A DNA stretch of 48,555 nt. Source: Acidobacteriota bacterium. Its GTDB lineage: Bacteria; Acidobacteriota; Thermoanaerobaculia; Thermoanaerobaculales; Sulfomarinibacteraceae. A program made the translations under genes and the position numbers. Of the stretch, positions 1 through 48,555 are shown one piece after another; position 1 is the first letter of the stretch; each line of letters begins with the position of its first letter. The DNA lies in assembly GCA_015493585.1 (NCBI GenBank), contig WGCW01000047.1, positions 1 through 48,555 of the forward strand, read 5' to 3'. The notes below the pieces were generated by a model. It saw only the letters and a list, made by a program, of their open reading frames with translations, was not told the DNA's origin and searched no databases.

Positions 1-3000
1 AGCAGCGGTCGTACTGGATCAATGTGACGCAGGAACGCTGGATCGATGTCGAAGCTGGAGGACGTGCACTGAACGATCTGCGGCTCTGGCGCGATGGAAA
101 CTGGTTGGCCGGCGTGGCACCGAAGCGCGATAAGGTCACGCCACACGAGGGTCAGCCGCTCCACGTGTTCCGCCTGGTCGCCCACCTCGAGCCCGGGCTG
201 TACCTGCTCTCAGCGTACGGCGGTCCACCGGAGCCATGGGCCAAAGAATCCTCGGAAAACCCGCTCTTCCTCCGCCTGGGGATGCCACATCTCGGCAGCG
301 CGGGCCGTCAGTGGCATGTGATCAGCGGTCTCGGGATCGACCGGTGGTTGATCCGGGACACGGCGCATCTGATTCGCATCGAGCTGCCCCAAGCGCGTCA
401 CCTCGAGCTTGATGCCGGACCGTGGTCGGAGGAGGACCCTTTTGGCGCTCCCGATCACGTCGCAACGATCGAAAAGACGAGCCGGGAGCCATCCGCAGAG
501 GTCATGGCGGACGATGCTGCATCAGGATGGGTGCTGGTCACCGTGCGGGGACAGGCCGGGCAGCCGTACGTGCTACAGTATTTCAATCCTCAAACCGCGA
601 TCGGGATCAAGAGATCGGGACGCACTTGGATTTCGACCGTCGCGACCGGCCCGCCCGAAGATACCGTCGATGCCACCGGTATCGTCGTCGAGTGGGACAG
701 GCTGAGCAATCCGATGCCGCAGCCCGCAGCCGCTCAGGTCATCCATATCAGCGGCTCGAAGGGATGGGCGGTCCGCTGCAACCTCCTCGGGCGGCTGAAC
801 GTGTTTCTCAAGGTCGAGGACAGGGGCTCGTACGTCGTGACCCTCAACGGTGTAGCCGCCAGGTTCCGGATCGAGCCGTTTTTCGTCTACAGACCTCCCG
901 AGTACCAGGCGCCGGACTGGAAGCGGCCGGGTCAATCGTGGGACCTCGATCCGGGCTACTACGTGCTGACAGTAGCTCCGGAGAAGAAGGGCATCGTCGA
1001 GATCTCGATCAACCCGACCTCGCTGCTCGAAAACCTGCGTGCCATGCTGGGCAAGGAGAAAACCCCGCACCTTCAACTTCCAATGCCCGCGGTTCAGCTT
1101 GGCGTTGTCAACCTCGCGCGCGGCCACGACTACACGCTGTTTTTGAATCAGCGCCCAGGAGTCAACAGTGGGCTCGTCCTCCGTCCCGCACCGGTCAGCA
1201 TCGAGGACCCGCTCCCAGTTGCGCTACGTCCAGGTGAGAAGATCCGGATCCCCGTTCGCATCAAAGAGACGTCGGTCGTCACGGCCCTCGACGAGCACGG
1301 CCGCCGGGTGCCTCTCTCGTTCGACGGTACGGCCTGGACCTCGGAAAAACAGGTCAGTCGTGGAACGTATACGGTCACGCTGGCCAGTCACCGGAAGCAC
1401 ACGATCTGGTGCTCGTTGCAAGCGATACCGCTGCGTTTGCGTGCCACGGCCCCATTGCCGAAGCTGCCACCCGCCACGTTGGACCAGCTCCCCAACTTTC
1501 CCAAGCTTGAGGCTGGCGTGCCACGATTCTTCGACATTGATTCCGGGCGGACCAGGATTTTCCAGTTCACCGCACCGGCAGATGCGCTCTACCGGCTCGA
1601 AACCACCGGATTGCTCAACACATCGGGGGTGCTGCGCAGTCGCGTCGTCACCAGTCTGGCCCATACCAACAGCGGTGGCTCTGGCCGGAACTTTCTCATG
1701 CACAGGTACCTGGGATCGGGGACCTATGAGGTCACGGTCAAGACTGTGGGCGCGTCCGAAGGTCATGCTGGGATCGTCCTCGATCAGACGCGCGCGCTCG
1801 ATGGGGGCGAGCTGGTTCCCGGTGAGCCAGCGCGGGTCTCGCTAGCCCGGGGTCAAGCAATCGAGTACCACTTCCGGGTCGGGGCGCAAGGGACCTATCG
1901 CCTCCGGTCATTTGGCCTTGGCGGGTTCAGCCGGTGCCGTTTGGAGGACAGTGATGGCTGGCCGTTGCTGCGGCCGGGAGGCCTGGCCGACATCACGCGA
2001 TCCTTCGAGCCGGGCAGCTACCGCTTGGTCATGCTGCCTTCGCCGGTGGCGGCCCGGCGGGTGACGTTACTGGAGAAGGTTACAAAGCCAAGATCCTTCA
2101 AGGGGCATGGCCCCTTCACGATCGCGCTCGATCAGACGGTTCACGCGCGTTGGATGGAACCGGCTGATGGTCACAAACGGAACCCGGACGTGTGGACATT
2201 CCAGCTTTCCGGTTCGACGCGGGTGACGATCAGCCTGAGCGGAGAGATGCTCGGGACACTGAAGAAGATCGTGGGCTCCACTGCCAAAGAGGTGGCCGTC
2301 GTGCCCCCGGTCCGTGGATGGTCGGGTCCACTGGAGGCGGGAGCGTACCGGCTCGACGTCCGGTGCAGCAGACGAAACAACCGCGTCGACTACCGCCTCA
2401 GGGTCTCGCCAGAAGCGCTCCTGCCCGGCATGCACCGGCGCGTCCGGGCACCGGCTGATATTCCGATCGCGACCGATGGCGGATTGATCGACATCTCGTC
2501 GTTCGGCCGGCAGGATGTTTCGGGAAGGCTCCTCGATGCAGCGGGGAAAACGATCGCGTACTCGGACGACCGCCCAAACGACTGGAACTTCCTGCTGACG
2601 CAGCGGCTGGCGCCGGGGAAGTATACGCTTCATGTGGAGCCGGTTGGCTCGGACCACGCAACGACCGATGTCCGGATTTCACGGCGCGCCGAGAAACTCC
2701 TCACGAAAGACACGCTTCCGGTTGACCGGACGCTCGAGGTCCACGATGGCGTCGTCGTGCTCCCCATCGAAGGGGGGCCGGAACAGGTTCTCCTGGCGTC
2801 GGCTGATGGCGGCGGCGGGGCGCTGGGGCTGGCGTTGGAACGTCAGGAGGGGTGCCGTTGGGCAACCGTGGCGCTTCGCAGCGGTGCCGATCCCGTGATC
2901 GTGATGCCGCGTGGCAACGGTGGGCCGCTCAGGGTCCGCATCTGGTCGCTCGACCGCCGGGAGCTCTCCGTACGGCTCCGGATCACCGGTGCTGCGCCAC

Positions 3001-4736
3001 AAGCTGTTCGCGAAGGCGGATTGGCCAAGGGTGTTCGTCTGAAACCTGTTCCGGGGTTCGCACCGAAGGTGGCCGTGGCTGCCGTCACGCTGAGCCGGCC
3101 GGGGACGCTCCGGACCCCGGAGCCTGACGTGTTGTGGTCAAACACCGGCGGTGTGCCGCTGCGCACGGCGGGGGGTGGTTTCCTGCCGGCCCCGCGGGCA
3201 ACGGGATGGATCGCAGCTCCCGCGAGGGGGCGGAACGTCGTGCTCCGGGCGGTGAGGCAGACGTTGACGCCCAACGGGGGCGGTATCACCGTTTCCATCG
3301 GCGCTGGTGCTACGGTTCCAGTCGATCTTGCCGCCGGCTCGGCGGCCGCCGTCGCGGTCATCGCCCGCAGCCTCGACGGGCAACCGGTCGTGAGCTGGCA
3401 GCCGGCCTCTCAAGGCACCACCGTGGCCACGGGTGGGGGATGGATCGCGCGTCATGCCGCCATTGGCGTGACGCTCGACCCGGCGGCGTCGCTTGCCGGG
3501 ATCGGTTTGGACGGAAACCTCGCTGGGCCGGCCGATGTCAGCGTTCGTGCGTTCAAGCTCGATCTCACACCTTCACAGCCGTTGAGCTGGGGCCGGACCA
3601 GCGGTTCGCTCGATCGCCGCGCCCTCGTGTTCGACCTTCCAGCCGGATGGGCCGGGCTCAAACTGAGTTTGCCGGCTGGATCGATCGCTGCGATTGCCGC
3701 CGGTGATGGGGTGCAGGATGTCGTATGGGCGGCACAGTCGGCCCGCACCGAGCAGATGGAGGTCCACGGGGGAAGGCTGATCGTCGCGCCGGCCGGCCGG
3801 GGAGGCCCATTCACCGTTTGGCTGACACGGGCTGACGGGACGCGGCTGGCGCTCGGGCCGGATACGCCGGTGTGCGTCGTTCAGGAACTGGCGCCGGGAG
3901 AGCTGCGGATTCGGGTCGCCGCGGGAGCCGATTCCTCCCGCGTGCTCGGGACCTTCGGAGTGGGCCGGGCCGTCTTTCTCAGCGATGAGGGCCATGTGCT
4001 GCGTGGACGCTCGCTGGCGATTGGCAAGGCATCGGGAACGCTCGTGGTGCACCACGGCGCCGGTGCGGCCGTCGCATGGCTGGGAACCGGGGACGACCGG
4101 TTCTCTGGGGTGCTGCATGCGGCGAGCAACGCGGTGCCGTCTCCCGTGGAGCTGCCAGCATCGGTCAGATGTGACACCGCAAGGACGCTCAAGACGGTCG
4201 TTGCGAAGGGGATGTTGTTCGACGTCGGCACCGATGGTCCCACCGCGTTCCGCTTTGGGCACGGCTCAGGCGGGGTGACGTGGCTCCAGGACGCCGGGAC
4301 GCGCCATGTTCTCGTCAGAAAGGATCATCCCGAGCTGCGCGTCCGGCCGTTGGGCCGCCCGGTGACCGTGCGGCTTGCAGTCACGTCCGTGACGGCGGCT
4401 GGAGAGGGTTTGGGGGCGGCAGCCCTGCTTGCGCCCGGTGATGCAAAGGCGTACCGGTTTGATGTCACCGAGGCGGGGAAGATCGGCGCCGGGGTCAGCT
4501 CGGATCCCGACGCAGCGACGGCCACGCTGTTGACGCCGGAAGGATCGGTTGTCGGGCGGGGGGTCGTCATGATGCGCACACTGAAGCCGGGCTCGTACAT
4601 CCTGCTGGTTCGTGTTCCGGCTGACGTCCAGGCTCCGGTCCGGATCCGTCCCGCGATCGTCGGCATCTCCCGGCCCCCCACGGGTCCGCCAGAGCGGATC
4701 ATCCGCCAGTACATCGAGAAAGAGAGGAACCGGTGA
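1..4736 (+). CDS. Giant repeat-rich beta-sandwich protein, 5' end outside window
   Basis: The frame is open from base 3 with no start or signal peptide visible, so the gene begins upstream; about 1,577 residues are inside the window. I do not recognise a named family for the whole protein. It is built from many loosely similar segments with a 'PG-x-Y-x-L-x-V' strand signature (for example LEPGLYLLSAYGG near the start, DPGYYVLTVAP, RGTYTVTLAS, EPGSYRLVMLP, APGKYTLHVEP and KPGSYILLVRV at the end), as in pre-peptidase C-terminal (PPC-like) beta-sandwich domains. No catalytic motif or membrane segment is apparent. Its TGA overlaps the ATG of the alpha-2-macroglobulin gene by one base, and pbpC follows, so the three are probably translated together. 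By inference it is an extracytoplasmic adhesive, scaffold or bait protein working with that system. Confidence 0.75.
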   Translation, partial: QRSYWINVTQERWIDVEAGGRALNDLRLWRDGNWLAGVAPKRDKVTPHEGQPLHVFRLVAHLEPGLYLLSAYGGPPEPWAKESSENPLFLRLGMPHLGSAGRQWHVISGLGIDRWLIRDTAHLIRIELPQARHLELDAGPWSEEDPFGAPDHVATIEKTSREPSAEVMADDAASGWVLVTVRGQAGQPYVLQYFNPQTAIGIKRSGRTWISTVATGPPEDTVDATGIVVEWDRLSNPMPQPAAAQVIHISGSKGWAVRCNLLGRLNVFLKVEDRGSYVVTLNGVAARFRIEPFFVYRPPEYQAPDWKRPGQSWDLDPGYYVLTVAPEKKGIVEISINPTSLLENLRAMLGKEKTPHLQLPMPAVQLGVVNLARGHDYTLFLNQRPGVNSGLVLRPAPVSIEDPLPVALRPGEKIRIPVRIKETSVVTALDEHGRRVPLSFDGTAWTSEKQVSRGTYTVTLASHRKHTIWCSLQAIPLRLRATAPLPKLPPATLDQLPNFPKLEAGVPRFFDIDSGRTRIFQFTAPADALYRLETTGLLNTSGVLRSRVVTSLAHTNSGGSGRNFLMHRYLGSGTYEVTVKTVGASEGHAGIVLDQTRALDGGELVPGEPARVSLARGQAIEYHFRVGAQGTYRLRSFGLGGFSRCRLEDSDGWPLLRPGGLADITRSFEPGSYRLVMLPSPVAARRVTLLEKVTKPRSFKGHGPFTIALDQTVHARWMEPADGHKRNPDVWTFQLSGSTRVTISLSGEMLGTLKKIVGSTAKEVAVVPPVRGWSGPLEAGAYRLDVRCSRRNNRVDYRLRVSPEALLPGMHRRVRAPADIPIATDGGLIDISSFGRQDVSGRLLDAAGKTIAYSDDRPNDWNFLLTQRLAPGKYTLHVEPVGSDHATTDVRISRRAEKLLTKDTLPVDRTLEVHDGVVVLPIEGGPEQVLLASADGGGGALGLALERQEGCRWATVALRSGADPVIVMPRGNGGPLRVRIWSLDRRELSVRLRITGAAPQAVREGGLAKGVRLKPVPGFAPKVAVAAVTLSRPGTLRTPEPDVLWSNTGGVPLRTAGGGFLPAPRATGWIAAPARGRNVVLRAVRQTLTPNGGGITVSIGAGATVPVDLAAGSAAAVAVIARSLDGQPVVSWQPASQGTTVATGGGWIARHAAIGVTLDPAASLAGIGLDGNLAGPADVSVRAFKLDLTPSQPLSWGRTSGSLDRRALVFDLPAGWAGLKLSLPAGSIAAIAAGDGVQDVVWAAQSARTEQMEVHGGRLIVAPAGRGGPFTVWLTRADGTRLALGPDTPVCVVQELAPGELRIRVAAGADSSRVLGTFGVGRAVFLSDEGHVLRGRSLAIGKASGTLVVHHGAGAAVAWLGTGDDRFSGVLHAASNAVPSPVELPASVRCDTARTLKTVVAKGMLFDVGTDGPTAFRFGHGSGGVTWLQDAGTRHVLVRKDHPELRVRPLGRPVTVRLAVTSVTAAGEGLGAAALLAPGDAKAYRFDVTEAGKIGAGVSSDPDAATATLLTPEGSVVGRGVVMMRTLKPGSYILLVRVPADVQAPVRIRPAIVGISRPPTGPPERIIRQYIEKERNR

Positions 4737-7700
4737 TGCGCCGCTTGATTATTCTCGCCGCTTGGCTCGTTCTCATCCCATCGTTTGCCACGGCTCAGAC
4801 GCCTCCGCCGGGAACGGTCCGCCGGCCTGCGGGGAGCGGAACGGGTCCGGTCATCGTTCCCGATCACTTCCTGCGCGCGTGGGATCCCGTGACGGTGTTC
4901 TTCACCAGGCCGGTCGGCAAGGCGCCGGGCACGCCCGAGGATCATCCCGGACGCCTTGTCGTGATGACGCCTCCTCATCCGGGGGCGTGGACGTGGATCG
5001 ACGCCAGGACGCTCCAGTTCCGCCCTGCCGATGCCTGGGCTCCGCTCGAACGGATCGCCTGGACCATCGGAGCTCACCACTTCGTGCTCCATACGCTGAT
5101 GCCCGCGCCAGTCAGAACCGTTCCTCGCGACGGCGCCACCGGTCTCGACCCGGTTGAGGAAATCACGCTGACCTTTCCCCAGCCGATCGATCCGCGCGCG
5201 CTGGCCAAGATGATCACGGTGGAGCTTCGTCCGTTGCCAGGCGCGGGCAGCGGCGAGGCCCGCTGGCTGACCCGGGAGAACTACACGATCAAGGTGATGG
5301 AGCGGTCGAGGCCGGGCGCGCCCGTTGCGTACGTGTTCCACCTGGATTCACCTATCCCGTACGGGACGAAGGCAACCGTTCACATCCGCCTCTCCCTCGA
5401 TGACAGCTCCCGGAGCTCGTTTGCAAGGATCGCCTTCTCGACGGCGCCGCCATTCCGGGTTGTAGCGGTTGGTGCCGGACGGAACCGGGTGCCGATCGCG
5501 TCGGGAGGGAGCCGCTACACGAAGGACGAAGCACTGGAAGGGGACGCTGGTCGCGTGCTTAAGGTTGAGCTGTCTTCGCGGCCCAAGCTCGCCGGCCCGC
5601 TGGCAGTGAGGACGCTGCTCCGTATCTCACCGGCTGTCACGAACCTGACGAGCTCGGTTCATGGGCGGTGGATCACCGTCCACGGAGATTTTGCGCGCGA
5701 CACGCTGTACCAGGTCCGGATCGTTCCGGCACCGCTGGTTGACGTCAAGGGAAGGCATCTCCAGGTCGCCGCCCCGAGCGAGCTTTACGTGATCTTTCCG
5801 CGACAGAAGGCTTTCTTGGAGCTTCCCTCCGGACACGGCGTGCTGGAGCGGTACGGTCCCCAAGAAATCCCGGTCAAGGGGCGCGGGCAGACGCGTGCGG
5901 ATCTTCGGATCTATCCGCTCGATCCGCTCGATCCACGTTTCTGGCCGTTTCCCTCAGAGCCGGTCTCAGTCGATGAATCACGGCGGCCACCAGGGCCGGG
6001 CGAGACCGCCGGGCCACCGGTCGGCCTTGCGGGACCGGTTCCCTATCAATTGACGCACTATCTCGTGACGCTGGGCTCACCTCCCGTATCACAGATGGTC
6101 GAGCTGCCGCTCAAGGCGAACGGCGGCACGGCAACGTTTGGGCTCAACCTCGCTCCACTGCTGAGAAAGCTTGCCGCAGCCGGAGCGCCGGGGCACTACC
6201 TGGTCGGGCTTCGTCCGCTCGATGCGGGCGCGATGCGGCAGTGGATGCGCGTCCAGGTGACCGATCTGTGCCTCACGACGGCGGAGGGTCCTGCAGGGGC
6301 GCATCTCGCCGTGACCTCGCTGTCGACGGCACAGCCCGTTGCCGGGGCGAAGGTGAGCATCGAGGGGCTGAAGAACGGGACGGTCTGGACGTCGTTCTTC
6401 TCGGGGACGACCGGGCCGGACGGCATCGTCTCGTTCGAGCCCGGGGCAAGCCCATGCACAGTGGTCAGGTCCGCGTGCCAGGTTCTTCGCATCGTCGTCA
6501 CCAAGGGCACCGATGTGCTCGTCATCGACCCGACCCATCCACCCGACGTCTTTCGTGACGGCACCTGGTCGGAAAGCTCGGGCACGTGGCTCCAGTGGCT
6601 CGTCGACGGGGAGTGGCCGGAGGTTGAGGCATCCCGGTGGCTCACACATCTCTTCACGGAGAGGCCCGTCTACCGGCCGGGGCAGACCGTGCACATCAAG
6701 GGGTACGTGCGGACACGCGCTGAGGGAAGGCTGACGATTCCAAGGCTTGTCAAGACCTTCGTCGTCGTGAACGGCCCGGGCGATCTCGAGTGGCGTCAGG
6801 CGGTCACGCTGACGGCGGAGGGGTCGTTCTCGACCGCTTTTACCAAGAAGGATGCCCCTACCGGCGCGTACACGGTGCATCTGGAAGCCGTCGATCCGGG
6901 GACCCACGCATCCCTGGTTTCCAGGAACGTCACGTTCCGTGTGGAGGCCTACCGGATTCCGCGTTTTGAAGTCGATCTGCATGGGCCGGACTGCACGTCG
7001 CTCGATGAGCCGTTCCGGATTTCGCTGACCGCGACCTACTACGCCGGGGGCCGGGTCGCCGGACGCCCGGTGTCGTGGCGGGTCACGCAGTTCCCGTACA
7101 CCTGGCATGCCCCTGGGCGGGAGGGGTTTGTCTTCTCTTCCGATGCGCGTTTTTCCGGTCACGGCCGGTTCGAGGCGACCCCCGAGCTGACCCGCGAGGA
7201 CCGCACGGGACCCGACGGCGGCGCCCACCTCGAAATCAATCCGGCGATCGAGCCGACGGCCCAACCCCGGACCTACGTCGTCGAGGCCACAGTCACGGGC
7301 GCGGACGATCAAACGGTGACATCGACGCGCAAGGTCGTTGCGTTGCCGGCGTTCGTCCTCGGTCTGAAGGCACCGCGCTACTTGGAGCGCGGGAAGAAGC
7401 TGATGCCACAGGTTCTCGTGCTTGATGCCGATGGTGCGCCGAAATCTGGCGTCACCGTAACGGTACGGCTCAAGTCGCGTCAGTGGCGCTCCTATCTCCG
7501 GGCATCAGATTTTACGAACGGGAAGGCCCGCTACGTCACCGACATCGTCGATACCACGGTCGAAACGAAGAAGGTCACCAGCGGCGAAAAACCGGTGACG
7601 CTCGACTTCGGGGTCAGGGATGCCGGCGTGTGGGTCGTCGAGCTCGAAGCCAGGGATGCCGTTGGCCGTGCGCAAACCGTTGCTCTGGACCTGTACGCGG

Positions 7701-10564
7701 GCGGTCAGCAGGCCGTCACGTGGCCGCGCCCGTCCACCAAGACGATCAAGGTCGTCCCGGATCGAAAGGCCTACGATCCGGGCCAGGTTGCCAAACTGTT
7801 GATCGAAAGCCCGTTTCAGCATGGACGGATCCTCGCCGTGGTCGAGGCTCCCGGGCGGAACCGGTATAGCTGGCTCGACGTCAACGGCGGCAAGGCGACG
7901 TTTGAGCTTCCGGTCAAGCCCGAGTGGACGCCATCGATTCCGGTTCACTTCATCCTGATGCGGGGGCGGATCCCGGGTACCCATCTCTTGCCGGGCAGCA
8001 CGACAGATCTCGGCAAGCCGGCAACGATGGCGGCGACATCGTGGGTCAAGGTCAACCCGGTGGCCAACAGGGTCAAGGTGGGCCTGAAGTATCCAAAGCG
8101 ATCGCTCCCGGGCAAATCGATCACCGTCAAGATCACGCTCGCACGGCCCGACGGAACGCCGCTGCCGGGCGAGGTCACCCTGTGGCTGGTCGACCAGGCC
8201 GTGCTCGCGCTTGGGCACGAGCAACCGCTCGATCCACTCCGCGACTTCATCGTGCAGCGGCAGTCACAGCTCGCTTTTCGCGATACACGGGGGTTGCCGT
8301 TCGGCACAATTCCGTTGACCGAGGCGCCGGGCGGTGGGGAAGGCCGCGTCCAGTATGCGCCGAAGATCCTTGAACGCGCGACCGTCCGGCGGAACTTCAA
8401 GCCGGTACCGTACTACAACCCAAGAATCATGGTTGGTGCAGATGGAACGGCGACCGTCACGGTCGCACTGCCCGACAACCTGACCAATTTCAAGATCCGT
8501 GCGATCGCCGTCAGCGGTCCGGAACGCTTCGGCTATGCAACTGGGACAATCGCCGTCCGCCTGCCGTTAATCGTGCAACCTGCACTGCCGCGCTTCGTCC
8601 GCCCCGGAGACGCATTCACGGCAGCAGCGATCGGACGTGTCGTCGAGGGAAAGGGAGGCCCCGGCGCCGTCGAGATCCACGTGACGGGGGCGGCCCTTCA
8701 GGGGAAAGCCCAGCGCGAGGTCGTGTGGGTCCCCAACCAGCCGCTCAGGATCCCGTTCAAGGTCACGGTTCCAACGCCGGAATACGGTCCCGGCGGGCAG
8801 GCGCTGCTCGGAAAGGTCACGTTCCGCGTTGGCGTCCAACGCCAGTCGGACGGCGTGATGGACGCGTTTGAAGTCAAGCTGCCGATCCGCTCAGACCGGG
8901 GCGCCGTGGTCCACCGGATCTTGAAGGACCTCAAACCCGGCGTGAAGGTCGCGCTTCCACCGGTCGAAGGAGACGCCCGTCCGGGCACCGTCCAGCGCTT
9001 GGTCATGCTCTCGACCGAGCCCGGGCTCGTGCGCATGGCAGCGGGGCTCTCGTTCCTGATGGAGTATCCGTTCGGGTGTACAGAACAACGGCTCAGCCGT
9101 GCTCAAGCGTTCCTCGAAGCGAGACGTTTCGACCGGCTGCTGGGCGTGAGGGCCGATTCCAGCGAGATCAAACAGATCGTGGGCCGGGTTCTCGCCTGGA
9201 TTCCAGGGGTCATTCAGCCGAACGGCCTTGTTGCGTACTGGCCGGGATCGAAAGGCTACGTCATTCTGACGGCCTGGACCGTGCAGTTCATGGCGGAAGC
9301 CAAGGATGCGGGCTATCCCGTAGACGCCAAGATGATGGGTCAGCTCGAAGATTCGCTCGAGCGGGCACTGCGCTCCGACTCGTCTGATTTCATCGATGGA
9401 GCCGCCTTCTCCGAGCGGTGTTGGGCGTTGATGGCGCTCGCCCGGGCGGGTCGTTTCAATGCGGCCTACGCTGCGGAGCTGGCACGGCGGGCACGCTACC
9501 TCAATCTGGAAGCGGTTGCCAACGTCCTTCAGTCGATGGAGCTGGGCGGCGTGACTGAGAAGTCCACCCGGCAGGAGCTCGTGCAGCGCCTGTGGAACGG
9601 TGTGATCATCCGGCTGTGGCAAGGCCATCAGATCTACGGCGGATTGCAGGCAGCGCCGGCACGGGCAAGCGCGTTGATCTTGCCTTCGGAGGCGCGGACC
9701 CTCGCCGGCATTGTCCGGGCGTTGAACCGGGCTGATAGCTCAGATCCCCGCTTTCCCGTCCTGGTCAACGGGCTGGTGCGTCTGGGCCGCGATGACGGAT
9801 GGGGGACGACCAACGCCAACGCGGCCGCGATTGCGGCCCTGTCGGACGTCTTGAAAGCGCCCAAACCGGGCATGCCACCGCAACGGATCGCGTTGGCTTT
9901 CGGCGCTCACAAGGGGGTCGTGGAGCTGACGGACAAGGAGCCGCTGATCAAGAGGCTCAGTCATGATGCCGGTCCGGCCAGCGTGACCCGCATCGCGGGA
10001 AATGCGGGGGGGCCACCGGTCGTGGTCCGGGCAGAGACGCGCTGGGTGCCGCTGCCACCCGGGAGCGAGGCTGCGGCCGAGTCTCACGGTTTCGTCGTCA
10101 GCCGCGAAGCCCTACGGCTCGATCCCGATCCGAAGGCGCCGCCGCACCGGCTCCTTCTTAGCAAACCGGGACTGACGCTCACGCTCGACACCGGCGCCAT
10201 CGTTGAGGACCACGTCCAGGTGGTTAACCCGAAGGACAGACACTTCGTCGCGATCGTGGTTCCGCTGGCAGCGGGGATGGAGCCGCTCAATCCGCACCTG
10301 GCCACCGCGCCGCCGGAAGCGGCCCCATCCGGGAAGTTGACACGGCAACCGGCGTACACCGAGTACCTCGACGACCGCGTCTCGTTCTACTACACGACGT
10401 TGCCCAAGGGGACCTACGACTTCTACTTCCGGACGCGCGCCAACGTCCCGGGCCGGTTCATTCAGCCAGCGGCCGAAGCGCAAATGATGTACGACGGGGC
10501 GGTTCGTGGCTCAGGGAACGGTGCATGGATCGTCATCCGCCCGAAGGGAGCCGCGCAGAAGTGA
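4736..10564 (+). CDS. Bacterial alpha-2-macroglobulin family protein with thioester motif
   Basis: Predicted 1,942-residue periplasmic protein. The N-terminus is a Sec signal peptide (MRRLIILAAWLVLIPSFATA, then QTPP) without a lipobox, so unlike the Escherichia coli YfhM lipoprotein it is probably soluble. An MG-type segment with ERPVYRPGQTVHIKG lies near residue 640, an MG5/6-like segment with LWLVDQAVLAL near 1152, the A2M-core strand region (YYNPRIMVGADGTATV) near 1225, and the thioester domain from about 1440. The thioester is GCTEQ with Cys1448 and Gln1451, a CxEQ variant that should form the Cys-Gln bond used to trap attacking proteases. ATG 4736 is preferred over GTG 4733 because it sits in a TGATG overlap after GAGAGG. 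Pairing with pbpC downstream matches the classical yfhM-pbpC arrangement, where it is proposed to defend the envelope when peptidoglycan is breached. Confidence 0.95.
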   Translation: MRRLIILAAWLVLIPSFATAQTPPPGTVRRPAGSGTGPVIVPDHFLRAWDPVTVFFTRPVGKAPGTPEDHPGRLVVMTPPHPGAWTWIDARTLQFRPADAWAPLERIAWTIGAHHFVLHTLMPAPVRTVPRDGATGLDPVEEITLTFPQPIDPRALAKMITVELRPLPGAGSGEARWLTRENYTIKVMERSRPGAPVAYVFHLDSPIPYGTKATVHIRLSLDDSSRSSFARIAFSTAPPFRVVAVGAGRNRVPIASGGSRYTKDEALEGDAGRVLKVELSSRPKLAGPLAVRTLLRISPAVTNLTSSVHGRWITVHGDFARDTLYQVRIVPAPLVDVKGRHLQVAAPSELYVIFPRQKAFLELPSGHGVLERYGPQEIPVKGRGQTRADLRIYPLDPLDPRFWPFPSEPVSVDESRRPPGPGETAGPPVGLAGPVPYQLTHYLVTLGSPPVSQMVELPLKANGGTATFGLNLAPLLRKLAAAGAPGHYLVGLRPLDAGAMRQWMRVQVTDLCLTTAEGPAGAHLAVTSLSTAQPVAGAKVSIEGLKNGTVWTSFFSGTTGPDGIVSFEPGASPCTVVRSACQVLRIVVTKGTDVLVIDPTHPPDVFRDGTWSESSGTWLQWLVDGEWPEVEASRWLTHLFTERPVYRPGQTVHIKGYVRTRAEGRLTIPRLVKTFVVVNGPGDLEWRQAVTLTAEGSFSTAFTKKDAPTGAYTVHLEAVDPGTHASLVSRNVTFRVEAYRIPRFEVDLHGPDCTSLDEPFRISLTATYYAGGRVAGRPVSWRVTQFPYTWHAPGREGFVFSSDARFSGHGRFEATPELTREDRTGPDGGAHLEINPAIEPTAQPRTYVVEATVTGADDQTVTSTRKVVALPAFVLGLKAPRYLERGKKLMPQVLVLDADGAPKSGVTVTVRLKSRQWRSYLRASDFTNGKARYVTDIVDTTVETKKVTSGEKPVTLDFGVRDAGVWVVELEARDAVGRAQTVALDLYAGGQQAVTWPRPSTKTIKVVPDRKAYDPGQVAKLLIESPFQHGRILAVVEAPGRNRYSWLDVNGGKATFELPVKPEWTPSIPVHFILMRGRIPGTHLLPGSTTDLGKPATMAATSWVKVNPVANRVKVGLKYPKRSLPGKSITVKITLARPDGTPLPGEVTLWLVDQAVLALGHEQPLDPLRDFIVQRQSQLAFRDTRGLPFGTIPLTEAPGGGEGRVQYAPKILERATVRRNFKPVPYYNPRIMVGADGTATVTVALPDNLTNFKIRAIAVSGPERFGYATGTIAVRLPLIVQPALPRFVRPGDAFTAAAIGRVVEGKGGPGAVEIHVTGAALQGKAQREVVWVPNQPLRIPFKVTVPTPEYGPGGQALLGKVTFRVGVQRQSDGVMDAFEVKLPIRSDRGAVVHRILKDLKPGVKVALPPVEGDARPGTVQRLVMLSTEPGLVRMAAGLSFLMEYPFGCTEQRLSRAQAFLEARRFDRLLGVRADSSEIKQIVGRVLAWIPGVIQPNGLVAYWPGSKGYVILTAWTVQFMAEAKDAGYPVDAKMMGQLEDSLERALRSDSSDFIDGAAFSERCWALMALARAGRFNAAYAAELARRARYLNLEAVANVLQSMELGGVTEKSTRQELVQRLWNGVIIRLWQGHQIYGGLQAAPARASALILPSEARTLAGIVRALNRADSSDPRFPVLVNGLVRLGRDDGWGTTNANAAAIAALSDVLKAPKPGMPPQRIALAFGAHKGVVELTDKEPLIKRLSHDAGPASVTRIAGNAGGPPVVVRAETRWVPLPPGSEAAAESHGFVVSREALRLDPDPKAPPHRLLLSKPGLTLTLDTGAIVEDHVQVVNPKDRHFVAIVVPLAAGMEPLNPHLATAPPEAAPSGKLTRQPAYTEYLDDRVSFYYTTLPKGTYDFYFRTRANVPGRFIQPAAEAQMMYDGAVRGSGNGAWIVIRPKGAAQK

Positions 10565-13032
10565 ACGTCCCCGTGCGGCGCCGGCCGGTGCGGGCTCTCC
10601 GGAAAGGGGTGGCGGCGTTCACCGGGCGCCGGCGGAGGCTCAGCGCCGCTGCCGGGATCATCCTGCTCGTGGCTGGCAGCGCGCTGAGCGTGTGCGTGGG
10701 ACTGAGGGCGCACTTTGCGTCTCCTCCACCGACGCTCCTGTTGCGGGATCGTCACGGACAATTCCTCGGCGAGATCGGGTCGAGCGATGCGGCAGGCTCC
10801 GGTTACTGGCCTTTGGCGGCTGTTCCCGCACGGGTTGCGGCCGCCTCGATTGCGGTCGAAGATCACCGTTTCTGGCACCATCCGGGTGTGGACATCGCCG
10901 CCATCGCACGGGCAGCGTGGCAGGACCTGCGCCACGGGCGGATCGTGTCGGGAGCGTCGACCCTTGCCATGCAGGTGGCGCGGATGCAGCGGCCGGGGCG
11001 GCGGACGCTGCTTCGTAAGGCCGTTGAAGCGCTGACCGCAATCGCGTTGACGGCGCGGTACGGGCGTGAGGCGGTGCTCAAGCAGTATCTGCGTATCGTG
11101 CCGTACGGGAATCAGGTCCACGGAATCGCCTATGCCGCGCGCCGGTACCTCGACAAGCCGGTCGCCGACCTGAGCTGGGCGGAGGTGGCGTTCTTAGCGG
11201 CGATTCCGCAGTCTCCCGCCCGGATGAACCCGCTCGATCCGTTGGGCCGCCGGCGGGCGATCAAACGTGGTGTCAGAATCTTGCAGCTTCTGAGGGCGGA
11301 GGGGAAGCTTTCGCAGCCGGACTACCGCCTGGCCCGCAGCCAGATCCGCGATATCCGGATCCCAGTGTGGGGGACGCGGCCGGAGGAGGCGCTGCACGCG
11401 GTGCTGCACCTCGAGCAGGTGCTCCGGCGCCGAAAGCTGCGGCAGCAGCATGCACAACGTCCCATCGTCACGACGACGATCGATCTTCAGCTCCAACGCC
11501 AGATCTCGTGGATGACGATCGATGCGTTGAGCCGGTGGGAACGGCTCGGGGCGGGCAATGCCGCGGTCGTGGTGGTTGACCGGCACACGTGGGGCGTACT
11601 CGCCTGGGTCGGTTCGAGCGATTATTTCGACACCCGGCATGCGGGTGCGATTGATTACGCCGAGGTGCCAAGATCGCCGGGCTCGACGCTGAAGCCGTTC
11701 ATCTACGCGACGGCGTTGGACCACGGCGTGATCACGGCGGCCACGGTGCTCGACGATCTGCACCGGGGCGCCGGTGGGATCGGGAACGCCGATTTCACCT
11801 TCATGGGGCCGATGCTTCCCCGCGTTGCTCTGGCGAACTCGCGCAACGTTCCGGCGGCAAATCTCCTGGCAGCGATCGGGCTCGATGCTGGCTACGACAT
11901 GCTGGGACGGTTGGGGCTTCACGACTGGTCCGTTCCAGCCGCCCACTGGGGCCTCGGGCTCGCCATCGGCAACATGCCGGTCACGCTCGAACACCTGATG
12001 ACGGCATACACGACCCTCGCGGGCGATGGCCGCCTCCGGCGCCTGAGCTGGCTCCGGGATGATCCCGCGCCGTGTGGGAAACGGATCTTCTCGGAAGATA
12101 CGGTGCGGCAGATCACCCTGTTTCTTTCAGATCCGATGGCAAGGTTGCCGACCTTCCAGCGGATGGGAAGCCTGGAGTACCCCTTCCCGGTTGCAGCCAA
12201 AACGGGGACATCATCGGGGTATCACGACGCGTGGACGGTCGCGTGGTCGAGGCGGTACCTGGTTGGCGCCTGGGTTGGCGATCCTGGGTTCCGGCCGATG
12301 AATCACGTGACCGGCTCGAGCTCGGCGGCGGTCCTCGTGCATCGCGTGATGCTCCTGCTGAATCGGAGCGATGCAGACGGGCTGGAGGATGTTGGCTTTC
12401 CACCGCCACGGGGCTGGGTGCCGGTCCGGCTGTGCGCGCTGACCGGAAAGCTCGCCACGGCGGCGTGCGACCGTGTTGTGCAGGAGTATTTTCCTCCTGG
12501 GCGCGCCCCGCACGAACGGTGCCGCGTCCACCGGCGCCTTGCCATCGACACGCGCAACGGGCTCCTGGCCAGCTCGCGCACGCCTCCGGAGGATACCGAG
12601 GTGCGGACCTTTACCGATCTCGGACCGAAGTACGCCGAATGGCAGATGTCCGCACATTTGCCACGGCCTCCAACCGAAGTGAGTCCGTTGGGTGCCGGGA
12701 AGATGGCCCTCCGTGTGGCCAGGGCACCGGTGGGAACACACCGGTGGACGGCCGCGGCTCGGGCGCAGCGGGTCGAGATCGTCCGCCCCGAGCGCGGGCT
12801 TCGGGTGATTCGGGATCCTGAAACGCCTCCGCGTTTCGCCACGCTCAATCTGGAAGCGGTGGTCGATCCGCCGTCGGAACAGCTGCTTTGGATCGTCGAT
12901 GGGAAGCCGTTCAAGCTCGTGGACTACCCGTACGCCGTCTCATGGCCACTTGCTCCCGGCGCGCACACGATCCAGGCTGAGATCCCCTTCACGAGCATCC
13001 GCGCCGCTGCCGTCCGGATTGAGGTGTATTGA
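10561..13032 (+). CDS. pbpC: Penicillin-binding protein 1C (glycosyltransferase/transpeptidase)
   Basis: Bifunctional class A peptidoglycan synthase, 823 residues from GTG 10561. That start overlaps the upstream stop as GTGA and has AAGGGAG ten bases before it; an in-frame ATG at 10525 lies inside the A2M gene and is less likely. An N-terminal membrane anchor (about residues 28-48) is followed by the GT51 domain with catalytic Glu100 in EDHRFWHHPGVD and the GASTLAMQ motif. The transpeptidase domain has Ser375 in STLK, SRN at 427-429 and KTG at 547-549, so all catalytic motifs are intact. The last 90 or so residues match the PBP1C C-terminal beta domain (PERGLRVIRDPE, LLWIVDGKPF). It polymerises and cross-links glycan strands in the periplasm. 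Coupling to the alpha-2-macroglobulin gene supports a repair and defence role. Confidence 0.95.
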   Translation: MNVPVRRRPVRALRKGVAAFTGRRRRLSAAAGIILLVAGSALSVCVGLRAHFASPPPTLLLRDRHGQFLGEIGSSDAAGSGYWPLAAVPARVAAASIAVEDHRFWHHPGVDIAAIARAAWQDLRHGRIVSGASTLAMQVARMQRPGRRTLLRKAVEALTAIALTARYGREAVLKQYLRIVPYGNQVHGIAYAARRYLDKPVADLSWAEVAFLAAIPQSPARMNPLDPLGRRRAIKRGVRILQLLRAEGKLSQPDYRLARSQIRDIRIPVWGTRPEEALHAVLHLEQVLRRRKLRQQHAQRPIVTTTIDLQLQRQISWMTIDALSRWERLGAGNAAVVVVDRHTWGVLAWVGSSDYFDTRHAGAIDYAEVPRSPGSTLKPFIYATALDHGVITAATVLDDLHRGAGGIGNADFTFMGPMLPRVALANSRNVPAANLLAAIGLDAGYDMLGRLGLHDWSVPAAHWGLGLAIGNMPVTLEHLMTAYTTLAGDGRLRRLSWLRDDPAPCGKRIFSEDTVRQITLFLSDPMARLPTFQRMGSLEYPFPVAAKTGTSSGYHDAWTVAWSRRYLVGAWVGDPGFRPMNHVTGSSSAAVLVHRVMLLLNRSDADGLEDVGFPPPRGWVPVRLCALTGKLATAACDRVVQEYFPPGRAPHERCRVHRRLAIDTRNGLLASSRTPPEDTEVRTFTDLGPKYAEWQMSAHLPRPPTEVSPLGAGKMALRVARAPVGTHRWTAAARAQRVEIVRPERGLRVIRDPETPPRFATLNLEAVVDPPSEQLLWIVDGKPFKLVDYPYAVSWPLAPGAHTIQAEIPFTSIRAAAVRIEVY

Positions 13033-13094
13033 CCCGGATTGTGCTGCCGGTTCCCCCGCCTGACGGGGCGAAGATGCGCCGCACCGCTCGTGCT

Positions 13095-14756
13095 TCAACG
13101 ATGCGTCTGCGGCGCCGGAGAGACCGGAACAGCGGACGCTTCGAGCGCGGCAGCCGCGGCTGCGGCCCTGGCGTTTTTCAGGTTGGCCTCGATGATTGTG
13201 TTGTCAGGCAGAAGCTGATGAGACCGCTCAAACACGGTTGCCGCATCGGCGAACCGCTGCATCCGGTAGAGCGTCACACCGACGAGATCGAGCAACGCTG
13301 GATCGTTCGGGGTTTGAGCCGCCTGGGCATGGAACGCCTTCAGGGCTGCGCCGAGACGCCCCTGATGCAGCAGGAGTAACCCCTGCAGGATGGTGCGTCC
13401 TTCGGCGCCGGTTGCGGTCGTATCGAGGAGCCGTTGGGCTTTGGCGTTGAGGCCGTTCTGAATCAGCGCGAGGGCGAGCGATGCCGTGACATCGGGCGGG
13501 TTGAACTTTCCCTCGACGGCCGTTTCAAGATGGGGGAGGGCATCGGCAGCCTTGCCGAGAGCGAGGAGCGCCTGGCCAGTTCTGGCCTCGAGCTGAGGGT
13601 CGTCTTCGAGCAGGTTGGCAGCAGATTGAAAGGCGGCAAGAGCATCCTTTGAACGCCCCTTCGCAAGGAGGAGCTCGCCGTAGGCGAGCTGCGCTTCGGG
13701 CAGGAGCGGGTTCTCCTCGAGCGCCCGCGCAAGCTCCTTGAGCGCCCGGTCATTCTGGTGCATCTTCGCATCGAGGAGGCCCAGCGATGCCCACGCGCGA
13801 TCGGAATGGGGGTGAGCGTCTGTCAGTTGACGAAAGACGTCGCGGGCCGCGGAGAGCTTGCCCATGGCCAGATAGGTTTCACCGAGGCGGAGTTGCAGCT
13901 CGAGATTGTTCTCCTGATAACTGAGCGCGCTCTTCAATGCAAACTCGGCCTCGGTCCACCGTCCGGCACGGATCGCGGCCTCGGCGAGGAGCTCAAGAGC
14001 GGCAACGTTGGCCGGCTGACGGTCGACCGCCTTTCGAAGGAGCTGGAGGCTGGTTTCAACGTCACCCTGATCGAGCAGCCTGTTCGCCCTGAGCACCAGT
14101 TGGGGAACCGAGAGTGTGGAGGTTTCCTCAGACTGTGAGGAGGGTGTGGCAGGGCCTCCGGTCGCCGCATTGATGCTTTGCTGCAGCCTGGCCGCCTCTT
14201 CCTTGCGGCCCATCTTCTCGAGGATGGCGGTTTCCAGCGGCAGCAGACGGCCATCTGTGGGATAGAACTGCCGGAGATTCTTGACGTCGGCAAGCGCACC
14301 CTCGAGGTCATTGCCGCTCTGCAACCGTTGCTGGATCGAATCGATGGTCGCTTCGAGGTCCGGTGGCGGTGGCGCCGAGCCGGGAACCGGGCCAGAGGCC
14401 GTTTCCTGCTTGATCGTGTCGAAGAGTTGGAGGAACTCCTTGGTGTAGTAGTCGGGAACGAGCGTCAGTCCGGGATCTTCCAGCAGCGCCGCCTTCAGGT
14501 GGGTGGCAACCGTATCGCGCCGGCCGAGGGCGAAGAGCGTCCAGGCGATTCGAACCTGGAGCTGAGCGCGATGGGTTGGATTATCGGTCTCTGCCAAGGC
14601 CTTCGTGTAGAGCCTGACGGCCTGCGAAAACTTGCCCTGGCGGTAGGCAGCGAGTGCCGCCTGCTCGCTCGGCGTTGGCTGATCGGCCCGCAGCGGGCCG
14701 GCAACGGTGAGTGCCAGCAACACGCACATGAGCGAAAGGACAAAGCCACGTTTCAT
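13095..14756 (-). CDS. Secreted tetratricopeptide-repeat protein
   Basis: Predicted 553-residue exported protein. The start at 14756 gives a clean signal peptide (MKRGFVLSLMCVLLALTVAG, then PLRADQ); the frame runs 23 codons further upstream, but those residues are charged and would bury the signal. After it come repeated 34-residue helical hairpins with TPR signatures, such as LYTKALAETDNPTHRAQLQ, AEFALKSALSYQENNLELQL, ALKELARALEENPLLPEAQL and AATVFERSHQLLPDNTIIE. The repeat count is about ten. There is no catalytic domain, and a low-complexity Ala-rich tail ends the protein. It is convergent with pbpC (62 bases between stops) and divergent from the pseudo-ABC operon (67 bases between starts). 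TPR proteins of this kind are protein-interaction scaffolds; the partner is unknown. A weak promoter-like TTGCCG-N17-TAGAGT sits immediately upstream and would leave almost no leader. Confidence 0.85.
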   Translation of the reverse strand: MKRGFVLSLMCVLLALTVAGPLRADQPTPSEQAALAAYRQGKFSQAVRLYTKALAETDNPTHRAQLQVRIAWTLFALGRRDTVATHLKAALLEDPGLTLVPDYYTKEFLQLFDTIKQETASGPVPGSAPPPPDLEATIDSIQQRLQSGNDLEGALADVKNLRQFYPTDGRLLPLETAILEKMGRKEEAARLQQSINAATGGPATPSSQSEETSTLSVPQLVLRANRLLDQGDVETSLQLLRKAVDRQPANVAALELLAEAAIRAGRWTEAEFALKSALSYQENNLELQLRLGETYLAMGKLSAARDVFRQLTDAHPHSDRAWASLGLLDAKMHQNDRALKELARALEENPLLPEAQLAYGELLLAKGRSKDALAAFQSAANLLEDDPQLEARTGQALLALGKAADALPHLETAVEGKFNPPDVTASLALALIQNGLNAKAQRLLDTTATGAEGRTILQGLLLLHQGRLGAALKAFHAQAAQTPNDPALLDLVGVTLYRMQRFADAATVFERSHQLLPDNTIIEANLKNARAAAAAAALEASAVPVSPAPQTHR

Positions 14757-14823
14757 GCCTCTGACTCTAGCGATCTCCCGCGCAAACGGCAAGCGCTGGC
14801 ACCTTGCGGACGGCCGGGGTACC

Positions 14824-15981
14824 ATGCGCGTGATGAGATCCGAGTGGGAGCTTGCCCTGGCCTGGATGGCGACACTGTTCCTGTCGTCGCTTCCGTGGTT
14901 GTTGCGATACCGTCCGCAGCTTGTCCCGATCGTTGCGGCCGCCGCTTTGCTGATGGAGGCTCCTTGGAGGATTCTGGGGCGTCACGCTGCGTTGCGAGCC
15001 TTTCTGATGGGGATGGCCGCTGCGGTCTTCATCGGGGTGGCCTCTGGGTGGAAGGTGCTGGGAGCGTGGATCGTACTGGGAGCGGTGATCGCCGCCGCCG
15101 CATTCGGGCTGGGCCGGCGCACACGGCCGAGGCCCGATGTTGCCGATGTTCTCATGATGGTGGGTTGGGGGGGTGCCTTTGCGGTGTTCCCCCTGGCCTT
15201 GTCGCAAGCCACAGGGGGATGGGTTGCGCCCTTGGTGCTGCTCCTTGCGGCGCGGCGCCTCGGCACGCTCGCCGTGCTTGGGCGCGGCGCTCGATCGGAT
15301 CCGCCGATCCCAGCGGCCGGCGAAAACCACGGGGATATCTTCATCGAGGGCGCTGTCCTGGCCGGCCGCGACCGGCTTCGCGCGTCGCTTCCGCTCGATC
15401 TTGTCATTGAACCGGGGGAGTCCGTTTCGATTCTCTGTGACGATCCGGAGGAGGCCGGGTTCCTCGCCATGACGTTCGCTGGGAGACGGGCGCCCGTCGA
15501 AGGCGGCATTCTCGCTGGGGGCCGGCCCGTTGGCGATGCCCCGGGCACGATCGCCGTCATCGCCCCGGGGGAGATGTTCATCCCCGGTGATCTCAATGAC
15601 AACCTGGCCGCCATGTGCACCGGGCCGCTGTCGAGCGGCGAGCTGGCGGCCGTTGAGGAGGCGTGTGCGCTCGGAGAGGTCCGGCGTCAGCTCGAGGGCC
15701 GGAGCATCGCGGCGGATGGCGCCCCTCTGAGTCTCTTTCACCGGATGCTGGTCCTGGCCGCACGCGTGATTCCATCGCACTACCGGATCGTTGTCGTTGA
15801 AGATCCACAGCCGTGGGTCAACAGTATCAGAGGGGAGATCTGGCGTTCCGCGGTGGTGCGGGCGTCGGTTGGACGCACGTCGGTCTGGGTGACGCCCGAC
15901 CGGCAGCTCGCCGTTCGGGCAGACAGGCAGTTTCTGTGGAGCCACGGAACGCTGCGTCCGGTTGAGGGGAGGCAAGGCTGA
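14824..15981 (+). CDS. Membrane-anchored degenerate ABC ATPase-like protein
   Basis: Predicted 385 residues. Residues 10-155 hold about five or six hydrophobic segments; residues 170-385 follow the order of an ABC-exporter nucleotide-binding domain, but every catalytic motif is eroded. The strand before the P-loop is kept (LDLVIEPGESVSIL), yet Walker A is replaced by CDDPEEAG (205-212) with no GKS/T. The Q-loop position reads IAPGEMFI, the LSGGQ signature reads PLSLFH (301-306), Walker B reads IVVVED (322-327, Glu-Asp instead of Asp-Glu), and the switch His is replaced in VTPDRQLAVRADRQF (Pro358). The frame is uninterrupted, so this looks like selected loss of ATPase chemistry, not decay. ATG 14824 is the likely start; ATG 14833 is possible. 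The stop overlaps the next start by one base. Function unknown; a regulatory or structural role is an inference. Confidence 0.8.
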   Translation: MRVMRSEWELALAWMATLFLSSLPWLLRYRPQLVPIVAAAALLMEAPWRILGRHAALRAFLMGMAAAVFIGVASGWKVLGAWIVLGAVIAAAAFGLGRRTRPRPDVADVLMMVGWGGAFAVFPLALSQATGGWVAPLVLLLAARRLGTLAVLGRGARSDPPIPAAGENHGDIFIEGAVLAGRDRLRASLPLDLVIEPGESVSILCDDPEEAGFLAMTFAGRRAPVEGGILAGGRPVGDAPGTIAVIAPGEMFIPGDLNDNLAAMCTGPLSSGELAAVEEACALGEVRRQLEGRSIAADGAPLSLFHRMLVLAARVIPSHYRIVVVEDPQPWVNSIRGEIWRSAVVRASVGRTSVWVTPDRQLAVRADRQFLWSHGTLRPVEGRQG

Positions 15982-16259
15982 TGGGGCATTTTTTGGGAGG
16001 ATCGGCGCCCGCCATGGTCCGGCAGATCGGCGAGGGGTACGTCACGCCGAACGCCGTGATGCTGAAAAAGTTCACCCGGGCAGAGCTTCATGCGCTCCAA
16101 GTCGAGCTCGAGAAGAAACTGCGCGAAGCGAGGGGTGAGATCGTCGATCTTTCCGACATCGAGTCGATTCAGCAGAAGAACCGGCGAATGTCACGGCTCG
16201 TGGGCGCCCTGCGCGTCATCCGTGCGGCGGCAACGGGCGGGCACGGGCCCCTCGCGTGA
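15981..16259 (+). CDS. Small coiled-coil protein of unknown function
   Basis: Predicted 92-residue soluble protein. The start is the ATG overlapping the preceding TGA by one base, with GAGGGGAGG about nine bases upstream, a strong ribosome-binding site. The first 27 residues are Gly-rich and uncharged; from residue 30 (KKFTRAELHALQVELEKKLREA) to about 85 the protein is a charged amphipathic helix with heptad-like leucines, then a short Ala/Gly tail. There is no Cys and no catalytic signature. I recognise no family. Its stop overlaps the GTG of the next gene in GTGA, so it is made together with the degenerate ABC protein before it and the toroid protein after it. A bridging or oligomerising role is inferred only from the coiled coil. 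Confidence 0.7.
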   Translation: MGHFLGGSAPAMVRQIGEGYVTPNAVMLKKFTRAELHALQVELEKKLREARGEIVDLSDIESIQQKNRRMSRLVGALRVIRAAATGGHGPLA

Positions 16260-17215
16260 CGGCAGCCCGGTCCTGGTGGGAGGCGCTCCGGGCGGACCCA
16301 GTTGCGTGGCTGCTTGACGAGGCCGCGGCCAATGTCGTGTGGCGGGTTCTGGTCGAGCTGTTCGAACGCCCGCAGGACAGCCTGGCGGTGCGCCGTGCCC
16401 GCAGCGGTGCCAATGTATGTGAACCGGTTGCCACGCTGCTCGAACCGCTGTTGCCGGACGGGACGTGGGATCGCATGAGGATGGCACAGGATCATCCGGC
16501 GCCACGGGAGCGTTTCGTGATCGCCGTCCAGTCGGGAGCCGATCCTGAGGATCCGCGTCTCCATGCAGCAGCGGAACGGTTCCTGGACAGCGATTTTCTC
16601 GATCATGAACCGTGCTCCGTAGCCCGGGATCTCCAGGCGTTTCGCACACTCGGGTGGGATCACGACCTCCGCTTTGAGGAACGTCTGGCGTGGCTCATGG
16701 AAGAAGCTCCGCGCTCCCCTGGTGGTGGGTGGGCCTGTCACGACCGGGACCACGGGGGAGGTCCGAACGGCTGCGCCGTGACGGCCGCCGCCCTCTTGGG
16801 TACGGCAGGCCGGGAGGTCGACGGCCGGTTCGGCGCGGTCCGCCAGAGGGCGTCGGGCGTTCTCATCGGCGAGCTCGATGTGCAATCACGAACGCGCGAC
16901 GGCAGATGGGGCCGTGCCGGACATCCAAACCTCGACCGGACGGATCGGGTCGAGGTTCTCTGGGCCTTGGCGCGCGCCGGGATCCCGTACGATCCACGGA
17001 TGCGGGAGGCACTGGCCCAGTTGCAGGCAGATCAGAACGCCGAAGGACGCTGGACGCTGGAGATCGAGCCGCCATCCGGAGGGGCCGGTGAGCGGTGCGG
17101 CCAGCCGTCCCGTTGGATCACGTTGCACGCGTTGGTGGCGTTGAAAGCCTATGCCGTGCCCGCCGGGCTGCCACGTCTGTATCCCGGGGCGGTGCCGGCC
17201 GGTGAACCCGCCTGA
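16256..17215 (+). CDS. Prenyltransferase/squalene-oxidase-repeat-like alpha-alpha toroid protein
   Basis: Predicted 319 residues, starting at GTG 16256 in a GTGA overlap with the small coiled-coil gene. The opening (WWEALRADPVAWLLDEAA..VVWRVLVELF) and the later 'ALAQLQADQNAEGRWTLE' and 'GRWGRAGHPNLDRTDRVEV' segments resemble the QW-type repeats of terpene-cyclase-like alpha/alpha toroids found in bacterial proteins with prenyltransferase/squalene-oxidase repeats. A Gly/His-rich stretch (GGGWACHDRDHGGGPNGC) lies in the middle. I see neither the DxDD motif of class II cyclases nor a signal peptide, so a cyclase reaction cannot be claimed. It closes a tightly coupled three-gene operon and is convergent with the ferredoxin gene, 11 bases away. 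Function unknown. Confidence 0.7.
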   Translation: MTAARSWWEALRADPVAWLLDEAAANVVWRVLVELFERPQDSLAVRRARSGANVCEPVATLLEPLLPDGTWDRMRMAQDHPAPRERFVIAVQSGADPEDPRLHAAAERFLDSDFLDHEPCSVARDLQAFRTLGWDHDLRFEERLAWLMEEAPRSPGGGWACHDRDHGGGPNGCAVTAAALLGTAGREVDGRFGAVRQRASGVLIGELDVQSRTRDGRWGRAGHPNLDRTDRVEVLWALARAGIPYDPRMREALAQLQADQNAEGRWTLEIEPPSGGAGERCGQPSRWITLHALVALKAYAVPAGLPRLYPGAVPAGEPA

Positions 17216-17226
17216 TGCAACCTCGC

Positions 17227-17835
17227 TTACCCTGCGAGATACTCATCTTTGGGAATGCGGATGTTCGGAACGAGATCGCGTTCCGGAACGACGGAGATCG
17301 CCTTTGGCATTTCGGGGCACGCGTACTCGCACAGCCCGCAACCGGTACAGTGGACATTGGAGACGACGGGGCGAGAGCCCGCGAGAACGATCGCGTCTCC
17401 GGGGAAAGGGCAGGCCTTGAAGCAGATGGTGCACGATTCACCCTTGAAGGTGACGCATCGTCTGATATCGACCTTGGCGACCCCCATCCGGACGGCGGAT
17501 GGCGAGGGGAGCGCGGTCAAGGCACCGTCGGTGCAGGATGCGATACATGGCAGATCCGGACACATGTAGCACGGTTTGGAAGAGGGGTCGATGGCGGGGA
17601 TGGCCTTCCCCTCGCTGATCTCAACGATCACGATGCTGTCCATCGGACAGGCCGGGACGCAGTCGCCACAGCCGGTGCATGCGTCGAGGAAAGCCCCGTC
17701 TGGGACGAGCGCTCCGGGAGGGCGGAGCATCCGCACGGGATTGGGTTTGCGTGCCGTTCTCAAGGAATCGCCGACGTCGCGGAAGAACTCGGTCCACATC
17801 GTCAGCAGGTCACGGCGGGAACGTTTCTTGTTCAT
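17227..17835 (-). CDS. Four-cluster 4Fe-4S ferredoxin-type protein (MauM/NapG-like)
   Basis: Predicted 202 residues, starting at ATG 17835, which overlaps the ThiI stop as ATGA; a longer frame from 17880 lies inside thiI and is unlikely. Four cysteine clusters are visible in order: CTGCGDCVPACP, CYMCPDLPCIASC, CVTFKGESCTICFKACP and CTGCGLCEYACP, which could hold four [4Fe-4S] clusters. The spacing and the 'PPGALVPDGAFLDACTGCG' entry match NapF/NapG/MauM-type electron carriers. The N-terminus (MNKKRSRRDLLTMWTEFF) has RR but no following hydrophobic stretch, so I do not call a Tat signal; it is probably cytoplasmic. The coupling to thiI suggests it may deliver electrons to a sulfur-transfer step, but that link is inferred from position alone. 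Confidence 0.9.
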   Translation of the reverse strand: MNKKRSRRDLLTMWTEFFRDVGDSLRTARKPNPVRMLRPPGALVPDGAFLDACTGCGDCVPACPMDSIVIVEISEGKAIPAIDPSSKPCYMCPDLPCIASCTDGALTALPSPSAVRMGVAKVDIRRCVTFKGESCTICFKACPFPGDAIVLAGSRPVVSNVHCTGCGLCEYACPEMPKAISVVPERDLVPNIRIPKDEYLAG

Positions 17836-19052
17836 ATCCGCCGCTCCAGCGCTTCGGGGGGGATCGGGATCCGTTCCCACGAAGCGGCCTCATCGATCCG
17901 TTCGATCCCGGCGTCTCTGACGGCCGCCTCCGTCAGGGCTTTGACATCGAGCACGCTCTCCACCGTTTCGAGCTCTTCAGCGGAGGTACGGGTCTCGGGA
18001 TGATCAGGGACGAAGTACGTACAGCAATCGATGTGCGGTTGGATGGAAACGTCGTACGTTCCCGCACGGCGCGCCAGCGTCACGATCTCCTGCTTGTCCA
18101 ACCCGATCAGGGGGCGAAAGACGGGAAGCTCGATGGCGCTCTGGACAGCCGTCAGGTTCTCAACGGTTTGTGAGGCGACCTGGCCGAGCGATTCGCCGGT
18201 GATCAGGGCGCGTGTCCGGAAGTTTCTCGCGAATGCCTGACCGATGCGCATCATGAACCGGCGGTAGAGCAGAATTCTGAACGATTCGGGGCACCGGTCA
18301 ACGATCTCCTTCTGGATTGGAAGGAGCGGAACCATGACGAGCCGTGCCCGGCCCTGGTACAGGTTGAGGATGCGAACCAGCTCCCGGACCTTTTCCAGAC
18401 TGGCTGGATCAGTTGCCGGAACCGAGTGAAAGTGCACAAAGTCAAGCCGCATCCCGCGTTTCATCATCAGGTAGGCTGCGACGGGTGAGTCGATCCCACC
18501 CGAGAGCATGCACAGGCCACGCCCTCCCGTACCAGTGGGCAGCCCTCCGGGGCCGGGCACCCGGACCATCCAGATCCAGAAACCGTTCCGGTCAAGCAGG
18601 AGGTGGATCGTCAGATCGGGGTTGGTCAGATCGACCGGCCATCCTGTCAGGTCTTGCACGGCGCCGCCGGCCTCCCGTTCGATCTCCACCGAGGTCATGG
18701 GGAAGCTCTTGTCGGACCGGATGCACCTGACGGCAAACGAACGGGGTGAGAATGCCGGGACTCTCCTGCCAAGCTCGGCGATGACATCCTCAAGGTCATA
18801 CCCGGCGTGGTGAACGGGGAGGATCGCACTGAGCCCGAAGACCGTCGAAAGCCGCCGCGCCGCCTCGCCAAACGGCACCGGCTCTGAGAAGGTCACGAGG
18901 AGCCGCCATGCCGGACGGCTCAGACCTGCCACGGGCAAACCCGCCAGTGCGCGGTTTGCGTTCGCGGTCAACCGCCGCTCGAACCAGCGCCGGTTGCCGC
19001 CTTTCAGACTGACCTCGTGGGTCGTCGCGATGATTCGCCTTACCTTCGTCAC
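17832..19052 (-). CDS. thiI: ThiI-type tRNA 4-thiouridine / thiazole sulfurtransferase, rhodanese-less
   Basis: Predicted 406 residues from GTG 19052. The N-terminus (THEVSLKGGNRRWFERRL) fits the ferredoxin-like domain of ThiI, followed by a THUMP domain and then the PP-loop pyrophosphatase domain with SGGIDSPVAAYLMMKRG near residue 205 and the downstream GESLGQVASQT segment. These activate uridine 8 of tRNA with ATP before sulfur insertion. The protein ends about 60 residues after a DCCTYFVPDHPET segment, so the C-terminal rhodanese domain of enterobacterial ThiI, which carries the persulfide Cys, is absent. That matches the shorter type known in Gram-positive bacteria and archaea. The start has a poor ribosome-binding site. 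It lies 32 bases after the site-2 protease stop and overlaps the ferredoxin gene. Confidence 0.92.
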   Translation of the reverse strand: MTKVRRIIATTHEVSLKGGNRRWFERRLTANANRALAGLPVAGLSRPAWRLLVTFSEPVPFGEAARRLSTVFGLSAILPVHHAGYDLEDVIAELGRRVPAFSPRSFAVRCIRSDKSFPMTSVEIEREAGGAVQDLTGWPVDLTNPDLTIHLLLDRNGFWIWMVRVPGPGGLPTGTGGRGLCMLSGGIDSPVAAYLMMKRGMRLDFVHFHSVPATDPASLEKVRELVRILNLYQGRARLVMVPLLPIQKEIVDRCPESFRILLYRRFMMRIGQAFARNFRTRALITGESLGQVASQTVENLTAVQSAIELPVFRPLIGLDKQEIVTLARRAGTYDVSIQPHIDCCTYFVPDHPETRTSAEELETVESVLDVKALTEAAVRDAGIERIDEAASWERIPIPPEALERRI

Positions 19053-19084
19053 GGGCGCAAGACTAACACGGGAGCGATTAAATC

Positions 19085-20029
19085 TCAGGGGACGATCTTG
19101 ATCGGATTCGGCATGAAACAGAGGATGAAGATCAGGAAGCAGAGCCAGCCGATGCGGCGCCGCCGGGGGTCAAGCGGCATGTCCTCGTCCCACATCCGGG
19201 GATGGCGAACGCCAAGAACCAGCGCGATGACGGTCCACAGCCACCATCCAGGCCAGATGAATCCAAGTCCGAAGAGCACGAAGAGCAGCGGCCAGGCAAA
19301 TCTCCGGTGCCATCTTCCAAACATCGCGTAGGCGATGTGCCCCCCGTCGAGTTGGGCGAACGGCAGCAGATTGAGGGCCGTGACGAGCAACCCAAACCAG
19401 GCGGCCGAGGCGGTCGGGTGCATCAACAGGTTGGCGTCGCCGGTCAGAGCCGGATGGATGAGGCGGGAAAGAAACGTGAAGAGCAGGGGCTCTCCGAACA
19501 CGATGAACCCGTGATCGACCGGCATGACCGTCACCTTGGACAGTGCCAAGCCGTACACGAGGAAGGGGAGTGAGACGAGGAACCCAGCGACCGGTCCGGC
19601 GGCTCCGACATCGAGAAGCTGGACCTTGTCCCGGACCGGTTCCTTGATCCGGATGACGGCCCCAAATGTCCCGATCCCGAACGGTGCCGGGATAAAGAAG
19701 GGGGGTGTCGCCGCGAGATCGTGGTGCAGACAGGTCAGATAGTGCCCCATCTCGTGAGCGAGCAGAATCGTCAGAAGCGGCAGTGAGAACTTCAAACCCT
19801 CGAGGTAGAACCGGGGCATGAGGAGGAGCGAGCCTAGGCTTGCCGTACCGGAGAATTGGCCGAGGTTCCCGGCGAAGAAGGCGCCGAAAAACGTGGTCGT
19901 GAAGAGGGTAACGGCAAAGAGGAGGATATGGAGCCACCACCTCGGCTGGTACCGGGGGCCGGGAGACGAAACAGCCCCGAAGCGATCTTCGGGGCTGAGC
20001 TCGAAAAACAGGTTGTCAGAGTCGCTCAA
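19085..20029 (-). CDS. Site-2 protease family (M50) intramembrane metalloprotease
   Basis: Predicted 314 residues, multi-pass membrane protein. The zinc motif HEMGH is at residues 92-96 (His92, Glu93, His96) in a hydrophobic helix, and the third ligand is Asp228 in QLDGGH, as in the M50 family. Both are intact, so it should be an active intramembrane peptidase. A TM segment (LLFAVTLFTTTFFGAFFAG) precedes the active site, and three or four more follow. No PDZ domain is inserted, unlike RseP, placing it with the short S2P proteins. The last residues run into the stop just after the final helix. It begins four bases after the HU stop, so it is probably co-transcribed with HU from the promoter at 20340-20369. 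Substrate unknown. Confidence 0.9.
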   Translation of the reverse strand: MSDSDNLFFELSPEDRFGAVSSPGPRYQPRWWLHILLFAVTLFTTTFFGAFFAGNLGQFSGTASLGSLLLMPRFYLEGLKFSLPLLTILLAHEMGHYLTCLHHDLAATPPFFIPAPFGIGTFGAVIRIKEPVRDKVQLLDVGAAGPVAGFLVSLPFLVYGLALSKVTVMPVDHGFIVFGEPLLFTFLSRLIHPALTGDANLLMHPTASAAWFGLLVTALNLLPFAQLDGGHIAYAMFGRWHRRFAWPLLFVLFGLGFIWPGWWLWTVIALVLGVRHPRMWDEDMPLDPRRRRIGWLCFLIFILCFMPNPIKIVP

Positions 20030-20033
20030 AGCC

Positions 20034-20303
20034 TCAGCTCATATTGCGCAGGTCTTTTCCCGGCTTGAAACGGATCGTCTTTCCAGGCGGAATTTCCACC
20101 TCTTCACCGGTCTTCGGATTTCGTCCGACGCCCCGCTTCCGGTCCTTGACCTGGAAAACTCCAAACCCGCGTACCTCGATCCGGTCGCCACCGAGGAGCG
20201 CTTCCTTCATCCCGGCAAAGAGCGCATCCACGGCTTCGGCAGCCTTCGGCCGCGGCAGGTCCGTTGTTTCCATTACCTTTTCAATCAGATCGGACTTGAT
20301 CAT
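20034..20303 (-). CDS. HU family DNA-binding protein
   Basis: Predicted 89 residues, the normal HU/IHF length. MIKSDLIEKVMETTDLPRPKA forms the dimerising helices, followed by the beta-arm signature GRNPKTGEEVEIPPGKTIRF and the C-terminal FKPGKDLRNMS. It bends and compacts DNA as a dimer. The start at 20303 is preceded by AAGGGGGA six bases away; the frame extends upstream to 20453, but that part has no HU homology and would lie across the promoter. A good sigma70-like promoter lies 37-66 bases upstream. Sequence alone does not separate HU from an IHF subunit, so I give no gene symbol. The site-2 protease gene follows four bases after the stop. Confidence 0.95.
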   Translation of the reverse strand: MIKSDLIEKVMETTDLPRPKAAEAVDALFAGMKEALLGGDRIEVRGFGVFQVKDRKRGVGRNPKTGEEVEIPPGKTIRFKPGKDLRNMS

Positions 20304-20339
20304 GAGTCCCCCTTCTTCCTCAAAAACTCTCCGTACAGT

Positions 20340-20369
20340 ACGATAGCGAGGATTGTTCCGGCGTGTCAA
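20340..20369 (-). promoter_or_regulatory. Promoter of the HU operon
   Basis: Read on the minus strand, a perfect TTGACA (20369-20364), an 18-base spacer and TATCGT (20345-20340, four of six matches to TATAAT) give a plausible sigma70-type promoter. The predicted transcript would start near 20333 and leave a leader of about 30 bases before the HU start codon. It probably drives HU, the site-2 protease, thiI and the ferredoxin gene. Confidence 0.6.
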
Positions 20370-20836
20370 GGATCGATTTACCGGAGGTTGTTGCGCGTGT
20401 GCACCGCTTCCTTGCGGGACAGGTGGGAAGCGGAATGAAACGCAGAGGCGCAAGGGAGCGGAGGCGCCGCCATCCGTCTCTTGTCATCCTGAGTGGTGCG
20501 CCAAAGGCGCACCGCGAAGGATCTGGGCGGGGGGGACGAGCAATTCTCTTTCCCGGTTCGGCCCTGATATTCAACACTGTCCCCATTTCCTAAAGATCCA
20601 TCTGGAGAACCTCACCGGGGAGATCGCGGCAGCGCAGAGAGAAGAGGAGGACAGAGGCACAAGGGGGTAGAGACGATTTGCCTGGTCGTGCGGGTCGTTC
20701 CGCGTGGGGTGAAAGTCGCCATCTCGCCCGCCTTCTGGGGAAAACGTGCAGTTTCGGCCATTTCTTGGGGTGAAGCCGAGGCTGCCGCCTTCGGATCTCC
20801 CGATCTTCGTTGGCCTTCCCGGCAACGCAACGCCCT
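20370..20836. other. Intergenic stretch with one dispersed repeat, no gene seen
   Basis: Between the HU promoter and the TSUP stop I find no frame with a start, ribosome-binding site and protein-like composition. The stretch contains a full copy of the dispersed palindromic repeat at 20481-20531. On either side are degenerate purine-rich segments that echo each other (GCAGAGGCGCAAGGG near 20442, and AGCGCAGAGAGAAGAGG then AGAGGCACAAGGGGG between about 20634 and 20666). It looks like an accumulation zone for small repeats. Confidence 0.6.
20481..20531 (-). repeat. Dispersed palindromic intergenic repeat, copy 1
   Basis: The core is a perfect inverted repeat GGTGCGCC-AAA-GGCGCACC (20495-20502 with 20506-20513). 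It is flanked by TTGTCATCCTGAGT on the left and GCGAAGGATCTGGGCGGGGG on the right. The same element occurs in the opposite orientation at 41891-41945 and as a variant at 41788-41832. The transcript would fold into a strong hairpin. It resembles REP-type elements in size and placement; no transposase is nearby. Confidence 0.75.
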
Positions 20837-21580
20837 CTACCGCATGAGAAACAGTTTGACCGCCATGATGAAGATGGCAGCCGCGACGAAGAGCCGGATC
20901 AGGCGGTCGCCCCCGCTGATCGCCATCCGTGTGCCGACGATCGCACCGGCGGCGTTGCCCGCACCGAGGACGAGACCGGCGATCCAGTCCACCTGGCCGC
21001 TCAGGATAAACACGGCAAGGGCGGGGATCGTGTAGAACCCGATGATGAAGACCTTATGCATGTTAACCCGTACGAGATCGATGCCCAGCGTCGTGAAGAG
21101 GAGCATGATGAGCAGAGGACCCGTGCCTGCTTGAACGAAGCCCCCGTAGAACCCCAACACAAACGCACCGAGATGAGCCAACAGTTTCCCACGCTCGCGT
21201 ATCCACGGATGTGGCGTCATCTTTCGGCCCTTGAACAGGATGGGAAGCATGACGATCATCAAGACGGCCAAAATCCTCTTGAACCACAGCGGATCGAAAC
21301 GAATCGCAGCCACCGCCCCGGCGACCGCTCCGGGAATGGTGCAGAGGGCCAGTGTGAAGCTCAGGCGAAAATCGGAGAAACCGCGATGGTGAAACTGGGA
21401 CACCGAAGTGACGTTTTGCGCGAGCAGGGCAATCCTGTTTGTGCCGTTGGCGAGGGCCGGGGGCATCCCCATGAAGATCATCGCAGGCAGCGTCAGGAAC
21501 GACCCACCGCCGGCCATGACGTTGAGGATCCCAACGAAAAAGCCGAGCCCCATCAGGAATGCGTCTTGCCCCAGTGTCAT
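20837..21580 (-). CDS. TSUP (TauE/SafE) family membrane permease
   Basis: Predicted 247 residues from ATG 21580, which has GGGGGAACG just upstream; a frame extending to 21895 overlaps the divergent DUF1015 gene and its ribosome-binding site, so the long start is rejected. The protein is almost entirely hydrophobic, with seven or eight membrane segments. It shows the family's repeated signatures: GLGFFVGILNVMAGGGSF in the first half and GAFVLGFYGGFVQAGTGPL in the second. TauE/SafE proteins export or import small anions such as sulfite, sulfoacetate or organic sulfonates; the substrate cannot be read from the sequence. It stands alone and diverges from the serine operon across a 142-base gap. 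Confidence 0.9.
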   Translation of the reverse strand: MTLGQDAFLMGLGFFVGILNVMAGGGSFLTLPAMIFMGMPPALANGTNRIALLAQNVTSVSQFHHRGFSDFRLSFTLALCTIPGAVAGAVAAIRFDPLWFKRILAVLMIVMLPILFKGRKMTPHPWIRERGKLLAHLGAFVLGFYGGFVQAGTGPLLIMLLFTTLGIDLVRVNMHKVFIIGFYTIPALAVFILSGQVDWIAGLVLGAGNAAGAIVGTRMAISGGDRLIRLFVAAAIFIMAVKLFLMR

Positions 21581-21722
21581 CGTTCCCCCGTCCGTTCCGG
21601 CTTGCGGCGGGTCCATGAGCGGTTGGACCCCCACGTTCATGGTGGTCAGATGATACGCCATGTGGTAGATTCCAGCGTGCCGGCGGTTCTGCCGGACCGA
21701 AGTGAGCGTCAAGGAGGTTCCC

Positions 21723-22964
21723 ATGTCACGTATTGAGCCGTTCCGAGCCTTGAGGCCCGCACCGGAATTTGTCGAGCACGTTGCCAGCCCCCCGTACGAT
21801 GTTCTTTCAAGCGACGAGGCGAGGACCATGGCACGCACGAACCCCGTTTCCTTCCTGCACGTGGTCAAGCCAGAGATCGATCTTCCCGAAAACACGAACC
21901 CGTACAGCGATGAGGTCTACGCAAAGGGCGCAGAGAATCTGCAACGCCTCATCGATCAACATGTTCTGCTTCGTGACACACAGCCGGCCTTCTACCTGTA
22001 CAGACAGCGGATGGGGAACCACGTGCAAACCGGGATCGTCGCCGGTGCGAGCGTCGATGAGTACGAGGAAGGGCGGATCAAGAAGCACGAGAACACCCGC
22101 CGTGCCAAGGAGGACGACAGGACCCGCCACATCGAAGCGACGAATGCCAACACCGGACCGGTCTTCCTGACCTACCGTGCTGAGCGTCAGATCGATGACC
22201 TCGTTGTGCGGCTGACGTCGGCACCGGCAGCGTACGATTTCACGGCGGATGATGGCATCAGGCACAGCCTATGGGTTGTCGATGATCCGGAGCATGTCAA
22301 CGCACTGGCCCAGGCGTTCGAGGCTATTCCGGTGATGTACATCGCCGATGGTCATCACCGGTCCGCCGCGGCCGTCCGCGTGCGGGAGGAGAGGCGCCGG
22401 GCCAATCCGCATCACACCGGCAACGAACCGTATAACTTCTTCCTGGCTGTCATCTTTCCGCACGATCAACTGCATATCATGGATTACAACCGCGTCGTCC
22501 GGGACCTCAACGGCCTCGATGAAGCAACCTTCCTCGAAAAGGTTCGTTCGAGCTTCGAGATCGAACCGGTGGAGGATGGACATCCCAACCGCGCCCGCGA
22601 GCTCGGCATGTTCCTCTCGGACCGCTGGTACCGCTTGCGCGCACGCCCCGGTACGTTTCCCGAAGATGATCCCGTCCGGGGGCTCGATGTTGCGATCCTC
22701 CAGGAGAACCTGCTGGCTCCGGTGTTGGGCATCGGCGATCCACGGACCGATGAACGGATCAACTTCGTTGGGGGAATCCGTGGAATCGGGGAGTTGGAAC
22801 GGCTGGTCAGGTCGGGAGCGTGGAAGGTTGCGTTTGCCATGTATCCGACGTCGATCGAGCAGCTCTTCGCGGTGGCGGATGCCGGAAAGGTCATGCCACC
22901 GAAGTCGACCTGGTTCGAGCCGAAGCTGAGGTCTGGACTGATCGTCCGCCCCTTGGATGAATGA
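21723..22964 (+). CDS. DUF1015 family protein in serine biosynthesis operon
   Basis: Predicted 413 residues, soluble. ATG 21723 is chosen because a perfect AAGGAGG (21711-21717) precedes it by five bases; an upstream frame start at 21702 covers that site. The opening SRIEPFRALRPAPEFVEHVASPPYDVLSSDEA, the KKHENTRRAKEDDRTRHIEATNANTGPVF core and MYIADGHHRSAAAVRVREE are hallmarks of DUF1015 (PF06245). Conserved His and acidic residues in these segments suggest an enzyme, but the reaction is not established to my knowledge. In many genomes the family sits beside serA and serC, as here, where serA begins 35 bases downstream. No phosphoserine phosphatase gene lies in the cluster, which makes this a candidate for a role in that step; this is inference. 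Confidence 0.9.
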   Translation: MSRIEPFRALRPAPEFVEHVASPPYDVLSSDEARTMARTNPVSFLHVVKPEIDLPENTNPYSDEVYAKGAENLQRLIDQHVLLRDTQPAFYLYRQRMGNHVQTGIVAGASVDEYEEGRIKKHENTRRAKEDDRTRHIEATNANTGPVFLTYRAERQIDDLVVRLTSAPAAYDFTADDGIRHSLWVVDDPEHVNALAQAFEAIPVMYIADGHHRSAAAVRVREERRRANPHHTGNEPYNFFLAVIFPHDQLHIMDYNRVVRDLNGLDEATFLEKVRSSFEIEPVEDGHPNRARELGMFLSDRWYRLRARPGTFPEDDPVRGLDVAILQENLLAPVLGIGDPRTDERINFVGGIRGIGELERLVRSGAWKVAFAMYPTSIEQLFAVADAGKVMPPKSTWFEPKLRSGLIVRPLDE

Positions 22965-22999
22965 ACGGGCGGTGTGGGTTTTTCACAAAGGAGGCCATG

Positions 23000-23881
23000 A
23001 TGAAGATTCTGATTTCTGATGCGTTCGACCCTTCGCTCCCCGAGCGGCTCGCCCGGTTCGGTGAAGTCACCGAAGACAAGGACCGTCTGCCTGAAGCCGA
23101 TGTGGTGCTCGTCCGCTCAAAGACGAAGTGCACCCGTGAATACATCGATTCCGCCACGAACCTCAAGATGATCATCCGGGGCGGCGTCGGCCTCGACAAT
23201 ATCGACCTGGACTACGCACGCTCGAAGGGGATCCGGGTTCACAACACTGCTTCCGCGTCGTCGATCGCGGTCGCAGAGATGACGTTTGCACTGATGCTCT
23301 CTGTGCCAACGCGCCTCATCGAGGCCCATGCCTCGATGAAAGAGGGACGTTGGGCGAAGAAGGAGCTCAAGCGAACCGAGCTCTATGGGAAGACCCTTGG
23401 CATCATCGGAGCGGGCAACATCGGCACCGAGGTCGCCAAGCGTGCGGTTGCGTTCGGTATGACCGTCGTCGCCTACGATCCGATCATTTCGAGCCACCAG
23501 TACGCGAAGCTGGTCTCGTTCGATGAGCTGCTCGAGCAGGCGGACTACATCACACTCCACGTTCCTCTGATCGACGCGACCCGCGGCATGATCAACGCCG
23601 GGACGATCGCCAAAATGAAGGACGGGGTCGTCATCGTCAACACGGCGCGGGCGCTGTGTGTCGTTCAGGAGGACATGGCCGCCGCGCTCGAGAGTGGCAA
23701 GGTTCGCGCCTACGCCACCGATGTCTGGCCCTCCGATCCGCCGGATCCATCGAATCCGGTTCTGCATGCTCCCAACGTTGTCATGACGCCGCACATCGGC
23801 GCTGGCAGCCGGGAGAACATGCTCCGGATCGGCGACGTGGTAGTCGACATCTTGACTGAATTTGCCAAAGAGATCGGCTGA
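23000..23881 (+). CDS. serA: D-3-phosphoglycerate dehydrogenase (short form)
   Basis: Predicted 293 residues, NAD-dependent D-2-hydroxyacid dehydrogenase. It catalyses the first committed step of serine synthesis, 3-phosphoglycerate to 3-phosphohydroxypyruvate. ATG 23000 follows AAAGGAGG by five bases; the adjacent ATG 22997 is too close to it. The Rossmann motif GAGNIG (139-144 region), catalytic Arg217 in NTARA and His265 in TPHIGAG are present. The catalytic Glu of the family, in a position like DVFPTEP of E. coli SerA, is Asp246 here (DVWPSDPP), a conservative change. There is no C-terminal ACT domain, so classical serine feedback through that domain is not expected. Position between DUF1015 and serC supports the phosphoglycerate assignment over other hydroxyacids. 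Confidence 0.9.
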   Translation: MKILISDAFDPSLPERLARFGEVTEDKDRLPEADVVLVRSKTKCTREYIDSATNLKMIIRGGVGLDNIDLDYARSKGIRVHNTASASSIAVAEMTFALMLSVPTRLIEAHASMKEGRWAKKELKRTELYGKTLGIIGAGNIGTEVAKRAVAFGMTVVAYDPIISSHQYAKLVSFDELLEQADYITLHVPLIDATRGMINAGTIAKMKDGVVIVNTARALCVVQEDMAAALESGKVRAYATDVWPSDPPDPSNPVLHAPNVVMTPHIGAGSRENMLRIGDVVVDILTEFAKEIG

Positions 23882-23891
23882 GGAGGTTGTC

Positions 23892-24977
23892 ATGAGCAGG
23901 GTTTGGAATTTTTATGCAGGTCCCGCGATGCTGCCGGAGCAAGCCATTGTTCAGGCGAAGGAAGAGCTGACCGACTGGCTGGGAACCGGGATGTCCGTGA
24001 TGGAGATCTCCCACCGGTCGAAGGAGTATGACGCGCTCCATCACGAGGCGATGAGCCTCGTCTCCGAGCTGCTCGGGCTCGACGATGACCATCACGTGCT
24101 CTTCCTGCAGGGCGGTGCTTCACTCCAGTTCGCCATGGTTCCATATAACTTCATCCCCAAGGGCGGCTCGGCGGACTACATCAACACCGGCGCCTGGTCG
24201 ACCAAGGCGATCAAGGAGGCGAAGATCATCGCGGCGGCCCGCGAGGCCGGGACCAGTGAGCCGGATAACTTCACGCGTATTCCTGCGTTCTCCGAGCTCG
24301 ATTTCGATCCCAACGCCGCGTACGTGCACCTGACGAGCAACAACACGATTCGCGGAACGCAGTGGCATGAGTTCCCCTCAACCGGCGGCGTGCCGCTGGT
24401 CGCTGACATGTCGTCCGATTTTCTGTGGCGTCCCTTCGACGCCAACCGGTTCTCGCTGATCTATGCGGGTGCTCAAAAGAACGTCGGGCCGGCGGGAGTG
24501 ACCATCGTCATCGTCCGGAAGTCGTGGGTCGAGACGGCGAACGACGACATTCCAACGTTGCTGCAATACGCGACGCACGTCAAGAAGGATTCGCTCTTTA
24601 ACACGCCACCCTGCTTCGCCGTGTACATGGTCCGCAACGTGTTGCGCTGGATCAAGGATAACGGCGGCTTGACGGCGATGGAGGCACGGAACCGCAAGAA
24701 GGCCGATCGCCTCTACGGTGTGATCGACGCCCATCCGGACTTCTACCGGTGCCCGGTGGAGAAGGGGAGCCGCTCGATGATGAACGTGGTCTTCCGTCTT
24801 CCCTCCGAAGAGCTCGAGGCCACGTTCGTCGAAGAGGCGAAGGCAAACGGGATGGTCGGCTTGAAGGGACATCGCTCCGTTGGCGGGTGCCGCGCGTCGA
24901 TCTACAACGCGATGGAGCCGGAGGGTGTTGAGACGCTGGCCCAGTTCATGGAAGCTTTCGCGCGGGCGAATGGATAA
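23892..24977 (+). CDS. serC: Phosphoserine aminotransferase
   Basis: Predicted 361 residues, matching the usual SerC length. It transfers the amino group of glutamate to 3-phosphohydroxypyruvate using PLP. Start ATG 23892 has AGGAGG (23881-23886) five bases upstream, directly abutting the serA stop. The N-terminal VWNFYAGPAMLPEQ is a SerC hallmark, followed by GTGMSVMEISHRSKEY, the PLP-phosphate region LFLQGGASLQF, and the Schiff-base Lys196 in GAQKNVGPAGVT. The substrate-binding C-terminal GLKGHRSVGGCRASIYNAM is intact. It completes the DUF1015-serA-serC operon. The downstream hairpin at 25006-25040 may end or attenuate the transcript. Confidence 0.97.
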   Translation: MSRVWNFYAGPAMLPEQAIVQAKEELTDWLGTGMSVMEISHRSKEYDALHHEAMSLVSELLGLDDDHHVLFLQGGASLQFAMVPYNFIPKGGSADYINTGAWSTKAIKEAKIIAAAREAGTSEPDNFTRIPAFSELDFDPNAAYVHLTSNNTIRGTQWHEFPSTGGVPLVADMSSDFLWRPFDANRFSLIYAGAQKNVGPAGVTIVIVRKSWVETANDDIPTLLQYATHVKKDSLFNTPPCFAVYMVRNVLRWIKDNGGLTAMEARNRKKADRLYGVIDAHPDFYRCPVEKGSRSMMNVVFRLPSEELEATFVEEAKANGMVGLKGHRSVGGCRASIYNAMEPEGVETLAQFMEAFARANG

Positions 24978-25005
24978 CGGGGGAAACCCCAAGACGATCG
25001 AGGTG

Positions 25006-25040
25006 TGGGCGGGACGATTGCACATGCGGCGTCCCGCCCA
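25006..25040 (+). terminator. GC-rich hairpin after serC
   Basis: TGGGCGGGACG (25006-25016) pairs perfectly with CGTCCCGCCCA (25030-25040) around a 13-base loop. It sits 29 bases after the serC stop and 37 bases before the next start codon. No T-run follows, so it is at best a weak intrinsic terminator; attenuation or mRNA stabilisation is equally possible. Confidence 0.4.
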
Positions 25041-25076
25041 TGTGATTGCTGCGTGCTGGAATCTGAGGAAGGCCTG

Positions 25077-27314
25077 ATGCGGGACGGCGCAGATCCGGGC
25101 AGAGCTGGCGATTGGCTCGACCGGGTCCTCCTTTTCGGGTGCAGGTGGCGCTGGGGTGATGGGCTGCTCACGGCCCTCACGGCGTCGTTGCTCCTCTGGT
25201 CGCGGTTTGGGCTGATGGCCTCCGGTCCCTGGGAATGGGACGAGACGCTGTTTGCAAACGGGATCTACTACTTCAGCCTGACGGCCCACTACCCGCAGCC
25301 TCCCGGCTTTCCCGGCTGGATCTGGCTGGGTCATCTTCTGTACCTGCTGACGCCAACGCCGCTTGAGGCGCTGCAGATCGCCTCTGCGTTTCTCTCGGTC
25401 ATTGCGCTCTGGCCGTTGGCGCTTCTCGGGCGCCGTGTGGCGCCCCGGCCGGTCGCGGCTCTTGCAGCCGTCTTCGTGCTGCTGCTGCCCGGACCGTGGC
25501 TCCACGCCGTCAGGGGGTTCTCCTCGGTTCCATCGGCGACGTTCGCGTTGATGGCGGCAGCGTTGCTCGCCGGCGGCCTGAGGGGCATGCGGGCCACCGC
25601 GTTTACGCTGGTCATCACCGCCGCGTTCCTGATCCGGCCGATCCTCCTGCCGGGGCTCGGATTGCTCTGGCTCGGCGGCGCTTGGACGGTCCGGCCGCTC
25701 AAGCGGCTGATTCCCGGGGTGGTGGCGGGAGTTGCGGCGGTGACCGGGTCGGTCGTGTGGATGGTCCATGCGGAGGGCGGGTGGCAACGGTTCGTGGCGG
25801 CCTTCGTCACGCATGCCGAGACCCAGGCTCACAACCTCGCGCACAACCTCGGTGGCGTGCCGGAGCTTGGCCTGGTCAAGGGGCTCGGAGGGGTGGGATG
25901 GACGTGTGTGCTGGTGGCCCTTGCCGCGACCGGTCTCGCCGTGTGGGCGCGGAAGGTCAGCCGCCGGAGCGCCTTGCTGTGGCTCGCCGTGCTCGGTGTT
26001 ACGGTCTTGCAGCTCGTCTTTCTCCAAAACCGGACCTACACCCGGTACGCTGTCCCGGTGCATCTCGCCATGGCGCCGCTCTTGGCCGCAGGCGTCGCTG
26101 CCATCATGCCGGTCGCTGGATCGATCGCCGCGTTCATCCTCGCAGGGATGCTCGCCTTCAACGTGAGCTATCCGCTGCTCGTGACGCAGCATACGGGGAA
26201 GCTGCCGGGCTGGGCCGCGGTCGAGGCGTCGTTTCCGATCGCGAAGCGGCATCATCGCGCCGTGTTGCCCGAGGCCGGGCTTTACCCGTTTGCCAACTAC
26301 CTTTGGCACGTCAAAGGGGGAGGCGTCGTCCCGCCACATCCGCCGCTGCTGCTCTCCCCGTGGGCCCCCGAGCCGTTTACCGCACCTGAGCGCTCCTGGA
26401 TCGTCGTGACCGATCATCCCGGCTGGTACCTCGGCTCGCTGACCGGAAAGCACATTCTGTGGAGCGGTGTGCCGCGCGATCTTGTGCCGTTCACTCAGGG
26501 GCGTTTCCTGAAGGCCGCGGTCATCGATGATCCGCCGTTGGCGCTGGGAAAGTGGTGGCCTCCGGAGCGCACCCCGTCCGGCATCCGGTTCATGTGGGGC
26601 TCAGCCGGGACGACGCTCGCCCTTCCTCCGCTCCCGGCATGGACCTGGATCCGGCTCGACCTCCGACCGGCGCCCGGTCAGGAACCGCTCGTAGTTCGCG
26701 CCAACGGCACAACGGTGGCCTCGCTGCCGGGCCGTTCGGGCCGGTTGGTGGTCTGGATTCCTCCGGAGCGCGTATCGGCTGACTCGATCAATCGCGTCCG
26801 CTTCGACCGCCGTGCGGTCTATCCTCCCGGTCACGGCGATCACAGGCCACTCGCCGTTCAGCTCTTTGGCGTTGAGCTCACCGGTCCCGGCGTGCCCTGG
26901 CACGGTCCTCTGGCAACTCGCGCACAACGGGCGCGTCTCCGGGTCCGGGTGACGGGCGCGTACGCTCCTGAACGTTTTCCCCGTGGCGGAACGGGGTGCT
27001 GGCTGCGTCCACATTCGGAGCTCGACGTGCCGGCCGGTTCAGGAGAGCTCGTCCTCGTGCTTGCCGCGCCGCGGCCATCACCGCCGGAGCTCGAGATTCG
27101 TACTTCCAGCGGAGCCAAGCTCGCAGGGCCGTTGCATCCCGGGCCACGGCCGGGCCGGTTCTGCCTGCATGTTCCGCCTGGAGCCGTCAAGGATGGCCGG
27201 CTTCACCTGAGACTCGAGAGCGTGGGGTTCAATCCAGCGCGCGCCGGGGTGAGTCAGGATCGCCGGGATCTTGGGGTCGTTCTGTTCGCGGCAGCCTTCG
27301 AGCCGGCACGCTGA
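25077..27314 (+). CDS. GT-C-like polytopic membrane glycosyltransferase with large C-terminal domain
   Basis: Predicted 745 residues. ATG 25077 is preceded by GAGGAAGG; the frame is open from 25005, but that part spans the hairpin. About ten membrane segments fill residues 30-385. The first external loop carries WEWDETLFANG, the acidic Asp-Glu pair typical of GT-C enzymes such as PMT/ArnT that use lipid-linked sugars, followed by the amphipathic loop before the second segment (PQPPGFPGWIW). Residues from about 390 to the end form a hydrophilic domain, presumably periplasmic, with beta-rich segments such as AWTWIRLDLRPAPGQEPL and SELDVPAGSGELVLVLAAP. The acceptor and donor are unknown, and the family assignment rests on topology plus the DE loop. 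It may be read through from serC, or have its own promoter. Confidence 0.7.
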   Translation: MRDGADPGRAGDWLDRVLLFGCRWRWGDGLLTALTASLLLWSRFGLMASGPWEWDETLFANGIYYFSLTAHYPQPPGFPGWIWLGHLLYLLTPTPLEALQIASAFLSVIALWPLALLGRRVAPRPVAALAAVFVLLLPGPWLHAVRGFSSVPSATFALMAAALLAGGLRGMRATAFTLVITAAFLIRPILLPGLGLLWLGGAWTVRPLKRLIPGVVAGVAAVTGSVVWMVHAEGGWQRFVAAFVTHAETQAHNLAHNLGGVPELGLVKGLGGVGWTCVLVALAATGLAVWARKVSRRSALLWLAVLGVTVLQLVFLQNRTYTRYAVPVHLAMAPLLAAGVAAIMPVAGSIAAFILAGMLAFNVSYPLLVTQHTGKLPGWAAVEASFPIAKRHHRAVLPEAGLYPFANYLWHVKGGGVVPPHPPLLLSPWAPEPFTAPERSWIVVTDHPGWYLGSLTGKHILWSGVPRDLVPFTQGRFLKAAVIDDPPLALGKWWPPERTPSGIRFMWGSAGTTLALPPLPAWTWIRLDLRPAPGQEPLVVRANGTTVASLPGRSGRLVVWIPPERVSADSINRVRFDRRAVYPPGHGDHRPLAVQLFGVELTGPGVPWHGPLATRAQRARLRVRVTGAYAPERFPRGGTGCWLRPHSELDVPAGSGELVLVLAAPRPSPPELEIRTSSGAKLAGPLHPGPRPGRFCLHVPPGAVKDGRLHLRLESVGFNPARAGVSQDRRDLGVVLFAAAFEPAR

Positions 27315-27351
27315 TTTGACAGCTCACCGGGCTGGGATGATGATAGGCGTG

Positions 27352-27711
27352 ATGAGGCGGCGCCGGTTTTCTCTGCTTGTGGCGGCCGCGTTCCTCGTGG
27401 CGTGGCACGGGGTGATTCTGTCCCTGCCGCACACCCATACGGCGGAACCCGATGTACCCCGGTTCGACGGCTACTGCAGCGTCGCCTACCCCGGATCTCA
27501 TCAGTTTCACATCCATCCGGAAGGGCATCAGCTCCCGCCACATTTTTGTCTCGCATGCCTGGTCCGGTCGACGACGGCGACCGCAGGCGGCTGGGCCATC
27601 TCATTCAGCCTGACATCGGCGCCGGACAGTGTGGCGACACTGTGGCGCCAGCCAGCGGCTGGAACCTGGAGAAGGCTCCCACGCAAGCGCGCTCCTCCTT
27701 GTTACGCGTGA
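27352..27711 (+). CDS. Small exported His/Cys-rich protein at head of metal-uptake locus
   Basis: Predicted 119 residues from ATG 27352; ATGs at 27337 and 27340 are in frame and possible, and none has a strong ribosome-binding site. An N-terminal RRRR plus hydrophobic stretch (FSLLVAAAFLVAWHGVIL) is a signal peptide or anchor. The exposed part is rich in potential metal ligands: LPHTHTAE, HQFHIHPEGHQLPPHFCLACLVR. This resembles the H/C-rich ends of small DUF2946-like proteins, but I cannot name a family. It stands 52 bases before the outer-membrane barrel gene of the locus. A metal-binding or sensing role outside the cytoplasm is inferred from the ligands and neighbours. A TTGACA (27316-27321) with GATGAT 17 bases on could be its promoter and would make the transcript nearly leaderless. 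Confidence 0.65.
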   Translation: MRRRRFSLLVAAAFLVAWHGVILSLPHTHTAEPDVPRFDGYCSVAYPGSHQFHIHPEGHQLPPHFCLACLVRSTTATAGGWAISFSLTSAPDSVATLWRQPAAGTWRRLPRKRAPPCYA

Positions 27712-27763
27712 CGGTGTTCGTGGCATCCTGATTGACACCATCTCGACAAGACAAGGGGGGAAT

Positions 27764-29110
27764 ATGCACCTTTTCAAGACCCCGTTGGTCATTGTGGGCC
27801 TCGCTGGCCTGATGGCCGCAACGGGCGTACGGGCTCAAGAGGCGCCGCACGCTTCCGCTCCGGCGAGCACGGCGCAGAAACTCGAACGGCTGGAGCAAAC
27901 TGTTCAGACGCTGACGTCACAACTCCAACAGGTTCAAAAGGAGCTGGCCGAGCTCAAGCACGAGCGGGCGGTTCAGAAACAACAGGAAGAGATTGCGAAG
28001 CTCCGGCAGGAGGCGGCTGCAGCGGCCGCACAACCTGCCGTTCCAGAAATTCAGCAGGTCAACACGACGACGGAATTCACGTCAGGAACGCGGATGCAGC
28101 CGCAGAACAATCCCGAGATTTCGTTCACAGGCAACATGTTCCTCGTTGGCGGGAACCATCAGCGCGAGGAGATGCAGGGCGGCGAGTTCGAGCTCGATGC
28201 CCAGTCGTACCTCGATCCGTACACACGGATGCACCTCGTGGTGAGCCACAGTCTCCCGTCCCACGGATCGACGTTCGGCCTTCCCGAAGGGGCCGATACC
28301 TACCAGGAAGGTGAAACGAGCGTTGAAGAAGGGTACATCACGTGGCTCGATCTTCCGGGGAGCACGACGTTGACCGTTGGGAAGAAGCGGCAGCAGTTCG
28401 GCGTCCTCAACCGGTGGCACAGCCACGCGCTGGATCAGGTCGATCTTCCGTGGGTGCTCCAGGAGAGCTTTGGCGACGAGGGGCTGACGGGCACGGGCGT
28501 CTCGGTTGATTGGTTGATGCCACACCTGTGGGCAACGACGAACGAGCTCACCGTTGAAGTCACCGACGGCGACAACGACGTCGCCTTCGCCGGCTCTGAT
28601 TGGAAGCACCCGACCTTCCTCGCACGCTTGAAGAACTACTGGGATCTAACAGAAAACACCTACTTCGAGGTTGGCCTCGACGCGTTGCATGGCAAAGCCG
28701 ATGAAGCGGGCCATCTCAACCATAACTTTTACGCGATGGACTGGACGTACGACTGGTATCCGGCCGGACGCGGCCACTATCACGAGTTCACGTTACGCGG
28801 CATGTTGCTGCGATCGGAACGCGACCGCTTTGACGCCCCGCAGCGTGACGCGTGGGGCGGATACACGTACGGACAGGTGAAGCTCTCGCCGCACTGGATC
28901 ACCGGGCTGCGGTACGACCGCGTCGATGATCAGCTCGTCGAAGGACACCGGTACTGGGGGTTCTCGCCGTACGTGACCTTCTGGGAATCGGAGTTCGTCC
29001 GGTTGCGCGGGCAGATGAGCTACCGCAAGGACAACTGGTACGGTGTCGATAGGCGGTTTGAGCTTCAGATTACCTTTGCGGCCGGCCCGCACAAGCACGA
29101 TCGGTACTGA
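27764..29110 (+). CDS. Outer-membrane beta-barrel protein linked to zinc uptake
   Basis: Predicted 448 residues. ATG 27764 follows AAGGGGGG by four bases. A signal peptide (MHLFKTPLVIVGLAGLMAAT, GVRA) precedes an N-terminal coiled coil (LERLEQTVQTLTSQLQQVQK to about residue 85) and then a barrel of alternating strands ending in RRFELQITFAAGPHKHDRY. The 'NPEISFTGNMFL' entry, the GGEFELDAQSYLDPYTRM strand pair and the GKKRQQFGVLNRWHSH segment match porin-like outer-membrane proteins that in many Gram-negative genomes accompany znuA. There is no TonB box or plug domain. It probably lets the metal, or a metal complex, cross the outer membrane for the binding protein encoded next, whose ribosome-binding site abuts this stop codon. 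Confidence 0.8.
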   Translation: MHLFKTPLVIVGLAGLMAATGVRAQEAPHASAPASTAQKLERLEQTVQTLTSQLQQVQKELAELKHERAVQKQQEEIAKLRQEAAAAAAQPAVPEIQQVNTTTEFTSGTRMQPQNNPEISFTGNMFLVGGNHQREEMQGGEFELDAQSYLDPYTRMHLVVSHSLPSHGSTFGLPEGADTYQEGETSVEEGYITWLDLPGSTTLTVGKKRQQFGVLNRWHSHALDQVDLPWVLQESFGDEGLTGTGVSVDWLMPHLWATTNELTVEVTDGDNDVAFAGSDWKHPTFLARLKNYWDLTENTYFEVGLDALHGKADEAGHLNHNFYAMDWTYDWYPAGRGHYHEFTLRGMLLRSERDRFDAPQRDAWGGYTYGQVKLSPHWITGLRYDRVDDQLVEGHRYWGFSPYVTFWESEFVRLRGQMSYRKDNWYGVDRRFELQITFAAGPHKHDRY

Positions 29111-29120
29111 GGAGGCATTG

Positions 29121-30161
29121 ATGAAATTCCCACGTTCATTCCTGACCGGCGCGATGATCGCGGCCTTTTTGACCCCGGCCGCTGTGTCGAGCGCCAAAGT
29201 CCATGTCGTAACGACGCTTCAAGATTATGCGGCGATTGCCAGAGACATCGGTGGCGACCGGGTCGAGGCCAAGGGGATTATTCCTGGGAACGCCGATCCG
29301 CACCACATCAAGCCGAAGCCATCGTATGCGCTGATGTTGCGCAACGCCGACCTTTTCGTCAGCACAGGCCTGGATCTCGAGCTGTGGGCTCCTGTCCTGG
29401 TCAATAAGTCCGGGAACCCGAAAATCGTCGACGGCGCGGTTGGATACGTCTCAGCGTCACAGGGCATTCATCTACTGCAAGTGCCAAAATCGATCGACCG
29501 GTCCGGTGGCGACATCCACATCTATGGGAATCCGCACATTCAAACGTCGCCGTTGAACGCGCTCATCATCGCCCGGAATATCACGACGGGTCTGTGCAAG
29601 GTCGATCTCGATGGGTGTCCTCAGTACAAGGCTAACCTCGCGCGTTTCGACCAGGAGATTGAGCAGCGGCTCTACGGGAACAATCTGATACAGCTCCTCG
29701 GTGCGGACACGCTCAACGGAATGGCCTTGAACGGCCGCCTGATCCCGTTCTTAAAGTCGCACAACCTCCTCGGCAAGCTCGGTGGATGGCTGAAGCAAGC
29801 GCTGCCGTTCCGGGGTCAGAAGATCATTTGTTACCACGAAAACTGGGTCTATTTCACGACGCTCTTCGGGCTCCACGTTGTCGATTACGTTGAAACCAAA
29901 CCTGGCATCCCTCCAACGGCACGGCACGTTGCAGCTCTGATCAAGGAAATCGAGCAGCAGCACGTTCCGGTCCTCCTCGCGGCCAATTACTTCGAGCGAA
30001 GGAAGCCGGAGGACATCGCCAAAAGAACCGGCATCATCCCTGTCATCGTGCCGACGTCGGTCGGCGGAGAACCGGGGGTCAAGACGTATTTCGATCTGAT
30101 CGATACATGGATCGGCCGGTTGCGGGATGCGTACGCCAAGGCTGGCGTGACAGCTCAGTAA
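29121..30161 (+). CDS. znuA: Metal ABC transporter substrate-binding protein (ZnuA/cluster A-I)
   Basis: Predicted 346 residues. ATG 29121 has GGAGG (29111-29115) right after the upstream stop. A Sec signal (MKFPRSFLTGAMIAAFLTPAAVSSA) is followed by VHVVTTLQDYAAIARDIGGDR, the opening of cluster A-I binding proteins for Zn, Mn or Fe. Probable ligands are His61 (DPHHIKPKPS), His139 (GNPHIQTSP) and His239 (CYHENW), which match the three His of ZnuA-type sites; a fourth acidic ligand is not obvious, and the 'TDSLA'-like segment reads PTSVGGEPG. The His-rich loop of E. coli ZnuA is missing. It captures metal in the periplasm and passes it to the permease encoded next. Zinc is favoured by the ligands and the locus, but manganese is not excluded. 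Confidence 0.85.
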   Translation: MKFPRSFLTGAMIAAFLTPAAVSSAKVHVVTTLQDYAAIARDIGGDRVEAKGIIPGNADPHHIKPKPSYALMLRNADLFVSTGLDLELWAPVLVNKSGNPKIVDGAVGYVSASQGIHLLQVPKSIDRSGGDIHIYGNPHIQTSPLNALIIARNITTGLCKVDLDGCPQYKANLARFDQEIEQRLYGNNLIQLLGADTLNGMALNGRLIPFLKSHNLLGKLGGWLKQALPFRGQKIICYHENWVYFTTLFGLHVVDYVETKPGIPPTARHVAALIKEIEQQHVPVLLAANYFERRKPEDIAKRTGIIPVIVPTSVGGEPGVKTYFDLIDTWIGRLRDAYAKAGVTAQ

Positions 30162-30171
30162 TGTGTACACA

Positions 30172-30204
30172 CGGGTACGGGAGGCGTTCAGTCTCCCGTA
30201 CCCG
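30172..30204 (+). other. Strong intercistronic hairpin between binding protein and permease genes
   Basis: CGGGTACGGGAG (30172-30183) pairs perfectly with CTCCCGTACCCG (30193-30204) over a nine-base loop, 10 bases after the znuA-like stop codon and 26 bases before the permease start. A ten-base palindrome TGTGTACACA (30163-30172) lies directly upstream. No T-run follows. It probably stabilises the upstream message or lowers expression of the permease relative to the binding protein, as is common in ABC importer operons. Confidence 0.6.
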
Positions 30205-30230
30205 CGTAGCTTCAGACTTTGGAGGAGCCC

Positions 30231-31064
30231 ATGATGGAAATGCTCTCGTTCATGGCTGCACCGTTCGCCGCGTGCCTTGTTCTCGTTGGTATCCACGCGT
30301 ATTTCGGCATTCACATTATCGAAAGACGAGTCCTGTTCGTCGATCTCGCCGTCGCACAGTTTGCGGCACTGGGCGCAGTTGTGGGGTTCGCCGCTGGCCA
30401 CCATCCTGGCTCGCTAGGATCCACGCTCTTCGCCATGGGGTTTGCCTCGATCGCGGCGGGTATCTTTGCTATCACACGCATGCGGTATGAGAAGCTGCCG
30501 CAGGAGGCGATCATCGGGATTACCTTCGTCGTTGCGTCGGCGGCCGCGATCCTGGTTGCCGACAAGGCGCCGGAGGGTGCCGAGCACATCAAGGAGACGC
30601 TGGCTGGCAGCCTTCTGTGGGTCACGTGGCCCACGGTCATCAAAGATCTGATCATCTACTCGGCCGTCGGGCTGTTTCACTGGTTGCTTCGCAAGCGCTT
30701 TTTGCTGATCAGCTTCGATCCCGGTGAGGCGTATCGCCGCGGGTGGAAGATCCGGTGGTGGGATTTCCTCTTCTACCTCTCCTTCGGCATCATCATTACG
30801 TTTTCCGTGGAAATCGGCGGCATCCTGATGGTCTTCAGCTATCTGGTCATCCCGGCTTGTATCGCCATTCTACTGGCGACGAACATGAAGACGAGGCTGA
30901 TCCTGGGGTGGGGGATCGGGTGGCTGGGATCGGCACTTGGGCTCGTGGCTTCGTACGTGTGGGACTTCCCGACCGGTCCGGCCATTGTCGTTGTGCTCGG
31001 ATTGATACTGATCGTTGCGTGGCTGGCCGACCTGACACGCCGGAATCTTGTGGCGGTAAAATAA
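30231..31064 (+). CDS. znuB: Metal ABC transporter permease (ZnuB family)
   Basis: Predicted 277 residues with about eight membrane segments. GGAGGAG (30221-30227) precedes ATG 30231; ATG 30234 is equally possible. The opening MLSFMAAPFAACLVLVGIHAYFGIHIIERRVLFVDLAVAQFAALG is the ABC-3 permease signature, in which a bound membrane helix follows the 'R-x-x-F-x-D-x-x-x-A-Q' stretch. The coupling region with the ATPase appears as SFDPGEAYRRGWKIRWWD, and GILMVFSYLVIPACIAILL is the conserved late helix. It moves the metal delivered by the binding protein across the inner membrane. No ATPase gene follows, so the partner must be encoded elsewhere. The next gene begins 14 bases downstream. Confidence 0.9.
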   Translation: MMEMLSFMAAPFAACLVLVGIHAYFGIHIIERRVLFVDLAVAQFAALGAVVGFAAGHHPGSLGSTLFAMGFASIAAGIFAITRMRYEKLPQEAIIGITFVVASAAAILVADKAPEGAEHIKETLAGSLLWVTWPTVIKDLIIYSAVGLFHWLLRKRFLLISFDPGEAYRRGWKIRWWDFLFYLSFGIIITFSVEIGGILMVFSYLVIPACIAILLATNMKTRLILGWGIGWLGSALGLVASYVWDFPTGPAIVVVLGLILIVAWLADLTRRNLVAVK

Positions 31065-31078
31065 CGCTGGAGGCAGGT

Positions 31079-32248
31079 ATGAAACATGTTGCCGTTGTTG
31101 TGATGTTTGCCAGCGCGTTGATCGCCGCGTCCGTGGCCTCGGCCGGAGGACCGACACGGGCACAGGTCGAGAAGATCATGGGGTTGCGCTCGGAAGGGGA
31201 TCTCGTGCGCGGCCAAATGGACGCGGTCGGTTTCGTCGTCACGGCCGACCAGGCTGAAGACGTGTTGACCCATGCGATTGAGGCTGAGTCAAAGGGGCTG
31301 GCCGCCGACCGGATCAGGTTGCACCTGGCCCCGGGAGAGGGGGTTCCCGCGGTCGTGTGCCCACATGACGATCACCTGTACGCCGCGCGCGTCTACGTCC
31401 ATGCGACCCAGCTGATTCGTGCGCCGCGGGTCATCATGATCGGTGTGTTCCACAAGGCCAGATTATGGAATCTGTCGGATCGTCTCGTCTTCGACCGGTT
31501 CGAGGCGTGGCACGGACCGTGGGGACCGGTGCGCGTGGATCCGCTCCGGCAGGAGCTCCTGGCCCGCATGCCAGCCGGCGATGTCATCATCAGCGATACG
31601 ATGCACTGCCGGGAGCACTCGCTCGAAGCGATCGTCCCATTCCTGGAGTACGGAAACCGCCACGTGCGCATCGTGCCGATCCTGGTACCGTACATGGGCT
31701 GGAACCGGATGTCGGAGCTGGCCGATCATTTGTCGTCGGCATTGGCCGGGATCATGACGAAGCACCACTGGACGTTTGGCAAAGATGTCGCCATCGTCAT
31801 CTCGACTGATCTGGTCCACTACGGTCCAGATTTTGACTATGCACCCTTCGGAACGGACATGAAGGCGTACGCGGAGGCGACCGCTCAGGATCATCGTTTG
31901 ATTCACGATGATCTTGAAGGACCGTTGAGCGCATCCCATCTGCACACGCTCCTCGATCAGCTCGTTGATCCTTCCGATCCACACATCTATACCATTCCGT
32001 GGTGTGGCCGCTTCTCCGTACCGTTTGGTCTCGAGATGTTCCGGCAGACGGCGGCGAAGCTCCACCTTCCCGATCCGGTGGGAACGCTGCTGCGGTACGG
32101 AACGAGCCTCTCCGAGCCCGAGCTGCCCGTTTCGCAGCAGACCCGTCAGGAGGGCCTTGGGTACACAGCGCCGTCCAACTTTTACCACTGGGTGGGTTAC
32201 GGCGCGATCGCCTACGTGATGCCCAAAGGAACTGTGGCAGGCAGATAA
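31079..32248 (+). CDS. Secreted MEMO-family (AmmeMemoRadiSam protein B-like) metalloprotein
   Basis: Predicted 389 residues. A signal peptide (MKHVAVVVMFASALIAASVASA) is present, which is unusual because most MEMO/AMMECR-associated proteins are cytosolic. The MEMO fold motifs are in order: CPHDDHLY with His96, GVFHK with His125, REHSLEAIVPFLEY with His180, STDLVHYG with His247 and PWCGRFSV with Cys309. From memory, His96, His125, His247 and Cys309 line up with the His49/His81/His192/Cys244 pocket of human MEMO1, which binds copper or iron. The start follows GGAGG and comes 14 bases after the permease stop, so it is the last gene of the metal-uptake transcript. A periplasmic or lipid-exposed metal-binding or redox role is inferred; the radical SAM and AMMECR1 partners of the cytosolic system are not nearby. 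Confidence 0.85.
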   Translation: MKHVAVVVMFASALIAASVASAGGPTRAQVEKIMGLRSEGDLVRGQMDAVGFVVTADQAEDVLTHAIEAESKGLAADRIRLHLAPGEGVPAVVCPHDDHLYAARVYVHATQLIRAPRVIMIGVFHKARLWNLSDRLVFDRFEAWHGPWGPVRVDPLRQELLARMPAGDVIISDTMHCREHSLEAIVPFLEYGNRHVRIVPILVPYMGWNRMSELADHLSSALAGIMTKHHWTFGKDVAIVISTDLVHYGPDFDYAPFGTDMKAYAEATAQDHRLIHDDLEGPLSASHLHTLLDQLVDPSDPHIYTIPWCGRFSVPFGLEMFRQTAAKLHLPDPVGTLLRYGTSLSEPELPVSQQTRQEGLGYTAPSNFYHWVGYGAIAYVMPKGTVAGR

Positions 32249-32321
32249 CAGGCAGGAGTGCTGTCTTCCGCTGTGGTTATGAGGCGGGATTTCCTTGTCC
32301 AGACGGGACTTCAAGGCACGC

Positions 32322-32327
32322 TATACT
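32322..32327 (+). promoter_or_regulatory. Possible -10 element upstream of the deacetylase operon
   Basis: TATACT matches five of six bases of TATAAT. No -35 box is found at the usual spacing (TTGTCC lies 21 bases upstream), so the promoter call is weak. Transcription from here would start near 32334, ahead of the ATG at 32358. Confidence 0.3.
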
Positions 32328-32357
32328 CGGACCGTGAGCTCTGCGAACGATGCTGCG

Positions 32358-34247
32358 ATGGCGGGACAGGTGGGTGTAGCGAAACGGCGATGCGGTCCCG
32401 GATGCCGGTTTGTCCAACGTGTGAGGCGGGGGTGGCGGATCTTCTGCAGGGCGTGCAGGCGCAGGCGCGTCCGGTTTATTTTTCACGCGGATTACAGTCT
32501 CTCCATTCCTGGCGTTCCGATGGACCCGGTGCGCGCGGAGCGGATCCTCGCCGTCCTGACCGAGGAGGGGCTGGCCGTTGATTCTGACATCGTTCCGCCG
32601 AGGCGAGCGTCCCTCAACCACCTGCTCCTGGTTCATACGCCCGAGTACCTCGAATCACTCCAGCAACCGCAGGGGCTGACAGAAGCGCTTGGGTTTCCCG
32701 TCGACGAGCGAACCCGCGAGCAGTTTGTGGATTTTCAACGGCGGATGACGGGTGGAACGATTCAGGCGACGCGTTTCGCCCTGATCTCCGGTGGAATCGG
32801 TATCAATCTTGGGGGCGGTTTTCATCATGCGCTCCCACAACGTGCGATGGGTTTCTGCGTTTTCAACGACATTGCCGTTGCGATCGCAAGGCTCCGGGCT
32901 CACGGTTTTCGTGCGCCGGTGCTGGTCGTCGATCTCGATCTTCACGATGGAAACGGAACCCGTGAGATCTTCGCCAACGATCGGACCGTGTACACGTATT
33001 CGGTGCACAACGCTCACTGGGGCGATACGAGTGCCGTTTCCTCGACAGCGATCGAGCTCGGAGAGGGAGTCACCGACGAGGTCTACCTTGGGACACTCCT
33101 CAAGACCTTGCCTGACATTGTGACCAAGCAGAAACCGGGTCTCGTCATCTACGTAGCTGGCTGTGACATTGCACGGGATGACCAGCTCGGCAACTGGAAG
33201 ATCTCTCCCGATGGGGTGCTGGCCCGGGACAGGTTCGTCATTCAGACCGTTCGTGAACAGAACCATAAGATTCCGCTCGCGATTGTGCTCGGAGGTGGCT
33301 ATGGGCCCCGCTCCTGGCAGTATTCGGCCCGGTTTCTCTTCTGGCTGATGACCGGGAAGACGCAAGAGATCCCTGACTCCGACGAGCTGGCGTTGATGCG
33401 CGTGCGGAAGATTTGGAGCCAGCTCAATCCGAGCGAGCTGACGTCCGAGCCAAATGGATTCTCCCTGCGCCTGACGGACGAGGATCTTGCCGACATCATG
33501 CCTGGTGGCACCACCCATGGCAGGTTCCTCGACTATTTTTCCCGCCACGGCGTGGAACTCCTGATGGAGAAGCTCGGGCTCCTCGCCCAGCTTCGGACAT
33601 TGGGTTTTCACAACCCGTTTCTCGAAATTGACCTGACCCATCCGCTTGGGAGCACCCTTCGCGTGTGGAGTGATTGGCGCCGGGCGGAGCTCCTGATCGA
33701 GCTCCGGGCCAGGCGAAGCCAGGGTGAAATCCCCGGTATGGAGGTGCTGGTTTTAGAATGGCTGCTGCTGCAGAATCCCCGGGCCAGGTTTACGGGAGAG
33801 CGTCCCCCCTTGCCGGGTCAAAAGCACCCGGGGCTCGGGATGTTGTCCGACGTCCTTGGGTGGCTCGTCTCGATCTGTGAGATGCTGCACCTCGACGGCG
33901 TGGTGTACGTCCCCTCGCACTATCATGTGGCGGCTCAAAGCCGGAAGCTCGTCAGGTTTCTCAAGCCGGAGGACGAAGCCCGGTACCGGGCTCTCGGAGA
34001 GGCATTTGCAGGGATTCCGTTGCATGAGGCGACACGATTGCTCGAACGGGGTGACGTTCAGGATGTGCGGACGGGCGAACGGGTGCGATGGGAAGGACGG
34101 CGCATGGTTTTGCCGGTTTCAGAGAAGTTGAAACGGTTGGTGTTCTCGCCAGAATATGAGTCCCGTGTCCGCGAGGCGTTGCAGGATCTCCGGTACGAGA
34201 TTGTCTCAGCGGAGCGCGAGGAGGGAGCGTTGACAACCGATGGCTGA
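32358..34247 (+). CDS. Histone-deacetylase-family hydrolase with uncharacterised C-terminal half
   Basis: Predicted about 629 residues; the start is uncertain (ATG 32358, GTG 32421 and ATG 32520 are in frame, none with a good ribosome-binding site). Family homology begins at FIFHADYSLSIPGVPMDPVRAERIL. The arginase/deacetylase core follows with the His-His dyad in GGGFHHALPQRAMGFCVFND (about 32813-32872), zinc ligands in DLDLHDGNGT (about 32932-32961) and AGCDIARDDQLG, and the transition-state Tyr in LGGGYGPRSW (about 33289-33318). All catalytic residues are kept, so it should deacylate an amine or ester. The last 280 residues (after 33370) are unrelated to the deacetylase core; they include GQKHPGLGMLSDVLGWL and VVYVPSHYHVAAQSRKL. 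The stop overlaps the SDR gene by eight bases, which ties it to the two redox enzymes. Substrate unknown. Confidence 0.88.
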   Translation: MAGQVGVAKRRCGPGCRFVQRVRRGWRIFCRACRRRRVRFIFHADYSLSIPGVPMDPVRAERILAVLTEEGLAVDSDIVPPRRASLNHLLLVHTPEYLESLQQPQGLTEALGFPVDERTREQFVDFQRRMTGGTIQATRFALISGGIGINLGGGFHHALPQRAMGFCVFNDIAVAIARLRAHGFRAPVLVVDLDLHDGNGTREIFANDRTVYTYSVHNAHWGDTSAVSSTAIELGEGVTDEVYLGTLLKTLPDIVTKQKPGLVIYVAGCDIARDDQLGNWKISPDGVLARDRFVIQTVREQNHKIPLAIVLGGGYGPRSWQYSARFLFWLMTGKTQEIPDSDELALMRVRKIWSQLNPSELTSEPNGFSLRLTDEDLADIMPGGTTHGRFLDYFSRHGVELLMEKLGLLAQLRTLGFHNPFLEIDLTHPLGSTLRVWSDWRRAELLIELRARRSQGEIPGMEVLVLEWLLLQNPRARFTGERPPLPGQKHPGLGMLSDVLGWLVSICEMLHLDGVVYVPSHYHVAAQSRKLVRFLKPEDEARYRALGEAFAGIPLHEATRLLERGDVQDVRTGERVRWEGRRMVLPVSEKLKRLVFSPEYESRVREALQDLRYEIVSAEREEGALTTDG

Positions 34248-34992
34248 CAGGTTTGGGCATGCACTCGTGATCGGAGCCTCATCCGGGATCGGCGAGGCGC
34301 TCGCCCGGCGTCTTGCCGGTGAGGGAACACGCGTCGCGCTCGTGGCGCGGCGGCAGGAGCGGCTTGAGAAGATCGCACGGGAGATCAATGCGGCGGCCGG
34401 AGAGCAACGTGCCTTCACCTTTGTCCATGACGTCCTCAATCGCGATGAGCCCCCGCTTCTGCTGCAACGGATCGCCGCAACGCTCGGAGGGCTCGACCTC
34501 GTCATCTATGCAGCCGGCATCCTGTACAGGCCGGAAGATGGCGAATTCAATACGGAGAAAGACCTGGAGGTGCTGGAGGTCAATCTGCTCGGAGCCATCG
34601 CGTGGCTCAATCCTGTGGCCGAACGGTTTGCCGCGCTCGGCCATGGAACGATTGTTGGGATTGGTTCGATCGCCGGTGATCGCGGCCGGGCGGGCGCGCC
34701 CGCCTACAACACCTCGAAGGCAGCGTTGGCAACGTACCTGGAGGCGCTTCGCAACCGCGTGAGCCGGACCGGCGTTGTGGTCGTGACGATCAAGCCGGGG
34801 TTCGTCAAAACGCCAATGACGGCAGATCTGGGCAAGCTGCCCGGTGCCGTCAGTGCAGACCGTGCTGCGAGGCTGATCGTCAAGCGGATGCACCGGCGGG
34901 CGGTGACGGCGTACATCCCTGAGCGGTGGCGGCTGATCAGCTGGGCCGTTCGAGCGGTTCCATCCTGGCTCTTCCGGCGGTTGGGCGTGTAA
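34240..34992 (+). CDS. Short-chain dehydrogenase/reductase, DprE2-like
   Basis: Predicted 250 residues, classical SDR. The nucleotide-binding motif GASSGIGEALARRL is near the N-terminus, followed by VALVARRQERLE (the Arg suggests NADP preference), the YAAGIL strand in place of NNAG, the catalytic Ser in IGSIAGDRG and the YNTSK Tyr/Lys pair. A hydrophobic, basic C-terminus (WRLISWAVRAVPSWLFRRL) may bind the membrane. Similar SDRs paired with an FAD-linked oxidase form the DprE1/DprE2 epimerase of polyprenyl-phospho-ribose in mycobacteria. Here the partner begins three bases after this stop, so the same two-step epimerisation of a lipid-linked sugar is the likeliest role; this is inference. Confidence 0.85.
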   Translation: MADRFGHALVIGASSGIGEALARRLAGEGTRVALVARRQERLEKIAREINAAAGEQRAFTFVHDVLNRDEPPLLLQRIAATLGGLDLVIYAAGILYRPEDGEFNTEKDLEVLEVNLLGAIAWLNPVAERFAALGHGTIVGIGSIAGDRGRAGAPAYNTSKAALATYLEALRNRVSRTGVVVVTIKPGFVKTPMTADLGKLPGAVSADRAARLIVKRMHRRAVTAYIPERWRLISWAVRAVPSWLFRRLGV

Positions 34993-34995
34993 CGG

Positions 34996-36432
34996 ATGAG
35001 AAGGAGTTCGCCGCTTCCACCAGAACATCTCGAATGGGTCCAGGGGTGGGGGAGAGCTGTTGGGGCGCCCGGGTACGTGTACCGGCCGGCGGACGCCCGG
35101 GGTGTCGCCGACGTCCTCGAGTTGGCACGGAGCCATCGGGTTCCGCTCGTCCTGCGTGGACGCGGACGCAGCTACGGCGATGCGGCGCTCCTGCCGGAAG
35201 CGATGATGCTCAGCCTCGACCGGATGAACAAAATCCTCGCCTGGGATCCATCTTCCGGCGTCATGGATGTCGAGCCCGGCGTGACGATCGAGGAGATCTG
35301 GCGTACGGCGCTTCCCGACGGCTGGTGGCCGCCGGTCGTTACCGGAACGGCGACACCGTCAGCAGGGGGCATCCTTGCCATGAACGCCCACGGAAAGAAC
35401 AACTGGCATCGCGGAACGGTTGGAGAGCACTGTGAAGAGATCGATCTGCTTCTGCCATCCGGTGAGTCTCGAACGCTGACTCCGGAGCGTGATTCCGGAC
35501 TCTTCCACGCCGTAATCAGTGGGTTTGGCCAACTCGGCATCATCACGCGTGCCCGCTTCCGGATGATGCGCGTGCACTCTGGATTCCTGGACGTTCAGGC
35601 GCTGGCAGTCTCCAACCTCGGCGAGATGCTCCGGCTGCTCGATGAGGCCAAGGATCGCTGGGAGTACGTCGTTGGCTGGATCGACGCCTTCGCGGGAGGA
35701 AGGCACCTGGGACGCGGGCTCGTGCACGTTGCCCGCCACCTTGATGAAGGGGAAGATCCCGCGCCGGGAAGGCACTTCGATCCCAGCGTTCAACGAGGGC
35801 CGGGACGAATCGCGGGCGTCGTTCCGATGTCGATGATCCCGCCGCTCCTCAAGCCGTTGACCAACCGACCCGGTCTTCGGATGATCAACCTCGTCAAGTA
35901 CTCTCTCGGACGTTTGACGGCCGGAGAACGGCATTTCCAGCAGAGTCTGGTGGAGTTCTCCTTTCTGCTCGATGCCATCCCCGGATGGGAACGGATCTAC
36001 GAGCCTGGCGGCTTGATCCAACATCAGTCGTTCGTGCCGGTACGCCACGCTGAGCGTGTCTTGGGCCGTCAGCTCGAGCTCTGTCAGAGGGCGGGAATGC
36101 CGTCGTTCCTTGCCGTTCTCAAGCGCCACCGGCCCGATCCATTCCTCCTGACACACGGCCTGGATGGCTTCTCGCTGGCACTCGACTTTCCGGTCACCCG
36201 GACGAATCGAGCGCGTCTGTGGCGGCTGGTCCGGGAACTAGCGGAACCCGTGGTTGCCGCCGGAGGCCGGTTCTACCCCGCGAAGGATGCGGCGCTGCCA
36301 GGGGAGCTCTTCCGTGCCGCGTTCACCGGTGGGGAGCTGGACCGGTTCACAGCGCTCAAACGGACATACGACCCAGAGCACCTGCTTCGTTCCTCACTCG
36401 CCGATCGTTTGCTCGGTTCCTTCTGGGAGTAA
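34996..36432 (+). CDS. FAD-binding oxidoreductase, DprE1-like
   Basis: Predicted 478 residues. The PCMH-type FAD domain shows RGRGRSYGDAALL and TGTATPSAGGILAMNAHGKNNWH, with SGFGQLGIITRARFRM further on. The substrate half has FLAVLKRHRPDPFLLTHGLDGFSLALDFP and ends with RFYPAKDAALP, where the Lys corresponds to the catalytic lysine of DprE1, and YDPEHLLRSSLADRL. The benzothiazinone-reactive Cys of mycobacterial DprE1 is not present at the matching place (LALDFP instead). The adjacent SDR is the usual partner, which together would oxidise and then reduce C2 of a polyprenyl-phosphate pentose. In a diderm lacking mycolates the product could feed an arabinose or related glycan. The substrate is inferred from the pairing, not seen. 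Confidence 0.88.
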   Translation: MRRSSPLPPEHLEWVQGWGRAVGAPGYVYRPADARGVADVLELARSHRVPLVLRGRGRSYGDAALLPEAMMLSLDRMNKILAWDPSSGVMDVEPGVTIEEIWRTALPDGWWPPVVTGTATPSAGGILAMNAHGKNNWHRGTVGEHCEEIDLLLPSGESRTLTPERDSGLFHAVISGFGQLGIITRARFRMMRVHSGFLDVQALAVSNLGEMLRLLDEAKDRWEYVVGWIDAFAGGRHLGRGLVHVARHLDEGEDPAPGRHFDPSVQRGPGRIAGVVPMSMIPPLLKPLTNRPGLRMINLVKYSLGRLTAGERHFQQSLVEFSFLLDAIPGWERIYEPGGLIQHQSFVPVRHAERVLGRQLELCQRAGMPSFLAVLKRHRPDPFLLTHGLDGFSLALDFPVTRTNRARLWRLVRELAEPVVAAGGRFYPAKDAALPGELFRAAFTGGELDRFTALKRTYDPEHLLRSSLADRLLGSFWE

Positions 36433-36800
36433 ATCTCAATACATAACTGCCCGTATTCCTTGAGCTCTCAGAAAAAAACTTGCAGATTCTGTGACTCGAT
36501 ATACATTGAAATACGGGGATCATGAAACGACAAGCTCACATCCGGTCGCCGCCGGAACCAGTAAGGGCAATGTCGTGAGCCGGGACATCCGTGGAATCTT
36601 GTACCGTCTGATACTCGGCGGAGAACCCGGCCGAATGGATTGTATTTCCTGACTGAGGTTGATGTACGAGGTCCATGGCTGCGCGTGGTGAAGGAACTGG
36701 AAGCTGAAAAACGTGACGTGGATGCGGCGATGGACCCGTTCTGACCGGCCGGTCTGGCGTCCTCATGACAAAGCGGGTGCTGGATCGGGGGGAGGTTGTT
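36433..36800. other. AT-richer intergenic stretch before the acetate-channel gene
   Basis: No supported gene. The first 75 bases are clearly AT-richer than the surroundings and hold a promoter-like TTGCAG (36480-36485), 16-base spacer and TACATT (36502-36507). The rest is ordinary GC-rich sequence leading into the GGGGGGAGG ribosome-binding site at 36787-36795. A transcript from that promoter would carry a leader of nearly 290 bases, long enough for a regulatory RNA, but I recognise no riboswitch fold. Confidence 0.45.
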
Positions 36801-37340
36801 ATGGAGAAAACATACGCAGATCCGACGCCTGCGGGGTTTGCGGCCCTTGCGTTTATGATGTGGCTTTTCAGTATGGTCTCCGCCGGGTGGTACCCGGCCA
36901 TCGGCGGACTTGTGCCGGCCCTCGCCTTTGGATTGGCGGGTGGGGCGGTCGTGTTCGTCGGGCTGCTCGAGTTTCTCCGCGGCGAGACGTTCCACACGGT
37001 GCTGTTCCTCCTGCTCGGCGCCGGTTGGTTTACCTATGCGCTCGGGCACGTGTTCTTTGCGGCGAAAATCAGTGCTGCCATCGAGGGCTGGTACCTTGCC
37101 CTGTGGACGATCTTCCTCTTCTTTATGTGGCTGGCGAGCTTCCCGCTGAAAAGTCTCTGGACCCAGCTGTTGCTTCTCGGGTTGTGGTTGACGGCAGGCT
37201 GCCTCGCCGTTGGGGCCTGGGGCGTTGGGTTCCTGACAATCATCGGCGGCTACCTCGGGCTCATTACTGCGTTGATCTTCCTCTACCTCGCGTGCGCCGG
37301 CATGATGGCTGCGACCAAGACGGCGGTGACTGCGGAGTAA
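36801..37340 (+). CDS. GPR1/FUN34/YaaH (SatP) family acetate/succinate channel
   Basis: Predicted 179 residues with six membrane segments, the standard size for YaaH/SatP. ATG 36801 has GGGGGGAGG five bases upstream; the frame opens earlier, at 36765, without one. The N-terminal ADPTPAGFAALAF corresponds to the family signature NPxPLGLxxF, and GLVPALAFGLAGGAVVFVGLLEFLRGETF matches the conserved first hairpin. FTYALGHVFF and TIFLFFMWLASF are typical later helices. Members move acetate, succinate or ammonium across the inner membrane. The substrate here is not fixed by the sequence, though acetate is the commonest. It stands alone with a terminator-like hairpin right after it. Confidence 0.88.
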   Translation: MEKTYADPTPAGFAALAFMMWLFSMVSAGWYPAIGGLVPALAFGLAGGAVVFVGLLEFLRGETFHTVLFLLLGAGWFTYALGHVFFAAKISAAIEGWYLALWTIFLFFMWLASFPLKSLWTQLLLLGLWLTAGCLAVGAWGVGFLTIIGGYLGLITALIFLYLACAGMMAATKTAVTAE

Positions 37341-37350
37341 CCCATACGCC

Positions 37351-37382
37351 ACCCCGGTCGTTGGGGACCGGCCGGGGGTTTT
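37351..37382 (+). terminator. Intrinsic terminator after the YaaH-family gene
   Basis: ACCCCGG (37351-37357) can pair with the CCGGGGGT that ends at 37379, and an inner CCGGTC/GACCGG stem strengthens the fold. TTTT (37379-37382) follows. It lies 10 bases after the stop codon. Confidence 0.6.
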
Positions 37383-37471
37383 GACGAGCTGAAGGGCCGG
37401 GCGGCTTTTGGCCGGTGTCGTGCCGGTAGATTCAGTGGCTCACATTCCCATGTTGTATCTACTGTCCCCCG

Positions 37472-40400
37472 TCAGTATGCCTCGGCAGGGATGTAGATGG
37501 CATCGGTCGACGTGTCATCGACAAGTGTCCCGTAGGCCGTAAACGATCCCTGACCGGAAGTGAGAGAGAACTCAATGCGGGCGTTGGTGGCCGGCGTCGT
37601 CTGCACCGATTTGAAGACATGTGTGATGTGTGCGACCTGGTACGGATCGAGGTTGACGGTCTGTGGCTCACCGAGGGTGACGCCATCGGAGCTCTTCACG
37701 GTGTACGTGAGCGAGATGGGGACATCGCTCATGTTGCACATCCCAATGTTCGAATGGAAACCGCCCGTTCCATCCATCTGAATGACAGTCACATGCTTCG
37801 ATGCGCCAAAGCCGGTGGTCACGGCCGGAACGAACTGCCCGTACGTCCCGAGGCTCGTTGTGTTGTAGGTTCTGGATGTCACGAGGAGCGGCGCACCTTC
37901 GGTTGTGGAAACGACTCGAAGTGATCCTTTCGTTGAGCTGATGCCAAGTGCCGTTTCGAGGACATCGTTAAGGGCGAGGACGTGCCCTGCTGGAATTGTC
38001 CGCGTAGTTGTTGCTGTCAACGGCCCAGTCTGCGTGTTCTTTTCTCTCCGGAATTCAAGCCTGACGGTGGCTGAGGTTTTGCCCGCATTGAGAATCCGGA
38101 CGTCGCTGACCCAAAAAGCGTTGATTCCAGGAGCGGAGGCGACGACCGGGATCATGTGGCTATGGGCGGTCGATGACACCGAACCGGGGATAAAGATCGC
38201 GTCGCCGGTATTATGATCGACCACGGTTGCATACGCGACAATGCGCCCAACGCCTCCAACAACCTCGGCTGTAGCATAGGCATTATCGGTATCCGGCGCT
38301 CCGACAAGTTTGAAGAGATCTTTTTGCTCATTCGAGAAAGGCTTGACCGTGATGGTCTGTGGCGTGCCGAGGACGGTGCCTGTGTCACCGTCGTAGAGGG
38401 AAATCTTGACTTGAGCGGAGTGGCCCGATGCCTCGGAGATCCCGATGTTCGTCCGGTAGCTCAGGTTGCCCGCGAGCTGGATCATCGTCAGCGGCCCATC
38501 TCCAGGACCGATCGCGTTGACTCCCAGATCCGAACCAACGAACTGTCCAAAGGTTCCATTGGCACCGCCCGCGTTATAGGTTCGGGAGGTCGCAAGCAGA
38601 TTCGTGCCTTGTGCCTGGATCAGAAGATTGCCCTTGTCGTTCGTCATGCCAAAGCTCGTTTTGAGCACATCCTGGAGGTTTGCGATGGTGTTTGGAGGTA
38701 TCTCAAGAGCAAGGTGTGAATAGGTCGCCGTTCCATCGGCATCTTCGGGGACGAGATACAGGTCGAAGGAGGCCGCAGTATCAGCAGATGGATTGAAGAT
38801 CCGCATGTCGGTCTTCCAGAACGTCCCAACTTTTCCGGGTGTGTGAGCCGCCACCGGAATGAGATACGTCGCATACTGCGGCGGCGAACCCTGCCCCGAT
38901 CCCGTGTCGATCGACAGCGCCCAGCCGAGGAGCCGTGGCAGTGGCCCCGGCCAGGTTCGCGAATCGTCGTCCAGCACCTCGAGCTTCCACTGGCCGGCAG
39001 CGGGTTGACCGATCAGCGGGTTCAGCGATTCGGCCGGTTGCGTCTGAGAAGGATAAACTGTATAGATGCCGTTCATGTTCTCATTTGAACCGTTCACGGT
39101 TCCAGGACCGTGATCGTGCAGCTTGATCCGGGTTCCTTCTGGTGAGATCAACGTCACGGTCAGTTGCGTTGGATCGTTGTGGACGATCTTGACCATGACG
39201 TTGATCGATTTGATCGTTCCCTGCTCGTTGATCGTTGCTGTCGAGACGGCCGGATCTCCGGTACCGTTCGGGATCGAGACGCCGGCGGGCTCACCGATGG
39301 CGATCCCTGGCGTCGTTGCCGCAGCCGTCAGGTCGATCAGCGGAGCGGTGATCCCGTTGGCGCTATCGGTCACTGGGGTGCCCGTCATTTCCAGGAGGTA
39401 CCGGAACATCGCCGGCTCCATATCACCAAATGCCTGGCTGAGCACGGCAACCGACCCGGTCGCAAACGGCGTTGCAGCCGAGGTGCCGTCAAATCCTGTC
39501 GTTGTCCCATGGGCAGCGGCGGCCGTTGTGATATCGGCAGGGGCCATCAGGTCCAGGAACGGATCGGAATTGGAGTAACAGGCGACATCTCCAGTGTGAG
39601 GTGTTGTGTCAGTGCAGAGCACGCCTCCGTTGCCATCGCTCCACGAGACTGGCGCTCCGTAATCCTGAGCCCAGACGGCTCCAACGCTGATCGCGTTTGG
39701 TAAGCAGGCCGGCACGTCAAGTTGGTCCTTCTTGTTCTCGTTACCGGCGGCCGCAAGCACAGCGATACCGGCGTTGACAGCGTCATTAATTGGGGTGGCG
39801 TACGCGCTTACGTCGCCGGTGTCTCCGATCCGGGCGTAACATGGTCCTGGATAGGAATCTCCTCCAACAGACAGGTTGATGGCGACGATGTTGTACGTAT
39901 CACGCTTGTCGATGACATCCTGAATGGCCGCTGTGATATCGGACGTATAGAAGCTGCCACAGTCCGAGTCTGGAGAGGCTTTGTACACGAGGATATTCGC
40001 GCCGGGCGCTACGCCACCGCCGAAATCCTCGCCACTGCTCCAGTGGTAGGGGAGCCCTGCCGCGATCGAGGCGACCGCCGTTCCGTGGTCCCCACAATCC
40101 ATCGGGTCGTCGTCATTGTCGGCAGTATCCTTCCCAAAGACGATCTTCCCGTTCGGGATGGCACCGCCCCCGAGCGCCGGATGGTTGTAGTCAGCGCCGG
40201 TATCGATGATGGCGACCGCCGTTCCGGCTCCGGTGTATCCCAGATCATGCATGACATCGGCATGGATCAGGTTGAGCCCGTGGACGGTCGTTGCATGCCA
40301 CACCTCGTCTATGTTGACGTGGGCCACGTTCGGATCCTTGGCAAGCGCGAGGAGACCGCTCCGCGAGACTGTGGCTGCGATGAACGGCCAAAGGTGGTAG

Positions 40401-40720
40401 GTGTGGTGAATCTTGAAATCGGCCGGTTGAAGCTCCTGCTCGATCGTATCGAGCTCGTGGCCGACGAGGTGTTGCACGGCCAGGATCCGTGCGCGGGGCT
40501 GATGAAACCCCCTCGGAGCGAGTGGAAGACGTGTCTGTACGTTCCCTTTCAGGACCGCAATTACACGAAACCGCTGTTGGCCGTTGGCATACGCTGCGAC
40601 CAGTTCTGAATCGAGTTTCGCCTGCTCGCCCGAACTCAGTCGTGGGGCACGAGCTAACAACGGTGAGACGCTCAAAACCGCCGCAACGAAAAAGACCAAC
40701 CGGGACCGCGCTGATTTCAT
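37472..40720 (-). CDS. Secreted subtilisin-like (S8) protease with P-domain and two tandem C-terminal domains
   Basis: Predicted 1,082 residues. ATG at 40720 has AGGAGG eight bases upstream; the signal is MKSARSRLVFFVAAVLSVSP. An inhibitor-like propeptide spans about residues 45-145. The S8 triad is Asp173 (IIDTGAD), His212 (GDHGTAVA) and Ser414 (GFDGTSAATP), with oxyanion Asn327 (AAAGNEN), all intact. A proprotein-convertase P domain follows at about 478-606. The rest is two diverged copies of one domain, about 617-845 and 850-1082, sharing IPV-x-A..PG...W..D-x-RI-x-N, TSRTYN...GQFV, NIG and VD...DAI-[FY]-IP landmarks. The enzyme is probably exported and active on extracellular protein; the tandem domains may bind the surface or substrate. 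It diverges from the small anchored protein at 40921. Confidence 0.93.
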   Translation of the reverse strand: MKSARSRLVFFVAAVLSVSPLLARAPRLSSGEQAKLDSELVAAYANGQQRFRVIAVLKGNVQTRLPLAPRGFHQPRARILAVQHLVGHELDTIEQELQPADFKIHHTYHLWPFIAATVSRSGLLALAKDPNVAHVNIDEVWHATTVHGLNLIHADVMHDLGYTGAGTAVAIIDTGADYNHPALGGGAIPNGKIVFGKDTADNDDDPMDCGDHGTAVASIAAGLPYHWSSGEDFGGGVAPGANILVYKASPDSDCGSFYTSDITAAIQDVIDKRDTYNIVAINLSVGGDSYPGPCYARIGDTGDVSAYATPINDAVNAGIAVLAAAGNENKKDQLDVPACLPNAISVGAVWAQDYGAPVSWSDGNGGVLCTDTTPHTGDVACYSNSDPFLDLMAPADITTAAAAHGTTTGFDGTSAATPFATGSVAVLSQAFGDMEPAMFRYLLEMTGTPVTDSANGITAPLIDLTAAATTPGIAIGEPAGVSIPNGTGDPAVSTATINEQGTIKSINVMVKIVHNDPTQLTVTLISPEGTRIKLHDHGPGTVNGSNENMNGIYTVYPSQTQPAESLNPLIGQPAAGQWKLEVLDDDSRTWPGPLPRLLGWALSIDTGSGQGSPPQYATYLIPVAAHTPGKVGTFWKTDMRIFNPSADTAASFDLYLVPEDADGTATYSHLALEIPPNTIANLQDVLKTSFGMTNDKGNLLIQAQGTNLLATSRTYNAGGANGTFGQFVGSDLGVNAIGPGDGPLTMIQLAGNLSYRTNIGISEASGHSAQVKISLYDGDTGTVLGTPQTITVKPFSNEQKDLFKLVGAPDTDNAYATAEVVGGVGRIVAYATVVDHNTGDAIFIPGSVSSTAHSHMIPVVASAPGINAFWVSDVRILNAGKTSATVRLEFRREKNTQTGPLTATTTRTIPAGHVLALNDVLETALGISSTKGSLRVVSTTEGAPLLVTSRTYNTTSLGTYGQFVPAVTTGFGASKHVTVIQMDGTGGFHSNIGMCNMSDVPISLTYTVKSSDGVTLGEPQTVNLDPYQVAHITHVFKSVQTTPATNARIEFSLTSGQGSFTAYGTLVDDTSTDAIYIPAEAY

Positions 40721-40849
40721 GAACATCCTCCTCAACATCTCACGGCGGAAGTATACCTGGCCGAGGTCCACGTTGACGAGTACAAACCTCATGAACGTGA
40801 CGCGTGTACTTGTCACCTCGAAACGCCGTTTCGTAGTGAACTGGGAGCC

Positions 40850-40878
40850 TTGCATTTCTCATGCGACAGGGATATAAG
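40850..40878 (+). promoter_or_regulatory. Promoter-like element upstream of the anchored protein gene
   Basis: TTGCAT (40850-40855), a 17-base spacer and TATAAG (40873-40878, five of six matches) lie 42 bases before the start codon, in the 200-base gap between this gene and the divergent protease. The -10 is good, the -35 is weak. Confidence 0.5.
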
Positions 40879-40920
40879 TATCTTAGGTTTTCAAACCGCA
40901 ACACAATGAAGGGGGGTAGT

Positions 40921-41436
40921 ATGAAAGCGCTCCGTAGTATTCAATTCATTTTCCGATGGACCATGCTGGCGATCTGTGGCGTGGTGCTCTTTGGGGGTCC
41001 ACTCACCGGAATGGCTCACGCCGCTGAAGGTTCCACGTTCTCAGTTGAGCCGGCATCTCTCGACTTTGGCAACGTCCAGGTCGGTACCACGAAGGAGTTG
41101 ATCGTGACTGTCACGAACATCTCCTCGAGTAGTGTGTATGTCAATGGGGCTGGCGGCGCGGTTTATGCGCCTTTCAACGCCGTGCAGAACTGTCAGCATC
41201 AGACGCTGCCACCGGGTGGCACGTGCCAGTTTTTCTTTGACTTCTCCCCGACAACCGTGGGGCCGGCTTCGGCGACGAGCAGTTTTACGTTGAACGACGA
41301 GCCGTTCACAGTGACGCTGTCGGGCAACGGGGTGCAGGAAAGGGCAGTCCCAACCCTCGGCGCCAGGGGGGTGGTTGTGCTGATGGGGCTTCTTGCATTG
41401 GCCGGTGCGATTTTGCTCAGGCGCCGGATCGTGTAG
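40921..41436 (+). CDS. Secreted Hydin/choice-of-anchor-D domain protein with VPTL-CTERM sorting signal
   Basis: Predicted 171 residues. ATG 40921 follows GGGGGG by five bases. A signal peptide (MKALRSIQFIFRWTMLAICG..MAHAAEG) leads into one immunoglobulin-like ASPM-SPD2-Hydin domain: FSVEPASLDFGNVQVGTTKE, LPPGGTCQFFFDFSPTTVG and TVTLSGNGV are its strands. The C-terminus is a tripartite sorting signal: VPTL, a hydrophobic helix (VVVLMGLLALAGAIL) and a terminal RRR. It resembles the IPTL-CTERM signal used by exosortase systems, except that the usual Trp after IPTL is not present (GARG). It is likely exported and anchored, then cut by an exosortase encoded elsewhere. It shares an intergenic region with the divergent S8 protease. 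Confidence 0.85.
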   Translation: MKALRSIQFIFRWTMLAICGVVLFGGPLTGMAHAAEGSTFSVEPASLDFGNVQVGTTKELIVTVTNISSSSVYVNGAGGAVYAPFNAVQNCQHQTLPPGGTCQFFFDFSPTTVGPASATSSFTLNDEPFTVTLSGNGVQERAVPTLGARGVVVLMGLLALAGAILLRRRIV

Positions 41437-41471
41437 CTCGCGCATTTCGTCAGCGGTCCTGCTGGGCATCC

Positions 41472-41799
41472 CATGCCCCAGTGCGGGGCACCGAGGCGGT
41501 GAACTAACAGGCATTCGGGTACCGTTTCTCTGGTTTCTCGAAGTGTGGTGTTGTCAGTAGGTTACACCACTTGCTTCCACGTGATCCAATTCCTGTTAGT
41601 TGAGAGGAGGCGGAGCCGACTCCCTTCGTCATTCTGAGCACCCGCATGCCCCAGTGGGGCACCGGGACGGTGGACGAACAGGGATTCGGATGTAGTTTCT
41701 CGATGTTTCGTGTCATCAGTACGTTACGTTTCTTTCTTCGACGCGACGTAATTGCTGTTCGTTGAGAGGAGGCGGAGCCGACTCCCTTTGTCATTCTGA
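41472..41799 (+). repeat. Two imperfect tandem direct repeats of about 160 bases
   Basis: Copy one runs about 41472-41638 and copy two about 41645-41799. Both open with a small hairpin (TGCCCCAGTGCGGGGCA and TGCCCCAGTGGGGCA, where the stem is kept although the loop differs), pass through a diverged middle, and end with GAGAGGAGGCGGAGCCGACT followed by TCATTCTGAG. The spacing between copies is 173 bases at the left end and 162 at the right, so indels separate them. Confidence 0.75.
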
Positions 41800-41832
41800 G
41801 GAGGCGGAGCCGACGAAGAATCTGGGCGGGGG
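41788..41832 (-). repeat. Dispersed palindromic repeat, variant copy
   Basis: TTGTCATTCTGAG, then GAGGCGGAGCCGAC in place of the usual palindrome, then GAAGAATCTGGGCGGGGG. Flanks match the element at 20481-20531 in the same orientation; the central stem is reduced to GGC/GCC. Together with the copy at 41891-41945 it forms an inverted pair around a 58-base centre. Confidence 0.65.
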
Positions 41833-41890
41833 AAATCAGCGTTTCTGCGTCGGCGTACCGACTGTTCCCCGCGCGAAAGCTTTCGGCTGT

Positions 41891-41945
41891 CCCCCCCACC
41901 CAGATCCTTCGCAGTGCGCCTATGGCGCACCGCTCAGGATGACAA
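41891..41945 (+). repeat. Dispersed palindromic repeat, opposite orientation
   Basis: CCACCCAGATCCTTCGCA leads to the perfect inverted repeat GTGCGCC-TAT-GGCGCAC (41914-41920 with 41924-41930), then CGCTCAGGATGACAA. It is the reverse complement of the element at 20481-20531 with few changes. Confidence 0.75.
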
Positions 41946-42096
41946 GGAACGGTTGGGCGCAAGTGGCGCACCGCTCAGGATGACAAGGAACGGTTTGGCG
42001 CCTATGGCGCACTGCTCAGGATGACAAGGAACGGTTGGGCGCCTTGGGTGCACCACTCAGGATGACAGGGAGGGCTGTGCGCCTCCGGTGCGCAGT
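41916..42096 (+). repeat. Tandem array of a 41-base unit carrying a palindrome
   Basis: Units begin at 41916, 41957, 41998 and 42039, each 41 bases, followed by a shorter fifth unit from about 42078. The unit is the right half of the dispersed element, GCGCCTATGGCGCACCGCTC then AGGATGACAAGGAACGGTTGG. The first three are nearly identical; the fourth (GCGCCTTGGGTGCACCACTC) and fifth (GCGCCTCCGGTGCGCAG) are diverged, while their stems stay partly complementary. Confidence 0.85.
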
Positions 42097-42164
42097 TTGG
42101 CGGGATCACGCTTGCGGTTGCAAGAGACGTTCGCCACGGGTGGTGTGTTGCCAGCGTTGCGGAT

Positions 42165-43256
42165 TCAGCTCGTGTGGCGAGGATGGTCACGCCAGAGGAG
42201 GCGAAGCTGAATGGAGAAGTCGGGTGCGATCCCGATGGCGGGGATGTTCTCGCCGAGCGCGGCCTGGAGATCGAAGGAGCGCGAGAGGTGAAATTCAGGG
42301 CCGATTGCCATTTCGAGGGCGGCCTTGTGGAGCTGGCCGGAGGCCTCGTGCCAGTACGGTGAAGTGTCGACGCGCACCATCGCGTCAACGTCCATCCAGG
42401 ACCAGATACCGGCCGCTGCGGCAAACCAGAGGTGCCAGGTATCGGTTGCATCTTCGAGCGTTGGCACGCTGCCGCCCAGGTGGGTCCAGCCAAGGCCCCC
42501 GTCGAAGCGAAAGATGCCGAGTCTTCGTCCAACGGCCCAGCGGACCCCCCAATCCCAGTCGTCACCTCCCAGGACGTTCGATGTTTCGGTTGGCGCCTTG
42601 ACTTCGATGATGGCCCGCTGTGACCATCCGTGCCACGTTCCCAGACGGTACGCGAGCCACGCCGAGACGTTGCCAAGGCCGCTGCCGGGCGGCCGGTCGA
42701 AGTAGAAGAGCCGGTCTCCACGCTTGAGCACGATGCGGGTATCACCATATGGAAAGTCAGGCCGGGACCCGTGCGTCGTGCCGATCAGCGTGTGAACGTG
42801 GTCGGCGAGGGTATCGAGGCCGGTTCCGCCCCAGCTGAGCCAGGGAAGGTCAATCCCCACCGTCAATCTTTCAGAAAAGGAGTAGGCCGCCTCGAGATCG
42901 GTCCGGATGAGCTCGGCATCGACAAAGTAGAAGGTATCCCCGGGCCAGGTGTCGCATGCAAAATCGAAGGCGGTGCGGCTCAACGGGTTCTTCCGGCCGT
43001 CGACGATGACGTGGGCATCGGGGATCTGATGCGTGGCGCTGAACGTGTTGCCGTAGCCTGTGGCAAGCGCAAACATCCAATGACCGGATGGCGGAGGAGC
43101 GACGATCTCCAAACCCTGCGGGCGAAGCTGACCCTGGGTGATTGGCTGGAGCTCCACGAGTGGAGGAGGTGTTTGGGCCACTGCGGGTTCGATCGTGAGA
43201 ACCGCAATTCCCGAGATCAGAAACATAATGGTCAGGCCACGCCGCATTGGCTGCAT
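42165..43256 (-). CDS. DUF3187 family outer-membrane protein
   Basis: Predicted 363 residues. ATG 43256 follows GAGGGAGGAG; the ATG at 43247 is less well placed. The signal peptide is MQPMRRGLTIMFLISGIAVL..AVAQT. The body alternates short hydrophobic strands typical of a porin-like barrel. DUF3187 landmarks are visible: SFSERLTVGIDLPWLSWGGTG, a DxLADHVHTLIGTTHGSRPD segment, and FPYGDTRIVLKR. The C-terminal FSIQLRLLWRD is a plausible last beta strand. The family's role is not known to me; members are outer-membrane proteins with no assigned substrate. It points into the repeat region and diverges from the complex I operon. Confidence 0.85.
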   Translation of the reverse strand: MQPMRRGLTIMFLISGIAVLTIEPAVAQTPPPLVELQPITQGQLRPQGLEIVAPPPSGHWMFALATGYGNTFSATHQIPDAHVIVDGRKNPLSRTAFDFACDTWPGDTFYFVDAELIRTDLEAAYSFSERLTVGIDLPWLSWGGTGLDTLADHVHTLIGTTHGSRPDFPYGDTRIVLKRGDRLFYFDRPPGSGLGNVSAWLAYRLGTWHGWSQRAIIEVKAPTETSNVLGGDDWDWGVRWAVGRRLGIFRFDGGLGWTHLGGSVPTLEDATDTWHLWFAAAAGIWSWMDVDAMVRVDTSPYWHEASGQLHKAALEMAIGPEFHLSRSFDLQAALGENIPAIGIAPDFSIQLRLLWRDHPRHTS

Positions 43257-43574
43257 CGGCTCCTCCCTCCCGGCACCGTTTCCGGTTCCTTACATACTGT
43301 AGCGCACGATGGGGAGCAGCGAACCAGGCTGTGATGGGCCGGTGGACGTCAATTCGCCTGCGTCCGGTTCTCCTCACGTGTGTGGTTGGTCGCGGCAACC
43401 TGGGGGCCGGGGCAAAACCTGAGACGGCAGGTGTGCCACGGGGGTGCGAGCTGATGACGCTGTCCGGGGTTGGAGGATGATGAACGGTGCCTCCTGAAGC
43501 GATGGCTTGTGAAAAGATTGACAAGGACGGGGGAGCCGGTACAATGAGCCGCGTTTGAGGAAGCAGGGGGGGTT
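43257..43574. other. Intergenic region carrying the complex I promoter
   Basis: No supported gene in 318 bases. The right end holds the promoter at 43518-43545. For the divergent DUF3187 gene a minus-strand TACAGT lies about 45 bases upstream of its start, with no convincing -35 box. I see nothing else structured here. Confidence 0.5.
43518..43545 (+). promoter_or_regulatory. Sigma70-type promoter of the nuo operon
   Basis: A perfect TTGACA (43518-43523), a 16-base spacer and TACAAT (43540-43545, five of six matches) stand 29 bases before the nuoA start codon, leaving a leader of roughly 22 bases that contains the GCAGGGGGG ribosome-binding site. This is the best promoter in the window. Confidence 0.75.
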
Positions 43575-43931
43575 ATGAACCAGTACATCCCAATTCTTAT
43601 CTTTACCCTCATCGCAATCTCGTTTCCCATCATCACATTGTTACTCGCCAAACTGGTTCGTTCCGGGTCGCCGAATGCGGTCAAGGCGGAGCCGTACGAG
43701 TGCGGCGTGAAGATGCCGACGACAGCGTATGACACACGGTTTTCGATCCGTTACTACCTGATTGCGGTACTGTTCGTCGTCTTCGATGTGGAGACGATTT
43801 TCCTGTTTCCGTGGGCCGTGATGTTCGACAAACTAGCGCTGTTCGGCTTCATTGAGATGGTCGTCTTCCTCGCCATCCTGCTGGTGGGGTACATCTACGC
43901 GTGGCGAAGGGGGGCGCTGGAATGGGCCTGA
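43575..43931 (+). CDS. nuoA: NADH-quinone oxidoreductase subunit A
   Basis: Predicted 118 residues with three membrane helices. ATG 43575 follows GGGGGG by four bases. The family core is clear: [45 protein letters not shown], with the Cys of the loop near the quinone site. NuoA is a small membrane subunit at the junction with the peripheral arm of complex I. The stop lies ten bases inside nuoB. Confidence 0.97.
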
Positions 43932-44410
43932 TCGAGGACCGGTTCGATAAGAACATTCTTACGACCACGTACGACAAGATCTTCAACTGGGCCCGGCGCA
44001 GCTCGCTGTGGCCGATGCAGTTTGGTTTGGCCTGCTGCGCGATCGAGATGATGGCGGTCGTCGACGCCCGGCACGATATGGCACGGTTCGGCGCAGAGGT
44101 GTTCCGTGGGACTCCTCGCCAGTCGGATTTCATGATCGTCGCCGGCACGGTCACCGAGAAGATGGCACCGATCGTCAAGCGGCTCTACGACCAGATGGCG
44201 GACCCAAAGTGGGTGCTGGCGATGGGATCGTGCGCGACGAGCGGCGGACCGTACAAGACCTATGCCGTGACGCAGGGCGTGGACCGGATCATTCCAGTCG
44301 ATGTGTACGTGCCGGGCTGCCCCCCGCGCCCCGAGGCGCTGTTGTACGGGCTGATGCAGCTTCAACGAAAGATCGATCGGATGACGATCGCGCGCCGGAA
44401 GGCCTCGTGA
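43922..44410 (+). CDS. nuoB: NADH-quinone oxidoreductase subunit B (N2 cluster)
   Basis: Predicted 162 residues. ATG 43922 overlaps the nuoA end by ten bases; an in-frame start at 43901 is further inside nuoA. The N2 [4Fe-4S] ligands are present: the adjacent cysteines in [11 protein letters not shown], the Cys of MGSCATSGG and the Cys of [15 protein letters not shown]. It passes the electron to quinone. The normal length and all ligands indicate a functional subunit. NuoC starts seven bases after the stop. Confidence 0.97.
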
Positions 44411-44417
44411 GGACATC

Positions 44418-45059
44418 ATGACGGACGAGAAGAACACACCGAAGCCGGAAGATCAGGGTGCCGCTCCGAAATCGCAGCCGGAGGCAAAACCGCCATGGCT
44501 CGACAAGCCGGTTCCGCCGGTGCATGTCGATGCGATGGACGACCCGGATGTCACTGCTCTGGCTGCGGCGGTCGAGGATGCCGTGCTGGCCGCGGATGCT
44601 TTTGCCGGGGAGGTGACGATCACGATCGATCCCGCCAAGCTGATCGACGCGTGCCGCTTCCTCAAGCAGGAACGGGGTTTCAAGTTTCTGGTGGATCTGA
44701 CCGCGGTCGACTGGCCGGAGCGCGAGGAGGGGCGGTTTGACGTCGTGTACTGGATGCATCGTTTCGATGATTCGCGGCGGATCCGCGTGCGCATCATCGT
44801 CGGCGAAGAGACATCAGTGCCATCGGTCACCGGGGTGTGGAAGACCTCAAACTGGATGGAGCGCGAGGTCTACGACATGTTCGGCATCGTTTTCGATGGT
44901 CATCCGAATCTCGAGCGCATCCTGCTCTGGGAGGGGTTCAACGGGCATCCGTTGCGGAAGGATTTCCCAGTCGAAGGGATCGACACGGGGGCGGCGGTTC
45001 AGCCCGACGTGTATCCCGAGGGCGGCGGACCTCTGGTTGAAGAAGAAGGGGGTGCATGA
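44418..45059 (+). CDS. nuoC: NADH-quinone oxidoreductase subunit C
   Basis: Predicted 213 residues from ATG 44418. Homology begins around residue 30; the first 30 residues (Lys/Pro/Glu-rich, TDEKNTPKPEDQGAAPKSQP) are an apparently disordered extension. The core KFLVDLTAVDWPEREEGRFDVVY and the signature WMEREVYDMFGIVFDGHPNLERIL, plus the end GFNGHPLRKDFPVEG, are typical 30-kDa subunit sequences. It is separate from nuoD, not fused as in E. coli. Its stop overlaps the nuoD start as ATGA. Confidence 0.97.
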   Translation: MTDEKNTPKPEDQGAAPKSQPEAKPPWLDKPVPPVHVDAMDDPDVTALAAAVEDAVLAADAFAGEVTITIDPAKLIDACRFLKQERGFKFLVDLTAVDWPEREEGRFDVVYWMHRFDDSRRIRVRIIVGEETSVPSVTGVWKTSNWMEREVYDMFGIVFDGHPNLERILLWEGFNGHPLRKDFPVEGIDTGAAVQPDVYPEGGGPLVEEEGGA

Positions 45060-46180
45060 TGGGCGGACCGCTCGAACCCCTGTTTGACGTGGAGGAGATG
45101 GAGCTGAGCTTCGGGCCGCAGCACCCGTCGACGCACGGTGTGTTGCGTGTGATGCTCAAGCTCGACGGCGAGAAGATTATGGACGCCAAGCCGATCATCG
45201 GCTACCTCCATCGTGGCACCGAAAAGCTTTTTGAGACGGAGCCGTTCCCGCAGTGCATTCCGCACACCGACCGGTTGGACTACGTCGCCTCCGCGACGAA
45301 CAACCAGGGCTTCGTGGTGACGATGGAGAAGCTGCTCGGGATCACGATCCCGCCACGCGCGGCGTACATCAGGATGATTCTCGCCGAGCTTGGGAGGATC
45401 TCGTCACATCTGGTGTGGCTGGCGACCCACGCGATCGATCTTGGGGCGATCACTCCGTTCTTCTACAACTTCCGTGAGCGCGAGGAGATCCTTGATCTTT
45501 TCGAAGCGTACTGTGGTGCCCGGCTGACGCTCAACACGATGCGGATCGGGGGTGTTCCGTTCGAGCTTCCCGACGGCTGGGTCGACCGGTGCTCCGATTT
45601 CATTGACCGCTTCCCGGCCCACGTCGACGAGTACGAGCAACTGTTGACGGAGAACCGGATCTGGAAGCGCCGCACGGTTGGCGTTGGTGTGATCTCCGCC
45701 GAAGAGGCGATCGAAATGGGGCTGACCGGGCCACCCCTGCGCGGGTCGGGCGTGAAGTGGGACATCCGCAAGGTCTTCCCGTACGATCACTACGACGAGA
45801 TCGATTTCGAGATCCCGGTTGGGACCAACGGAGACACGTACGACCGGTACCTGGTACGGCTCCAGGAGATGCGCCAGTCCGCGCGAATCGTTCGCCAGTG
45901 CCTGGACAAGCTCCCGGATGGTCCCGTGATCGCCAAGGTACCCAAGGTGCTCCGCGCGCCCGAGGGCATGGTGTACGCATCGGTCGAAGCGCCGAAGGGG
46001 GAGCTGGGATACTTCATCGTGACGACGCCCAAGGGAACGAAACCGTACCGGTGTCACGTTCGTCCTCCCTCATTCATCAACCTTCAGGCGTTGCCGGAGA
46101 TGGTCCAGGGGTTGCTGGTCGCGGATCTCGTTGCGGTGATTGGCACGCTCGATATTGTCCTGGGCGAGATTGACAGGTAG
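45056..46180 (+). CDS. nuoD: NADH-quinone oxidoreductase subunit D
   Basis: Predicted 374 residues from ATG 45056, in an ATGA overlap with nuoC; ATG 45059 directly after is an alternative. The 49-kDa subunit signatures are present: LSFGPQHPSTHGVLRVML near the start, IGYLHRGTEKLFE, YVASATNNQGF, and the late RPPSFINLQALPEMVQG and DIVLGEIDR end. With NuoB it forms the quinone-reduction site. The next gene begins 12 bases downstream. Confidence 0.97.
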   Translation: MMGGPLEPLFDVEEMELSFGPQHPSTHGVLRVMLKLDGEKIMDAKPIIGYLHRGTEKLFETEPFPQCIPHTDRLDYVASATNNQGFVVTMEKLLGITIPPRAAYIRMILAELGRISSHLVWLATHAIDLGAITPFFYNFREREEILDLFEAYCGARLTLNTMRIGGVPFELPDGWVDRCSDFIDRFPAHVDEYEQLLTENRIWKRRTVGVGVISAEEAIEMGLTGPPLRGSGVKWDIRKVFPYDHYDEIDFEIPVGTNGDTYDRYLVRLQEMRQSARIVRQCLDKLPDGPVIAKVPKVLRAPEGMVYASVEAPKGELGYFIVTTPKGTKPYRCHVRPPSFINLQALPEMVQGLLVADLVAVIGTLDIVLGEIDR

Positions 46181-46192
46181 GCGGGAGGCGAG

Positions 46193-47239
46193 ATGCACGC
46201 AGCCTTGATTCAGTTCATCGTCATTCCGGTCGTCAAGATTGCGGTGATTCTCGGTGTGGTCTTGCTGGTCGTCGCATACCTGACCTTCGCCGAGCGCAAG
46301 ATTCTGGCCTACATGCAAGTCCGGCTTGGGCCGAACCGCGTGGGCCCGAAGGGATGGCTCCAGCCGATCGCCGACGGCCTCAAGCTCTTCGTCAAGGAAG
46401 ACCTCATTCCGGCCAAAGCGGAAAAGGCCGTGTTCCTGCTGGCACCGGCGATGATCATGATTCCGGCGCTCCTTGCCTTTTCGGTCATTCCGTTTGCGCC
46501 GGCGACCAAACTGTTCGGTCTGCTTCCCAAAGCGATTCCACCGTACGTGACCGATATCAACATTGCACTGCTCTTCGTGCTCGGGATCAGCTCGATCGGG
46601 GTGTACGGGATCATCCTTGGTGGCTGGTCGTCGAATAACAAGTTCTCGCTGATGGGAGGGTTGCGGTCGGCAGCGCAGATGGTCTCGTACGAGGTGCCGA
46701 TGGGATTTGCGATCATCGCGGTGCTGCTGATGGCGCGTTCGCTGTCCCTCGTGCAGATTGTCAAGGCGCAGCAAGCCGCTCACCTGTGGTTCTTCGTCCC
46801 CGGCATTCTGGCGCTAGGGATCTACTTCATCTGTGGCGTCGCTGAGACCAACCGCAACCCGTTTGATCTGCCGGAGGCCGAGTCGGAGCTTGTCGCCGGG
46901 TTTCACACCGAGTACTCGGGTATGAAGTTCGCCTTCTTCTTCCTGGCTGAGTACACGAACATGCTGGTCGTTTCATCGCTCGCAACGATCATGTTCTTCG
47001 GCGGATGGCTCCGGCCGTTTCCGAACGTCGCGTGGTTGAGCTTCCTCGGGGTGGTTCCTCCGGTGATTTGGTTTGCCGTGAAGGTGGCTGGCTTCATCTT
47101 CGTCTACATGTGGTTCCGCGGGACGTTCCCCCGGTACCGTTTCGATCAGTTGATGCAGGTTGGATGGAAGTGGTTGATTCCGCTTTCCTTGGCCAACCTC
47201 GTCATCGTGGGCGCCGGCGTCCTGCTTGTGAAAGGTTGA
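46193..47239 (+). CDS. nuoH: NADH-quinone oxidoreductase subunit H
   Basis: Predicted 348 residues with about eight membrane helices. Signatures of the ND1 subunit include FAERKILAYMQVRLGPNRVG and PKGWLQPIADGLKLFVKED, then ETNRNPFDLPEAESELVAGF and EYSGMKFAFFFLAEY. These loops line the quinone channel. It follows nuoD directly, where many operons have nuoE, nuoF and nuoG between D and H; the reading here is D then H with 12 bases between, so no gene has been missed. Confidence 0.97.
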   Translation: MHAALIQFIVIPVVKIAVILGVVLLVVAYLTFAERKILAYMQVRLGPNRVGPKGWLQPIADGLKLFVKEDLIPAKAEKAVFLLAPAMIMIPALLAFSVIPFAPATKLFGLLPKAIPPYVTDINIALLFVLGISSIGVYGIILGGWSSNNKFSLMGGLRSAAQMVSYEVPMGFAIIAVLLMARSLSLVQIVKAQQAAHLWFFVPGILALGIYFICGVAETNRNPFDLPEAESELVAGFHTEYSGMKFAFFFLAEYTNMLVVSSLATIMFFGGWLRPFPNVAWLSFLGVVPPVIWFAVKVAGFIFVYMWFRGTFPRYRFDQLMQVGWKWLIPLSLANLVIVGAGVLLVKG

Positions 47240-47243
47240 TGCG

Positions 47244-47786
47244 ATGGCGGTAGCGCAATTCTTCAGTAAGCTGATCCCGACGGACCTCTTTGCAGGTTTG
47301 CGGGTCACGGGCGGGTATTTCTTCAAGAAGAAGGAGACGGTGCAGTTTCCGGAGCAGCGGAAGGAGCCGGCCGATCGTTTTCGCGGGCTCTTCGGCTACG
47401 ATGTCAACCGGTGCATTGACTGTCACCTGTGTGCGAGAGCCTGTCCAATCAACATCATTTTCATCCGCGATCATGCCGAATACGAGGAGATCGACGGCAA
47501 GAAGAAGAAAAAGCTGATCGTCGACCGGTACGACATCGACGTCAAACGTTGCATGTTCTGCGGCCTGTGTCAGGAAGCGTGTCCGACCGAGCCCAAGTCG
47601 ATCTGGCTGACGACGAAGACATACGAGGGTGCCAACTATGAGCGGAATGAAACGCTCTATTTCACCAAGGAAAGGCTGATGAGCTGGGATGGGATCAGGG
47701 CCTACCCGGGCGTCGTGCCTCCGGACCACGGCCATGCTCCTGGGAACCCAACGGGTGCAAAAACTGGTGGAGGGGAGGCGGCGTGA
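47244..47786 (+). CDS. nuoI: NADH-quinone oxidoreductase subunit I (two 4Fe-4S clusters)
   Basis: Predicted 180 residues. Two 4Fe-4S motifs carry clusters N6a and N6b: CIDCHLCARACPI and CMFCGLCQEACPT, joined by a charged insert with KKKKKL. The opening AVAQFFSKLIPTDLFAGLRVTGGYFF is the amphipathic TYKY region that rests on the membrane arm. The last 25 residues are Gly/Pro-rich and may be disordered. It takes the electron path between the N-module and NuoB. It starts four bases after nuoH and overlaps nuoJ at its stop. Confidence 0.97.
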   Translation: MAVAQFFSKLIPTDLFAGLRVTGGYFFKKKETVQFPEQRKEPADRFRGLFGYDVNRCIDCHLCARACPINIIFIRDHAEYEEIDGKKKKKLIVDRYDIDVKRCMFCGLCQEACPTEPKSIWLTTKTYEGANYERNETLYFTKERLMSWDGIRAYPGVVPPDHGHAPGNPTGAKTGGGEAA

Positions 47787-48358
47787 TGGCGTTTCTCTCG
47801 GCCCACTTTGTTGCAATTGTCTTTTATGTGCTCGCGGTGCTGGCGGTCGCTGGAGGCGTGGGCGTGATCACCTTCAAGAATCCGGTGCATTCGGCGCTTT
47901 CCCTGCTCGGTACGTTCCTGATGGTCGCAGGGCTCTTCGTGTTGCGCCACGCTGAGTTCCTCGGCGCCGTGCAGTTGCTCGTGTACGCCGGCGGGATCAT
48001 GGTGCTCTTTCTCTTTGTGATCATGCTGGTCAACGTCAGACGGCTGAGCCCGGACGCCGCCTTTCTCTCCCGGCGGGCGCCGCTGGCGGTGCTCTCGGGC
48101 GTTGTGTTTGGCGCTTTGATCGCTTTCGGGGTGCTGGCCGGATCGCTGGGCCATCCGGGCGGGGGGGCAACCGCGTTGCAAATGGTTCAGGGGCACGTCA
48201 TGGGCAATACAGAGGCCGTCGGCTGGACCTTGTACCGGCACTTCCTGGTTCCGTTTGAAATCGTTTCGGTCGTTCTCCTTGTCGCGATGATCGGCGCAAT
48301 CATCTTTGGCAGGAAGGATGCCGGTCTTGAAGGAAGAGGGGGGAGGATGGAGCCATGA
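47786..48358 (+). CDS. nuoJ: NADH-quinone oxidoreductase subunit J
   Basis: Predicted 190 residues with five membrane helices. The start is ATG 47786, in a TGATG overlap with nuoI; a GTG at 47783 is also in frame. The ND6 signature is clear: GVGVITFKNPVHSALSLLG in the second helix and AEFLGAVQLLVYAGGIMVLFLFVIML in the third, where the pi-bulge of ND6 lies. It helps couple quinone reduction to proton pumping. The stop overlaps the nuoK start by four bases (ATGA). Confidence 0.95.
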   Translation: MAFLSAHFVAIVFYVLAVLAVAGGVGVITFKNPVHSALSLLGTFLMVAGLFVLRHAEFLGAVQLLVYAGGIMVLFLFVIMLVNVRRLSPDAAFLSRRAPLAVLSGVVFGALIAFGVLAGSLGHPGGGATALQMVQGHVMGNTEAVGWTLYRHFLVPFEIVSVVLLVAMIGAIIFGRKDAGLEGRGGRMEP

Positions 48359-48555
48359 TCGGCGCGATGCACTACGTGATTCTGTCGTTGATCCTCTTCG
48401 TGCTCGGTGTGATCGGCCTGATGATCCGCCGCAACTTCATCACGGTCTTGATGTCGGTGGAGCTGATCTTCAACGCTGCCAACCTGAACCTGATTGCCTT
48501 CTCCGACCGGCTCGGGAACCTTTCGGGGCAGATCATGGCCATCTTCATCATCACG
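48355..48555 (+). CDS. nuoK: NADH-quinone oxidoreductase subunit K, 3' end outside window
   Basis: The first 67 codons of a frame open to the right edge. It starts MIGAMHYVILSLILFVLG, with the second helix LMIRRNFITVLMSVELIFNAANLNLIAF, which carries the conserved Glu of ND4L, a proton-channel residue. The region GQIMAIFIIT is the start of the third helix. The gene continues beyond the window, where nuoL, nuoM and nuoN probably follow, so the operon is truncated by the window edge. Confidence 0.95.
   Translation, partial: MIGAMHYVILSLILFVLGVIGLMIRRNFITVLMSVELIFNAANLNLIAFSDRLGNLSGQIMAIFIIT

Follow-up and report, generated by a model that had tools for sequence, protein, structure and literature searches.

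A probable envelope metal-uptake cassette combining a predicted stalling leader, a porin and an ABC-3-like permease with no linked ATPase

How is metal moved at a locus that encodes a ZnuA-type binding protein and an ABC-3-like permease with no ATPase gene beside them, and which of the neighbouring genes belong to the system? ABC-3-fold, binding-protein-dependent importers are taken as ATP-driven, and the locus examined here lies in an Acidobacteriota contig of 48,555 nucleotides (the window, meaning the whole stretch analysed). An earlier note on this DNA had read the locus as a ZnuA/ZnuB-type system without its own ATPase, preceded by a small His/Cys protein and an outer-membrane barrel and followed by a secreted MEMO protein. 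That gene order and its coordinates hold (Table 1), the absence of an ATPase gene at the locus was confirmed, and matches to PF01297 and PF00950 support the ZnuA/ZnuB assignment. The host genome is 3.1 Mb and 99.6% complete, and a genome-wide search places its sole ABC-3 permease and its sole ZnuA at this locus. We conclude that the locus probably represents an envelope metal-uptake cassette that is widespread among bacteria and, from its sequence, would comprise a leader, a porin, ZnuA and an ATPase-less permease.

Table 1 Features of the cassette and of the predicted hairpin at the start of the barrel gene
Feature	Coordinates	Strand	Details
Small His/Cys protein (uORF)	27352..27711	+	119 aa; exported/membrane; PHTH, CLAC, C-terminal RAPP
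Hairpin 5′ arm, RAPP codons (gcT CCT CCT TGT T)	27693..27703	+	ViennaRNA MFE of 27661-27790
Hairpin 3′ arm, barrel Shine-Dalgarno region (gacaagggggg)	27750..27760	+	ViennaRNA MFE
Outer-membrane barrel gene	27764..29110	+	16-strand porin (AlphaFold2, Foldseek)
ZnuA-type periplasmic binding protein	29121..30161	+	PF01297, 157 bits
ZnuB, ABC-3-like permease	30231..31064	+	PF00950, 108 bits (cut-off 20.1)
MEMO-family protein with signal peptide	31079..32248	+	PF01875, 79 bits (cut-off 27)

ZnuA and ZnuB occur together in 109 distinct loci under about 20 phylum names, and the barrel is present in 101. Across these loci the conserved unit is barrel–ZnuA–ZnuB, and no further gene has a fixed recurring place around the trio. 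An ATPase gene inside or directly 3′ of the trio was found in none of the loci from the class and none of 80 cross-phylum loci. As a control, an ATPase ORF lies no more than 700 nt from 38 of 40 canonical ABC-3 permeases of the same class, and the stretches fetched for the two misses contain no ATPase ORF at all. A search of the main texts of open-access papers found no description of an ATPase-less ABC-3 system.

The cassette resembles ZnuABC, PsaBCA and AztABC (cluster A-I) in pairing a ZnuA-type protein bearing the three canonical His residues with a PF00950-fold permease; it differs in lacking a linked ATPase, in its extra porin gene and in the permease itself. ZnuA, whose PDB matches include ZnuA-type proteins, has H61, H133, H139, H239 and E258 invariant (107/107). 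ZnuB keeps the type-II importer fold, its model aligning to PsaC with a TM score of about 0.8, and forms one distinct clade in our tree (support 100/99) on a long stem. In PsaC, D46 and H50 form a transmembrane metal site (PMC11779740). The D46 position is Leu in 109 of 112 members of the ZnuB clade and Ile in the rest (Asp in 24/49 canonical permeases), the H50 position is Gln in all 112 (His in 46/49 canonical), and the position of the gate residue F121 is occupied by K or R in 105/112. The clade has instead its own invariant residues: H28, D38, Q43, E92, W177 and D178. The coupling helix has also changed. F162 is found in 21/112 members versus 40/49 canonical permeases, D163 in 49/112 versus 46/49 and G171 in 101/112 versus 48/49, and P173, the commonest residue at its position in the canonical group (35/49), is outside the four commonest in the ZnuB clade; Ala167 is kept and Gly171 mostly so. 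Judged from these alignments, the ATPase-docking helix is loosened, diverged though not erased. Its mean log-odds score of -6 falls between those of the ABC-3 and FecCD groups themselves (-29 and +27), and the idea that it copies a FecCD helix was rejected on this profile. Fusion of an ATPase to the long ZnuB proteins was likewise rejected, their extensions being an extra TM segment, a His-rich stretch and HEAT-like repeats.

We give ATP-independent transport by ZnuB roughly even chances. Its strongest competitor is an ordinary ABC importer supplied in trans, most likely by the BtuD-type ATPase of a cobalamin or siderophore operon, which we consider possible yet somewhat improbable. Among the 34 genomes of the class with the module and a completeness of at least 90%, 33 encode a BtuD-type (type-II) ATPase scoring at E<=1e-35, and borrowing thus retains real weight; a FecCD permease with a type-II ATPase was found in 13/13 near-complete genomes checked, and at one locus (L156) the genes immediately upstream of the cassette are a FecCD–ATPase pair. 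The retained type-II fold, Ala167 and the mostly preserved Gly171 would also suit such a partner. Against it, none of the 109 operons has an ATPase of its own, and the docking helix resembles by log-odds neither ABC-3 nor FecCD partners. The ATPase is equally common in genomes without the module; co-occurrence across the class shows no difference and is uninformative. One module-bearing genome that is 96% complete (G034) has no such ATPase, and a strong FecCD permease and ATPase are both absent from 7 of the 50 genomes examined in other phyla, an absence that MAG gaps could explain. The earlier suggestion of a shared ATPase elsewhere may be right, but in the near-complete genomes nearly all high-scoring type-II ATPases sit beside other permeases, and a few module-bearing genomes, mostly MAGs of unknown completeness, show no such ATPase. 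The best ZnuC-like ATPase of the host genome, on contig C51 and the best AztA match, was considered as a hidden ZnuC and rejected, as it sits in a FecCD/BtuF-type operon. A dedicated, divergent ATPase encoded elsewhere is unlikely. The coupling helix has diverged without being erased and every genome encodes many generic ABC ATPases, yet among the highest-scoring ATPases of 13 near-complete genomes no partnerless type-II-like one is prominent, apart from borderline cases in G036, G037, G058 and G134.

The AlphaFold2 model of the barrel (pLDDT 87.9) has 16 strands and an N-terminal coiled coil, and its best Foldseek matches are Omp32, OmpT, OprP and DcaP. The strand count and these matches ally it with the 16-strand porins Omp32, OprP and DcaP, from which it differs in its coiled coil, its fixed linkage to ZnuA and its conserved histidines (H219 in 87/87, H221 in 78/87 and H443 in 86/87).

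The secreted MEMO protein is, on gene order, a lineage-specific neighbour outside the conserved cassette. Secreted orthologues are present in 11 of 20 family genomes and adjoin znuB in three of them: the host genome, G007 and G012, the last with a Sir2 gene inserted. In the other eight the gene stands alone. Several family genomes carry the trio without a secreted MEMO (for example G013, G014, G017 and G018), and the single adjacency among 80 cross-phylum loci is the G012 contig again. On this synteny MEMO was rejected as a core component. The earlier note had proposed a possible role for MEMO outside the cytoplasm, in loading, reducing or buffering the metal being transported. This view is favoured by adjacency and co-direction within the genus, by adjacency in a second genus and by a conserved pocket, and human MEMO1 is reported to bind reduced copper (PMC9477392) and iron (PMC11081632). 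The adjacency missing from eight family genomes with the gene and from all cross-phylum loci but one, and the trios lacking a secreted MEMO, make a functional part in uptake quite unlikely; the proposal is left unsupported, non-conserved adjacency being among the observations that the note had named as speaking against it. What the note said of the protein itself was borne out. H96, H247 and C309 are found in 9/9 aligned secreted orthologues and H125 in eight, the ninth having an unresolved X, and the N terminus is hydrophobic and signal-peptide-like. The protein shares its PF01875/TIGR04336 match and four pocket residues (His/His/His/Cys) with MEMO1 and AmmeMemoRadiSam protein B, and differs from them in its signal peptide and in being a stand-alone gene in most relatives. 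The genome encodes three MEMO proteins; a phmmer search of the PDB gave no direct match for the secreted one, and the canonical MEMO of the same genome matched MEMO1.

The small His/Cys protein at the head of the operon had been recognized before, but its RAPP ending was overlooked and its role left unexplained. Of 90 loci, 74 have an ORF ending in R[AGS]PP ahead of the barrel gene, versus a background of 1.8%, with the motif at the extreme C terminus although the leaders are otherwise dissimilar. In 59 loci a CxxC motif precedes RxPP by 40-46 residues (median 44), and many leaders additionally contain HxH. In CruR, CXXC and RAPP are 45 residues apart, downstream expression needs RAPP, and Cu relieves this (PMC9426467); known arrest motifs include RAPP and RGPP (PMC12992588). 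The leaders share with CruR/CutF (DUF2946; PMC9426467, PMC9973294) the first place in the operon, an exported or membrane N terminus, CxxC, the C-terminal RAPP or RGPP and the spacing of ~44-45 residues. They differ in the added HxH and in scoring below the DUF2946 (PF11162) cut-off of 23.7 bits (12.8 for the window's leader, 17.3 for the best sampled). They also differ in heading a ZnuA/ABC-3 operon, the CruR/CutF systems in the main texts searched being copper systems, with His-only types beside HupE/UreJ nickel/cobalt neighbours. From these features the small protein is probably a CruR/CutF-type uORF, a predicted nascent-chain metal sensor, and likely a regulator of the operon. That it is instead a periplasmic metal-binding structural or chaperone component with an incidental RAPP ending, as its signal/TM segment and His/Cys ligands would allow, is very unlikely given the C-terminal motif in dissimilar leaders, the constrained CxxC spacing, the CruR/DUF2946 layout, and the codon bias and Shine-Dalgarno pairing described below.

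We noted that the arrest codons of the window's leader, in a further difference from CruR/CutF, themselves pair with the Shine-Dalgarno of the next gene. The Pro codons and the Shine-Dalgarno zone pair with a probability of 0.985 in the window, and because the RAPP codons thereby engage the barrel's ribosome-binding site, a simple switch is suggested. The first Pro codon is CCT in 52% versus 11% (p ~1e-18). Pairing of the PP codons with the Shine-Dalgarno exceeds 0.3 in 27% of loci, versus 4% for other hexamers and 5% after CCGCCG recoding, and does so in 18/39 loci with CCTCC versus 2/36 without it. Strong pairing is thus limited to about a quarter of loci; elsewhere control may pass through Rho termination or through structures other than this hairpin, and the CCT preference could come from stalling itself instead of from pairing. 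No Rfam match was found, and Zur- or Fur-like boxes, sought with E. coli-type consensus sequences, did not occur beyond chance.

These features suggest a model in which a shortage of the metal (zinc or copper) would make ribosomes stall at RAPP. The stalled ribosome would cover codons that otherwise pair with the barrel's Shine-Dalgarno, which would allow translation of the porin and probably also of the genes that follow. Metal bound to the emerging CxxC/HxH segment would release the stall, allowing the hairpin to form and the operon to be switched off. Imported metal would pass from porin to ZnuA to ZnuB. With lower confidence, we propose that ZnuB needs no dedicated partner to hydrolyse ATP: transport would draw on an ion gradient or on binding downstream, and would rely on the H, D, E, K and Q residues that are newly invariant in this permease. 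MEMO would be an accessory acquired or placed at the locus in one lineage.

Tentatively, at somewhat less than even chances, we propose that an ABC-3-fold, binding-protein-dependent metal importer family spread over about 20 phyla has given up ATP hydrolysis and acts either as a gated channel or as a secondary transporter. A dedicated porin would supply it, and a metal-sensing, ribosome-stalling leader would switch it, with arrest codons able to serve also as the anti-Shine-Dalgarno strand. Because a strictly conserved ABC-3 version without a linked ATPase recurs in many phyla and carries invariant residues of its own, whether an ABC permease can run without its motor can be put directly to the test. 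The leaders would extend nascent-chain metal sensing, mainly copper so far, to ZnuA-type uptake, and they hint at a switch reduced to its minimum, where the codons that stall the ribosome would also block the ribosome-binding site.

The five genes that the earlier note had described as a zinc-type uptake locus without an ATPase gene, encoding a small His/Cys protein, an outer-membrane barrel, ZnuA, ZnuB and a secreted MEMO protein, were all found in that order. ZnuA, ZnuB and MEMO are supported by Pfam; the barrel and the small protein gave no convincing Pfam match. The genome (3.1 Mb, 99.6% complete) encodes one ABC-3 permease, one ZnuA and three MEMO proteins. The observation stands, and its centre is not MEMO. 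Of 20 family genomes, 11 contain secreted MEMO orthologues, and these adjoin znuB only in the window's own genome, a second genome of the genus (G007) and G012, in which a Sir2-like gene on the opposite strand sits between the two. In the other eight they are surrounded by unrelated genes, and further family members carry the barrel, ZnuA and ZnuB without a secreted MEMO. With znuB adjacency in 3/11 genomes, synteny gives no support to the proposed role of MEMO in this transporter. The pocket residues named in the earlier note are conserved and correspond to motifs of MEMO1, making metal binding by the secreted protein plausible. Two unrelated deacetylase types neighbour secreted MEMO genes (see table).

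What is conserved is a cassette of porin, ZnuA and ZnuB, probably controlled by a leader and lacking an ATPase of its own. Combining ZnuB homologues of the class with a scan of genome contigs using a ZnuB alignment yielded 109 loci after removal of duplicates. ZnuA is present in all 109 and the barrel in 101, and no further gene recurs at a fixed position among them. By their record titles, the loci come from Acidobacteriota, Gemmatimonadota, Planctomycetota, Bacteroidota, Calditrichota, KSB1, Latescibacterota, Omnitrophota, Elusimicrobia, Nitrospirota, Bdellovibrionales, Myxococcales, Desulfuromonadales, Krumholzibacteriota, Poribacteria, NC10, Rokuibacteriota, Binatota and others, single labels not being ones to lean on because most are MAGs. 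The usual order is broken in a planctomycete locus (L171), where the barrel and ZnuA homologues are encoded several kb away from znuB and in the other orientation.

Features of the window and of compared sequences (G, genomes; L, fetched loci; C, contigs)
Sequence	Positions	Feature	Remarks
Window	25002–27314	Gene for a 770-aa membrane protein, preceding the operon	Glycosyltransferase-like by eye; no Pfam match at E ≤ 0.01
Window	27693–27703	RAPP codons of the leader	Predicted 5′ hairpin arm
Window	27750–27760	Barrel SD	Predicted to pair with the RAPP codons
Window	32295–34247	Histone-deacetylase-family gene	Downstream of secreted MEMO in the genus
L050 (G012)	11553–12389	Sir2-like gene	By eye; next to secreted MEMO
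L156	2226–4047	FecCD permease and ATPase pair	Immediately precedes the cassette, same strand
L198	8213–8524	ArsR-like regulator gene	By eye; from a Nitrospirota MAG, immediately behind the cassette
G001:C365	6862–8492	Two tandem ABC-3 permease genes	Share 39% and 34% identity with window ZnuB; different arrangement, same family

Upstream of the barrel, 74 of the 90 loci with enough upstream sequence contain an ORF with an R[AGS]PP motif no more than 14 residues from its stop (RAPP 51, RGPP 18, RSPP 5); the background rate, taken from the tails of other ORFs in these loci, is 1.8%. Several of the remaining leaders end in TSPP, KAPP, HAPP or NSPP. The R[AGS]PP ORF lies 34–259 nt ahead of the barrel (median 91). 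In 59 loci a CxxC precedes the motif by 40–46 residues (median 44), and 54 of 81 have an HxH or HH. This architecture mirrors that of Bordetella pertussis CruR, a metal-sensing upstream ORF with 45 residues between CXXC and RAPP; expression of the next gene requires RAPP, and the effect is relieved by copper perceived through the CXXC (PMC9426467). In the related CutF, a stem-loop masks the SD (PMC9973294). RAPP and RGPP are strong arrest motifs by experiment (PMC12992588). The link to CruR and DUF2946 rests on architecture because the window leader scores only 12.8 bits against the DUF2946 model. ZnuA or ABC permeases encoded behind such ORFs are not mentioned in the main texts found.

In the window, the RAPP codons are predicted to pair with the barrel SD in a hairpin (Pro-codon:SD pairing probability 0.985). 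Stalling at RAPP would place a ribosome over the 5′ arm and so free the SD. CCT serves as the first Pro codon in 52% of 75 loci, compared with a share of 11% among Pro codons of these operons (p ~1e-18). This preference could serve stalling alone; Pro-codon:SD pairing above 0.3 is seen in 27% of these loci versus 4% for other hexamers and 5% after CCGCCG recoding, and in 18/39 loci with CCTCC versus 2/36 without. Barrel leaders are more structured than those of ZnuA (mean z −0.90 versus −0.15); at z −0.37, the stability of the window's own barrel leader is not unusual for its composition. Loci without pairing may instead use Rho termination, as in CruR.

In 40 class loci and 80 cross-phylum loci, two partly overlapping sets, the trio neither contains an ABC ATPase gene nor is directly followed by one. 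Of 40 canonical ABC-3 permeases of the class, fetched as a control, 38 have an ATPase ORF no more than 700 nt away. No dedicated ATPase was thus seen for the module permease. It might borrow a BtuD-type ATPase in trans, a possible but somewhat doubtful arrangement. One locus, L156, carries a FecCD permease and ATPase pair beside the cassette, the only such case seen. Among class genomes at least 90% complete with the module, 33 of 34 (counted by hand) have a BtuD-type ATPase, the exception being G034 (96%); the frequency is much alike in class genomes with and without the module. Of the ATPases scoring above ~135 bits to the ZnuC-like AztA model in 13 near-complete genomes, nearly all adjoin FecCD or canonical ABC-3 permeases; the top-scoring ATPase of G036 lies ~16 kb from a FecCD gene, and G037, G058 and G134 have a few at ~125 bits. 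Seven of 50 genomes of other phyla contain the module but no strong FecCD permease and no ATPase of this kind; these genomes may be incomplete, and gaps could account for about that many misses.

The permease itself is altered. The window ZnuB model, predicted confidently (pLDDT 91.5), matches the manganese permease PsaC (TM ~0.8), and module permeases form one clade on a long stem (support 100/99), its root placement unsure because some canonical branches are long. Invariant in 112 members are Y24, G26, H28, R32, F36, D38, A42, Q43, E92, W177, D178, F181 and Y182. In PsaC, Asp46 and His50 are described as the transmembrane manganese site, and Phe121 as a gate (PMC11779740). In module members, Asp46 becomes Leu39 (109/112, otherwise Ile), His50 becomes Gln43 (112/112) and the Phe121 position is Lys or Arg (105/112). 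Of the canonical permeases of the class, 46/49 retain the His and 24/49 the Asp, making His the better marker. On the coupling helix, F162 is found in 21/112 module versus 40/49 canonical members, D163 in 49/112 versus 46/49 and G171 in 101/112 versus 48/49; P173, present in 35/49 canonical members, is outside the four commonest residues in module ZnuB. The helix matches neither the ABC-3 nor the FecCD profile well. From these changes we lean towards ATPase coupling having been lost or altered. ZnuB of L119 (G029) lacks five residues of this ATPase-docking helix. About two dozen module ZnuB proteins (L098, L101, L102, L156, L159, L162, L164, L166, L171, L179, L180, L184, L186, L188, L190, L191, L196, L199, L200, L204, L207 and others) bear a C-terminal extension with an extra TM, often a His-rich stretch, and then a helical domain (HEAT-repeat in some) that is probably periplasmic.

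The barrel model comprises a coiled coil followed by 16 strands, and its structural matches are general and specific porins rather than TonB receptors. Its histidines are conserved (H219 87/87, H221 78/87, H443 86/87), and ZnuA keeps H61, H133, H139, H239 and E258 in 107/107. Conservation of these His and Glu residues points to a metal as the cassette substrate; zinc would be the obvious guess from ZnuA, and copper is possible in view of the leader.
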